Shown here: positions 1-64,000 of the stretch, piece after piece
Position numbering within the stretch: the first letter of the stretch is position 1
Layout: each line of letters starts with the position of its first letter
From: Desmodesmus armatus
Taxonomy: Eukaryota > Chlorophyta > Chlorophyceae > Sphaeropleales > Scenedesmaceae
Direction of reading: 5' to 3'
Length of the DNA: 64,000 nt
NCBI GenBank assembly: GCA_007449985.2
Contig: VIIQ02000703.1
Coordinates: 543,107-607,106, forward strand
Position numbers and translations under genes: made by a program
The notes under the pieces: generated by a model
What the model saw: only the letters and a program-made list of their open reading frames with translations
Database searches by the model: none
What the model was told of the DNA's origin: nothing

Positions 1-22
1 CCTGGGTTTCACTGCTTGGCAG

Positions 23-3000
23 GTGTCTATCATGTTCACCCTGTATGAGCTGGCGGGGGTGGTGACTAACCTCCTGGCTGGCCTCATGGGGGCCAAGTGG
101 GGCATAAAATGGACGCTGCTATCAGGTGGGGCGCCGGCACAGGGTGCATTCTGGAACAAACATCGGTGTTGCTACGGTTCGGGTACTGTTGTGGGCAGTG
201 CCCTAGGCATGTTCCATTGTGGGGACGTCAAGTTGACCCTGCATTGCAAGGTTCAGGGTTTAAGGAGGTTGAGGGTTGATCCTCCATTACATGAACACCA
301 TGGTGTTTTCACCCGTTCACGCAGGTCTTTCGCTTCAGCTGGCAGGGCTGGGCATGCTATTCGGCTGGCAGGAGTCCTGGGCTGAGAACGGCCAGGTGGC
401 AACAGCGATTGCTTTCGTAACAGCGGCACAGATGCTGTGTGGAGTGGCCAAGGACTTGGCTAAGCTGGGAGGCAAGACAGTCACCAAGCTTGTCACACCA
501 GATGAAAAGGAGGTGTGTTGTGAGGGAGGGGGGGAGGGAAGAGGGTGGTAGGCGCGTGCACTGGGGATCAGAACAAGGCTCCAGGGTGCTGGACCAGCAG
601 CGCAGGAACAGTTGCACTTGGCCAAGCGTTCAAGCTTTCCAGCTGTCTGCAGCTGCATCAGTGCCACATACGCCCCTGCCGCTGCCTTGATGCAGGCTGC
701 TCAGTCGCAATGATTACGTAATCCACTCACTGTTACTATCACTCATTGTCACCGTCACTCATCCTTACTGTCCTTGACTGTTGCTGTGTGCCTCAGAGCC
801 GCCTGTTCAAGGTCGTGTCCTTCATCACTGGGTTCAAAAACAGCATGAAGGGTGTGGGCTACTTCATAGGCGCAGCATCCCTCATGGTGCACTACTACTT
901 TGCACTGGGCATCCTGGTGCTGCTGATCCTGGCAGCAATGCCCTGGGCTATTGAGGGCCTGAGCAACCAGCTGGGAAGGTGCGATGCTGTTGCTGCTACG
1001 CTTATCCTGTGGTTGATATGTAGATGCATCCTGACTGCCCTGCTGGGTTGAAATGGCTGGTTGTAGCTCGTGTGTCAACAGACCTGCGTGTTCGCACTTT
1101 GCCATGCGCACCGTGTCGTCCATCAGTTGGTGTGAACATGCCTGCTCAGTCCCACTGGTTTTGAGGCAGCATTTGCTGATGACATTGCCGCTGTGTTGGC
1201 ATCCATGTGCGTCTGCGTACAGTGGCTGTGGGCGACATAAGCTGTGCAGTGTGTGCAAGGTGTGTTGAGCTGCACCATTTGACGGTGTGTGGTGGTCTGT
1301 TTGCTGCAGGGCGCGCAAGGAGAACATCCAGCTGTCCACACTGTTCAAGCAGCGCTACAACGTGAACGTGCTCAGTGCGGCAAGGTTCTTCCTGTTTGGC
1401 AGGTAAGAGGCAACGCCAGGATGCGTCAGGCTGCTGCAGTGTATATGCTGAGCGGTGTAAGCGGTTCCTTCCGGGGTGCTTATGCGATGATTTCTTGCCC
1501 CTTGCATGCACCTGCGAACACAACAGCGTGCGCAACATGTGTGTCACCCGGGGGAGGGGCACTCACGTGGGTAGTGTGCTTTCACAGCTGGGCGGTACTC
1601 TCCACACCTGATGTTTGGGGTAGACTGAACGGGTTGACCATGCTGCGAGGGGACCTGCAATAGCACCCTGGGAATGTCACCCAGCCCCCAATGCTGTGCC
1701 ACCCAACCCCTCCATGCCCTTGGGCTGAGGAGGCAGGTGGGGTTTTTGGGGGAGTATGTTACATGGACATTTTCGCCAAACAACAATGGCATTGCCCACC
1801 AGGATCGAGCCAGGTGAACCTCATAAGTTGTCTCCCCTGCGGTGGTTTGCACCACCTACACCGGGTTGACCAAAGAAGGCAGAACCACCAGAATTGCAGC
1901 AAGTGCCAGCCATGCTAGGAACCTATTGTGTGCAGAGATGAGGGCAGGCAACTATACCAGTGTGGACACAAGAAACAGAACAAAGTCAGTCAAATACCCA
2001 TAGTAAGGCCAAGCAAGCGTGCTCTGCGCACTTTCATTTTGTACAAAGTGTGTGCCAGGGCCGACTGTTCGGCATGTTGAAACACAGTAGCAACACAATC
2101 TTGGTCACCCAACTGGACTGAAGCCGGGTCAGCAAAGGCTGGGCAGGCGGTGCGCAGATCATCATACACGGGACATTCAAGAATGAAGTGCTTTAGATCT
2201 TCAACATTTTTGCAGTCTAGCGTGCTGGACACGCACACACCTTCCGCCAGTGCTTCACCAAAGGGTGTTACTGACCTACTTTCTTGCTGTGTGCTGCACC
2301 GCTGCAGTCGTGACATGTGGTTTGAGGTGCCCTTGCCGTTCTTCCTGCGCGATTCCGTCTACGGCCTGGGCTGGGAGAGGGTTGCTGTGGGCGCCATGCT
2401 GGCGGTGCGGACGGACCCCTACACCAGCGGCATGCACGTCCTGTTCACATACAACTTGGCTTTTGCACCTTGCACATCGAGCGCATGTGTGCATGTATCA
2501 AATTGATGCATGCATTGTTGGCTGTCCCTGGACAGCTTGGGTCTGAAATCACCCGTGTAGAATATCACCCACTGCTCTGCTGGGGGGCGGGGGCCAGCGC
2601 ACCTCCTGTCCTGTAGTGCCAACACAGTTTCCTGCAAGTGGTGTCACACCTGTTGACCATGCACATGCTCTATTCTGCTGGTGCTGCTGTGTGGTCAAGG
2701 ATAGTTACACTACACGTGTGCTTGGTACTGTTTGTGTTGTTGGGGCCAGGGGGGGATTGGGCATCTCACCTCCTGTCTGCAGCAGCACTGCTTCCTGCCA
2801 ACGGTGCCGCACCACCGTCGTTGCACCACCAAACTATGCTCTGTTTCATGGTGCTGCTGTGCAGGGCTTCATCATCCTGTATGGTCAGATTCAGAGCTGG
2901 ACACCCCAACTGGTGCTGCAACCTCTCAAACAGAGCCCAGCCAACAAGTGAGAATACACTGCTGCAGGGGTGGTAGTGGGGGGGGGGGGGGATCCTGATG

Positions 3001-4213
3001 GCGGGGTCTGTCAGTGGGCTGGGCGGCAGCTGTGGCCGCGCTGCTGCCAGCTAGGCTGTCGGCACTCGCTGTAGGGCCTGTGAACCTGCTTGCACAGCAC
3101 AGTGTGTGGAGCTGCAAGCATCCGTCAGCAACCTGAACCTCCATGCAACCGCAAGCAGGCTTCAAATCCGGTATTCTCCTGACTGACTGGCCTCAGGATT
3201 CCAAATATTTGCCAAGAGCTACTCTCACGATTGGGTACCTGACCAAGATGCTTTGTGTTGTGACCCCTACCTTACCCTGTTGGGTGACAGCCTGCTGAGC
3301 TTGCTGTTCTGACACTGCCTGACCCCCCGCTGTAGGTACGTTGAGCTGTTGTGGAATGGTCTGCTGGTGCTGGCGCCGACATACCTGGCCATCATGCTGC
3401 TGGGCACTCCCATCTTCATCACACACCAGCTGCCAGCCATGACGGGGGTCCTGATCTCAGGCCTGCTGTTGTACTGCATGCTGTTTGCGGTCAACTCCAG
3501 CGTGCACAGCTTCCTGATTGTCAAGTGAGTGGCATGGGTGCTTTTGCGGGCTTTGCTTGTTTGCAGTGTTGAGCCTGCATCCCACAATGCTGTTGCGTAA
3601 GCAACAGTGTTACTTGCAATACCATTGGTGGGCAATGCCATTGTTGTTTGGCGAAAATGTCCATGTAACATACTCCCCCATATCATATCTTAATACAGTA
3701 CATCGCAGCTTCACCCTGCAGTCATGCGAGCAAGCAGGCACGTCTGGAGTTCAGGTCCTCTGATGTATACGTGCTGTTTCAATACCAGCTGCTACTTTTT
3801 GAACTGTGCATACCTTTGCAACTGCGCTCCGCTACGTCACACAGGGTAAGCCTTGGACCCCTCTCTTGTGATCTCATGTGCCCTTTTCGCCCTCCATCTG
3901 CCAACAAAACCAACCCTTCCGTGTCTCCTGTTGCTGCTGCTGCTGTTGCTGCGCATCCTGCAGGTATTCTGAGGGTGACAAGGTTGCAATGAACGTTGGG
4001 TTCTACTATATGGCCAATGCCATGGGGCGGCTGACGGGCACGCTGGTGTCAGGGGCGCTGTACACGTATGCAGGCGCCAACGTGGTGTACGGGCTAGGGT
4101 GGTGCTTTGTCGCGTCTATTGCGTCTGCAGTTGCATCCACTGCGCTCACCACGCTGATCAGGGATGATGCAGGGGGCTTGATGTGTGGTAGCAAGCTGAC
4201 GCTGGTGAGATAG
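23..4213 (+). CDS. arsJ-like: ArsJ-type organoarsenical efflux MFS permease, 5' partial
   Basis: Eight exons can be read with consistent phases: 23-125, 325-512, 797-978, 1310-1402, 2308-2404, 2865-2947, 3336-3524 and 3964-4213. Together they give 394 codons plus a TAG stop. The protein resembles bacterial ArsJ along its whole length. Recognisable blocks are YELAGVVTNLLAG near the start, GVAKDLAKLGGKTVTKLVTP, ITGFKNSMKGVGYFIG, NVLSAARFFLFG followed by SRDMWFEVPLPFFL, AVNSSVHSFLIVK, and NVGFYYMANAMGRLTGT in the last exon. ArsJ exports 1-arseno-3-phosphoglycerate, made by a GAPDH partner that is not in this window. Family members have about 12 membrane helices and 400-420 residues, so only the N-terminal 10-25 residues should be missing upstream of base 23. 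Nearly all splice sites are GT-AG. Intron 4 is enlarged by a LINE fragment. The family assignment is firm; substrate in this alga is inferred. Confidence 0.85.
1743..2208 (-). mobile_element. 466-bp LINE 3' fragment in arsJ intron 4
   Basis: On the minus strand this segment encodes the C-terminal tail of a non-LTR reverse transcriptase, including HFILECPVYDDLR, the His/Cys part of the usual C-terminal zinc motif, and ends in a stop near 1990. A short 3' untranslated stretch follows and closes with a run of five T on the plus strand, that is, an A-tail on the element strand. A copy that looks the same base for base lies at 21889-22354, with the same left and right limits. No clear target-site duplication was seen. 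It sits wholly inside an intron. Confidence 0.75.
3628..3680 (+). mobile_element. 53-bp LINE 3' tail in arsJ intron 7
   Basis: This stretch is the reverse complement of the last ~53 bases of the LINE fragment at 1743-1800. It includes GGCGAAAATGTCCATGTAAC and ends in ACTCCCCCA. It therefore represents a severely 5'-truncated insertion in the opposite orientation, within the intron between exons 7 and 8 of the arsJ-like gene. Confidence 0.7.
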
Positions 4214-4667
4214 CCATGCGTGCGCATGCATATGCATGGCTGGCTGGCTGGCCAGGTGGCACTGCATGTGTGTGGGAAGTTATCATAGTATGCTCGATGA
4301 CGACCGATACAATCCTCCCGACAGGCAGTTGATCACAATGTTTGTGTGTTCCTGTGTGGCGGGGCTTGTTCCTGTGTGGCGGGGCTGGTCAGCTGATGAG
4401 CTGTGAGATGCATGTCTTGTAGGTGAAGGGTTGCAACCCTTCAATTGAGCTACGAATGGGGGTGCTGTGGTGCTATTTGTGATGAGCCATCAGCATGGAT
4501 GGTACGATGTACATCGCACGCTGACAGGGTGACGTCTGTTGGGATGTGCAAGATGGGCCGTGTGAACGTATCGACGGGGTGTGCATTTACTTGGTTTATG
4601 TTGGGGGTGAAAGTTTCGACCTGAAAGTTGTGGGATCAACCAGCTGCAGGCCACATGGTGTTGTCAA
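4214..4667. other. 3' flank of arsJ-like gene
   Basis: No gene is seen here. The only structure noticed is a short direct duplication near 4348-4385 (TTCCTGTGTGGCGGGGCT twice). The stretch separates the arsJ stop from the duplicated spacer. Confidence 0.5.
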
Positions 4668-4939
4668 GTGACTCCCTGTACACTGCTGATAAGCCATAGC
4701 TTGGTCTTCTGGCAGAGCGCACAGTTGTGTTGGCTAATAGGGATGATTGCAACAGAAGGGAACTTCACCCCGGCGGCAAAGCTTGTTCATGAAAGGCCTG
4801 GAAGCACACTGACGTCACCATGCATATTCTCAATGGTGTCAACGCGTGTGCTGCTTGCGATACCTTCGCGTCATATCGTCATACCGTGAAGAAGCCCCCC
4901 CCCCTCCCAGCTGGAACTTCCAGCCTGGAAGGGACCTGG
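4668..4939. repeat. Duplicated spacer, copy 1
   Basis: Several blocks match 15065-15847 in order: GCCATAGCTTGGTCTT, GCAAGCACACTGAYGTCACC-like sequence, GTGTGCTGCTTGCGAT and GAAGGGACCTGG. Copy 2 carries about 520 bp of extra sequence between the second and third block. The match belongs to the segmental duplication that also contains the downstream gene. Confidence 0.6.
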
Positions 4940-5215
4940 GGGTCCACCACAAACCTCCAGCCAGGGGGGGAGACGCCGACCCTAAACTCGAAAGGGGGGT
5001 ACGGGTCGATCGAACAAACAGCCTAAAACGTCAGGGGGGGTAGGGGTCCAGCGGCCGTCGATAGGGGGGAGCAGCAGTACCTTACGACAGCCTAAAACCG
5101 ACAGGGGGGTAGGGGTCCGTGAGCCAGAAAGCCTAAAACGGATACAGGGGGAGGGGTATCAGCAAACCCGGCGTCTCCCCCCCCCCCCCCCTTGCTGTAG
5201 GTTTGTGGTGGACCC
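4940..5215. mobile_element. 276-bp MITE with 17-bp TIRs and internal G-rich repeats
   Basis: The ends are a perfect 17-bp inverted repeat, GGGTCCACCACAAACCT at 4940-4956 and its complement at 5199-5215. The pairing extends inward with gaps through a G-run and AGACGCC to about 39 bp. Direct CCTGG duplications flank the element at 4935-4939 and 5216-5220. The duplicated copy of this locus near 15843-15847 has a single CCTGG and no element, which is an empty site. The interior has four imperfect repeats beginning CCTAAAA and followed by GGGGGGTAGGGGTC-like sequence. No ORF is convincing, so it is non-autonomous; superfamily not assigned. Confidence 0.8.
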
Positions 5216-5220
5216 CCTGG

Positions 5221-5544
5221 AAGTGGTGAGAACCCAGTCACCTCAGACCTCAGTGCTCCAGCATATCACAAACCTTGCTGCAAAGAATAAAGTTAATAGA
5301 TACGCGCAAGATCTTTCTATAGTACGCACAGGGTCACACAAAATCGGGCCCAAAGGTAACACAAAACATCGTCACTACAACTGCCATCGTCTGGACAAAC
5401 CCTTCCTTGGTTGGAGGTTGCACCCGCACGTAACCGCAATGACAACTTTGTCGTCGCTTTTGAGCGCTCCAACGACCGCGTAGCTGACATCGCAGTTTCA
5501 GAGTTTCGAAAGGTTCCTTCTGCTGCAGAGATTGTGCTACAGAC
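5221..5544 (+). promoter_or_regulatory. 5' flank of the CDH-like pseudogene
   Basis: The stretch aligns loosely with 28290-28510 upstream of the intact paralogue, sharing CACTACAACTGCC and AGACATGCGGGCT. It probably holds the promoter and 5' UTR. A TATA-like CTATAGTA lies near 5318, but no element can be assigned with confidence. Confidence 0.35.
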
Positions 5545-8500
5545 ATGCGGGCTGTACATGCTGTTCTGTGAGTCCCGCTGTCTTCTTTGTTGCAAAGCTC
5601 TCGTCCCTCCTCTTTTGGATCAAGAAGTTGTCGTCCAGATGTTCAACCATGTCCGAACTTGATGTCAGCGCCCGCGATGCCGTGTCGCTGCTCCTTACCT
5701 GCTCGAATGTCATCTTGAGTACGTCTGGTAACCCCTTTTTCCTGTACTGCGCTGCCTGTACAGGCTGACTCTGCTTGTGGTCTCAGGATGGCAGCAACGA
5801 GTTGCAGCACGCATGAAGCAACACCCGATATCGCGACCGATCCAGCAGTGTTGGGTGTGACTGATGCACAAGCAATGCCGGCTGTTGATCCGCAGCTGGC
5901 AGTGGCCGACCCAGCAGTGGCAGCTACTGTTGATCCACAGCTGATCACCACAGGGCCTGCCTACCAAGAGGTGCTGCCAGTGGCACCAGGGCAGGCAGAC
6001 ATGCCTGAAACGCAGCGTGATGCCGATGCATCCGTCAGTGTCATGGCTCGTTGGCCATGGACGACAACGAAGCCCCCATTCCTTGGACTGGTTGGCAGCA
6101 CCGGAGGATCTGGTGGCCAGTCCAATTACTGTGGAGATATGACACCCACAGGGGGTTGTGCCACCAAAACGCAGGGACAAACAACACTCGACTGCAAAGT
6201 GGGGGCGCAACATACTCTGGTAGTAACAGCTTTAACGCAGGAGATTTCCAGTGAGTGAGCCTGTCTCTGCCAGAGCGCATTGCAAGCACGGCTCCCCTCC
6301 TGCTTCTGGCTGCAGCTGGCAAGAGCTTGGCATCTGCGGCCAGCAGCCTCGTGGAACGGGAACGAAACCTGGAAGGGTCAAGTTCAACGCTTGAATGCTG
6401 TCTGCACAACCCGTGCAGCACCGTATGCCTGTGCTTTATGCTTGCACTGGGCTTGCTTACTTCCTTTTGTTCAGAGACTTAACTCACTCTTCTTGCCTGA
6501 TAGCTCACGACACCTGCCTGTTGACTGTCAATCCGTACTCGCAGGAAGTCGTGCTTGGTCGATGCCGCAGTGCACTGTGCAGCGGATGCCAACACGGGTA
6601 TGTGTAACGCTTGCCACTCAGTGTCCTATCCCCACCACCATACATGGCTCACACACATATGCTTCCATGGTTTGCTGTGATTACTTGGGACCCCTTGGTC
6701 AGTATGTTGACACCCCTGGTTGCTGCATCGTGGCCACTCATCCATCTGCCAGGGATGACCTAGCTCCTTGATTGCTGCTGACACCGCTACTGTGCTGTCC
6801 CTGCTGCTGCCTTCCATGTTAAGTGGATCCTTCGAACCTCAAGCTTGGAACCTCCCCAAGCTGCTGCTCCTGCTTCTTGTAAGTAAACTGCCTGTTGCCT
6901 AACGTACATTTGCGTGCTTCACGCATGTCTGTCAGGCACGCTGTTCAGCTCGCAAGCTGCAGAAGTGGCAAGGGGCACAGCCTGCAACAGCTGTCAACCC
7001 CATGCCATGTTACCTGGCAGCCCAGTCTATGGCCGTGTTGCGTCGCAGTTGCAGTAGCAGTTGCAGTCACAGCAGCATCACTGGTGTGGCAACGTCGTGC
7101 ACCCCACAAGGGAGGGGCTCACCCCACAAGGGAGGGGTTCACGGGGAACTGACGCAAATGCATTGCTTGCAAATAGCATACGCCGGTTGCAGGTAGTGAT
7201 TGCTGCTGACCTTGCTGGCTGGCTCACTCCTTCCCGCTTGACAGGTATAACCAGATCGCCTTCAAACAGTATACAACCGTCCAGTCAACGGCAGGCAAGA
7301 ACTATGCCCTTAGCAAATCGCCCAACCCAGGATCTGTTTGGCATTTTATGGTGAGTCAATTTTCAACTTGTGACAAGTAGAGTTGGGTGGAGTTGGCGGC
7401 TTGTTTCGGCTGCCACATGCAATCCAATTGATTGATCTTGAGTCAAGATCAAGGGGGAAACCAGTGTTTCTTTCCTGCTGGGCAGAAACCCTCTTTTCGG
7501 AAAATCAGACACGCCAGGGCAGCTACGTGTCAGAGGCAGCTGGGGCCAAGTCAGGATTGGCTGTTTCTGAGAGTCCATTCAGCCGCCCAGCATCTGCCTG
7601 CATGTGGTCCTTGGCTGATGAAAGTGATGCCCTCGTGATTGCTGCTGGGGATGGATGGGTTGCCCACTGAGACGTCTGATCTGCCCCTGCTTGCACTTAG
7701 ATGAGTTCTACGAGGTTTTCTCTGAGGCTTACTGTGACACTGGTACCTCATGAGCCTCGGGGGCATACGGGGTGTTCAGGGATGGCTTGCACCGTGTAAC
7801 AGTATCAGTGACAGGTAGTGATTCATGTACTTTCAAACATGGTTCTGCAGGAGTTGCGTCAACCCAGCAACCCACGCAGGCCGCAAACACACACTCACAC
7901 TGCTGTCTGCCGACCGCCCCTCTGCCGCTGCCCACAGGTGATGCCAGAAAAACCCTGCACTGGGGTGGAAAACTGGAACACTTATTCTACTCAGGGTCAA
8001 TGGAGCGAATGTCCTGGAGAGGACATCTGGGACGCTGCCCAAGAAGTGATCGACAAAAGCGTCAAAGTTCCCTCTGTGGCTGGTAAACACCTGTGGGGCA
8101 TGGCAATCAACCCCGTGTCCAGGCGCGGCCAACATCAGGTGCGGTGCAGCTGTGTGGCAGGGCCCATTCCATACATCCGTGGTACGGTGCGGGGGCCTGC
8201 TTTGCTGGGCATGTCTGTAAAAGGCTTTGGGAGGTAGGGTTAACTTTCTGGCCAATTCGGCAGGCTGCTGAGAGATTTAGCTGACTGCATCGGTCTCTCT
8301 GCAGCAGTACCAAGTACGTTGCTGTGCTCAAGACAGGGTGCTTTTGTTTGGAGAGTTGCCAGAAACTGACGGTCAATCCACAAGACTGAGACACTGATGT
8401 TTTGTCCGCCTGCTACTTGCCCATGCATTGCAGATGCATGTGCATGTGGCGCAAGTGTACCCTGAGCTGATGGCCAGTGTGGCCGGGTGGGCAGCCCTCG

Positions 8501-10229
8501 CGCTGGCCAATATCCCACTCCCACCCCTTCCTTTGAGTTGGACTGCGGGGTTGTGCAAAAGAAAAGTGGCAAACTAAGGCTGGAGAAGTGCATGATGGCA
8601 GCCGCAAAAAGTACATCAACCAAGCTCAACCTCAAGGTGGGTGCTAGGCTGCTGCAGCATATGTGTAGTTGGGGGTTTTGGGTTTTCTTTTCTTTCTATG
8701 GGAGGGGGGGGGGGGGGGAGGATTTGGAGCGCAGCCTGAAGGCACATCATGCCCTGAGCTGTTTGCCACTGGTACTGTGCGCGGGATTGGGGCCCTAGCG
8801 CTTTCAAGGTGTCGACCCTTAATCAGTTGTGTCAGTTGGACTGCGGCATGCTGTGCAGCAGCAACCCTGGCCGGCGCTAGTTCTGCAAATCTACTGGTGC
8901 GAGCATGGCTGCTGCTGCACATGTAGTGTTGTGGGGTTTTGCGCAGCCTTGGGGTGTTTGGGAACTATAGGAAGGTGTGCATCGGAGCCCATGTGGGACC
9001 AACGCTGCTAAATGTTTTTTTAATCAATTTGTGTTTTTTGAATCAATTTTTTTTGAATCAATTTGTGTTGTTGACGTGCGGCATGTGGGGATGTCCTGTC
9101 ACGGCATTCTGTCCATGGTAAACGCCACTGGCATACTGGCAGTATACTAGATGCTTGCAGCATTCAGTGTACACACAGTCCATGTGCTGCTGATGCCCTA
9201 TCTGCTTGTTTACAAGACATCTGCCTAGATACCTGTTCACCTCCAGCTTGTTCAAAGGCCTTGGCAGCAGCAAGGGTGGTAGCACCACCGCAGATGTTCA
9301 TAATCACACCGCTACGGCCAGCTTGCATTATGATCACATCGCCATGGCCACATACAAGGCCACATGCACCCTGCAATGTGCGTGTTGTGAGGGCCGTGGT
9401 TGGCAGGCTGCATGAAGATTTCGCGCATCATGCTGCGGTGATTGCTACAGGTGACAATCGTCTCTAAGATCCAAACACCAGCTGATGCCGCACCCTTCGA
9501 GACGACATACACGAAGAAGCCCGACAACTCGCAAAATAATTTAAATGCCCTGTGGGGCTCCACTCTTGTGCTGCGGGTTCCCTGGACGATTGACAGCTGG
9601 GCGATTGTGGTCAACCGTGAGGGCCCTGCTGAGTGGTAAGCCAACCGGAGGAAAAGGATGCTGCTGTGCCCCAGTGGGGCTGTGGTTGCAGTGAACTCGA
9701 TCAGCCCTTTTGGCACCATGTTACAAAAACACAGAAATCCGAAACATGCGTGCCGCATGTGCCCTTGCTTGGCCAACTGCTGATCCTGCGCCAGTGGGCG
9801 AACAACTCTGTAAGAGGCCACACATGTTGTGCACTCTTCAAAACTGGCCACATGTTTTGTCTCACTGCCTTGCTTGTGGATGCTTGCAGCTTCTTCAACC
9901 CCCAGCCTGACCCAAACGCAGATCCTGACTGTGACCTTGTCAAGGCATGCGAAGAGCTCCCACGAGACTGCCCACTGTGGAGGTTATGCCACAAGATACC
10001 ACAAAAGCGAAACAAGGACGAGTGCGCCACATGGGACGATGCAGGATGTTACCACTTCAAAAAATACCCAAGCGACTGTGCCGATTGGAAGGAGTGTGCC
10101 GATCTCAGTAATGGCGCTGGCAATTATTGGACGCAGGCATACTGCTTAGCGTACAGGCAACTGAAGGTGGATACCTCTTGCTCAAACGTCAAACCTCCAA
10201 CTGTTAATGGAAAACAACAACAGTGTTGA
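5545..10229 (+). pseudogene. Secreted CDP-diacylglycerol diphosphatase-like gene, decayed paralogue
   Basis: Eleven exons align with the intact gene at 28511-33041: 5545-5567, 5764-6250, 6316-6381, 6545-6597, 6824-6878, ~6936-7090, 7245-7350, 7938-8138, 8434-8636, 9451-9635 and 9890-10229. The signal peptide, the CDH core (MAINPVSRRGQHQ followed by MHVHVAQVYPEL) and the Cys-rich tail are recognisable. The frame is broken in several places relative to the paralogue: a 7-nt deletion just after the signal peptide (~5810), a 1-nt change in a G-run (~6200), a 1-nt change in exon 6 (~6975), and a 1-nt loss in a C-rich run of exon 9 (~8520, exon length 203 instead of a multiple of 3). Some of these lie in homopolymers and could be sequence errors, but the 7-nt loss is not typical of one. 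It is probably a pseudogene. Confidence 0.75.
7099..7140. repeat. Two 20-bp direct repeats
   Basis: ACCCCACAAGGGAGGGGCTC is followed at once by ACCCCACAAGGGAGGGGTTC, inside the intron between exons 6 and 7 of the pseudogene. The intact paralogue lacks them. Confidence 0.8.
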
Positions 10230-12700
10230 GGAGGCAGGTGATGCCCTGTTGTGTTGTGCTTTTGCTCACATGTGTCTCAAGCACCTGAGGGCAGCCTCAG
10301 CAAGCACAATCAAAGATGCTGCTGGGTGCATTGACTGGTCCACAGTCCCAACGCACTGCCAGTCAGTGTCTGTGGGTGCAGAGCATGCCGTGCAGTGCAA
10401 CACGTTGTGACAGCAGGGAGACACCTAGTGGCATTGCCCGTATCCTGGCCGGCCCAGGAAACGGGCAGTACAGGGGTTTTGTCCTCGAGAAGAGGTTTGC
10501 GTGCTCCACGGTTGTGTTGGATGTGTTGCCGTGCTTGGCGCGGGAAGGGTGATGACGGTTCTTTCTTTTTGGCTGGTTTGTTGTTGCCGTAATCTACATG
10601 TGTGATTGCCTGGCGACAGCTGTTGTGAGGGGGCAGGAATTGGCCTTGTCTGTTTGTGGACTTGACCTTAGTGCTATTGGTGGATTGTGGCTGAATGCAT
10701 GCACGGCATGCAGATTGACAACTAGGTGCGAGAGCACGGAGTGTTGGTGTTGACGAAGGGGTTCAGTGTAGCTGAGGTGCACTGCAGGTGCACTTGGTCT
10801 ACAAGGACGCATGCCATGTTTGATGCTTAAATAGATTTGGAAGGGTGACACTCGTGAGGAGCGCACCTGCAGAGCATTGGCTGACACTGTTGGAAGTTGT
10901 TGGTGCTGTAGCATTGGTGTGGGTGCATTGCGTGAGGGAGTTTGCCTGGGCTTTGGTCATGGTGAACAGCATGCAACATGGGTTGCAGGTTCCCAATGGG
11001 TTAATTGGGGCTGTGGTTCTGGGTTTGTTCTTACATGCACGTCTGTTTGCTGACAGCACGAGCCAGGGTACTCAGCTTGCCAGCCAGTTGGCCGTGCTGT
11101 CCAGCACAGGCTTGTTGACACATGGCTTGTTTGAGAACAGATGCATTGACATGTGCCGGCTAGTACGCTTGTGCTAGCCAGCACAAATGTGCTGGCCAAC
11201 CCGTGGGGTGGCATGCTTATGAAGCCTGTCGTTGATACAGGCGCTGCTGTTTCCTTGACCCGGAGGCCACTTGCACAGCAAGGTATGATGACATTTAATT
11301 AAGACTCCCGCACAGTTGCATGGTGCGGATGGGGGTTTTTGTGCCGGTGTGCTGCTACACTGGGTGGACCCTGCCGGCCTTTCAATTTGCGAGCTTCGTT
11401 TTTGTTTTGAGGTACATACAGTGCATGCTTGCAGGGCTGGCGGCACAACGGATGTGGCTGATGCATACGCAGGAATGGGTCCTGGTCTTCTGGTGAACTA
11501 GCCGGGCCAGGGCAGTACCCATGCTTCAGTGAGTCTTGAGGGACCTTCAAAGCCCTTCCATGTCTTCATGCTTGGCCTGGCATGGGTGATGAGGGTTTGG
11601 CTTGGCTGGTTTGTTGTTGCCGTCATCAGCATGTGTGATTGCCTGGTGACAGTTGTTGTGTGGGGCCACAGCAACTGGTCTTGTCTTGTTTTGGGAGCCG
11701 TGTTTGGTGCTGTCAGTGGATTGTGGCTGAATGCATGCACGGCATGAAGATTGCCAGCTAGGTGTGGGCACAGATTGTTGGTGTTGACGATGGGGTACAG
11801 TGTCGCTGAAGCGCACTGCAGGTGCACTTGGTCTACAAGGACGCATGCCATCTGATGTTTGAATAGGTTTGGAAGGGTGACACTCGTGAAGAGCGCACCT
11901 GCACAGCATTGGCTGACACTCTTAGATGTTTTTGGTGCTGTAGCCTTGATTTGGTGCATTCAGTCAAAAGGGTCTGGGTCCGGGCTGTGGCTGCGGCAAT
12001 GTGTGGTGGATATTGATTTTGAGGGGTGACACTCGTGAGGAGCGCACCTGCAGAGGGTTGGCTGACACTGTAGATGTCGTTGGTGCTGTAGCGTCGGTGT
12101 GGTGCATTTTGTTGGGAGGGTCTGGGCTGTGGCTGTGGCAATGTGTGGGTGATTTTGGTGTGGGTTGCCAACCGGGAAGATGTCTGTCGTTGTGGGGTTT
12201 TCTGTTAGGGGTACGTCTGTATGCGGACAGCATGAGCCATGCTAGAAGTTCCGCCTGCACGTCAGTTGGCCACTGTGCTGTCCAGCACTGCTTGTTGACA
12301 AATGGACTTGCCATCAACAGATGAATCAACAGGGGTGCCTGCTTGCAGGGCAGTTGGCAGTTGAATACAGTTTGAAGTGTGTTAGTCTCCTGGTGTTCTA
12401 GCCCTTCTCCTCATGCCTCACTGGGTCACTTGGATCCTCCTAGCCCTGCTATGTCAGCACTGTGCTGACATCATGCCGCCCTCATCCTATGGCACACAGC
12501 CGTCATGGCTGCTGTTGCATTCCTGCTACTCCGGGGCATGGGGGGTTTCTGTCTTTGTTTTGTTGGCGCCATGCCAACAGCGTCTGTTTTTTGTGATGTG
12601 TTCCAAGACATGTGTTGACTAAAGTGATCTGGATATGGTTTTGACAGATTCAGCGTGTTTGTGGGGTGGCATGCGGCCATGCAGTGTACACACGTCAAAT
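10230..12700. repeat. Degenerate long repeats 3' of the CDH-like pseudogene
   Basis: Three partial copies of one sequence occur at about 10565-11250, 11580-12000 and 12010-12330. Shared landmarks are GCTGAATGCATGCACGGCAT, GTCTACAAGGACGCATGCC and GGGTGACACTCGTGA followed by GAGCGCACCTGCA. A diverged copy lies at ~33230-33900. The part at 12400-12700 matches 34240-34660 (CTGACATCATG then CGCCCTCAT). No convincing coding exon is seen. Confidence 0.7.
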
Positions 12701-12711
12701 CGTGGTGACTT

Positions 12712-12850
12712 TTTGATGACAGGCAGAAGAGCTTCGCATCATGTGATTGTGGGGCCTTTGTGGTGACAGGCAGAAGAGCTTTGCATCAATTGATTGTAGG
12801 GCCTTTGTGATGATATGCAGCAGAGGTTTGCATCGTGATGAACGCTGTAT
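12712..12850. repeat. Tandem repeat, ~48 bp x ~3
   Basis: Three imperfect units each carry GACAGGCAGAAGAGCTT or a close variant and a following GGGCCTTTGTG. No gene is associated. Confidence 0.7.
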
Positions 12851-13589
12851 GGAAAAAGTCTTGTTCAGTATGCCCCAGTGACTCTGGGACCTTTCTGTGT
12901 GTCCCTCGGCGTCAGGACATCCATGGTGCATGGCTATGCGCTTGCTGTGCTGGGTGATTGTCGTCGTGTGCGATGTGGTGTGCCATTTGCCTGAGCCAGA
13001 GTTGATTGGGTAGCTTGTTTGCTGTCAGACATGTTGGTTGAGTCATATGGTATGTTGTTTGAGGTGAGGGGTAGGTTGTTTGAGGTTGATGATATGTTGC
13101 TCAACTGATGCACTGCACTTGCCATGGGGCGCGCATTTTTGCCTTGGGCAGATGGTACTGTTAGGAAGGGTTGGGCATAGGAGCGGGATGTCAGGGCTCC
13201 TTTGCAAGGGGTGGAAGACTGGTTGGTTTGAGTGAGGGATAGCCCGGCTATGCCACTGCCTGCACTTCAACTCTGCACGCACATCCTTGTGTGTTACTTT
13301 CAAGACCCTGATCTCCAGGGTGGTCATGCATACGAGTTTTTGCCGGCCACTCCTGCGTCCTTTCCACGGTGCACTGTGGGATACGATTCATCTGTACACA
13401 TCCCTGTGTGATACTAGGTAGTACCGGCATTGCTCTAAGCTGCCTGTGCTGTCAGGGCCCCCTGCCCTCGCGCAAAACCCATGCGTCGCTGTGTGATGCA
13501 AGACTGGTGCTGAGTGCTGTACAGTTGATATGTGGTGCCCAGCACCCCTGATCAGGGGGGCTCACGAGGCCCGAGCTGGGCCCTGCTGG
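12851..13589. other. Non-coding part of the duplicated 3' flank
   Basis: The parts near 12940-13030 and 13530-13600 match 34765-34870 and 37333-37385 of copy 2, for example GATGTGGTGTGCCATTT and GTGGTGCCCAGCAC. In copy 2 the satellite array lies between those two matches. No exon is supported. Confidence 0.5.
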
Positions 13590-13995
13590 TCACTGTACAG
13601 TAGGAAGGCTGGCTTTTGCCTGGCAATGCATGCAGGCACGTTGATTGGGTTTGGTTTATCACGTGATGATGGGTCACTGTAAGTATGGTTGGCTTTTTAC
13701 CTGGCAATGCATGCAGTCACTGATTTTGCTTTGCTGTTTCACACGTGATGTTGGGTCACTGTAAGTATGGTTGGCAGTTTCCTGGGATGCATGCAGACAC
13801 TTTGATTGGCTTTGGTTTTTCACACGTGATGCTGGGTCACTGTGAGATTGGCTGGCTTTTGCCTGGCAATGCATGCCATGCCTGAGGCACTTTGATTGGC
13901 TTTGGGTTTTCACGTGATGTTGGGTCACTGTAAGAATGGTTGCCTGTCAATGCATGCAGGCACTGCCATTGGCTTTGGTTTTTCACGTGAGTTTC
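13590..13995. repeat. Tandem repeat, ~82 bp x 5
   Basis: Five units share TGGGTCACTGTAAG, GGCAATGCATGCA, TTGATTGGCTTTGG and TCACACGTGATG with small indels. They give a minisatellite of about 400 bp. Confidence 0.8.
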
Positions 13996-14395
13996 TGTGT
14001 TGGCGACGCCTGCATTCCCACTACTGTGTCTGTGCCAGTAACAGTACACCCCAGATGCTGTGTGGCCCGTGAGGATTTTGATTTGTAGTAAATATCAAGG
14101 ATTGTATGTCTTGAAGGATGTTTTGGGATGATGTCATGCTCAGCAAGGATTGTGTTCTGTGTGCAGCGGGCTCTATGTCACTTCCAGTCCCACAGGCACA
14201 GGGTGAGGTGTTCGGACCGCCTCCATCTTGTGCTGAATGTGTCTCTTCTACGGCTAGAGTCAGCTGCTGCGTACTGCACTGCACCATCCTTGCACCCCCG
14301 TGCGGTGTTGTTGGTGCTGTGAGTTGACTGTGCCGGGCACATATCAGTGAAGTGGTCCTGATGGAGCAGACTGGCGAGGGTGCTGGGCAACTGCC

Positions 14396-14500
14396 AGTGG
14401 TGTGCAGCCTAGGGTGGTGCTTTTGTTGCCTCGATTGCGTCTGCAGTGGATCCGCTGCGCCTTGGAGTGACTGATCACGATGACTGATCAGTTGGAGTGA
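14396..14500 (+). pseudogene. Remnant of the arsJ-like last exon
   Basis: CTAGGGTGGTGCTTTTGTTG and ATTGCGTCTGCAGTGGATCC at 14405-14460 match arsJ exon 8 at about 4094-4145. The frame is lost. It marks the left part of the second copy of the segmental duplication. Confidence 0.6.
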
Positions 14501-15847
14501 CTGATCACGACCACTGCGCCTATGCGCCTGCCCTTGTTTGGGAGACTGTTTGTCTGTGAGATTGTTGGTCTGGGTGACTTGGGCTGGTTTGCTGGAGGCT
14601 TGTACAGGGTACTGTGGTGCCAACCTGTTGCTCACTTGTCCCTTGGGAAGGGTGGGGTTCAGGTGGTAGCCCAGTAGCTCGTGGAGTGACAGGATGAGCT
14701 ACAGCTTGGCTACAGGACTAGGCTGGCTCCGAGTGGGGTGCTGTGCCCCTAGAAAGGACAACATGTGGCATACATGTTGTTGGTGTGCAGTGCTGCAGTG
14801 TTGTGCGTTGTCTAGATCAAGTCAAGTACGATGTGCAGGTGATGCTGCTCATGTGGTGTACAGCCGGCTGTGCAGTGTGATGTCGACGGAGGGCCGCCCT
14901 TGTGGTTGAAAGTGCTACCCGGTCCCTGCAGCTTGGTCTGTCACTGTGACATGTGACGTGTTACTGTACAACATTGGGTTTGGACAACGCTAACATACTG
15001 TGCTGCTACACACATAGTCTCCTGCTGCTGCAGTGCACACAGAGATTCGCCCTGTCTGCAGCAAGTGACTCTCTAGGCACGGCTGCAGAGCCATAGCTTG
15101 GTCTTGTAGCAGAGGAAGCATCAGCATGAGTGTAGCAGTGTTGCTGACAGGCAGCATGTTACTATGTATACAAGGGACACCTCTGTCAGCACCAGAGAAA
15201 AGGCTGGGGCTGGCAAGCACACTGATGTCACCAGGCATATTGGATGCCCGCCATCAACATCAAACCGTTTGACTCGAGTCAGCCGGGTGCTCACTTTTGG
15301 GCTGGTCTGCTGGGCTTGCCCAAGCTCCTCGCTGGGGGATCAAAGAAGCACAACACGACAAATGCAAACTTGTGTGTTGCTCACAGTGCGCTCCGGCTGC
15401 CCAGCTACTGACAAGTCAAGCGACACGGTAAAGCTACAAATTCAAGCAACACAGAGCTGCTCTGTTGGAGAATTGCAGTTGCATTGATTGCGTCACGGTT
15501 TGTGTGCCATTTGCAGTGAGTGCTGGCACTGATGACTAAAGTGAGCACTAGACTAGAATGACGCAGCTTGCAAGCGCAGTCAGGGGCAGCAGACTGCTAG
15601 CCTGCAGGTGCAGTCAGCAGCGCAGCAGCAGTGGTCACTTGAGATCTACCTAAACCAATCAAGGGTACGTACCCCGTGTATACATGATTTACAGGGGCAA
15701 GGCTGGTTGGCACTGTGACAAGTCATCTTGCTGCTAGTATACTCAGCCCCTGATGCAAACGCCTTTGTTCCAAAGAGCACAACACGTGTGCTGCTTGCGA
15801 TCCCTTTACGTACTGGTCTGCAGAAGAGGGTTCTAGAAGGGACCTGG
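14501..15847. repeat. Duplicated spacer, copy 2
   Basis: 15065-15262 and 15784-15847 match 4668-4939. The intervening 15263-15783 has no counterpart in copy 1 and nothing recognisable in it. 14501-15064 shows no gene. The match to copy 1 ends at the CCTGG of 15843-15847, so the retrotransposon coding region starts right after it. A 5' LTR could not be recognised. Confidence 0.5.
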
Positions 15848-15865
15848 AGCACCAGCCCTGGAGGA

Positions 15866-18800
15866 ATGGAAGTCCGCAAGCACCAGGCTGGTGGTGGCAG
15901 AAGTGACTTGGCAGAGCAGACGCTGGCAGCATTGATCAAGGAGAGGTATGAGAAAGTACACATTGCTGCAGTTGCCAAGGGCTGGGCACTTGAGGACAGT
16001 GTTGGGCTGGAGCAGGCGCTGACAGCAAACTCTTCGCCACTTGTGCAGCAGCAGGACTCAACTGGCAACAGCAGCGGCGGTGGCGGCGGCGGCCTGCCTC
16101 CTGCAACAACAGATCCTATGCAAACTGCTATGCTGGGCTTCTTCAAAACACTCAGTGACAGGCTGGTCAAGAGCACGCAGGACAATAAATACTTCATGAC
16201 TGTGGGGATGAGGAAGTGGAGCCCTCACAGCTGTGTCATGGAGCTTTTCTGGTGTATGATGGACGCAGCATACGGAGTGGCCAGCAGCAAGGAGCAGGCT
16301 GAGTTCTACCAGCTGCAGAGTGAGGGTTCCCAGGGCAGCAGGCAGGTGCAGGAGTTTGCGCAGCGCGTGGCAGTGCTGTATGAGAGTGTCAAGACACTGG
16401 GCATTGTGCCAGCAGGTGCAGACATTACCACCTTCTGCAAGGGTCTCAGCAATGCCAGCAGCAGGCAGTTTGCACGGCAGCGCAAGGAGGAGTACTATGC
16501 GTCCAACAGAACTCACATTGCGCTGGAATCACTAGCTGACCAAGTTCAGCAATTCGAGAAGAACCTCCACCAGGACGGCGTGCTGGCGCAGCAGGCATTG
16601 ATTATGGTGGGCAACAGCAGTGTGGGAGCTGGAAGCAGCAAGAACGCCCGGCGCGCAGGTGAGGAGAGTACACTGGTGCAGACGCTGCTGCGTTCTCGCC
16701 GGGAGAATGAGGCTACACAGCAGTACCTCAGCAAGATGGGTGCGCGTGAGAAGCTGCTCATCACCAAGGGCTTTGACATGGCGGAGATCGACCCCAAGGA
16801 CCCCTCTGCTGTCTGCCTGGACTGTCCTGCAACAAAGCGGCCACACCTGAACCAAGACTGCAAGGGCAGGCGCATGGCGGGGCTGGCTATGGCAGCAGCG
16901 CAGGAGGGCAGCACTGCCAACAAAAGCAGCAGCAGCATTGGCAGCAGCGCTGGAACCTTGGACGTCAACACGCTGGCAATCATGGTGCAGCAGGCAGTGG
17001 CTATGGCAGCAGCAGGAGCAGGCGCAGCACCGGCAGGACTGGGGCAAGGGCTGCCAAGGGCTTACAACAAGCCAGAAAACAGCAGGGGTAACAGGGGCTA
17101 TGGTGGCAGCAACGGCAGGCAGCAGCAGTACGCAGGGCCACCTGGCTTGGGTGTTGGGTCAGCAGTTATGGCGTGTGTCATCTGTGGCTTTGCCAAGGGC
17201 CACTCAGATGGTGTCTGCTATATGGACAAGCCAGAGCTGGCTCCAGAGAAGTGGGAGGGCCCCACGGAGCGTGCACCTGAGCAGGGGATGGTGCACTACA
17301 TCTCCCGCTGCATGCAGCAGAAGCTAAAGCCACGGCTGGGGCGTTGCAAGGAGCTGCTGCGGAGGATGATGCAGAGCAACAAGCTGCCGCCAGCTATGCA
17401 GCAGTTCATTGGACAGCACACACAGCAGCAGCGGTACATGAACATGGCTTATGGCGCAGCAGCAGAGCCGTATGGGGCTTATGCAGCTTACATGACAGGC
17501 ATGGGGTCTGCTGGTTCCAGCTACTGGCCCATGGGCGGCTCGGCAATGCAGCAGCCAATGGCAGGGCTGCCACCCTCTCACACACCGCTGGCTATCACTA
17601 GTGCAGTTGGCGACAGCACCGGTGAACAAGCAGCAATGATGGTGCTGCCGGATGCAGGCGGGTATGTGAGTGAGGAGCAGCAGCAGGAAACAATGCACTT
17701 TGGGCCCTCTTTCTGCTATGTGGGCTTAGCAGACTGGCAGCAGGATCTGGCAGGTGGGCTCTTTGACTCAACGGGACATGAGTATGCCCTGGTTGGGACA
17801 CGTGCACAGGCAGGAGCTGGTGCAGCGCAGCAGGGCAGGGTTGTCAGGCAGCCTGTGCCCAAGGGCTTCCTACCACCCTCAGCTCTTCCTACAGACCTGA
17901 ATGCCATGCGTTCCATGCCACGCATTACCAATGCACTGGTTGCTGGCTTAGGAGAGCTGGACGGCACCAGCAGGGGGCTACTGCACACGCTGCTTGACAT
18001 TCAGCGTTTTGTGGCGAGCAGGGTATCTGCTTTTGGAGAACTTCTGGGTGTGCAGGAGGCTGGTGGAGCACATGGCAGCAGCAGTGCACAGCAGGGAGGG
18101 CAGCAGGCTCTGCAGGAGGCAACAGCAGCAAAGGGTACTGCCAGCATGGTGTCCAGCAGCAGTTCTGGGCGCTGTGGCCCTGTTGCAGCAGCGGCGGCAA
18201 GCAGCCGCAGCCTCCTGGAGTCAGTCATGCTGCAGTATGGCTTCAAGCCAGTGGCAATCGATTACACCCTACGCCAGTCAATGCCTGTGACGCTGGACTT
18301 CCTGGTGGGCACGAACAAACAGGAAGGATTGACACTAACAACCCCGGATGGGCGTGATGTGCTAGTAGATATGGCGTTCCAGGACTCAGGTGCCACACTG
18401 CTGCTGTTCACTGAGGTGGCTTGTGGCGAGTGGGGTACTTACATCTTCAGAACAAATCAGGTGCCGTCTGTCAAGGGCATTGATGGGCTGCCGTCCAAGA
18501 AGATTATCGGCAGGACAGGACCGCTGGTTCTCACACTTGCCAAGGGACACCCACTGGCAGCAGTCCTGCCCGTTCCGTGTGCTTGGGTGCTGGAGGGAGA
18601 CGCGGGTGGAATGTTCAAGGTGTGCTTGGACAAGAAGACACTGCTGCCGGTGTTTGGGTATGTGGATCCAGCCCTCAACATGCTATGCTTCCGTCCCAAG
18701 GCAGCACAGGGCAAGCTTGACATTATACACGGCATTCCCGTGCGTGGCTATGTCAAGAACGGCAACAGCAGCATCAGCAGTAGCAACATGGCGGCTGCCA

Positions 18801-19954
18801 CCATCTGGGAGGAGGACAACAGGGATACAGAGGAGCTTGAGGGCTCAGCAGCAGCAGTGCCGGGCATCGACTACAGGCCGTTTACTGCAGAGGAGGTCAC
18901 TCTAGCCAATGCAGAGCTCGAACGGCTGCTTCAAGCAGGAGTTATCACAGAACTGGATGCTGGGCCATTTGTGAACGATCGCTGGTACTTGGACCACCTG
19001 GGCCTGAATGGTGGTGTGTCACAGCAGGTGCAAGAGGACTTGGACAGCAGCAGCTCCACTGGGTCAACCGCTATGCCTGAGCTGTGCACAGGCAGTGACA
19101 GCGACAGTCTCCCAGAGCTGGTGGATGCTTACCACCCAGTGACTGCTGACATCGAGTATTTCAGCCCTCATGGCAGTGCAGCAGATGCTTGGCTGCAACA
19201 ACAAACCGGGGGTGAGCACAAGAAGCGCAGGCGCCGGCGTGGGCGCGGCCGCAAGGGCAGGCGGCAGCAGCAGCAGCAACAGCAGGAGCAGGAGCAAGAG
19301 CAGGCAGAAGCACAGCAGCCACTGGAGGAGCCAGCAGGCAAGCCATGGGGCTTTGAGTGGTCCAAGGCTGCTGGTCAGCTGCTGCCGGGCATCAGCTGGA
19401 TCACCACACACATGGTGCTGCTGCTGCTAGGCCTGTTCCACTTCTTTGTGGACCTGCCGCTGAGGAAGTACCCCTCAAAAATCATGCGTGGGTTGGTCAA
19501 CATGGCGGGAACAGCAGTGCGCCCAGGCAACCCCATGCGCGCGAGGGAGTATAATGTGGCAAAGCCTATGCCCACTGACAACCTTGGCGACACACGGCGC
19601 GCACGCAAGCGTCGGCACAACAGAGGGCCCAGGCCAGGCCCTGGCTTGCAACCGGCAGCAGAGCAGGACGCACCGCAAACAAAGGTCTCTGTGGTCGCCA
19701 CAGTGCGTCACTCTGGCAAGGTCATCACTGCGCGCACAGTGCTGATGTGCCTGCTCTGTTTCTTCTCAGTGCTGTGCTCCACAGCAGCAATGCAGGTTAC
19801 CAACAGCATTGGGGCAGCAGCCACTGGATCAGCACTGCAAGCTGGCTACTTTCCCCTGCCACATGGCGTCCCACCACACCTCAACATGCACTTGCTGCAG
19901 CAGGAGCTTGCCAACCTGCATTGCAGTAGGTTTTGCTGCCACAGCAGAGCATGA
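15866..19954 (+). CDS. Retrotransposon Gag-protease polyprotein
   Basis: The frame is open for about 1,360 codons from the first ATG at 15866. The N-terminal third is gag-like. Two CCHC-type knuckles follow: C-x2-C-x6-H-x4-C at ~16811-16860 and C-x2-C-x5-H-x4-C at ~17176-17220. A retroviral-type aspartic protease has QDSGATLLLF at ~18379, with the D-S-G active-site triplet. At ~18870 the stretch YRPFTAEEV...LLQAGVI resembles the segment just upstream of RT in the next ORF. A Lys/Arg-rich run (~19220-19270), a Gln-rich run and two hydrophobic stretches (~19390-19450 and ~19725-19790) precede the stop. The next ORF overlaps in the +1 frame. This could be programmed frameshifting or a 1-nt lesion near 19930. 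Confidence 0.75.
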   Translation: MEVRKHQAGGGRSDLAEQTLAALIKERYEKVHIAAVAKGWALEDSVGLEQALTANSSPLVQQQDSTGNSSGGGGGGLPPATTDPMQTAMLGFFKTLSDRLVKSTQDNKYFMTVGMRKWSPHSCVMELFWCMMDAAYGVASSKEQAEFYQLQSEGSQGSRQVQEFAQRVAVLYESVKTLGIVPAGADITTFCKGLSNASSRQFARQRKEEYYASNRTHIALESLADQVQQFEKNLHQDGVLAQQALIMVGNSSVGAGSSKNARRAGEESTLVQTLLRSRRENEATQQYLSKMGAREKLLITKGFDMAEIDPKDPSAVCLDCPATKRPHLNQDCKGRRMAGLAMAAAQEGSTANKSSSSIGSSAGTLDVNTLAIMVQQAVAMAAAGAGAAPAGLGQGLPRAYNKPENSRGNRGYGGSNGRQQQYAGPPGLGVGSAVMACVICGFAKGHSDGVCYMDKPELAPEKWEGPTERAPEQGMVHYISRCMQQKLKPRLGRCKELLRRMMQSNKLPPAMQQFIGQHTQQQRYMNMAYGAAAEPYGAYAAYMTGMGSAGSSYWPMGGSAMQQPMAGLPPSHTPLAITSAVGDSTGEQAAMMVLPDAGGYVSEEQQQETMHFGPSFCYVGLADWQQDLAGGLFDSTGHEYALVGTRAQAGAGAAQQGRVVRQPVPKGFLPPSALPTDLNAMRSMPRITNALVAGLGELDGTSRGLLHTLLDIQRFVASRVSAFGELLGVQEAGGAHGSSSAQQGGQQALQEATAAKGTASMVSSSSSGRCGPVAAAAASSRSLLESVMLQYGFKPVAIDYTLRQSMPVTLDFLVGTNKQEGLTLTTPDGRDVLVDMAFQDSGATLLLFTEVACGEWGTYIFRTNQVPSVKGIDGLPSKKIIGRTGPLVLTLAKGHPLAAVLPVPCAWVLEGDAGGMFKVCLDKKTLLPVFGYVDPALNMLCFRPKAAQGKLDIIHGIPVRGYVKNGNSSISSSNMAAATIWEEDNRDTEELEGSAAAVPGIDYRPFTAEEVTLANAELERLLQAGVITELDAGPFVNDRWYLDHLGLNGGVSQQVQEDLDSSSSTGSTAMPELCTGSDSDSLPELVDAYHPVTADIEYFSPHGSAADAWLQQQTGGEHKKRRRRRGRGRKGRRQQQQQQQEQEQEQAEAQQPLEEPAGKPWGFEWSKAAGQLLPGISWITTHMVLLLLGLFHFFVDLPLRKYPSKIMRGLVNMAGTAVRPGNPMRAREYNVAKPMPTDNLGDTRRARKRRHNRGPRPGPGLQPAAEQDAPQTKVSVVATVRHSGKVITARTVLMCLLCFFSVLCSTAAMQVTNSIGAAATGSALQAGYFPLPHGVPPHLNMHLLQQELANLHCSRFCCHSRA

Positions 19955-22064
19955 TTCTGGCCAAGTGAAGTGGTACCAGGCCGACCCAGCAGCTCTGGAC
20001 CAACTTGGGCCTGATGGTGCAACAGAAGATGTGCATGACGCCAGGTGGACAGTGCACGATGAGGGCAAATGGATCTTGGGCAACCACCCAGATGCGTCGC
20101 CTGCACAAATGGACCAGCTGGTGCAGATGCTGTTGGAGGAGCGAGGGGCGTTTGCTTACAGTCTGCAGGACTTGCCTGGCTACACTGGGGACGTGGCTGA
20201 CTTTAAACTGATCGATCCCTCCAAACGTATGTGGAGCGCACCCAGACGCTACACAGAAGAGGAGGTGAAGTTTGCCAAGGAGAAGGTGCAGGAGATGCTG
20301 GATGCGGGCATCGTCAAAGAAATTCCAACGACCTGTCCGCATGCTTCAGCTATCACGTTGCCTATGAAGCGAGCTCCCGACGGTAGCTGGACCGACAAGC
20401 GGTTCTGCATCGACCTGCGCAACGTCAACGGCAACACAGTGGTAGACAGTTACGGCCTGCCACTACCGGAAGAACTGTTTAGGCGAATTAGGGGGCACAA
20501 ATTCTTGGTCAAAGCGGACTTTAGAGCGGGCTTTTGGCAGCTCAACCTGAGCGAAGAGGCGCAGCAGCATGTGGCCTTCCACGCACCCGACAGTGGCAAG
20601 CGACTGACCTACACGCGGCTGTGTTTTGGTCACGTGAACGCCACGGCAATTTTCCAGCGGGTTATGGAGAAGGAGCTGGCAGCAGCTGGTTTGTCTCACT
20701 GTGCGGCGCCGTTCGTCGATGACGTTATCATGTGGTGCGACACCTGGGAGGAGATGGTGACCAACTTCAGAACACTTCTACAGCATCTCAAGACAGTGGG
20801 CTTGCGCCTGCACCCTGCCAAGACAATCGTGGGTGCAGACTGCTTGCCTTACCTGGGTCACCTGGTGTCAGCCAAGGAGTGCAAGCCGGAGCCAGCCAAG
20901 ATTGCAGGCATCAAGGCACTGCAGCCACCCACCAGCCTCAAGCGCCTGCAGGCCCACCTTGGCCTGTTTAATTATTACAGGTGCTATGTGCCCAACTTTG
21001 CCATCATTGCCAGGCCGCTTTACAAGCTTATGGAGAAGGGTGCGCAGTACATCTGGAGTGATGACTGTAACCAGGCGTATGAGGGGCTTCGAACGGCGCT
21101 GTGCAAGAAGGGTCTGGGGCTCAGGCAGCCTGTGGACGGTCGCAGTTTTCATCTGTACGTCGACTGGAGCAACACGGGCATTGCAGCTGTGCTGAATCAG
21201 GAGGCGGAGGATGGGACGGAGTACATGGTGGCCTGTGCCAGCAGGTCCCTCAATGCAGCTGAGCAGAACTATCCCGCCTGGAAAGGCGAGATGATGGCAG
21301 CAGTGTGGGGCGTCAAAATGTACAGGCCGTACTTGCACTCCAGGGAGTTTTATCTCCACAGCGACCACCGGGCGCTGTTATGGCTGCTGACACAGAAGAC
21401 ACCAGTGGGGCAGCAGATGCGTTGGATTCTGGCACTTCAGGAGTACCGCTTCTCACTGGTGCACAGGGCAGGCAAGTCAAACCCAGCTGATGTGCCTAGC
21501 AGGGAAGCCAGCAGCTGTGTGGCAGACACCACTGGAGCCAGGTTGGACACGGAGCTGCATGACTGGGTGCCCACTGTGCTTCTGCCAGACTGCAAAACAA
21601 CGGATCCGCTGGTCTACACACATGACAGTCTGGCACTGAAGCTGGGCATTAGCAGCAAATCAACAGCAGCAGCTGGAGTGGCAGCAATGGCTTATGAGGA
21701 CACACCTGGTGAAAGCCCAATCCTTCACAGCCCAGCAGCAGCGCTGGCGGCAGAACCAGCAGACAGCTACAGTCATGAACAGCTGGAGCACGAGGCGTTG
21801 TGTTGTCTACTGTGCAGCAACGAATCTGCAGTGGACACATTCGCCCCAACCGCCGACTCATTGCTGGGGGGGGAGACAGCAGGACAACTTTTTGGGGGAG
21901 TATGTTACATGGACATTTTCGCCAAACAACAATGGCATTGCCCACCAGGATCGAGCCAGGTGAACCTCATAAGTTGTCTCCCCTGCGGTGGTTTGCACCA
22001 CCTACACCGGGTTGACCAAAGAAGGCAGAACCACCAGAATTGCAGCAAGTGCCAGCCATGCTAG
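19930..22064 (+). CDS. Retrotransposon reverse transcriptase-RNase H, 3' end replaced by LINE sequence
   Basis: The frame overlaps the Gag-protease ORF and is open upstream to at least 19809. RT motifs are plain: WTDKRFCIDLRNVNG, VKADFRAGFWQL, LCFGHVNATAIFQRVM, the catalytic FVDDVIMW at ~20710, and YLGHLVSAKECKPEPAKI. The thumb/connection has LGLFNYYRCYVPNFA. RNase H follows with LYVDWSNTGIAAVL, the glutamate in AWKGEMMAAVWG, LHSDHRALLWLL and HRAGKSNPADVPSR. These are Ty3/Gypsy signatures. After ~21888 the reading enters the inserted LINE fragment and stops in it at 22064, so the last ~58 codons are foreign. RT converts the element RNA to cDNA in cytoplasmic particles. Confidence 0.85.
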
Positions 22065-22354
22065 GAACCTATTGTGTGCAGAGATGAGGGCAGGCAACTA
22101 TACCAGTGTGGACACAAGAAACAGAACAAAGTCAGTCAAATACCCATAGTAAGGCCAAGCAAGCGTGCTCTGCGCACTTTCATTTTGTACAAAGTGTGTG
22201 CCAGGGCCGACTGTTCGGCATGTTGAAACACAGTAGCAACACAATCTTGGTCACCCAACTGGACTGAAGCCGGGTCAGCAAAGGCTGGGCAGGCGGTGCG
22301 CAGATCATCATACACGGGACATTCAAGAATGAAGTGCTTTAGATCTTCAACATT
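21889..22354 (-). mobile_element. 466-bp LINE 3' fragment inside pol
   Basis: The sequence matches 1743-2208 over its full length without a difference noticed, with the same T-run at the left and the same limit at CAACATT on the right. It encodes on the minus strand the same RT C-terminal tail (HFILECPVYDDLR). It separates the RNase H frame (frame 3) from the methyltransferase frame (frame 1). No clear target-site duplication was seen. Confidence 0.8.
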
Positions 22355-22410
22355 GTTGCTGGTGCCAGTACGGGCCAGCACAGCAGCTTTTTGCTGACGA
22401 TGGCTGCTGC

Positions 22411-24378
22411 GTGGACACACAACACCCAGCAGTAGCTTGGCGGCAGCATGACCTACAGCAGGCAGCATCGGCGTGGGTCACATTGGCAGGGCTACAACAG
22501 CCCCAACCGGACAGCTTCCAGCCAGGAGTGTACACAGGTGCATTGGACCCCTGGGGCGTAAGGGAGACACAAGGGCTGTGCACGGCTACTGTGGCAGACA
22601 CGTTCTTCCCGGCAGCGCTGCAGCAGGGCATCGTGCTGTATGAGCCGTTTGGTGGCATCTGCGCAGGGCTGGAGATGGTGCTCAGGAGTGGCATCACAGT
22701 CAAACAGTACCTGTACAGCGACATCAACCCCATGGCACAGCGGGCGGCGTTACACAGGATCAGGGTGCTGCAAAGCATGTATCCCAAGCAGCTACCGGAG
22801 GATGCTTTGGCTGGCAGTTTCAGCATTCTTCCCATGGATGTGAGGCACATCACCACACAGCAGCTCAGCAAGGCTGTCAGCGAGGCACCAGTCAAGCAAT
22901 GGCTGGTAGTAGGAGGCTGGCCCTGTCAAGACTTCTCTGCAGCAGGCAAGTCACAGGGGCTTCGGGGTGATCGGGCTCAACTGCTGTTTGACCTGGTCAG
23001 GGTAGTGGGAGCGTTGCAGCAGCTACTCCCACACCAGCCCCCAGCCTACCTGGTGGAGAATGTGCTCTTGCAGCAGCACAGGCTGAGCAGCATCAGTCAG
23101 CATGACTTCAATAAAATCAAGGCGTGCCTAGGGTTACCTGTGGTGCTGGACGCAGCACAGTTTGGCAGCCTTGCACATCGGGCGCGCAACTTCTGGTCCA
23201 ACCTGGTTGGGCCCAGTCAACTGCAAGCAGCTTTGGCATTTGTCAAGAGGCCACCCGCACGCAGCGTACAGCTTGCCTTGGGACCTGGCAGGACCGCGCA
23301 ACCTGTCAACCGTCCAGACGCTGCTCCTCTCTACCCCTGCAACGCACCAGGGCAGCCTCGAGCAGCCTGGCCCACCTTGGTCAGCAGCGCACGCTCCTAC
23401 GCCTTCAGGCCTGGCCAGCCTGGCAGTGTTTTGGACACAACGGTGCCTGCTGCAGTCAAGTGGGGCGAGCCGACAGCAGAGGAGAGAGAGGTAGCTCTGG
23501 GCTATCTTCCAGGCAGCACAGCAGCAGCAGGCCTCACACAAGCGCAGCGGTGTGCGTTGCTCGGTGAAAGCATGGATGCCAACACTTTGCAGGTGCTCAT
23601 GGCCATCGCCAAGGCTTGGTTCCTGCGGGGCCTGCCTACCTCTACTGACTTGGCGACACGTGCATTCAGCGCACACGAGGGGGAACTGGCGCAGGAGTGG
23701 CCTGGCAGAGAGGCAACTGCAACCCCACATGGCTATCAGCAGCAGCTAGCCATGACAGCTGGCTACCAGGAGAACACTACGGCTACGAGCCAAGGTGACA
23801 TCTGGGCCGACGATAAGACCCTGGAGTACATCAGAACAGGGCAACTCCCACAAGACCTGGCAGCCAGCCAGGCAGCACGTATCAAGCGACGTGCACGCTC
23901 ATACTACTTCAAGGACCAGCAGCTGATCAGGAGGATGCCAGATGGCACCGACAGGCTGGTACCTCCACCACAGGCGCGTGCTGGTCTCATACGGCAGCAA
24001 CACGAGATGTGTGGGCACTTTGGCAGGCGGCGCACCTCAGCCATGCTACTCAGTAAGCACTGGTGGTATGGGTTACTGGCGGACGTTGCAACAGTGCTGT
24101 CACGCTGCGAGCACTGCAGCAGGGTGCATGCCAGCTTCACCGCCAAGCCGGAGGAGCTGCGCCCCATTCCAATCAGCAGCATGGGTTTCAGGTGGCACGT
24201 GGACACAGCTGGGCCACTACCCAAGAGTGCAAAGGGCAACAAGTATTGCTGGTGTGTGTTGAGGCATTCAGCAAGTACCTGGTGGTGGTGCCGATGGAAA
24301 ACGACAAGGCGGAGACCACTGCATACCACTTCTTGCACGGTGTATTGGCACACTTTGCAGCACCAGGGCAGGTGGTGA
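22411..24378 (+). CDS. Retrotransposon DNMT3-type cytosine-5 methyltransferase plus integrase N-terminal part
   Basis: The methyltransferase spans ~22620-23640. Motif I is EPFGGICAGLE, motif IV is GGWPCQDFSAAG with the catalytic Cys in PCQ, motif VI is LVENV, motif VIII is AHRARNFWSNL, and a motif X-like RCALLGESMDANTL closes the domain. The AHRAR-FW-NL block is typical of DNMT3. All core residues appear present. Then comes the integrase: an H-x3-H then C-x2-C zinc-binding region (HEMCGH ... CEHC at ~24000-24115) and the first catalytic Asp in WHVDTAGPLP (~24193). At ~24245 a 1-nt loss in a T-run shifts the frame, and the true continuation is in the next ORF. Codons after that point up to 24378 are out of frame. 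The domain could methylate element or host DNA; that is inference. Confidence 0.85.
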   Translation: MDTQHPAVAWRQHDLQQAASAWVTLAGLQQPQPDSFQPGVYTGALDPWGVRETQGLCTATVADTFFPAALQQGIVLYEPFGGICAGLEMVLRSGITVKQYLYSDINPMAQRAALHRIRVLQSMYPKQLPEDALAGSFSILPMDVRHITTQQLSKAVSEAPVKQWLVVGGWPCQDFSAAGKSQGLRGDRAQLLFDLVRVVGALQQLLPHQPPAYLVENVLLQQHRLSSISQHDFNKIKACLGLPVVLDAAQFGSLAHRARNFWSNLVGPSQLQAALAFVKRPPARSVQLALGPGRTAQPVNRPDAAPLYPCNAPGQPRAAWPTLVSSARSYAFRPGQPGSVLDTTVPAAVKWGEPTAEEREVALGYLPGSTAAAGLTQAQRCALLGESMDANTLQVLMAIAKAWFLRGLPTSTDLATRAFSAHEGELAQEWPGREATATPHGYQQQLAMTAGYQENTTATSQGDIWADDKTLEYIRTGQLPQDLAASQAARIKRRARSYYFKDQQLIRRMPDGTDRLVPPPQARAGLIRQQHEMCGHFGRRRTSAMLLSKHWWYGLLADVATVLSRCEHCSRVHASFTAKPEELRPIPISSMGFRWHVDTAGPLPKSAKGNKYCWCVLRHSASTWWWCRWKTTRRRPLHTTSCTVYWHTLQHQGRW

Positions 24379-25334
24379 CAGACTCAGGGACAGAGTTTGA
24401 GGGCGAGTTTGCCAAGCTCCTGGAGGATGCGCTCATCGATCATGCCATCATCAGTGCAGACCACCCTCAGGCCAATGGTCAGGCAGAGAAGGCTGTGCAC
24501 ATCGTCAAGCGGGCGCTTACCAAAATGGCAGTGGCAAGGCACAGTGTCAAGCAGTGGGATGAGGACTTGGCATGGCTGGCACTGGGCTACCGCTGCTCTC
24601 CACAGGCCAGCACAGGCCACAGCCCGTACGAACTCATGTATGCACGTCCACCGGTCATTCCACCTGCAGTGAAGGAGCTTGTCAGCACACCCCTGGACAT
24701 CAGTGCTGAGGCGGCTGTCAAGGACCTACTGCAGCGTAAGGAGCGGCTAAAGCAGCAGGTGCCCATTGCGCTGGAGAACCTGGCGATTGCACAGCACAGG
24801 GATCAGCGCCGTTACCTGCAGCTGCGTGCGCCTGACTACAAGCCACGCGTTCACAGGTTTATGGTGGGTGACTACGTCTACACTCAGCAGCTTAACCGGG
24901 CAAGCAAGCTACAGCCCAGGGCCAAACCCCTCATTCTGCGAGTTCTGGAGGTGCGGGACTCTGGGGTACTGCACCTGCAGGGGCGCTGTGGCCGGACCAT
25001 TGAGGTGCACATGTCTCACTGTGCACCCTGCCACTTGCCTGATATCGACGGCGGCATCGACCCACTGCTGGTGGACAACACAGATGATGTGGTCTGTGAG
25101 GTATGCAGCACCAGCGACAACGGGGCCGAGCTCATGCTGTGTGACGTGTGCAACAGCGGATACCATACCTACTGCTTGCAACCACCACTCAGCAGTGTGC
25201 CTGACGGTGTGTGGCTGTGCCCGGAGTGTGTGGACGCTGGCTACACAGAACAGGATGCTGCTGGCAGGGAGCAGCAGCGGCAGCAGCTACAGGAGCGGAG
25301 GCCAGGCCAAACATATTCCCCGGCGCGCAAATGA
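24246..25334 (+). CDS. Integrase catalytic core with C-terminal PHD finger
   Basis: This frame continues the integrase after the shift at ~24245 and is open from 24063. The remaining DDE residues are in VVTDSGTEFEG (~24374) and HPQANGQAEKAV (~24460). LGYRCSPQASTGHSPYELM is the usual Gypsy integrase tail. At 25093-25230 a C4HC3 PHD finger has CEVC, LMLCDVCNSGYHTYC and VWLCPEC. PHD fingers read histone tails, so it may steer integration, as chromodomains do in chromoviruses; that role is inferred. The stop TGA overlaps an ATG of the next ORF as ATGA at 25331-25334. Confidence 0.8.
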   Translation: MLVCVEAFSKYLVVVPMENDKAETTAYHFLHGVLAHFAAPGQVVTDSGTEFEGEFAKLLEDALIDHAIISADHPQANGQAEKAVHIVKRALTKMAVARHSVKQWDEDLAWLALGYRCSPQASTGHSPYELMYARPPVIPPAVKELVSTPLDISAEAAVKDLLQRKERLKQQVPIALENLAIAQHRDQRRYLQLRAPDYKPRVHRFMVGDYVYTQQLNRASKLQPRAKPLILRVLEVRDSGVLHLQGRCGRTIEVHMSHCAPCHLPDIDGGIDPLLVDNTDDVVCEVCSTSDNGAELMLCDVCNSGYHTYCLQPPLSSVPDGVWLCPECVDAGYTEQDAAGREQQRQQLQERRPGQTYSPARK

Positions 25335-26089
25335 AGCGCAGGGACGAAGCAGCACATGCGCTGCATGGCCGACTGGTGCTGAAGGCGTTCACGGATCCAG
25401 CCACCGGGAAAGGCAGGAAGTACTGGGGCAGGATCTACTTCAAGGATGCTGAGTCACGCCCATACTACTTCCGAGTGGTGTACGAAGATGGGGACTCTCA
25501 CCACGCCACTATGGCAGGCATCAAGCGCTACCTGCAGCCGGAGGATGCAGTGCTGCCACCTGGGGTCAGCATTCCTACACCAGAGTCACTGGCAGCAGCA
25601 GTGGCGTACGCACGACAGCTGGTCAGCAGGGTTGCTGGCGGTGCAGTAGCTGTTCCTTCCACAAGGGTCTCACCGTCAGATGTGCAGTTGCTGCAGCTTA
25701 CAGTGCAGATGTCCCTGGTTCAAGCCCTGGTGGACCCACTAACACTCAACACCCAGTGGCAGCAGGTTTTTGCTGGGCGACCGTTCACTGTGGGCTGCGG
25801 GCCTGTACAGCACGGCGCTACAGCCATCATCATTACACCTACAGCACCCTTTGTGCTTCATGCAGTTTTCACAGCACTGCAGATGAGGCCATTGGTGGTG
25901 CTCTGTTACGTGCCTTCACTGGCGTTTCCAGCTGACATCCACCCTCTGTTCAGTGCACTCAAGCAGCATAGACATCGACAACTGGCTGCATTGAGCACTG
26001 GATGCTCAGTTCATTATCTCGGTCCGGTTTCGCTAAGACGGCGCAGTAGTAGCTTAGCACCAAGGGGTTTCAAGGAAGGGGGGGCATGA
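25331..26089 (+). CDS. Retrotransposon Tudor-like ORF
   Basis: The ORF is taken from the ATG at 25331, which overlaps the preceding stop by ATGA; the frame is open from further upstream. At ~25375-25550 a region with KYWGRIYFKDAES, YFRVVYEDGDSHHA and IKRYL resembles Tudor/Agenet-like reader domains, where a Y-x-V-x-Y-x-D-G-D core is common. The rest (~25600-26000), with VQHGATAIIITPTAPFVLHA, is not recognised. It may be translated by reinitiation, or it was fused to the integrase before a lesion. A G-rich purine run, a candidate polypurine tract, lies at its end (26072-26086). Confidence 0.55.
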   Translation: MKRRDEAAHALHGRLVLKAFTDPATGKGRKYWGRIYFKDAESRPYYFRVVYEDGDSHHATMAGIKRYLQPEDAVLPPGVSIPTPESLAAAVAYARQLVSRVAGGAVAVPSTRVSPSDVQLLQLTVQMSLVQALVDPLTLNTQWQQVFAGRPFTVGCGPVQHGATAIIITPTAPFVLHAVFTALQMRPLVVLCYVPSLAFPADIHPLFSALKQHRHRQLAALSTGCSVHYLGPVSLRRRSSSLAPRGFKEGGA

Positions 26090-26168
26090 TAGTGCATACT
26101 GCAGGCTGACTAAGCAGGTGATTAGCTGACACGCTCAACCTTCTGTCCTGCACTGCTAACCTCTCACT

Positions 26169-27388
26169 GTGCAGGGCGTGTTCTCATTTATGCCCGACAC
26201 AGCACCTGGTGCCAGCAGTGTAATAGAGGAGCAGCTAGACTACGGGGAGGACTCCTGGGAGGATTTGCAGGAGCAGCCAGTCAGTGAGGAAGTGGCACTG
26301 CTGGGATCTGGAGAGGAGGAGTTGCCTCAGCAGCCAGACAGTGAGGGTGCAGAGCAGCCGGACTTTGGGGGCGAGGGCTTGCCTGAGGAGCCCATGCAGC
26401 AGGACATAGCAGCTCACATGGACCTGCCTGCAGCAGTAGCGGAGGACCCAGCCGGCCAACTGGTCACGAGGGTACGCACAATCTACCATGGGCTTCGGCG
26501 GGACAGGGATGAGCTGAGGGATATTGACAGGAGCTTGTGGCAGCTTACACTAGAGCAGCAGCGATGGGTGGAGCGCGAAGCAGCAATGGACGTGCTTGGC
26601 ATCACCCGTGTTGCATGTCACCTTGGCGGCTATGCCAACGGGATGTCAGAGGACCTCACAGTTGCGGCAAGGCGGGCAAAGGAGGCAGACCAGCACATGC
26701 TGCAGAATGCAGATACAGACTTGGAGGCAGAAGCAGCACGGGCAGCTGCAGCAAGGGAGGCTGCAGCAAGGGAGGCTGCAGCAAGGGAGGCTGCAGCAGC
26801 TGAAGCACTTGCAAAGGAGGCAGCAGCGAAGGCAAGGGCTGCAGAGGGGAACCGCGCAGTAGAGCCGGCAGCAAACCGGAGGCACCTGCAGCAGTAGGCT
26901 TTGATTGGAGTCGCGTGAAACTACCCTTAGAGTTTGTGCCTCCGCAGCGCGGGAGCAGCAGCAGCGGCAAGGGTAATGATGGGGAGCATACGCAGGAGCG
27001 CAGCGGGAGCCGCGGCCGCAGCCCCAATGCCGACAACAGGGAGCGCAAGCCCAAACGCAGCAGGAGCCGCAGCAAGGGCCGCGGCAAGGACGACAACCAG
27101 GACCGTGGTGGTCGCAGCAGCAGCAAGTACGACATGGACGGGCCTCCCAAACCCGCAGACGTACCTGAGTACGAGCTCCCTCCTTTGGGCTTTACCCGCA
27201 ACAACTGCAGGGTGGGCAAGGACGGAGTTATGGATTACCAGGGCGCGTGGTTCCCAGTGGCAGCACACGACCCAGCGCACAACCCGGAGAAGAACCCAAA
27301 ACTTAACGACACATGCCCAATCTGCTTCCTGCGAACAGCATACAAGCAGGATCGCCTGGCATACCGTGCCAACACCCGGCGCAGGTAA
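26169..27388 (+). CDS. Acidic/coiled-coil to SR-rich ORF with Cys motif, one frameshift
   Basis: Function unknown. The first part (26169 to ~26870) is acidic, then has a helix-rich region with Ala-Arg-Glu repeats (AAAREAAAREAA), probably a coiled coil. Near 26870 the frame moves by one base. The second part continues as GFDWSRVKLPLEFVPP, a Ser-Arg/Lys-rich stretch (RSGSRGRSPN, KRSRSRSKGRGK) and a C-terminal CPICFLRTAYKQDRLAYR. A splice-like acceptor (CTCTCACTGTGCAG) precedes it at ~26174. It may be a subgenomic nucleic-acid-binding product of the retrotransposon or a neighbouring host exon. Confidence 0.45.
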
Positions 27389-28229
27389 TGATATGGCAGA
27401 GACAGCAGGTGCTGCCGCAGCAATTAGCAGCAGCAGCAGCAATCGCTGGGCCGTCTGGAGTGGCCTTTGGTAGCGACAGCAGCCTTAGGCAGCAGTGGTT
27501 TAAGGCCGTCTGGAGTGGCCTCTGCTGGAGCGATGATTTGTGCCAGCTGGGGGTGCCCAGATTGGCAAGCAGCTTTGCAGGAGGTTGGGAGCAGCAGTTG
27601 ATTTATTGGACATTGTGGATAGTAGCTTTGCCTTTCACATGCGAACGATGTGGGGGCATCTGTCCTGCTTGCATGTTGGTTGAGATTTAGCAGCAGTGAG
27701 CGCAAAGGGCCACTGTTTGTGCTTGTCAAGCTCAGTGAAATATGCTTCCTGAGTAGTTAAGTGAGTGCTGCATAACTCACTTGTGTGCAGCAGATCCAGC
27801 AGTGGCTGGGTTTGTTTGTCAATTATGTGTGTGTGTTTTATTGACTGTGCAATGCACAAACATCACATGCGTTGTAGTGTGTGTGCCCAGCGTATGGATG
27901 TGCCTAGATGCCGTGGTGAGAAAAGACAAAAAACAAAAATGTCTGTTGACTTGTGTTGTGTGGTCACAGCGGCATTCTCTGCAAGCAATGTGCAGTTTTC
28001 CCCGTGCGTTGCGCATCAGCTGTGTGCTATCAGCTGTTGCATGTTGCTTTTGGATTGGGTTGTTTGTAGCTGCTCAATGTGAGTACTGCTGCTGTGTAGT
28101 GTTACCCCAGCAGCAGTGGGGGGGAGTGTACACCCCTAGCAGCAATCTGAGCAGGACAGTGTTCTACTGCGCCATAATTAGGCCATAATTAGGGGGGGGG
28201 GGGGGTGTCACCCCGCCATCTTCAGAACT
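27389..28229. other. Retrotransposon-host junction region
   Basis: No gene is supported. GGCCGTCTGGAGTGGCCT occurs twice (~27449 and ~27506). A G-run follows the doubled GGCCATAATTAG near 28190. Whatever ends the retrotransposon should lie in this stretch, but no LTR was recognised by eye. Confidence 0.4.
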
Positions 28230-28510
28230 GAGCATGGAACAGCAGCAAAAACACTCGTGTGTGTTTCACTTACACGTTCCTGCCATAGTTGGCCTTGGCC
28301 CATTGGGCCTTGGGTACAGAAAACCTGGTCAGTCACTACAACTGCCGTCCTGGACAAGGACACTCCTTGCATCTGGCGTTTGCAGCCGCACACCAGAACG
28401 CTTTGGAGAAGATCTTGTCGCCTTCAAGCGCTCCAGGAACGTGTAGCCTGCGTCGTATCACGACAAGTTCTCGAGAGGTTCCTTGCTGTTGCAGAGAGTG
28501 CGTCGCAGAC
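28230..28510 (+). promoter_or_regulatory. 5' flank of the intact CDH-like gene
   Basis: The stretch aligns in part with 5313-5544 of the paralogue (GGTTCCTTGCTGTTGCAGAG; CACTACAACTGCC). It probably contains the promoter and 5' UTR. No defined box was recognised. Confidence 0.35.
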
Positions 28511-31500
28511 ATGCGGGCTCTACATGCTATGATGTAAGTCCATGCACCCTCTGTCCCTATCGCTCGCGTCCCTCCACAGGCAGATCCAGATGTTGTTGAG
28601 GGTTGGCCAGGCGTTCAACATACCGGAAGTTGATGTCAGCGCCGGTTGCTGCTGCTTACATGATCCATTGCCAACTCTAGCATGTCGGGTCACCTGTCTG
28701 TCTCTGTACTGTACTGTACAGGCTGACCCTGCTGGTGATGGCAGGATGGCACCTTCAAGCTGCTGCACGGATCGTTGCTGAAGCACCAGCTGATGTGATG
28801 ACCGATCCTCAGGCAGCATTACCTGATCCACAAGCAGTGCAGGCTGTTGATCCGCAGCTGGCAGTGGCTGACCTAGCAACGCCAGCTACTGTTGATCCAC
28901 AGCTGATCACCACGGAGCCTGCCTACCAAGAGGTGCTGGCAGTTGCACCAGGCCAGGCAGACATGCCTGCACCGCAGCTGGATGCCGATGATGCATCGGT
29001 GAATGTCATGACTCGTTGGCCATGGACAAGAAAGCCCCCACCACCTGGATTGGGCGGCACCGCCGGTGGCAAGTCCACATACTGTGGAGCGATGGCACCC
29101 CAGGGGGGTTGTGACCCCACCGTCACGCTGGGACAAAACTCCATCACGTGCAGTGTGAAGCCAACGAAATACTCGTCTGCTGATAATCGCTTCCTCCCCA
29201 GCGATTTCCAGTGAGTGGGCCTGTCTCTGCGGTCCTGCCTCCCTTCTGCTTCCGGCAACGGCTGGCATGACTCAGCCGCGCTCACCAGCTCACCCCGCCC
29301 CTCAGCTGCAAGTGCAACCTGTGCTCCAGCCTTACCCTGCTTGCTTCAGCACCCCAGCACTAGTTCAGGGGTTCTTTGATCCTTGAACCCTCACCCTAGG
29401 TTCTCAACCCCGTCCCTCAGCTGAGGGACAGCTGAGGGACAGCTGCAGCTGCAAGTACAACCTGTGCTCCAACCAGACCATGCCGGCCTCAGCATACCAG
29501 CACATGCCGGGTATTGGCCGGCATGACACCCTCCACACTGCCAAAGTGGGCCAAAACAGCTTGACATCTGGGGTCAACAGCAGCGTGAAAGTTGTTTGGG
29601 TCAAGTTTGGTGCTCAAGTGCTGTCTGCAGTGGCCCTAGCAGACGACTCATGCAGTACCCCATGCATGTGCTTCCTGCTTGCATTGGCTTGCTTTCTTCC
29701 ACTTTCAGGTGCTTCATTCACTGTTCCTGCCTGTTTACCTGTCAATTCGTACCTGCAGGCATTCTTGCTTGGGCGATGCGGCAGTGCACTGTGCAGATAA
29801 AGCCAACACGGGTACGGGTTACGCTTCCCACTCATGCATCAGTGCCACTAACAGGACGTTCCCTCCCCCATCGCTCAGTCTGCATATGTTGCTTACACAT
29901 ACATGCGTTAATGTGCTGCTGTGCATATTTTGGGGTCAACGAGACCCTTCAATAGCATGTTGGTATTCCTGGTTGCTGCATTGTGGCCACTCACATGTTG
30001 CTGGGGATGACTTAGCTCATAGATTGCTGCTGACACCGCTACTGTGCTGTCCTGCTGCTGCCCTCCATGTGCAGTGGATCCCAAAAATATCTCACCCGCC
30101 TCGAGCTGCTGCTCCTGCTACCTGTAAGTCAAGTGCCTGTTGCTTTACTTGAAGTTGCAGGGTTCAGAGACAGACATGGCTGCCCTGCAAGCAGTACCAT
30201 CTGCAGAAGTGGCAAGGAGAAACAGCCTGTAACAGCTGTATATCACATGCTGTGCCATCTGGCAGCCCAGCCTGCGGCCGTTGCACACCTACCATTGCAT
30301 TGCAGTTGCAGTTGTGATCACAGCAGCACCAGTGGCTTGACAACGGGGGCTGCTTGGGGAGTTGTCGCAAGGGCATGGCTTGCCAAACAGCATATACGCC
30401 GTCTGCATGTAGTGGTTGCTGCTGACCTTGCTGGCTGGCTCACTCCTTCTCGCTCACTCCTTTTCACTCATGTTCACTCCTTCTCGCTCACTCCTTTGCG
30501 GCTGACAGGTACAGCCAGATCGCCGGCGGTCAGTTCAAAACGTGGAAATCAAAGGCAGGCAACAGCTATGTCCTCAGCAAATCGCCAAACCCATCTCTGT
30601 GGCACCTGATGGTGAGTCAAATCTTGCGACAGTTAGAGACGGGTGGAGTTGGCGGCCTGTGTTGGCTGCCACATATAGTCAAGTTCGAGGTTTGGGGAAG
30701 GAACGAGTCAGTCTTGAAGAGTCAGGAACGGCAGGGCAGATCCGCATCAATGGACTCCATCAAGAGTCTTGACGCGGATGCATGCATCCATCTTGTTTAT
30801 GTACATACAAAGGCCTGTGTCTGCAGGAGTTGCGATGACCCCCCCTACCCCCTCCCCCCCCCCCCCCCCCCGCCCCCCACTCACCAACCACCCACCCACC
30901 CACCCCTCACCCCCACCCACCCACCCACCCGTCCAAACACACCCTCACACTGCCGAACCGCCCCCTTGCCCCCCTGCCCCCTGCCCCCAGGTGATGCCAC
31001 AAGCCGCCTGCACTGGGGTGGAAAACTGGAATCAAAAACAGCAACCATGGAGTGATTGTCCCGGAGAGGACATCTGGAACGCTGCCCAAGAGTTGATCGA
31101 CGGCGGCGTTCAAGTTCCCTGTGCGTCTGATAGGTTCCTGTGGGGCATGGCAATCAACCCCGTGTCCAGGCGCGGCCAGCATCAGGTGCGGTGCAGCGGC
31201 GTGGCAGGGCCCTTTGCATGCATCTGCCGTACGGTTTGGGGGCGTGCTTGGCTGGTGTTCACACTGCCTGGCAGCAAGTGGATGCACAAGAACTGCCCCC
31301 GTGGCTGTTTTGTGTGGTGAGGATGGCAACCCTATATGGAACGATGGCAGGTAATTCACAACTCCTTGGACACTGATGTTGTGCCTGTCTGCTATTTGCC
31401 CATCTACTGCAGATGCACATGCATGTGGCGCAAGTTTATCCTGAGCTGTTGGCCAGTGTGGGCGCGTTTGCAGGCCTCGCACTGGCCAAAATCCCAGCCC

Positions 31501-33041
31501 CTACTTCCCAGTTGGACTGCGGGATTGTGGCAACGAAAGGTGGCACAACTCGGCTGCAAAAGTGTCAGATGGCGTCCACAAAAGGCCCAACCAACCTTGA
31601 GGTGGGTGCTATGCTGCTGCCGCATATGTGTAGTTGGGGTTTGGGGTCAGGTGGGGGGTGTAGTGGTTCAGCATGCTGGACATGCACACCCCTCTGAGCG
31701 TCAGTGGTCCACCATAGGCGTGATTACTTATTTACATGGCGTTTGGGGTTAGATGGGTTTGGGGCGCAGCCGGAGGGCAAGTAAATGCCATGAGCTGTTG
31801 GCAATTGTGCATGGAGTTGGGGCGCTTTCTTGGTTTGGCCATGCACATTTAGTTGGGGATTGCGTGCTGTTTGGCACGACCAGGCTGCAGCAGCAACCGC
31901 GGCCAGCTCTCTTTTGCCATGCACATTGTGCGCGCATGTTTGCAAATGCTCGACGGGCGCGCATGGCTTCTGTTGTGGGGTTGTGCGCGGCCTGACGGGG
32001 GTGGCAAGGAGTATAAGCAGACGTTTGCAGGAGTACGTTTACACACCACCCATCGCAGAATCTGCTTGTTTGCAACACTTCTGTCCAGATATCTGCAGGC
32101 CACTAGCACCTGCAGTGGTAGTTCCACTGCAGTATCTGCATGCATGGTGCATCACACTGCTATGGCAATCTCCCAGTATGAATGTGCCTGCCGGCTGTGG
32201 TTGGCAGGTTGCATACCATATCCCTTGTGAGTTGGTCATCTTTTGCTCAGCCAATAAATGCAACTTTAACTGTATACCTGTAAGCTCTTCATGCCGTGGT
32301 GGTTGCTGCAGGTGACAATCGTCTCTGGAATCAGCGCACCAGCTCGTGCCAAACCCTTTGAGAACACATACAAGACAAACCCCGACAACACCATGCCCGT
32401 CGTCCTGTGGGGGTCTACTCTTGTGCTGCGTGTCCCTTGGACAAGGGACAGCTGGGCGATTGTGCTCAACACTCAGGGCCCGGCTGAGTGGTAAGCAGTT
32501 GGGACTGCAGTGTTTGCTGTACTGCTGTGCTTTTTAATCTTGAGTGTTGGCATCATTTCACACATGCAGAGGCAGCATATGCATGCATTCTGCGCATCTG
32601 CTGAGTAAGTCCTCCCTTTAACAAAATGCCATGACAAATGCAGTGTGGTTTGCTCCTGATCCTGCATCAATGTTGCCCAGCACTTACTGCTGCCATAAGT
32701 TGTTTCTTCTTCAAGAACTCTCGTCGTTCTCTGTCTGCCTTTTTCTGAATGCTTGCAGCTTCTTTAACCCTCAGCCCAACCGCAACTCCCCTCCCGACTG
32801 TGACCTTGTCAAGGCGTGCCAAACGCTCCCAGATGACTGTGCATTGTACAGACAGTGCAACCCGCCGCCGAAGACAGTGCCAGAGTGCAATACTTGGAAG
32901 ACTACTGGATGTTTTGAAAAGCCCACGTTTGATTGCGCACTCTGGCAGCCATGTTTCAATTCCCAGTCCAAGCCCGACTGCAACACTTACAAGACCAATT
33001 CATGCACATTCACAAAGCCGGCAGGCTCTGTGACATGCTGA
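28511..33041 (+). CDS. Secreted CDP-diacylglycerol diphosphatase-like protein with Cys-rich tail
   Basis: Eleven exons keep phase throughout: 28511-28533, 28722-29210, 29443-29604, 29759-29811, 30075-30123, ~30161-30304, 30509-30611, 30991-31185, 31413-31601, 32312-32490 and 32759-33041. They total 1,869 nt, or 622 residues. Residues 1-22 look like a signal peptide (LHAMMLTLLVMAG). A Pro/Asp/Ala-rich linker and a Cys-rich region follow. Residues ~310-528 align with CDP-diacylglycerol pyrophosphatase (Cdh, HIT-like superfamily): SYVLSKSPNPSLWHLM, then MAINPVSRRGQHQ joined to MHMHVAQVYPEL, which carries the H-x-H core (~H408, H410). The last 94 residues hold 12 Cys (CDLVKAC, CALYRQC). Family enzymes cleave CDP-diacylglycerol to CMP and phosphatidate. 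Conserved splicing in both duplicates supports the model; catalytic activity is inferred. Confidence 0.75.
30441..30500. repeat. Short (TCTCGCTCACTCCTT)n-like repeat
   Basis: Imperfect repeats of CTCACTCCTTTTC type lie just upstream of the exon 7 acceptor of the CDH-like gene. The paralogue has only one such unit. Confidence 0.6.
30838..30950. repeat. C-run and (CCAC)n low-complexity stretch
   Basis: A long C-run followed by CACC/CCAC repeats lies in intron 7 of the CDH-like gene, close upstream of the exon 8 acceptor at 30990. Confidence 0.8.
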
Positions 33042-34950
33042 ACCCCCAGTCAATACCCTGTTGTGTTGCCGTGCTGCTGGAATGGGTCTTGCTCAGGACA
33101 AACATGCCACACACCCATGCGGCAGGCTCCCTGCTGGCTTGCCAAGCATGCTTTTGCAGACATGGGGAGATTCACACACATAATGACATAACCCTCATTG
33201 TGGCAGTGGCACCCGTTCCATCACAGGTTGCTAGTGTTTGCCTTTTGTTGCGAGACGTCCTGCCTCAGGATCGAGGATGTGTGTTTGTGCTGGGCACTGG
33301 GGTGTGTGATGAGGTTTCTTGGCTGGTTTCTGCGCTGATCAGCGTGGGTGTCTTTGGTGGGAGGGTTTTCGAATGTGGTATGCATGGGATGCATAGCCGG
33401 CTGAGCTGGGTGCGCACAGTGGTGGTGGGGTGCCAGCAAGTTGCACTTCAGGTGCAGATGGTATACAAGGACGCATGTCTTGGCAGGCTGCTGCGACAGT
33501 GTGTTTTCAAAGGAGCGACACACCAAAAGCATGGGCTGCTACTGTTGGATGTTATTGGTGCCGTAGCGTTCGGTTTGTGGTGCATTTTGTCAGAGGGTAT
33601 GTGTCCGGACTGTGGCGGCGGCGAAGCGCATGCAATATGGGTTGCAGGTTCCTAAAAGGGCAGTTGGGGCTGTGATTGTGGGTGTCTTGGCATGCCATGC
33701 CCAGTGGGCACGTATGTATGCTGACAGCTTGAGCCGGGGTACAAGACTCCGCTTGCAAGTCGGTTGCCGTTGTGCCGTCCGGCACATGCTTACATGACAC
33801 ATGACTTGCCTCAAACATATATACCTTATGTTGGTCACGATGACCAGATTACGTGTGCTGGTCAGCACACCTTTGGAAGCAAGCAAACCTGTGCTAGGTA
33901 CTAGCTACTGTACACCTGTGCCGGTTGGTATACCTGTGCTAGCCAATACATATATCACATGTTTCTAGCCAGCACACATCGATGCGCTTTTGTGCCCTGC
34001 CCCTGCGCCGTGAGGTGTGGCCAGTTGCACAGCATGTTGCTTCTAAGTGCCTTAGGCTCAGTCACACTGTGATTAATTTATGCAGAAGGTTCTTGACCGC
34101 TGTGGTTTTACCTGGGTCGGGTTCTGCCCACCCTGCAAAACACCAGAGTTATGGTATGTACTGGTGCCTGCTTGCAGGGTTGTTGTCGCAACGGATGTGG
34201 CTGGTAGACACATAATAAAGTGTCTTGGACTGCTTGTGATCTAGCCCTGATCGTGCTTCTCTGAGTCACTTGGATCGATCCAAAGGATCCGGATCCTTCC
34301 ATCCCTGTCTGCACTGTGCTGACATCATGTCGCCCTCATTTCTGGCACGCAGCCTCCATTGCTGCTGCTTTGCTGTTGCTCCCTGCAACTCAAGGGTTTG
34401 GACCCTTCCCACGCACTCCCTCACCTGCCTTGGGTGTTGTTGGCGCTGTGCCAACAGCGTACGTCTTATGTGGTGTGACAAGACATGTGCTGACAAGTGT
34501 AGGCCAGATGTGATCTGACAGGTTTGGCCTGTGTGTAAACTGGCCAAATGTGACCATGCAGTACGTACACATGATACCGTACGGCTTTTGTATGATGGAT
34601 AAAGCCAGACACGATGGCAGCCAGCAAATATTTACATAATGCTGAACGCTATGCAGCAATAGTTTATGTATCGTTCATTTATGCCTGGTTCTTGGAGCTA
34701 TTCTGGGCATCATTCTGCTGTCCCTTGGAATTGTGACATCATGCCTATGCACTTGCTGTGCCGGGTCGTTGTCATCCTGTGTGATATGGTGTGCCATTTT
34801 GCTGAGCCAGCAGTTGAGTGGCTTGGTTGTTGTGTGGTGTGGTTGTTATGTTGTTTGGGGCGAGTGATATGCAGGTTCAAATAGTTTGCATGTTTTTTTG
34901 AGGAATGTGGTGTGTTTTTTCAGCCACCCAGGCCACCATGCATGGGGTGC
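33042..34950. repeat. Duplicated 3' flank of the CDH-like gene, copy 2
   Basis: 33230-33900 is a diverged copy of the repeats at 10565-12330 (TACAAGGACGCATGTC, AGCCGGGGTACAAGACTC). 34240-34660 matches 12400-12700, and 34765-34870 matches 12940-13030. A plus-strand reading frame across 32933-33655 overlaps the last exon out of frame and was not accepted. No gene is supported. Confidence 0.6.
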
Positions 34951-37305
34951 CCAGTGCAAGCTGGCCAGGCCTCAACTGCACACGAGTGAGCTCTCTGCAT
35001 GGCGCAACAGAATACTGCAGCACTGTGGGCGACCACAATGAGGGTTAGTGGCTGGGGCACGGGGTGCAGTCAGTATGCAAGCGGCTTCCTCTGAGTAATT
35101 TGCTCGAGCTGTTTGAACATCTAGTCGTCTGGCCAGGCCTCAACTGCACCCATGTGAGCGCTTTGCATTGCGCAAGAGACTACTGCAGCGCTGTTGGCGC
35201 CACAATGAGGGTTAGTGGCTGTGGTACGGGGTGCAGTCAGTTGCAAGCGGCTTCATCTAAGTAATTCATCCATGCTGCTTGAACATCTAGTGGTCTGACC
35301 AGGCCCCAACTGCACCCATGTGAGCGCTTTGCATAGCGCAAGAGACTACTGCAGCGCTGTGCGCGGCCATAATGAGGGTTAGTGGCTGGGGTACGGGGTG
35401 CCGTCAGGATGCAAGCGGCTGCGTCTAAGTAATTCATCCATGCTGTTTGAACATTTCGTGGTCTGGCCAGGCCTCAACTACACTCAAGTGAGCGTTCTGC
35501 ATAGCGCAAAAGACTACTGCAGCGCTGTGGGCGATCATAATGAGGGTTAGTGGCTGGGGTACGGGGTGCCGTCAGTGTGCTAGCGACTTCATCCAAGTAA
35601 TTCATCCATGCTGCTTGAACATCTAGTAGTCTGACCAGGCCTCAACTGCACACAAGTGAGCGCTCTGCATGGCGCAAGAGACTACTGCAGCGCTGTGGGC
35701 GACCACAATGAGGGCTAGTGGCTGGGGTACGGGTTGCCGTCAGAATGCATCCAAGTACTTGGATGAAGTTCTAGCCTAGAACTGACTTCATCCATGCTGC
35801 TTGAACATCCGATGTTCAAGAGTCTAGTAGTCTGGCCAGGCCTCAACTACACACAGTGAGCGCTCTGCATAGCGCAAGAGACTACTGAAGCGCTGTGGGC
35901 GACCATAATGAGGGTTAGTGGCTGGGGTATGGGATGCAGTCAGTATGCAAGCGACTTCATCCAAGTAATGCATCCATGCTGCTTGAAAATCTAGTGGTCT
36001 GACCAGGCCTCAACTGCACCCATGCAAGCGCTTTGCATGGAGCGAGAGACTACTGTAGCGTTGTGGGCGACCACAATGAGGGTTAGTGGCTGGGGTACAG
36101 GGTGCCGTCAGTGTGCAAGCGGCTTCATCTAAGTAATTCATTTATGCTGTTTGAACACCTAGTGGTCTGTCCAGGCCTCAACTGCACACAAGTGAGCGCT
36201 CTGCATGGCGTAAGAGACTACTGCAGTGCCGCACAACGGCTGTGGGCGACCACAATGAGGGTTAGTGGCTGGGGTACGGGGTGCAGTCAGTATGCAAGCG
36301 GCTTCATCTAAGCAATTCATCGATGCTGTTTGAACATCTAGTGGTCTGTTCAGGCCTCAACTGCACACAAGTGAGCGCTCTGCATGGCATAAGAGACTAC
36401 TGCAGTGCCGCACAACGGCTGTGGGCGACCACAATGAGGGTTAGTGGCTGGGGTACGGGGTGCAGTCAGTATGCTAGCGGCTTCATCCAAGTAATGCATC
36501 GATGCTGTTTGAACATCTAGGGGTCTGCTCAGGCCTCAACCGCGCACAAATGAGCTCTCTGCGTGGCGCAAGAGACTACTGCAGCGCTGTGGGCGACCAC
36601 AATGAGGGTTAGTGGCTGGGGTACAGGGTGCAGTCAGTATGCAAGCGGCTTCATCTAAGTAATTCATTTATGCTGTTTGAACATCTAGTGATCTGTTCAG
36701 GCCTCAACTGCACACAAGTGAGCGCTCTGCATGGCGTAAGAGACTACTGCAGTGCCGCACAGCGGCTGTGGGCGACCACAATGAGGGTTAGTGGCTGGGG
36801 TACGGGGTGCAGTCAGTATGCAAGCGGCTTCATCCAAGTAATTCATCCATGCTGTTCAAACATCAAGTGTCTGTTCAGGCTTCAACTGCACACAAGTGAG
36901 CTCTCTGCATGGCGTAAGAGACTACTGCAGCACTGTGGGCGACCACAATGAGGGTTAGTGGCTGGGGTACGGGGTGCAGTCAGTATGCAAGCGGCTTCAT
37001 CCAAGTAATTCAACCATGCTGTTTGAGCATCTAGTGGTCTGTTCAGGCTTCAACTGCACACAAGTGAGCTCTCTGCATGGCGTAAGAGACTACTGCAGCA
37101 CTGTGGGCGACCACAATGAGGGTCAGTGGCTGGGGTACAGGGTGCAGTCAGTATGCAAGCGGCTGCGTCCAAGTAATGCATCCATGCTGTTCGAACATCT
37201 AGTGGTCTGGCCAGGCCTCAACTGCACACAAGTGAGCGCTCTGCCAGAGCGCCATGATGGCGCAAGAGACTACTGCAGCGCTGTGGGCGACCACAATGAG
37301 GGTCA
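34951..37305. repeat. Satellite array, ~172 bp x ~14
   Basis: The unit includes GCCTCAACTGCACACAAGTG, GCGCAAGAGACTACTGCAGC, CACAATGAGGGTTAGTGGCT and CATCTAGTGGTCTG. Starts of the first block fall near 34969, 35139, 35302, 35470, 35639, 35839, 36006, 36171, 36351, 36531, 36700, 36877, 37045 and 37213, so spacing is 163-200 bp. Units differ by point changes and short insertions; one has a ~30-bp internal duplication near 35760-35830. Reading frames in it are by-products of the repeat. The array lies within duplication copy 2; copy 1 has none at the corresponding place (~13030-13530). Confidence 0.9.
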
Positions 37306-38990
37306 ATTTGCATGCACGCGTGCACAACTTAAATGTGGTGCCCGGCACACCTGAGGCCCCAGCTGAACCCTGCTGTTACAGAAGCTACAGCTATCTTGTG
37401 CCTGCTAATGCAGGCAGGCACGTTCGTTGGCATTGGTTCTTTGCTTTGTGTCGGGTGTGTTGTTGGCATTGCTTGCAGCCTGCCACTCTGTCATGATGCC
37501 TGTGGGGTGCTACAGTCAACGTCTAGTGCAATGCATGCTTTGTTTGTTTGTTTGTTTGTTTGTTTGTGGCAACTGCGTCATGTTCACTCACAGGCATGTG
37601 CAGTGGTGTGGGTGCTATGAGTCGTTTCTGCTGTCGCAGGCAGTACAAGGGCCCAGTAGCAGCAGGCCTGTGCAGATGGTGTGTGGTTGAATGTGTAGGT
37701 ATGTAACTGCTGCTGTGTTTTTTTGGGGGGGGGGGGGGAGGTTTTGTCACCTACAACAGCACATACTGTCCGGACAAAATCCCTTCAAACCACTCAGTGA
37801 ACAGTTGGTAACATGCAGCGGTCACTGACCAAGAAAACTGCCATTGCACACAACACATGGATTCCCTGGTTCAACCAATGGTGAAATGGCTTCATGCAAA
37901 CTGTATCTCAACGAAATTTGGCTTTGTCGATTTGTGTCAGTCTGCCTGCACCTCCATCTGAAAGCACACTGTTGTGGCGCACATCAATTACATCAACAAA
38001 CATGTGGCACCTGCGTTCCAAGTCCAACAGGCTTGCAGCACACATCTGCTGTGCAACACATTGTGCATCCACCCCACCACCTGCACAGCCTTGTCTCCTT
38101 GACCTCCTGAGCCTGCTGCTGCACATCTGTTCCACCACACACCCTCTCAAGAGGACTGCACAGTCTGAACTGACACCAGCGCAAGAGCACCTCACCACAC
38201 CACCCCAGCCCAACATCAAATGGGCTTATCCACCGGCCTCAACAGCCCCAACAGCCACAAGCTGGTACCTTCTCAACCACCAGTTGAGCTGCAGAGTTTG
38301 CTGTGCCGCCTTTGCACATGCTGCAGCTGGCAGCACTGCACCCAACTACAGCAGGTGCAGGTTGCCGCATCAAAAGCATGCCAAAACAATGCAACAGGGG
38401 TGAGCTTTTAGATCGATGCTGGTGACAACCATGGAACCCGCACTGACCAACAATACACAATTGAGCACTGAGGCTCCATTTGTGCAGCCGCTAACCACCT
38501 GCTGAGCCCAGCCTGCCCAAGTGCGCCAAAAAAATCCCACTCACCCCACAACAAACATCCCTAAAACCACAGCTTGCCACACAGAATGTGCAGCACCCCC
38601 CCCCCCCCCCCCCCCCCGCGGTCGCGTCAGCAGCAGCGACCCAACAAAATGCTCGGCACCAGCAGCTAGCTACAAGCTGAACCAGGTGCACAATGTCTGA
38701 CCAGTGAGTTAGTAATGCCTGACCATTGCGATAGTAATGCAACCACTTTAATACGGCATTTAATGTTGAAACATACAGCTGTGGCCATGTGCTGGCTCCC
38801 ACGACATGCCCCTCCCAAACTACCATACTCAGCAGGTTCCAGCGTGGCCTTGTGTACCCTTGTCAACACCGAGTGCAGCACACCACAGCACACCACAGCA
38901 GGGTGCAACCTTATGGACTCAGAGCATGCATGTTGTTCCTGCTGGCAAAGCTCGTCACCACTGCTGGCACCACTAATCAAAACCAGCAAT
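37306..38990. other. Low-complexity spacer
   Basis: 37333-37385 still matches 13530-13600 of duplication copy 1. A (TTTG)n run lies at ~37538-37567, a G-run at ~37725-37740 and a C-run at ~38588-38617. No gene was recognised on either strand. Confidence 0.5.
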
Positions 38991-39702
38991 CAGGGGGGTG
39001 GACAATGATTCTCTGGGGGTTTCGCCGGCTCAGCCCAAGCAGACGCACTCGTGTGCAGCGGTTCTTATGCAAAGCAATTGCGTTTAATGTGCGCATTCCT
39101 TCCACAAAGTTACGAGGCTTGCCAGGCTGTTCTCGCGTAGCTCGGTCCAAAGACTCCCTGAGAGGCTCAGCAGCGCCAGAAACACAGTCAACGGTTACGT
39201 CAGCCAACCACGGACAAAAGAGCAACCACACAGCAGCGACTGGCAGCACATTTCGACTCACAACAACACTATCAAGCGGAATCAGCTACGCAGAGGAGCC
39301 CGCGGTGAGGCCTTTATGTGGTACAGTATGCTGAAGGTCACATCAGTTACCCCAGGTCCCAGAATGCCAATTTCACCGCTCCAACACAGTACAGGGCGAG
39401 ACATCACAATCTCACTGCAGCAATACTTCGCTCTTGCTGCATGTACACCGCACAGATACAAGGCACAAGCTAGCACGGCCTTGCAGAGATACAGGACAAA
39501 CATCTGAGAGCCAGTGCTGGGGCCAGCTGGGCCGAAAAAACGAGAATTCCGCTTACCGCCAATCTGCGCAGCGGGGCATACGTTTATTCAAATTGCGGAA
39601 ACACCAGAGCAAGGCTGCACTTTTTAAGCATATCACTTTGTTCCTTAGGACTTGCTCTACAGCTGACTGCAACACCCGCGAGATTCATTGTCCACCCCCC
39701 TG
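38991..39702. mobile_element. 712-bp repeat with 18-bp TIRs, copy 1
   Basis: The ends are perfect inverted repeats, CAGGGGGGTGGACAATGA at 38991-39008 and its complement at 39685-39702. The sequence recurs at 41964-42675 in the same orientation, with no difference noticed. A reading frame at 39004-39334 is shared by both copies but resembles no known protein. The copy has no target-site duplication of its own. AAT precedes it, and AAT follows copy 2. Confidence 0.8.
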
Positions 39703-40069
39703 TGTCTGGGGCTGTGCACTGACTTGGCACCAACAGGGCTCCAAGGGCCCCGGCACAGTGCGCCATTGTGTCGCACTCGGCAGCGCTAGTGCACCCACCC
39801 TAGCCTTACCAGTGTTCATGGCCTGTGCTAGCAGCCGTCGCCAATGACAGTTTCTGGGCCGCCACCCCCCTACCCCCCCACCACCGGCAACATGACCCTC
39901 CCGGGGCACCGTCACCTACTGTGCCATCCTTGCCTTGGCCTTGGCATATGGCACTGTCACCATTGTCGCCTGGCTGCTTGGCATCTTTTGCATAGGGCAG
40001 CTAGGGCTGTTGTGTTGCTGATGTCCCCAGCCATCAACAACCGCAACACACTCAAACCCTACCCCAGGA

Positions 40070-40325
40070 CCTCTTGAGCATACAACTGGTCCTTGAGCCT
40101 CATTTCAGCAAGGCTACTGTCACAACTGTTGGCATGTGTCAGTACTATAGTACTGTGCCCTTGGCCATTCACTTTGATTACCAAGCTGCATGCCGCGGCA
40201 ACAATGACATTTTCGCGGTTTGACGCAGGGCACACGGTCAACCCCTCAAACACAACAGCATGTTCAGGCTTGTCAAGGCTATGTGCTTCTACAGCATATA
40301 GCTCAATCAACTGCTCAGCATCACA
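40070..40325 (-). CDS. Coding-like minus-strand exon, unrecognised
   Basis: The minus strand reads LIELYAVEAHSLDKPEHAVV and continues with VCPASNRENVIVAAACSLVI, MRLKDQLYAQE, then either a GT donor at ~40074 or a stop near 40059. Composition is protein-like with few low-complexity runs. A CAG precedes the leucine, as a splice acceptor would. The protein family is unknown and no gene model could be completed. Confidence 0.3.
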
Positions 40326-40879
40326 CAATCCATACAGCACCCCCTGCCAGCTGCTGCCCTTCCTGCTGCATGCGTGGCCGTTGAGGGCTGTTTCGCTGGG
40401 GTTGGCAATTCCGCCCCGCAAGCATGCCACGTGCTGTGCGCCTGGCTGGCAGCTGCAGTTGTAGTAAAGCTGCTGCTTGCAGCAACCAGTGTGGCCTGCA
40501 TATGGTGTGGGGTCGACTATCTTGTGGCATCTCATCACTGCTGTGCTGCTGTGCTGCCCGCATGTTCGCCCCGCCTTGTGCATGTCGCCTTTGTTTCGCC
40601 GCAATGCACCTGCACACAAAGGGGGGTCCAGGACATCCATCCAGCCAACCACATACATTACAACAGCACATAACAATGACATGTTCAGGGAGCTGTGCAT
40701 GGGCTGCAGGACAAATATGTTGCTGCTGGCTGAGGCACACAGAGCACTTTTTCATCTGCAGCGACTGGGGTCCCCATGGTGCACAGCAAAGCAGCCAGCC
40801 TCCTGCCTCAGGGATGGCAGCTGCTGCTTCATCCACCCCACTCAACTAAATGCAAGAGGTCCATTGAGCACGTGCATAG

Positions 40880-41068
40880 TCACATGGATGAGGAGACGCA
40901 CAGCTGGCTGCTGCAGTGTATGCAATTATACCCCAACACGAACGCTACCCCACAAAGGTCCAAGGGGCAGTATGCTACCTTTGAATGCCCTATGTCAGCC
41001 AGCAGGACTGCATCTGATATCACCACACTGCCAGACACTTGGGAAGCATTCACTGCTGTTGGTGGCAA
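40880..41068 (-). CDS. Coding-like minus-strand exon, unrecognised
   Basis: The minus strand reads VSGSVVISDAVLLADIGHSK, then VAYCPLDLCGVAFVLGYNC, and stops near 40880. A CAG acceptor lies just before. It could be an exon of the same unknown gene as the segment at 40070-40325. Evidence is only composition and open frame. Confidence 0.25.
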   Translation of the reverse strand: MPPTAVNASQVSGSVVISDAVLLADIGHSKVAYCPLDLCGVAFVLGYNCIHCSSQLCVSSSM

Positions 41069-41963
41069 CTACACTGCCCTTGAGCTCAGCTGAGCGCTGT
41101 AACGCTTGTGCGTCGTAGCAGCGATTGTGGTTTGGCACCCTAGGGTGGGCCTTCAACTGCACGGTTGCTCTGCCTCACCAAGGCAGCTGCCTGTGGTGCT
41201 GGCATATGTCTCTGCTGCTGCTGCGTGACACACCAGTCTCACCCACCTATGGGTCTCATCTGCTCCTTGCATCTGGTGGTCATGGTGTGGGGCTCGACTC
41301 GTGTCGTCGTTGGTGCCTCCTTAGTGTTGAATGTTGGCTGTAAGTACCTGCAGGAAGGGCAGGGAGCAGTTGCTTCGGTTTCCAACTGCTGATCCAGCAC
41401 CATGCATGCTGGCTGCTTCTGCTGTGTAGCTCTGCTGTGGGTCTCATGCAGCTTAGTGGCACTGTTCTTGCAATTACTGCTACTGCTGCTGCCAAGGCTG
41501 TTCTGTGCTGAGCCTGATCTGGATGTGCAGGGGGCCTCCAATGCATTCACCAAGTGAAATCATAATGTTGAGAATGCTCCATGGGGCCGATGCTCCTGCT
41601 GGTGTGCTGCAGTGTGGCCCACACACCTGTTGGTTGATCTGCAACATCACACCAGCCCTCAGCTGCTGCTGCTGCTGCTCCAGCCTCTCTGCTAAGCTGA
41701 AACTTTTACTTGACAACATACAAGTTCAACTGTTTGAATTGCAGAGCAAGATGAAGCCGCTAGAAGAAACCAAGAATCCAGCACAGCAGATGCTGACACT
41801 CCTGCTGACTGCTAAAATCAAGATGGCGAGTTGCACAGGGGCTGCAGAGCTGACAAGAACGTACGCATTACAAGCATTGATTTCACTGAAAACAATGCCG
41901 CAATCGTCCGTGTTTCCGCAGAGAACACGGACGTCAGTCAGGGTGCAGGTCAGGGGTTAGACA

Positions 41964-42675
41964 CAGGGGGGTGGACAATGATTCTCTGGGGGTTTCGCCG
42001 GCTCAGCCCAAGCAGACGCACTCGTGTGCAGCGGTTCTTATGCAAAGCAATTGCGTTTAATGTGCGCATTCCTTCCACAAAGTTACGAGGCTTGCCAGGC
42101 TGTTCTCGCGTAGCTCGGTCCAAAGACTCCCTGAGAGGCTCAGCAGCGCCAGAAACACAGTCAACGGTTACGTCAGCCAACCACGGACAAAAGAGCAACC
42201 ACACAGCAGCGACTGGCAGCACATTTCGACTCACAACAACACTATCAAGCGGAATCAGCTACGCAGAGGAGCCCGCGGTGAGGCCTTTATGTGGTACAGT
42301 ATGCTGAAGGTCACATCAGTTACCCCAGGTCCCAGAATGCCAATTTCACCGCTCCAACACAGTACAGGGCGAGACATCACAATCTCACTGCAGCAATACT
42401 TCGCTCTTGCTGCATGTACACCGCACAGATACAAGGCACAAGCTAGCACGGCCTTGCAGAGATACAGGACAAACATCTGAGAGCCAGTGCTGGGGCCAGC
42501 TGGGCCGAAAAAACGAGAATTCCGCTTACCGCCAATCTGCGCAGCGGGGCATACGTTTATTCAAATTGCGGAAACACCAGAGCAAGGCTGCACTTTTTAA
42601 GCATATCACTTTGTTCCTTAGGACTTGCTCTACAGCTGACTGCAACACCCGCGAGATTCATTGTCCACCCCCCTG
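41964..42675. mobile_element. 712-bp repeat with 18-bp TIRs, copy 2
   Basis: Same sequence and orientation as 38991-39702, at an offset of 2,973 bp. It ends in TCATTGTCCACCCCCCTG followed by AAT. Identity suggests a recent event or homogenisation. Confidence 0.8.
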
Positions 42676-44099
42676 AATGATAGCAGGTGTGAGCAGAGCC
42701 ACACGGGGGCTCGCCACGCCACCAGTAAAAGTGACGGTCCTTGCGCAACAAACACCTCCAGCCATGCCCGGTGCGTCCAATCAAGGCTACAAGCCTGTTT
42801 TGCCACAGGAAGCCACAGCCAGGACTTCACTGCAGGGGTGACCACCAACTGCAACTCCACTGCATGCAATCCAAGTTAGGGAAGGGGGAAGGTAGGATAG
42901 CAGTTGCGCTTGCCGTGAAAGCAACGGCAGTACCCAAAAGACACCCATACATGGTATGCGATACAAGTGGTAGTAGCAGTTTGGCATGCATCAATCCTGC
43001 CACAAGACCCTGAAAACTGGCCAGTCCCAAAATGTCATCAACAGCTGCAGCATCCGCGCCGGCTAGCCGCCAAACATGGTTACACAACAAGTACCATGGA
43101 AGTTGACGCAAAGACATGTACCATGGTTGCGTTCAACAGTACCATGGAGAGGGTGACGATTATAGCCTCTCAGTCCGGCAACCGAAGCGTGCTCAAGGCG
43201 CGCAAAACGGCTGGCTGACCTGAATTGGGTTGTGGCCTTGCCAGGAGCTGCCTGCACACTTTGCTGAGGGGTAACACAACTGTGCGAACTGACACACCAC
43301 CAGCCCTCTGACCCCTGCATGCGCTTCGATCAGCAAATCATGCAGCCTTGCTAAAAACTCATCAGCCCCCCTCTCAAACCCTGCAGGGACGATGACAGTC
43401 CATCACCCTCCATCTGCAACCAACCCAACTAAGGGATAAGGTTTGAAAGCCTTGCACCCTGAACCCACAGGGCAATCAATCCCACCAAAGGTGACGCACC
43501 GCAACAGTACAAGTACATGCTGAGTGATCTGGCATGCGCCCACGCACAAGGCTGCTTGCAGAAGCCAAAGCTAGCAGTCTGTTGCTGCAACAGCAGCTGC
43601 CCAGCACCACGTGATCTGTCAGTGGCGCAGCCTTGCGTGGTGCAAAAGGCTACACACATGACACACCGCACAATGCAGGTTGGGCTGCTGTCATCAACAA
43701 ACCCACAGCGAAGCAGACAACTCACAACAAAGTGACCAATAAAAGCAGTACCCCAAGCATTGAAGGCGAGTGTACGCGTGCACTAGCAGTAAGATGACAA
43801 CGCTGTGCCGAAAAAACAAGTAGAATTCACCCCAAGAGCACATCACACCACGTCAAAGCATGCAGGCTCCTTCACACAAGCCGCGCCCCTGTCGATACCT
43901 GCTGATGCCCGTCAAACTTCGTGCTGTCACTGGACAGGGGGCGTGCTGTCACTGGACAGGGGGCGATAACAGGAGTGACAGCTGCAGTTGCCGCAACACG
44001 CCCACGCTGCCACACAGACACACGGCGCCAAGTCTTGCAACAAAGCGTCGTGGACACCTCGCAAGAAAGCATCGTGGCAAGCAGCACACGGCACCTCAT
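42676..44099. other. Spacer with a possible minus-strand membrane-protein exon
   Basis: At ~42850-43060 the minus strand reads AAAVDDILGLASFQGLVAGL and VSHTMYGCLLGTAVAFTASA, a hydrophobic but unrecognised stretch. 43100-43160 has three ACCATGG-containing short repeats. Nothing else is supported. Confidence 0.3.
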
Positions 44100-44104
44100 C
44101 TTTC

Positions 44105-44840
44105 CATACATGATGCACGTCATGGCAAGCAGCAAAGCCCCCACACACCCTCCACCATTCCACACATTAAGGCAACACGCAGCAAGATTGACAGCCACAG
44201 CAGACTATAAAACGCATTCCATCCGTGCACGCATGTTCCTTTCCATACATACCATGCAACCCGGGCCGCTCGGGTATGATACCCGTGCACGTCATGGCAA
44301 GCAGCAAAGCCCCCACACACCCTCCACCATTCCATACAAAAGGCAACACGCAGCAAGATTGACAGCCACAGCAGACGCATTCCATCCGTGCATGCATGTT
44401 CCTTTCCATACATACCATGCAACCCGGACCGCTCGGGTATGATACCCATGCGGGCAAGGGTGCTCTCCTCCTACTAGGAGTACTGCACGATCAAAAGAGT
44501 CTTGTGATGAATGACGAGGTGCACCTGATCCTGCTGCAACAGTACAGCACCCGTCAATAGAGCCAACATCACACTGCTAAGGGACACCAACAGCCCCACC
44601 CACCCACAGAAGCAGCAGGACTGGCGGCCACAGCAGACTATAAAACGCATTCCATCTGTGCATGCATGTTCCGTTCCATACACACCATGCAGCAAAAGCC
44701 ACACCCATATGCGGCAGGGGTGCTCTCACACGTCTGCACCATGAAGGACATGGTCTCGTGATACAACGAGGACTGCCTCGACGCTGGCAACAGTACAGCA
44801 CCCGTCGATAGAGCCAACATCACACCGCCAGGGACACCAA
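44105..44840. repeat. Interleaved tandem repeats (~173 bp and ~230 bp)
   Basis: GCACGTCATGGCAAGCAGCA, CACACACCCTCCACCATTCC and CATGTTCCTTTCCATACATA occur twice at ~173-bp spacing (44105-44460), with a third partial copy at ~44610-44700. A second block with AACAGTACAGCACCCGTC and ATAGAGCCAACATCACAC occurs at ~44535 and ~44790. A 266-residue minus-strand frame across here is taken as a by-product. Confidence 0.7.
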
Positions 44841-47329
44841 CAGCACCCCCACGCCCACACAAGCATGCATGCATGCCCGGCAGACACATCTCTGTCAATA
44901 CACTCCAACCCATGGGTGCTTCAAAGAATGTACCCACAGGGTGATGGAGAACCCTGCTTGCGCGAGAGGAACGCTTGCAACTGCCCATATGCAGGCAACA
45001 AGCTGGACAATTCCTGCCCTTGCTGCAGCAGCTCTGATTGTAAACAATCACGCACTCCCAGTTTTCTGCAAAAGACCTCCCGATCAAACCATAGCACCAA
45101 GCCAACCGATCATGAGCTGCACATGTCACGCGCATCGGACGAGCGTGTGTGCAAGGCAATAAAGGCCCTGCCAGGATGCCACTGAAGGAGTGTGCAAGCA
45201 CAGTCAACAGATGTCCAACACGGGAAGAATAGGCGGGAAACATAGCGGTTGGAATTGAGAGCCATCCACCATTGTGACCATATGCATGGCGCACATCCAC
45301 ACCATCCCAAGGAGAAGTGTGAGGTGAGAAACAGAGGCGGGGAAACATCTTCCACTCAACAGGGCGCGTAAAAAAACCGATGACGCGTCCAAAACTACCG
45401 ATGGTGCGCTCCATGGTCAGGCATACCGTCCACACCACGACTGAATATCTGGGCCATGAATCCGGCAGCTTACATCACTACGCAGCCAGCATAGTGACAA
45501 AGAGACCTGCCACCGCAACACAGGATCCTGCACTCCCGCAACCCCCGCACATGACCCGTGCTTGTTTCCCCCTCTCCGCCGCACGTCAACCTGCAGGCGA
45601 AACCCATCGTGCCAAACCTGCAGGGGCCCCCTTTAAACAACACTTGCTGTTGTGTCCACAAGTGTTGCCAGCTCACGCAGTCGGTCTGCGAAGCCCCTGC
45701 AAATGCTTGCCGAGTCGGCGGCAAAGCAACAACCGCCCCTTCGGCAGGGCCAACCCTTGAACCCTTGGAACCCTCGGCCCAGCAATCTGCACCGCCGCTT
45801 CACTCAAGAGCGAAATAAACAGATCCAAAGGGCCCACGGTGGCCCAGCATGGCAATCCCCTGGCTGCCTGCTCTTCGGGCATGCGGCACTTGATGAGTAC
45901 TTGACGTGGATTATGGCATGTACGACCCTGCAGCTTTGACACTGCATCAGCCGACTGAGCGGTAACCAAAGTACCACACAACAATACAGATGCCCAAGCT
46001 GGTTCAACCACACAGCCAGCCCGACAAGCTGCCACGCACCAAGCTCACCCCCCAAACACATCTAAACCCCAAAGCACGCAGGTTTGACCCAGAAACAGAG
46101 GACAAGGGGCATAACACTGCTGCAAACACTGCTGACAGCGCAATACTGCAGCCCAAAAGCAATCAGCTACCAAGCGCCCTCCTGGGGAGGAGCTTCCAAG
46201 AATCAAGCTAGGTAGGTAGGGAGTCGGGGACTCCCCCCTTGAAGACTCGACAGACGCGACAAAACATGCTGCAGTCTGCTCAGAAATACAAGGCTCTTGG
46301 GCCAGCCCACACCGGACACTCCGCCAAGCTACCCAGGACTACAAGAAAAGAACCCCCAACACGCTGCAGTCCAGCAAAACCTCAGCATAGCAAAAGAGCC
46401 AGACAGTCGTGCCACCGCGCAGGGGCCCAAGTACAATCCAGACAGGTGAAGAGCTGCAGCACCACGACGGTGATGTGCATCACAGCACAACCTGGTACGG
46501 CTGTACTGTCGAAGGATTTGCTGCCTGCAAGACTCCTCCTTGCATAGAAACAAAATACTGTCATGACCGGGCATACAGCATGGGTCGCCCATACAAACCT
46601 AGACTCGGCATACCCGAGCGACGCCCAAGCAAACAACCCCTTCCCTGCCCAACCCTGAGGTGGGCTCAGCATATCGTCCCACAAGCAAGCATGACAAAAG
46701 CACAGTGATAATGGAAGCCGTTCCCAAAAGAGTGACGCCCCGCAGCAGAATCTATAGCAACCACCTGCAATTGAAGGCCAGCTCAGCATGGCGGTTGCCA
46801 ACCGCCCAGCCGTTGGGACAGTGTAGCAGTGCTACAGCAAACAACGGCAGTGTGGGTCAGCAAGACTAAGCAAAACAATGCAGCAGCAACTTGAGAGCAC
46901 CCCATCGGGCGTCAGTGAACAATACACCAACCTGCGGCTAAAGCAACAGTGCAGCTGCACAAAGCGTGCTGCAATGATACTGTACGAGGCTCGTACAAGG
47001 CGCAGAGCAAGGGGGGAGCATGACAGAACCACGTCTGGATGCAAGAATACCAAACAAAGCTGCCTGCCCCGCACTACCCTCCCAAATCAAGCCAAGCTCA
47101 CACCGATCAGCTCGAAATGTCGTCACCATGACGACTGCCAGTGCGCACACCCGCAAGCAACTGCAGTGAAAACAATACATTGCTGGACAGCAACGGCACC
47201 CGAAGACACGCGCACCCACTGAAAAGCTCAGCTCTGTGAAAGCATAACCGACCATACCCGTTGCTGAAACAGTCAGCACCTGCACGTGGCATGCACGCAC
47301 TGTCACACAGTGCACTGCTTGTGCAGGAA
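44841..47329. other. Unassigned stretch
   Basis: No gene could be modelled. Weak coding-like minus-strand pieces lie at ~45700-45920 (WATVGPLDLFISLLSEAAVQ) and ~46400-46530 (GSKSFDSTAVPGCAVMHIT). They may belong to an intron-rich minus-strand gene. AGGTAGGTAGGG near 46211 is a minor simple repeat. Confidence 0.3.
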
Positions 47330-47715
47330 AGCGTGCAAATGATTTCAACAAACAGCAATAGCCCCCCAACCTCAGCACATCGACGCAGAATGTGATCAGC
47401 ACAACATCGCATGAAGTGATCGCATAATGCGCCCAAAAGCGCGATGGCCAGAGACACGGTAGCATGGTAGAAGCCCCAACAGCCCAAGGCAGAACCCCGC
47501 GCAAAGTCAAGCACAACAGCACATGATGTGATCGAACATACGCCCAAAAGCGCTCCAGCCAGACACAATAGCATGGTAGAGCCACGAGACCCCAAGCATC
47601 GCCCCCGCACAAAGTCAGCACAACCACTAGGCATATTGTCATCAAATGTACGCGCCCAAAAGCACGCCGGCCAGACACTATAGCATGGTAGGGGCCCCAG
47701 AAGCCGCATGTGCGC
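47330..47715. repeat. Tandem repeat, ~111 bp x ~3
   Basis: GCCCAAAAGCG-type blocks recur at ~47431, 47542 and 47653. Each is followed by GCCAGACACAATAGCATGGT or a near variant. A minus-strand frame through it (46938-47717) shows the same periodicity and was not accepted as a gene. Confidence 0.75.
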
Positions 47716-47717
47716 AC

Positions 47718-47851
47718 CTCAAAGGCGGCCTAGGCTCTGGGGCCATGCAAACAACAGTGGCGAACATATCAAAAGCAACATCAGTACATTGACTTGTGTG
47801 CATAAGACAGGTCAGCACCAGCCAGATGGCAGCAAAAAAGGTGTGCAAGCC
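47718..47851 (-). CDS. Possible internal exon of an unrecognised minus-strand gene
   Basis: The minus strand has CAG then GLHTFFAAIWLVLTCLMHTS, then QCTDVAFDMFATVVCMAPEP, then a GT donor after AG at 47716-47717. Length and splice sites are plausible. The product is unknown. Confidence 0.3.
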
Positions 47852-48379
47852 CTGACCGGCACAGTTCACGTGCCACTCACGTGGACTCCCTGTGCTGGCC
47901 AAGGCCCCGCAGTACACACGGGGTGCTGCAAAGACAGCAGAACACCATCACAACCTGCAGGAACGCAGGCGGAGAACCTCAAATACACACAGGACAGCAC
48001 CCGGGACACATCAGTCATGCACAAGTCTGACCGCCGTTCATCGCCTGCCAGTGGGCAAGCTCTACAGCAGCAGCTGTGCAACAATTGCCATGGGAAGCAG
48101 CGGACCAGCACATAAGCAGGCGCAGGACACAGCATAGCCAAAGCTGGCTTGTGGCTGTCCCGGCGTCCACAACACAACGCATACTGACACAACAGTCCTG
48201 CAAACTGGTGCTGTGTGATTCTGCAGCCTAGTGCCAAGCACAAGAGAGGGTATGCAGCTTCCACAAAAAAAAAACACATGCTGCTGAGCAGGCTGACTCA
48301 GCTACGCAGAGAAGGACAAGGCCCCTGAGAGCTTGCCTTGCCTCAGATCAGCCAACCTCACACTGCCGCCAACAACTTT

Positions 48380-49240
48380 TCAACTGCGCAACTGCGCAAA
48401 TGTGACAACCAGAGTATGCACGGCCACAGATGCCGCAGGAGTCTCACGCAATTCTTCGATAGTCCCCTGCGAGTCAGGTGGCTGTGCTGACTCGCCCCAA
48501 GCCCTGCCACAAGACATGCTGCCTGTCGGATCGACGTTGGGTAGCACGTACATGCCAGTAAAGCACTCCTGCATCAGCAGCGACAGCACCACTCCACACC
48601 TTGCAGCCCCGTGATCTCTGCAAACACAACAGCAGCTTACTGCAGCGACATGAGATTAACCCGCCACTGGTGCTGCCACCCGTGGTGTTTTCTGACACCA
48701 CAGACGGACACACACCTTGCCCCTGTACCCCCTTTGCTCCTGGGATGCTCCAGTGCACCACACTATGGTCACATGCCTGGACCCAAGCACAAGCTGCCTG
48801 CCTGCAAGTGAACCTGCCACTGCAGTTAAGCCATAAGACGCCCAAACAATTCGGTTGGCATTCACCTGCCAACCCACTCACAACCACACGCATACGATCT
48901 GGGTAGGTGGTTGTGGATAAAGCATGACGGCAGCACCATCCCGCCTGTAGCAGTCGGGGCTCAAACATACTGAGTGCAGGGTGCAGCTGGGGTGCATGCG
49001 GGATATGTACAGCCGAGCACGTCGCGGTGTGATGTCAGCACATGTAGCACGCAAAAATGTCACCAGCTTGGCACGCCACACAGGACAAAGATCCCCAATG
49101 CTCCATGACTGAGAAAACCCTTGAAGCCACCACGAACAGCTTTGCCTGCACCCTAAGAACCTGTCTGCACCTAGCAACATGCCGGCGGTCAGCCAGGGCA
49201 TAAAATGCTGCACTGCTGTCACCTCAAACAGCCAGACCAC
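48380..49240 (-). CDS. Possible exons of an unrecognised minus-strand gene
   Basis: Three minus-strand pieces look coding: ~49170-48910 (LRATCADITPRRARLYISRM, LSPDCYRRDGAAVMLYPQPP), ~48865-48800 (VNANRIVWASYGLTAVAG after a CAG) and ~48590-48380 (MQECFTGMYVLPNVDPTGSM, then TIEELRETPAASVAVHTLVV and a stop). Splicing between them is not resolved and no family is recognised. The coordinates span all three. Confidence 0.3.
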
Positions 49241-49770
49241 CCGCACTATTCACCAAGGTGGATTCTACACGCCACGGTGCCTTGCAAAGCAAAGCCACAC
49301 ACACCTTCCAACGCAGGAGCGGGTGCGAGCAAAGCAACGGCGTCAGATGAGCATGGCCCAGGGCGACGCCCGTCAGCACACTTGGAACCACAAAACCCTC
49401 GACATGCCAGCTCCATCCTGCACAGAGCAGCCCCCGACCACCCACTCAGCAGCACGCAGCCGCTGTGTTGACATTTATTGCACATTGCCCTCTGAAACCT
49501 GAACCCATACTATTTGAAACCACCAACAGCAGGGCGCCCTGGTGACTAAAGATATGGGTGTTGGAAACCACTGAGCTAAAACGAGACAGAACTGTACCCC
49601 AGGACTGTACCTTGACACAGCAATCGAAACAGTGTTGCCGCTGCTGCTGCGCACACATACCCAGGCACGGGACCAGGTACGGAACTTGGCATGGCATCAA
49701 CCAGCAGCACAGCTACAGGCCATGCATCGCCCAATCCATGCCGTCATCAGCCAAGCCTCGCCCTGCCACT

Positions 49771-52700
49771 TCAGGAAAACATCCTGGAACGGTGCAATAC
49801 TCCCCAAGCCATCTGCTGGCTGCACACCAGCCGCAGAAGCACCTCCAACACCACCCAGGGACAACCCCAACCCCATGCCCTGCTGCTGCGGCTGGGGCTG
49901 GCTCGCCACTGCCTGATCCCTGAGAAACTGCCCTCCCGCCAACAGGCTGCTGCTGGTCCATGGCACCCCCTGCGCACTAGTGCCTGCTGCTGCCATGGCG
50001 TGCTGTGCCTCGAACCTTGCAGTGGACCTCGCAGCTGCCACAATGCCGTCTGCAGCTGCTCTTGCCTCTGCTGCTGCTGCTTCTGAGTGGGCGGCAAGGG
50101 CTGGCTGTGGAAGGCCTGTAGCTCCGCAGGTAGTGGCACTCGCTGTTGCTCAGAACCTGTCGCACTCAACCCCCTGCCGCTGCTGCTGCTCCACCCCGGC
50201 TGTCCCTGAGGGTAGGGTGCGCGAGCCCCCCACAGCACCGTAGCTGCTGCTGGTGGGCTGCAGGAGGGCTGCATCATGCTTGAGAACTGCGCTACCAGCT
50301 CCTCTGAATCCAGCAGGATGCATGTGCCAGACAGCACCTGGTCGTACGTGCAGCAGCCGGCCTCCAGCTGTCCTGGTGTGCAGTAGCAGGGCACCGGCGC
50401 GCTGTGGTGGTGCGACAGCCCCGATGCATCCAACAGGCCGAAAGCTGCGGGGTTTGCCTGCATCTTGCTGCGCACGTCGCCTGCGAACCCGCTCTGCTGC
50501 TGCTCGTGCTGTTGCTGGCTGCGCACATCACCTGCAAACCTGCTCTGCTGCTGCTCCTGCGGCTGTTGGCGGGGGTGGGCGGGAACTGTGGTGCCGCCGG
50601 CACCACCAGAGGCTGCAGGTGTGGGTGTCAGCGCAGGCAGCTGGCAGCTGGTTGACTCAACCAGGCTGCAGCGACCAAGGACGATGTCGTCCACAGAGCA
50701 GCACCCAGCCACCATCTGCTCTGAGGTGCACAGCAGCTTGCAGCGACCATTGATGAGGTCATCAAGAGAGCAGCACCCCGCCGCCATCTGCTCTGAAGTG
50801 CACAGCAGTGGTGCGCTGTGAGAGCGCCCCACATCCTGCGCAAACCCCGAGCGTGTGCTGGTGCCGCTGCTCGCCCAGCCTGCAGACGCACCACCACACC
50901 CTGACGCTGTCGCCTGGGAGCCAGAGCAGCAGCCTAAGCTGCTGCTGGGGCCCTGTGCACCTGCGCATGCTGCCTGTCCTGCAGAAGCACAGCCTGTGCT
51001 GGGGCTCCCTGCAGTACCTGCTGAGACTGGAAGGCAGCAGCCTGCTGCCATCTGCTCAGGGCTGCACACTGGCACCATGGCTGCAGACGTGCCAGGCACC
51101 TGTGCTGAGCAGCGCTGCTGTCCTGCAGGATTGGCTCCTGCCCTGTGCTGGCCCTGCTCCTGCGGTGGTGCAGGACACACCCCTCCTGCAGCTTGTGCTG
51201 GCATGCAGCACCCCTGCTCGCTGCTCCTGCTGGTTGGGCTGCAACACTTGGGCTGCTGCGCGCTGCTGCTCGGCACACAGCCAGAATGCTGGGCTGTGCT
51301 GGGAGGGCCAGCACTGCCTGCTGCAGGCGGTGCAGGACAGCAGCTGCCGGGTGGGCAGGACTCCCCTGGGGCGCATCTGCTGCTGCTGCCTGGCGCGCAG
51401 CATCCGTCACTGCCAGCACTGCAGGCCTGCTGAGGGTTGCAGCCGCTGCCTACTGCTTTGGCGGCAAACTGAAACAGCTCAGCGCGGCTCATGCGAGACA
51501 ACGCCAGCGCGGCCTCCTCCCGAGTGGACGCCCCCAGGAGGTCGGAGACACTGCAGCACATGGCTACTGTCGAAGCTGAGGGTATGGCAGGTGCTGCTGT
51601 AGCTTGTGCTGACGCTGCAGGGTCCGAGTGTGCTGGACCTGCAGGACCGGGGCCTGTGCTGAGAGCCACAGGGGCGCTGTGCGCGGCAGTGAGTTTTGAC
51701 GGCGCGCGAGCGCCTGCACCAGCTGCACCCCCTGCTGCTTGCTGCTGCAGGCGCCGCTTGCGCTGCCGCTGCTGCGTTGTCAGCGTGCTGCTACTAGCAG
51801 CACGGGCAGGGGCGGTGCGCGCATCCCTGCCTCCTTTCTTCTGCACGCCGCCTAGCTGGGTTTGCAGCTGCTGGCGCAGCTTCTGCTGCAGGAGGAACTG
51901 CTGCTGCCGCTCTTGCAGCTCAGCAAGCTGCCCAAGCCCCGCGGCTGGCGCTGCTGGCCCTGCCCATGCCTCTGTTGCTGCTACACCCCCTGCTCCTGAC
52001 ACACCAGGCACTGTCAAAGCCACAGGTGCAGCCACCCCAGCCACAGCTGCAGAAGAAGTCTGCCCTGATAACTGTGCCATGACCTGCATGTTCCCAGCAG
52101 TGAAGCCTGCGCTGAAATCCGCAGTGTCTGCTGGCATGCTGACAGGTGCCGCTGCCGCTGCTGCTGCTGCTGCTGCTGCTGGAGGGTTTGGCACTGCTGC
52201 TGGAAGAGGCTCCTTGGGGAAGAAGGGGCCAGCACCAGCATGGTGGTCATCACCCCACGAGCATCCTCACGAGTCACGGGGACCAGCTGCCGCTTCTGTG
52301 GTGGCTGCTGCTGCTGAGGCTGCTGCTGCTGGTTGTGCAGCAGCATCTGCAGCATCTGCTGTTGCTGCTGTGCCATGGGAAGCTGCTGCTGTTGAAGCAG
52401 CTGCTGCTGCTGTAGCAGCAACTGCAGCTGCAGTTGCTGTGTGAGTGCCAGCTGCTGCTGTTGCTGAGCACTTTGCCCTAAGAGGGCCCCCTGCTGCTGA
52501 CTGAAGTTTGAACCCAGATCAGTGATGCTGCTGCTGCGAAGCGCAAAGTCTGCTGCTGCCGCAGATGCTGGTGGCGCCTGCAGCCCAGCAACAAGCCCAA
52601 ATGATGCTGATACAGCCGGCACAGCTGCCAGGCCCTGTAAGGCTGCGACACCACCTCCCGCCCAAACATTGCTGCCAGCTGGCCAGCCCCAGCCACCCCC

Positions 52701-53102
52701 GGCAACTGCTTGCTGCTGCTGCGGTGCTGTTGCGAAAGCCGAGCGCACCTCAGCACCCTGACCAGCTGCTGCCCCAGCTGCAGCCACTGATGCAGAAGCA
52801 GCACTGAGGTTGGCCCCGCTGTCGGCCGACGGGGATGGAGCGAGCTGGCTGTTGGCTGGTGTTCCTGGGGATGCTACTCGCCATGTTACCCCTGCAGAGT
52901 CACTCGAGGAGGAGTTTCTAGCCAGCGCGCACTGCTGCTGTAGCTGCTGCGCAGACAGCTGGCAACCTGTCATGTAGGTCAGCTGCTGCTGCTCACTGGG
53001 TGCACTGACTGCGGCTGCAAACGCGCCTGCTGCGCGCGCTGCAGCACCACATGTCTGCTGGTTGGCCAGCTCATAGGGGAGCTTCTGTGTGCTGGTAAGC
53101 AT
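49771..53102 (-). CDS. Gln/Ala-rich protein with recurrent HSAP-Cys motif, unrecognised
   Basis: Reading starts at the ATG at 53102. The first ~300 codons (to ~52180) are rich in Gln, Ala and Ser with long CAG runs, like activation or scaffold regions. Within a CAG run at ~52150-52185 the open frame changes; the second frame continues to 49771. It contains a basic Gln-rich helix (QRQRKRRLQQQ), then a repeated module, HSAP-x2-3-C-x3-Q-[ML]-x-A-G-C-C-x2-D-x5-G-x-C. Full versions lie at ~50808-50745, ~50737-50667 and ~50400-50330. Partial ones lie at ~51077 (CSPEQMAAGCC) and ~51570 (CCSVSDLLGAS). RFAGDVRS and GFAGDVRS also repeat (~50540, ~50480). The last ~90 codons may be out of frame, because another frame (to 49697) reads more like protein. 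A regulatory or scaffold role is a guess. Confidence 0.6.
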
Positions 53103-54564
53103 TGCCGCGGGCTGTCCCTATGTAAGGTGGAACCAATGTTCCTGTAGGGTCAGACAAGCGCGTTGTTGGTGTTGACTGATAAGGACCAGCTGACTGCAGC
53201 TGCCAGCTGTAACAGAGGCCGCAAACTATTCCTCACTGCTTTTGAAGACCTGGCAGCGACCAGTGGCATGAACTCAACTGCCCCAATGGCCAAGTAGCAC
53301 TCCAGGAGAATGCAAAAGACCCTGGTAAGTCAGGTGCTGCTCCAGATGTGTCAATATGGTCCTCACATTACCAAACCAGCATAAGCTGTCCTGTTTGCTG
53401 CTAGACTGATCAAACGACCACAAAGACGTCAAAAAATGCAAGCAAAATAAAACACGCAAGTCCTGTACTGTGCCGAGAGCACAAACAGAGCATCAGGCAA
53501 GCCACTGTGATCACCTGTGAGGGTCGCCTCCAGCTGATCAACCCTAACGTGTTGAGTTTTGGAGGGCCCGCCTAAACTATGAGCGCTACTTCAGGCCCGC
53601 GCCGTCCGTTCAAGGCTGCCAAGTCGGCAAGACATATGTGCCCATCCAGCATCGATGTGTGCAGTCAAACAGACATTGCCCGGTCCCTAAGTGTGAGCGA
53701 CTGAACGCTCGACTGGCCGCATTCTTTCCTTTCCTCTCACTCTTCTCAAAAGATGCTCTGGTTGGGAGGAATATTAGTAATCCGTCAGGCGTAACCCTCA
53801 GCGTAGGCCTCAGAACCCGGTGATTAAGACTGATATGTGAGCTTGGTCCTTCAATGGAGGTTAGTAAAGCCTTCCTGGGGAACCAGGCATTCACACCCTG
53901 GCCACCGCTTTGGCAGCAAGTAGTCAGACCGTCACTGGGACCACAGGCTTGAAATGCAGGGACAGATGGGAGGGGTCTGCACACAGCTGGCTAGGGCTAA
54001 CAAGTACCTACCAGATCGTACAGGCAGCTGCAGTGCTTGCCTTGAGTGTCTGCACAGCAGCTGCATGTGAAAAATGGGGTCTGTCAGCTGAAAATGGCCA
54101 GGAGGGGACCAGCAGCTGCTGCCTCAACAACATGCTGTAACAGCAGCTGCATGGCTTGTGCACCCACCCACGCACCAGCAGGGAGCTGACTCTCAAGCAG
54201 CTTTTTGAACGCCAACAGCAGCAGCGAGGCCAGGCTGTCTCAGTCTCCAACAAACTGTCTCACAACAAGGCAACAGCAGCAGCTCACAACCCAGCGCTGA
54301 TCAGGCAACACACAGGCACATATGCCCCTGGGATTCAAATCTTGATTGCTCTATCCAGCTGTAAGCTGCTCTGGAGCTTTGAACGCAAACCTCACTTTCT
54401 CATTCAACGGCCATAATGTCGTCCGAACTGCCATGGGGCAAAAGGGCCCAGTTGCGCCCTAGCAGGGCCCCATAGGGATTCTTTGTTACGGAAAAGCATT
54501 TCTCTGCACTTGTCGACCCAAGACAGCAGCGGTGACCTTCCACCTGGCTTACTTCTGCCGAACT
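53103..54564. other. Spacer between the minus-strand gene and the transposon array
   Basis: The 53103-53300 part should contain the promoter of the minus-strand Gln-rich gene. No repeat or RNA gene was recognised in the remainder. The sequence changes abruptly at 54565, where the tandem unit begins. Confidence 0.4.
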
Positions 54565-54688
54565 GAAGGTCTCACATGTGTGACCACCCCCCTGATTAAA
54601 CCCCATTTGAACCCTAGCCCCAGCCCATTGGGCACTGCTGCTTCAGTGCTTTCAAATGCACCCTGTTGCTGTTTTCAACCACGCGCAG

Positions 54689-56891
54689 GGCACCAGCTAA
54701 GGAGGAGCCTGTGCACAGCGGTCACAACCGCCACACCCCGGCCACCAGGAAGTCATGCGTCGTGGCTTGCGCCCAGGCTCTCGTCGACGGCAAGGTCGAT
54801 TATGGCCTTGCCGGCAGACTATATAAGAAGGTGCGCAAGCAGCTTGGTGGTGACAAGCTGGCAGAGGATCCCAAGCCTGTATTGAAGGGCAGATGGGACC
54901 ACTTTGTGGAGTACGGTGACGTCGAGGACAACCTCCGCACAGGCCGCCCTGTCCTTATCAGCAGAGAAGATGCCCTAACAGCTAGTACAGCCATCAAGGC
55001 AGGAAGGCTGCACACAAAGACCCGCAAAGGACACACCATCACCCTGATATCCTACTTCACCACAGTGCGGCAGGCGACGGTGGAGTCTGATGCTGTCAAG
55101 GGTGTCATGCAGAAATACAACTGCACCCCCCACCAGCTGTACAACGCCATGATGAGGGAGGATCCCAACCTCGGGCGGCGCAGTTTTGCGTTGAAGTACC
55201 GGCTGACAGAAAAGGAGAAAGCTGCCCGGAAAAGCTTCTGCAAGCAGCTGCTGGCAGAGTGGAACGTCGCACAGGCGTTGCTGAATGCAATCCTAGCTAG
55301 GATTGTGCAGTGCGACGAGGGCCGCTGGACATACAACACCTACACCCATGCGCATGTCAGGGCATATGTGGACCTGCAGCACCTCCCCCTGCACGACTAC
55401 GTGTCGCTGCCAACGATCAAGGGGGACAAGCAGCAGACAGTTCACTTCTTCATATGCGTGTCAGCACACCCCAGCTTCAGCGACAAGAACGGCTTGGTGT
55501 ACTATGAACTCACCACAGGCACCACCCACATCCTCCGCTGGTTCAACAAGCTTGGGCAAGAAGGCAAAGAGCCCTTTGTCTACCAGGTGAGCACAGTTAC
55601 AAATTGACCAGCTGGTTTCCAAAGGCATCAGCAGCAGTTGCTGCTGCTGCTCCCACCCCAGCACACAGCTTCTCAATGTGAGGCTTGCCAGAAAGCTCGT
55701 AGCTGGCAGTAAAAACAACACCCTTATGCTGCGATGCATATTCAACAGCTGCCATAACAATATCTGGTGCCGCGAGGTCTGCATGATGCGCGCGTACGAG
55801 CGCCAGGCGGCGCTCGCAGCATACCTTGCTGCACTTGAAATCACGCTCAAATGCCTTATTCTTGCAACCATCCCTGAAGTGATAAGAATCGTCAACTTGT
55901 AGATACACGTCGCGCTTCCAGTTGTAGAAATCAATGCGACCATGGCAATCGGTCAAGTGCACCTGCCAACACCACTCCTGTGACTGCTGCTGCTGCGCAA
56001 CTAGCTGCATGAACTTCCACTCTGCAGGGGGGATAACAGGACGGCCAGCAGCCTCCCATGCCCCACTTTCATAAGTGCAGAAGCAGCACATGAGTGCGAC
56101 AGGCTTGCGCACAGCGTCAGGGGTGCACAACTTGAAGTGTTGCACCTTGTCCCGACACTCCGTAGTGCACCACATGAACTGCTGCTTCTTCTCTGACTTG
56201 AGCAACTTATACTCATTGCCAGCACGGTCCACCCACGTCACTGCTCTGTTGTGTGGCTTCTTCACCCTGATCCCCCCCAGTTGATGTGCTGCCAAGGCCT
56301 TCCTCATCAATGCCTCCCTCCCTTTGCTGTTGCCGTGCTGTTGCTCCGCCATGCCGTGACCTGCAGAGGAAGGATGGAGCAGACGCAGCAAGCACTGTTA
56401 CTGATGAGGTAGCTGACAACCTGTACAAGATGGTGGAGAAGTTTAGGAATGTGACTGGTGAGGACCCCATCATCATGATGGACAACGTCCGCATACAGGC
56501 CAACATCCCGGATAAGATCATCGAGTCCCGCTACGGCACCATCACCCTGCCTGAAGGCTGCCGCCTTCGCTTCCCCCCCCACAGCTCAGACATTGATCAG
56601 CTGGTGGAGCACTCCATTGGTGCAGTCAAGGGAGCAGCAACAGACAAGGTGTTTGATGAATGCTGCCATGGGGTTGTGTTCTCGGGTGAGTCCCTGCGGC
56701 GCATCTTCAAGGGTGTGTTTAAGAGGTTTGAGAAGGGGGAGCTGTACCACCGGGGGGTGGAGCGCAACATGCGCAAGCTGCCCACTGTGTTGAGGATTAT
56801 CGCATCCGGAGAGGATGAGTGGTTCACAGATCCAGATGGCAAGCAGCACCATGGCAGCAACGGCGACTGGCCGAATGCAGGCGACCGCTAA
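54689..56891 (+). pseudogene. Tc1/mariner-type transposase, copy 1, lacking exon 1
   Basis: Exons 54689-55586 and 56367-56891 match those of copy 2. Exon 1 with the start ATG is absent because the sequence upstream of 54565 is unrelated. Without an upstream in-frame start this copy should not be made as a full protein. Its second intron (55587-56366) contains the antisense gene. Confidence 0.8.
55597..56352 (-). CDS. Putative PD-(D/E)XK nuclease nested antisense in transposase intron, copy 1
   Basis: The frame codes for 251 residues from the ATG at 56352 to TAA at 55597-55599. It lies wholly within transposase intron 55587-56366 and fills about 97% of it. The N-terminal half has paired Cys (MWCTTEC, LMCCFC), perhaps zinc-binding. 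The C-terminal half has RIDFYNWKRDVYLQVDDSYH, then FERDFKCSKVCCERRLALVR and AHHADL. This order, a D-F strand, a following strand ending in [EQ]-x-D, H, a helix, then L-x-L-V-R, resembles Vsr/DUF559-like PD-(D/E)XK nucleases, with Gln where Glu is usual. The frame is open further upstream to 56391, but that part overlaps exon 3. Function is inferred from pattern alone. Confidence 0.55.
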   Translation of the reverse strand: MAEQQHGNSKGREALMRKALAAHQLGGIRVKKPHNRAVTWVDRAGNEYKLLKSEKKQQFMWCTTECRDKVQHFKLCTPDAVRKPVALMCCFCTYESGAWEAAGRPVIPPAEWKFMQLVAQQQQSQEWCWQVHLTDCHGRIDFYNWKRDVYLQVDDSYHFRDGCKNKAFERDFKCSKVCCERRLALVRAHHADLAAPDIVMAAVEYASQHKGVVFTASYELSGKPHIEKLCAGVGAAAATAADAFGNQLVNL

Positions 56892-57960
56892 GGCGTCAGC
56901 GCATGCAGCAGATGCAGCAGCAGCATGGCAGCAGTTTGCTGTCCAAGCCTGCACATGGCTGCGCATGGGGTGTGTGTTCCCAGGGTATGCCACCTATAGG
57001 GTTTAGGGTTCAGCTGCAGCCACTGCTGTGGTGAGCATCAGTGTCTTCATGATCTGTGGCCAGTGCATCCGCTGAGCTAACAAGATGTAGTGCAGCCTGT
57101 GTTTATTCAAAGCACAGCCCTCAATGTAGTTGTTGCAAGTTTGATCAATGTAGTTATCAGGGTTGTGTGTGAGAGAGGGTGTTGGAAGTGCCACTGGCCC
57201 CCACCCAGGTGTACTGTTGGGCAGGCAGCACACATAGCAGCTGTCCAATCATTGATTCTGTCACATAAACTGGTATGTGTGGAGAGAGTTTGCAGCTTAG
57301 ATGCCCCATCTTTACCTCATTGTGCTTGAGACAGGCACTACTGGGAGTTATGTCATGTCAACTGTGCCTGGTATTGCACTGTTAGCAGCTGTGCTTTCAC
57401 AGCTGTGCAACCAGGCATGCTCGAGGCCGAATGCTATAATATTGAGTACGAAACGAGTTCATTTGCTGCGCAAGGAAAGCAACCTGGAAGCATCCAAGCC
57501 AACTTCACCCCTGTTCAAAGGCCAATGGTCCGCGCTTACATCAACATCACCCTCTGTAGCAACGTCAGTTTGTAGTAAATCAAGCATTCAACGAACAGCA
57601 GGCGTCTAGAGAGCAGCCGGTGCCCACAGCAGGAACAGCAAGCAATCTGCAGAGACTGCCAGCTTTCCAGGTGTGGCGGGCTTGTCGCGATAAGGCCAGT
57701 GCCAGTGTGACGTGCTTGACAGGTCCTCTTAAAGCATTCATAAGTCATTCATTTTGCTTTCGAGAGCTGCACGCAAGCCCTTTGGAAGTTTCGCGCCAGA
57801 CATCACTAGCATCTGCTCAAGTCTGAAGTCAGCTGAGGCGTCTATGGCCCCGCTGCACCAGATAGACTCTCACAATGCACAAAAACACACATTTTGGTAC
57901 ACGCACCGCTGCGGATTATGCAGGTCCGCGACACCAGCCTGCCTGGAACGCTGCAGCAAG
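56892..57960. other. Unit spacer between transposase stop and next transposase start
   Basis: This part of each unit must hold the transposase 3' end and the promoter of the next copy. It contains TATAGGGTTTAGGGTTCAG at ~56995, which has two plant-type telomere-like TTTAGGG registers. No ORF is convincing. The same stretch recurs at 60415-61483. Confidence 0.5.
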
Positions 57961-60414
57961 ATGGGCAAAAACAAGCGCAGCAGAGCGAGTGACAAGTGAG
58001 TGCGATCAGATCTGCCCAGGTAGCACTGCAGCCTGGCACAGCTTGCGGGCGAGCAGCTGCACCAACGGCGAAAGTCAACCAACCTTCGAAGGTCTCACAT
58101 GTGTGACCACCCCCCTGATTAAACCCCATTTGAACCCTAGCCCCAGCCCATTGGGCACTGCTGCTTCAGTGCTTTCAAATGCACCCTGTTGCTGTTTTCA
58201 ACCACGCGCAGGGCACCAGCTAAGGAGGAGCCTGTGCACAGCGGTCACAACCGCCACACCCCGGCCACCAGGAAGTCATGCGTCGTGGCTTGCGCCCAGG
58301 CTCTCGTCGACGGCAAGGTCGATTATGGCCTTGCCGGCAGACTATATAAGAAGGTGCGCAAGCAGCTTGGTGGTGACAAGCTGGCAGAGGATCCCAAGCC
58401 TGTATTGAAGGGCAGATGGGACCACTTTGTGGAGTACGGTGACGTCGAGGACAACCTCCGCACAGGCCGCCCTGTCCTTATCAGCAGAGAAGATGCCCTA
58501 ACAGCTAGTACAGCCATCAAGGCAGGAAGGCTGCACACAAAGACCCGCAAAGGACACACCATCACCCTGATATCCTACTTCACCACAGTGCGGCAGGCGA
58601 CGGTGGAGTCTGATGCTGTCAAGGGTGTCATGCAGAAATACAACTGCACCCCCCACCAGCTGTACAACGCCATGATGAGGGAGGATCCCAACCTCGGGCG
58701 GCGCAGTTTTGCGTTGAAGTACCGGCTGACAGAAAAGGAGAAAGCTGCCCGGAAAAGCTTCTGCAAGCAGCTGCTGGCAGAGTGGAACGTCGCACAGGCG
58801 TTGCTGAATGCAATCCTAGCTAGGATTGTGCAGTGCGACGAGGGCCGCTGGACATACAACACCTACACCCATGCGCATGTCAGGGCATATGTGGACCTGC
58901 AGCACCTCCCCCTGCACGACTACGTGTCGCTGCCAACGATCAAGGGGGACAAGCAGCAGACAGTTCACTTCTTCATATGCGTGTCAGCACACCCCAGCTT
59001 CAGCGACAAGAACGGCTTGGTGTACTATGAACTCACCACAGGCACCACCCACATCCTCCGCTGGTTCAACAAGCTTGGGCAAGAAGGCAAAGAGCCCTTT
59101 GTCTACCAGGTGAGCACAGTTACAAATTGACCAGCTGGTTTCCAAAGGCATCAGCAGCAGTTGCTGCTGCTGCTCCCACCCCAGCACACAGCTTCTCAAT
59201 GTGAGGCTTGCCAGAAAGCTCGTAGCTGGCAGTAAAAACAACACCCTTATGCTGCGATGCATATTCAACAGCTGCCATAACAATATCTGGTGCCGCGAGG
59301 TCTGCATGATGCGCGCGTACGAGCGCCAGGCGGCGCTCGCAGCATACCTTGCTGCACTTGAAATCACGCTCAAATGCCTTATTCTTGCAACCATCCCTGA
59401 AGTGATAAGAATCGTCAACTTGTAGATACACGTCGCGCTTCCAGTTGTAGAAATCAATGCGACCATGGCAATCGGTCAAGTGCACCTGCCAACACCACTC
59501 CTGTGACTGCTGCTGCTGCGCAACTAGCTGCATGAACTTCCACTCTGCAGGGGGGATAACAGGACGGCCAGCAGCCTCCCATGCCCCACTTTCATAAGTG
59601 CAGAAGCAGCACATGAGTGCGACAGGCTTGCGCACAGCGTCAGGGGTGCACAACTTGAAGTGTTGCACCTTGTCCCGACACTCCGTAGTGCACCACATGA
59701 ACTGCTGCTTCTTCTCTGACTTGAGCAACTTATACTCATTGCCAGCACGGTCCACCCACGTCACTGCTCTGTTGTGTGGCTTCTTCACCCTGATCCCCCC
59801 CAGTTGATGTGCTGCCAAGGCCTTCCTCATCAATGCCTCCCTCCCTTTGCTGTTGCCGTGCTGTTGCTCCGCCATGCCGTGACCTGCAGAGGAAGGATGG
59901 AGCAGACGCAGCAAGCACTGTTACTGATGAGGTAGCTGACAACCTGTACAAGATGGTGGAGAAGTTTAGGAATGTGACTGGTGAGGACCCCATCATCATG
60001 ATGGACAACGTCCGCATACAGGCCAACATCCCGGATAAGATCATCGAGTCCCGCTACGGCACCATCACCCTGCCTGAAGGCTGCCGCCTTCGCTTCCCCC
60101 CCCACAGCTCAGACATTGATCAGCTGGTGGAGCACTCCATTGGTGCAGTCAAGGGAGCAGCAACAGACAAGGTGTTTGATGAATGCTGCCATGGGGTTGT
60201 GTTCTCGGGTGAGTCCCTGCGGCGCATCTTCAAGGGTGTGTTTAAGAGGTTTGAGAAGGGGGAGCTGTACCACCGGGGGGTGGAGCGCAACATGCGCAAG
60301 CTGCCCACTGTGTTGAGGATTATCGCATCCGGAGAGGATGAGTGGTTCACAGATCCAGATGGCAAGCAGCACCATGGCAGCAACGGCGACTGGCCGAATG
60401 CAGGCGACCGCTAA
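57961..60414 (+). CDS. Tc1/mariner-type transposase, copy 2, intact
   Basis: Three exons, 57961-57995, 58212-59109 and 59890-60414, join in phase to 485 residues. The start is MGKNKRSRASDK, a basic N-terminus. An HTH-type region follows (CVVACAQALVDGKVDYGLAG; later GRRSFALKYRLTEKEKAARK, the usual Tc1/mariner linker with L-T-x-K-x-K-x2-R). Catalytic carboxylates are likely in IVQCDEGRW, IIMMDNVRIQ and PPHSSDIDQLVEHS, which correspond to the D-x-G, D-N and S-P-D-x4-E blocks of the IS630/Tc1/mariner superfamily. The last spacing is somewhat longer than the classical DD34. Intron 1 crosses the unit junction at 58088, so exon 1 lies in the preceding unit. Cut-and-paste transposition in the nucleus is the family role. 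Confidence 0.8.
59120..59875 (-). CDS. Putative PD-(D/E)XK nuclease nested antisense in transposase intron, copy 2
   Basis: Identical in protein to the copy at 55597-56352. It lies inside intron 59110-59889 of the intact transposase. The two genes share no coding bases if translation starts at the ATG at 59875. Expression from one strand should interfere with the other, because the transposase transcript carries its full antisense sequence until spliced. Confidence 0.55.
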   Translation of the reverse strand: MAEQQHGNSKGREALMRKALAAHQLGGIRVKKPHNRAVTWVDRAGNEYKLLKSEKKQQFMWCTTECRDKVQHFKLCTPDAVRKPVALMCCFCTYESGAWEAAGRPVIPPAEWKFMQLVAQQQQSQEWCWQVHLTDCHGRIDFYNWKRDVYLQVDDSYHFRDGCKNKAFERDFKCSKVCCERRLALVRAHHADLAAPDIVMAAVEYASQHKGVVFTASYELSGKPHIEKLCAGVGAAAATAADAFGNQLVNL

Positions 60415-61483
60415 GGCGTCAGCGCATGCAGCAGATGCAGCAGCAGCATGGCAGCAGTTTGCTGTCCAAGCCTGCACATGGCTGCGCATGGGGTGTGTGT
60501 TCCCAGGGTATGCCACCTATAGGGTTTAGGGTTCAGCTGCAGCCACTGCTGTGGTGAGCATCAGTGTCTTCATGATCTGTGGCCAGTGCATCCGCTGAGC
60601 TAACAAGATGTAGTGCAGCCTGTGTTTATTCAAAGCACAGCCCTCAATGTAGTTGTTGCAAGTTTGATCAATGTAGTTATCAGGGTTGTGTGTGAGAGAG
60701 GGTGTTGGAAGTGCCACTGGCCCCCACCCAGGTGTACTGTTGGGCAGGCAGCACACATAGCAGCTGTCCAATCATTGATTCTGTCACATAAACTGGTATG
60801 TGTGGAGAGAGTTTGCAGCTTAGATGCCCCATCTTTACCTCATTGTGCTTGAGACAGGCACTACTGGGAGTTATGTCATGTCAACTGTGCCTGGTATTGC
60901 ACTGTTAGCAGCTGTGCTTTCACAGCTGTGCAACCAGGCATGCTCGAGGCCGAATGCTATAATATTGAGTACGAAACGAGTTCATTTGCTGCGCAAGGAA
61001 AGCAACCTGGAAGCATCCAAGCCAACTTCACCCCTGTTCAAAGGCCAATGGTCCGCGCTTACATCAACATCACCCTCTGTAGCAACGTCAGTTTGTAGTA
61101 AATCAAGCATTCAACGAACAGCAGGCGTCTAGAGAGCAGCCGGTGCCCACAGCAGGAACAGCAAGCAATCTGCAGAGACTGCCAGCTTTCCAGGTGTGGC
61201 GGGCTTGTCGCGATAAGGCCAGTGCCAGTGTGACGTGCTTGACAGGTCCTCTTAAAGCATTCATAAGTCATTCATTTTGCTTTCGAGAGCTGCACGCAAG
61301 CCCTTTGGAAGTTTCGCGCCAGACATCACTAGCATCTGCTCAAGTCTGAAGTCAGCTGAGGCGTCTATGGCCCCGCTGCACCAGATAGACTCTCACAATG
61401 CACAAAAACACACATTTTGGTACACGCACCGCTGCGGATTATGCAGGTCCGCGACACCAGCCTGCCTGGAACGCTGCAGCAAG
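60415..61483. other. Unit spacer, second copy
   Basis: Same as 56892-57960, offset 3,523 bp, no difference noticed. It includes the telomere-like AGGGTTTAGGGTT at ~60520. Confidence 0.5.
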
Positions 61484-63931
61484 ATGGGCAAAAACAAGCG
61501 CAGCAGAGCGAGTGACAAGTGAGTGCGATCAGATCTGCCCAGGTAGCACTGCAGCCTGGCACAGCTTGCGGGCGAGCAGCTGCACCAACGGCGAAAGTCA
61601 ACCAACCTTCGAAGGTCTCACATGTGTGACCACCCCCCTGATTAAACCCCATTTGAACCCTAGCCCCAGCCCATTGGGCACTGCTGCTTCAGTGCTTTCA
61701 AATGCACCCTGTTGCTGTTTTCAACCACGCGCAGGGCACCAGCTAAGGAGGAGCCTGTGCACAGCGGTCACAACCGCCACACCCCGGCCACCAGGAAGTC
61801 ATGCGTCGTGGCTTGCGCCCAGGCTCTCGTCGACGGCAAGGTCGATTATGGCCTTGCCGGCAGACTATATAAGAAGGTGCGCAAGCAGCTTGGTGGTGAC
61901 AAGCTGGCAGAGGATCCCAAGCCTGTATTGAAGGGCAGATGGGACCACTTTGTGGAGTACGGTGACGTCGAGGACAACCTCCGCACAGGCCGCCCTGTCC
62001 TTATCAGCAGAGAAGATGCCCTAACAGCTAGTACAGCCATCAAGGCAGGAAGGCTGCACACAAAGACCCGCAAAGGACACACCATCACCCTGATATCCTA
62101 CTTCACCACAGTGCGGCAGGCGACGGTGGAGTCTGATGCTGTCAAGGGTGTCATGCAGAAATACAACTGCACCCCCCACCAGCTGTACAACGCCATGATG
62201 AGGGAGGATCCCAACCTCGGGCGGCGCAGTTTTGCGTTGAAGTACCGCTGACAGAAAAGGAGAAAGCTGCCCGGAAAAGCTTCTGCAAGCAGCTGCTGGC
62301 AGAGTGGAACGTCGCACAGGCGTTGCTGAATGCAATCCTAGCTAGGATTGTGCAGTGCGACGAGGGCCGCTGGACATACAACACCTACACCCATGCGCAT
62401 GTCAGGGCATATGTGGACCTGCAGCACCTCCCCCTGCACGACTACGTGTCGCTGCCAACGATCAAGGGGGACAAGCAGCAGACAGTTCACTTCTTCATAT
62501 GCGTGTCAGCACACCCCAGCTTCAGCGACAAGAACGGCTTGGTGTACTATGAACTCACCACAGGCACCACCCACATCCTCCGCTGGTTCAACAAGCTTGG
62601 GCAAGAAGGCAAAGAGCCCTTTGTCTACCAGGTGAGCACAGTTACAAATTGACCAGCTGGTTTCCAAAGGCATCAGCAGCAGTTGCTGCTGCTGCTCCCA
62701 CCCCAGCACACAGCTTCTCAATGTGAGGCTTGCCAGAAAGCTCGTAGCTGGCAGTAAAAACAACACCCTTATGCTGCGATGCATATTCAACAGCTGCCAT
62801 AACAATATCTGGTGCCGCGAGGTCTGCATGATGCGCGCGTACGAGCGCCAGGCGGCGCTCGCAGCATACCTTGCTGCACTTGAAATCACGCTCAAATGCC
62901 TTATTCTTGCAACCATCCCTGAAGTGATAAGAATCGTCAACTTGTAGATACACGTCGCGCTTCCAGTTGTAGAAATCAATGCGACCATGGCAATCGGTCA
63001 AGTGCACCTGCCAACACCACTCCTGTGACTGCTGCTGCTGCGCAACTAGCTGCATGAACTTCCACTCTGCAGGGGGGATAACAGGACGGCCAGCAGCCTC
63101 CCATGCCCCACTTTCATAAGTGCAGAAGCAGCACATGAGTGCGACAGGCTTGCGCACAGCGTCAGGGGTGCACAACTTGAAGTGTTGCACCTTGTCCCGA
63201 CACTCCGTAGTGCACCACATGAACTGCTGCTTCTTCTCTGACTTGAGCAACTTATACTCATTGCCAGCACGGTCCACCCACGTCACTGCTCTGTTGTGTG
63301 GCTTCTTCACCCTGATCCCCCCCAGTTGATGTGCTGCCAAGGCCTTCCTCATCAATGCCTCCCTCCCTTTGCTGTTGCCGTGCTGTTGCTCCGCCATGCC
63401 GTGACCTGCAGAGGAAGGATGGAGCAGACGCAGCAAGCACTGTTACTGATGAGGTAGCTGACAACCTGTACAAGATGGTGGAGAAGTTTAGGAATGTGAC
63501 TGGTGAGGACCCATCATCATGATGGACAACGTCCGCATACAGGCCAACATCCCGATAAGATCATCGAGTCCCGCTACGGCACCATCACCCTGCCTGAAGG
63601 CTGCCGCCTTCGCTTCCCCCCCACAGCTCAGACATTGATCAGCTGGTGGAGCACTCCATTGGTGCAGTCAAGGGAGCAGCAACAGACAAGGTGTTTGATG
63701 AATGCTGCCATGGGGTTGTGTTCTCGGGTGAGTCCCTGCGGCGCATCTTCAAGGGTGTGTTTAAGAGGTTTGAGAAGGGGGAGCTGTACCACCGGGGGGT
63801 GGAGCGCAACATGCGCAAGCTGCCCACTGTGTTGAGGATTATCGCATCCGGAGAGGATGAGTGGTTCACGATCCAGATGGCAAGCAGCACCATGGCAGCA
63901 ACGGCGACTGGCGAATGCAGGCGACCGCTAA
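61484..63931 (+). pseudogene. Tc1/mariner-type transposase, copy 3, multiple 1-nt deletions
   Basis: Exons correspond to 61484-61518, 61735-62631 and 63412-63931. Relative to copies 1 and 2 single bases are missing at ~62247 (GG to G), ~63511 (C-run), ~63554 (GG to G), ~63618 (C-run), ~63869 and ~63911, breaking the frame in exons 2 and 3. Most are in short homopolymers and cluster at the window end. Sequence error is as likely as decay. Confidence 0.7.
62642..63397 (-). CDS. Putative PD-(D/E)XK nuclease nested antisense in transposase intron, copy 3
   Basis: The protein matches the other two copies in full, although the surrounding transposase exons are frame-broken here. It lies in the intron 62632-63411. 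Confidence 0.55.
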   Translation of the reverse strand: MAEQQHGNSKGREALMRKALAAHQLGGIRVKKPHNRAVTWVDRAGNEYKLLKSEKKQQFMWCTTECRDKVQHFKLCTPDAVRKPVALMCCFCTYESGAWEAAGRPVIPPAEWKFMQLVAQQQQSQEWCWQVHLTDCHGRIDFYNWKRDVYLQVDDSYHFRDGCKNKAFERDFKCSKVCCERRLALVRAHHADLAAPDIVMAAVEYASQHKGVVFTASYELSGKPHIEKLCAGVGAAAATAADAFGNQLVNL

Positions 63932-64000
63932 GGCGTCAGCGAATGCAGGCAGATGCAGCAGCAGCTGGCAGCAGTTTGCTGTCCAAGCCTGCACATGGCT

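What the first reader, a model, noticed from the sequence alone, without database searches (positions are those of the whole stretch)
55587..56366. Antisense nuclease-like gene filling a transposase intron
The 780-bp second intron of the Tc1/mariner-type transposase contains a 251-codon antisense ORF using ~97% of it, with a PD-(D/E)XK (Vsr/DUF559)-like core, R-I-D-F ... L-Q-V-D-D-S-Y-H-F ... L-A-L-V-R. The ORF stays intact even in copy 3, whose transposase is broken. It could be a homing-type endonuclease gene that colonised a transposon, a repair factor aiding array expansion, or an antisense brake on the transposase. No such arrangement is known to me.
Basis: partly seen in the sequence, partly recalled or inferred. 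Interest (0 to 1): 0.88.

Follow-up and report, generated by a model that had tools for sequence, protein, structure and literature searches.

The report
Nuclease gene nested inside transposase intron
A jumping gene in this genome carries a second, DNA-cutting-type gene read backwards from inside an intron of its transposase gene, and the same nested pair recurs in at least four old families of the element, so it is a real and lasting partnership rather than a chance reading frame.

The parts
55587..56366 (+). Phase-0 intron of the transposase gene, GTGAGC...CTGCAG, 780 nt
   Evidence: same position, phase and acceptor in three other families; splicing not shown
55597..56352 (-). Antisense ORF, 251 codons plus stop: Vsr-like nuclease with an N-terminal zinc-type motif
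55603..56040 (-). Nuclease core (residues 105-250): E111, D141-F142, Q152-x-D154, H158, D171
   Evidence: (most ten-residue blocks of the core above pLDDT 80, one at 73)
56077..56157 (-). Zinc-type motif C66-x5-H72-x16-C89-x2-C92
   Evidence: C66 19 of 19, H72 21 of 21, C89 20 of 21, C92 21 of 21 sequences with a letter there; zinc binding inferred
54618..55586 (+). Upstream transposase open frame (exon probably begins near 54689); holds the first catalytic D candidate
56367..56891 (+). Downstream transposase exon with second D and E candidates, to stop codon
53906..54565 (+). Block A, about 660 bp, bounded by short inverted repeats; also at the far end of single insertions as a direct repeat
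54565..58087 (+). Core unit, copy 1 (3523 bp)
58088..61610 (+). Core unit, copy 2, joined head to tail to copy 1
61611..64000 (+). Core unit, copy 3, cut by the end of the contig; transposase frame disrupted by single-base indels
59120..59875 (-). Same ORF in copy 2, identical
62642..63397 (-). Same ORF in copy 3, identical

Best explanation
The ORF is a genuine gene of the transposon. It encodes a zinc-motif protein with a Vsr/EDxHD-type (PD-(D/E)XK superfamily) nuclease core, read from the strand opposite to the transposase and lying inside one spliceosomal-type intron of it. The pair was formed once, before the element's families diverged, probably when a homing-type nuclease gene settled in the intron, and it has been inherited with the transposase since. 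It is most likely kept because the nuclease helps the element: by cutting element ends, junctions or targets so that transposition or array growth is more efficient. Shown: anatomy, recurrence in four families, predicted fold, nearly invariant active-site residues, matching trees. Inferred: splicing, transcription, cleavage, zinc binding, origin by homing, and the accessory role. I put the anatomical and fold part at about 0.93 and the accessory role at about 0.45.
Against: No RNA evidence and no enzymology. pN/pS of close copies is only mildly below 1: 0.29-0.40 (F2), 0.73-0.95 (F3), 0.37-0.74 (F4), on few changes; the ORF is less constrained than the transposase exons in F2 and F3, and than the downstream exon in F4. 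A fair number of copies have the ORF frameshifted, cut or stopped. Position 152, where related enzymes often have E (recalled), is Q, and L in F3. F2 has no in-frame ATG before the conserved N-terminal stretch, so its start is unknown. The ORF quartet has weak support (63). Foldseek on the PDB gave no match at E 0.001 or better. No genome of a named alga could be searched, all four families come from one genome, and nothing directly links the nuclease to transposition.
Confidence: 0.5

Rival explanations
1. It is a still-active homing endonuclease: the intron is a spliceosomal homing intron that cuts intron-free transposase genes and is copied in by repair.
For: Nuclease fold like I-Bth0305I; gene fills an intron; precedent in mirusviruses with 16 VSR-like and 15 PD-(D/E)XK intron genes (PMC12768974).
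Against: No intron-free copy among the 150 candidates scored (of 487 and 485) for each of two junction queries. In each of 6 family pairs ORF identity is below that of both exon parts, and trees agree, so no transfer between families is seen. The junction lies in a poorly conserved stretch of the transposase.
Confidence: 0.25
2. Its main role is an antisense brake: transcription of the minus strand limits transposase mRNA, and the protein matters little.
For: Orientation is antisense in all four families read. A TGTAA motif (recalled as the green-algal poly(A) signal) overlaps the ORF stop in F1, F2 and F3. Weak recent constraint on the protein.
Against: Conservation of an active site over families at 24-35% identity is not needed for antisense control. 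The motif would end the transcript at the intron edge, limiting overlap with the upstream exon; F4 lacks it.
Confidence: 0.1
3. The protein is a non-cutting Vsr-fold RNA- or DNA-binding factor, like RAP-domain proteins.
Against: The likely equivalents of the Vsr pair Asp51 and His69, D141 and H158, are kept in 22 of 22; in FASTKD4, for which the authors conclude no nuclease activity, the His is Asn (PMC11879112, passages read). Pfam RAP was not hit by any of 21 members.
Confidence: 0.12
4. Chance reading frame in a stop-poor, GC-rich intron.
For: 9 of 5000 simulated introns are as open.
Against: Homologues in other families and in the database with conserved residues and fold.
Confidence: 0.01

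Closest known systems
Spliceosomal homing introns (shintrons) of mirusviruses (PMC12768974, section 9 read)
   Same: A nuclease gene, Vsr-like or PD-(D/E)XK in some, inside a spliceosomal-type intron; a gene-bearing intron held at one site over long evolution (their MING-1 introns, whose protein is not a recognised nuclease)
   Different: Here the host gene is a transposase of a chromosomal DNA transposon, the gene is antisense, and it is present in each of the four families read, with no intron-free copy seen
Antisense homing endonuclease genes in nuclear rDNA group I introns (Didymium, PMC9548176, passages read)
   Same: Nuclease gene on the strand opposite to the host gene, inside its intron
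   Different: Self-splicing group I intron, His-Cys box enzyme, rRNA host; no Rfam group I or II match here
Vsr and I-Bth0305I (EDxHD) nucleases
   Same: Predicted fold and conserved acidic and histidine residues
   Different: No sequence-profile match; a C-H-C-C zinc-type motif upstream of the core; Q at position 152
Tn7 TnsA
   Different: Bacterial; gene arrangement differs; no sequence similarity shown; partnership here is a guess
Tc1/mariner-IS630 transposons
   Same: Sub-threshold HTH_32 and DDE_3 hits in F4 and DDE_3 in F2; CAGT...ACTG ends in F2
   Different: 3-bp target duplications; direct terminal repeats of about 660 bp in F1; second gene in an intron

Membership tests
Vsr/EDxHD nucleases | Vsr-type alpha/beta fold | tested here: met
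   Vsr is the top PDB match of both models, I-Bth0305I fourth and second
Vsr/EDxHD nucleases | Conserved E, D, H, D active-site residues | tested here: met
   equivalence judged from motif order, not from a residue-level superposition
Vsr/EDxHD nucleases | DNA cleavage | not testable with these tools
   Needs purified protein
DUF559/Vsr Pfam families | Profile match | tested here: not met
   no nuclease family hit by any of 21 members; not filed under these
Spliceosomal homing intron | Nuclease gene within a spliceosomal-type intron, no group I/II features | tested here: met
   splice signals only, splicing not shown; Rfam run on the window copy only
Spliceosomal homing intron | Existence of intron-free alleles or spread into them | tested here: inconclusive
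   none seen among 150 scored candidates per query; one genome only
RAP-domain proteins | RAP profile match, loss of the catalytic His | tested here: not met
Tc1/mariner | TA target duplication | tested here: not met
   3-bp repeats at 5 of 5 F1 sites with both sides read (a sixth, C612, gave the left side only) and at 2 of 3 distinct F2 sites
Tn7 TnsA | Acts with the transposase at transposon ends | not testable with these tools
   No functional data

The most novel reading that the evidence does not exclude
The element is a two-part transposition system: a DDE transposase and a Vsr-like nuclease, interleaved on opposite strands, act together at the ends of a composite A-core-A transposon, rather as TnsA and TnsB do in Tn7. 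Their combined cutting and the separate excision of block A build the tandem arrays. This would be a captured homing intron turned into a transposition subunit.
Probability: 0.2. Interest if true: 0.92.

Novelty: new variant of a known kind. Interest (0 to 1): 0.76.

Why it matters
By its authors' account, the association of such nucleases with spliceosomal introns was first seen in mirusviruses, in a paper dated 2025 (PMC12768974, section 9 read); my search for 'shintron' found that paper and one unrelated materials-science paper. A chromosomal transposon lineage that has kept such a gene over at least four diverged families suggests that these introns also live outside viruses, can be antisense, and can become fixed. 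It gives a testable case of a homing gene turned accessory, and a second enzyme to consider for eukaryotic DNA transposons.

Tried and rejected
Chance ORF: rejected by conservation. Copy 3 as evidence of selection: rejected, its differences are nearly all single-base indels, mostly near a contig end. Higher ORF homogeneity as evidence of homing: not used, because most of the loci on hand were picked by intron or ORF match. Viral origin by relatives: five viral-contig scans, four with nuclease queries and one with a transposase exon (87), and one genome-contig scan confirmed no relative; PDB sequence search none. Foldseek on PDB gave no match at E 0.001 or better; on BFVD 25, among the named ones restriction-type, DUF559, treble-clef and homing-type proteins of giant viruses and phages. 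Group I/II intron: no Rfam match; one sub-threshold miRNA match ignored. Weak profile hits ignored: zf-C2HC on F2 (E 0.003, 18 of 32 bits needed) and others below cut-off. Upstream spliced exon for the F2 nuclease: considered, not resolved. pN/pS: small counts; summing one pair each of F2, F3, F4 gives 24.5 nonsynonymous in 1831 sites and 16.5 synonymous in 551 (my arithmetic; the other ORF pairs of that call gave 0.37-0.84; codons with gaps or stops were dropped). Ten literature searches of open-licence papers brought up no report, in listings and the passages I opened, of a nuclease gene in a transposase intron.

Full report
What is there. The window lies at the end of a 607-kb contig of a 115.8-Mb genome in 831 contigs. 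From 54565 on it holds a head-to-tail array with a period of 3523 bp. Each unit encodes a transposase split by an intron, in copy 1 at 55587-56366: GTGAGC...CTGCAG, phase 0, joining ...EGKEPFVYQ to RKDGADAAST.... The first catalytic D candidate lies upstream and the second D and E candidates downstream of the intron, so without splicing no complete DDE enzyme can be made (the catalytic reading is by motif). The antisense ORF runs from 56352 to 55597, 251 codons, and covers 97% of the intron.

Is it more than chance? Length alone is suggestive: 9 of 5000 sequences drawn from the intron's dinucleotide model have an equally long open stretch. Conservation settles it. A distant database relative used as query brought out further families, many of the listed hits at regular spacings of 2.5-4.3 kb. 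I read one or more loci from four: F1 (window), F2 (L039), F3 (L054), F4 (L055, with close relatives L056 and L057). In all four an antisense ORF lies between the two transposase parts, in an intron of 780, 799, 848 or 799 nt, phase 0, acceptor CTGCAG, and the ORF stop sits 10-24 nt inside the donor. In all 6 family pairs the ORF frame gives the best match of all frames, E between 3e-15 and 2e-42; weaker matches in other frames are best read as the shadow of the same conservation. Nucleotide searches between introns gave none or only short matches of 14-23 nt.

Relatives elsewhere. The protein database (public genomes and metagenomes, organisms not named) gave 11 homologues at 44-68% identity and 8 more of the F2 type through the alignment, all without a precomputed Pfam domain. 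The downstream transposase exon of F4 gave 42 homologues; in the 20 of them that I aligned, Q stands at the acceptor in 20 and LQ, as a CTGCAG acceptor would encode, in 19; the remaining one begins there (DNA not seen). No relative was confirmed in viral or prokaryotic contigs.

Homing, accessory or brake? Homing predicts empty targets and possibly transfer between host genes. Two queries made of joined exons found no copy in which the two exons are contiguous, among 150 scored candidates each, and in the several dozen F1 exon pairs that I matched by eye the gap is 768-772 nt. ORF identities between families are 24-35%, exon identities 25-50%, and in each pair the ORF is the less alike; the quartet tree is the same, with weak support for the ORF (63) and strong for the transposase (99). 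So the pair has travelled together. Close copies show ORF pN/pS of 0.29-0.40 (F2), 0.73-0.95 (F3) and 0.37-0.74 (F4) on few changes, so recent constraint is modest: weaker than on transposase exons in F2 and F3, and weaker than on the downstream exon in F4. Long-term retention of an active site argues for use by the element. An antisense effect on the transposase transcript is likely if both strands are transcribed, but would not preserve catalytic residues. A TGTAA motif overlaps the ORF stop in F1, F2 and F3, not F4, and is the only one on that strand in the intron plus 400 nt looked at; that it is the green-algal poly(A) signal is recalled, and it would end the nuclease message at the intron edge.

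The element. Single F1 insertions read from both sides (C52, C151, C1, C60, C190) have the form A-core-A: 657-bp direct repeats flank the 3523-bp core, outside them lie unique flanks, and with the ends written as CGCTTTGGCAG...CTGCCGAACTG, my choice, the target duplications are tgt, caa, aag, cac and atc; of C612 only the left side could be read. F2 has a 22-bp perfect terminal repeat CAGTGGGGCAAAAAGTAACTTG and 3-bp duplications aca (C14, with C16 sharing the same flanks) and gag (C283); C75 does not match. In arrays, periods with and without A occur (4180 and 3523 in F1). Of 31 left core borders that I could place, 18 follow A, 12 follow another core with CG (6), TG (4) or CTG (2) in between, and 1 follows an inverted A. 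Those small remnants look like excision footprints of A (inference).

Compared with what is known. Shintrons of mirusviruses (PMC12768974, section 9 read) are the nearest kind; the authors state that such nucleases had not been seen in spliceosomal introns before. This case adds a chromosomal transposon host, antisense orientation and pairing in each family read. Antisense homing genes exist in nuclear rDNA group I introns (PMC9548176, passages read). Ten full-text searches of open-licence papers brought up no report of a nuclease gene in a transposase intron in what I opened.

Limits. Splicing, transcription, cleavage and any role in transposition are unshown. Many loci were picked by best intron or ORF match, so I draw nothing from their homogeneity.

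Noticed in passing
window 53906-58087; L009/L065/L073/L074 and similar: Single insertions are A-core-A with about 660-bp direct terminal repeats and 3-bp target duplications, an unusual build for a DDE transposon with Tc1-like transposase.
   Followed up: partly
window 58087/58088, 61610/61611; L030, L032, L034-L036, L070: Core-core joints carry CG, TG or CTG between the core ends, as if block A had been cut out leaving footprints.
   Followed up: partly
contig runs such as C647-C649, C671-C673, C739-C741, C605-C607: Arrays of these families often sit at the ends of contigs with neighbouring numbers, suggesting long unassembled transposon arrays, perhaps centromeric or heterochromatic, in many places of the genome.
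   Followed up: no
L058 (C193:29000-33000): An array with a 2502-bp period keeps the upstream transposase part and the ORF core; no downstream exon shows in its ORF list or.
   Followed up: no
database proteins: For 11 of the 19 homologues the longest contig is 3.5-4.4 kb, about one array unit, hinting at collapsed tandem arrays or unit circles in other organisms.
   Followed up: no
window 61611-64000: Eight of nine differences between copy 3 and copy 1 are single-base indels, mostly near the contig end, pointing to assembly error.
   Followed up: yes
L039:2600-3388 (-): The F2 ORF has no in-frame ATG before its conserved N-terminal stretch; a spliced first exon using the palindromic CTGCAG is possible.
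   Followed up: no
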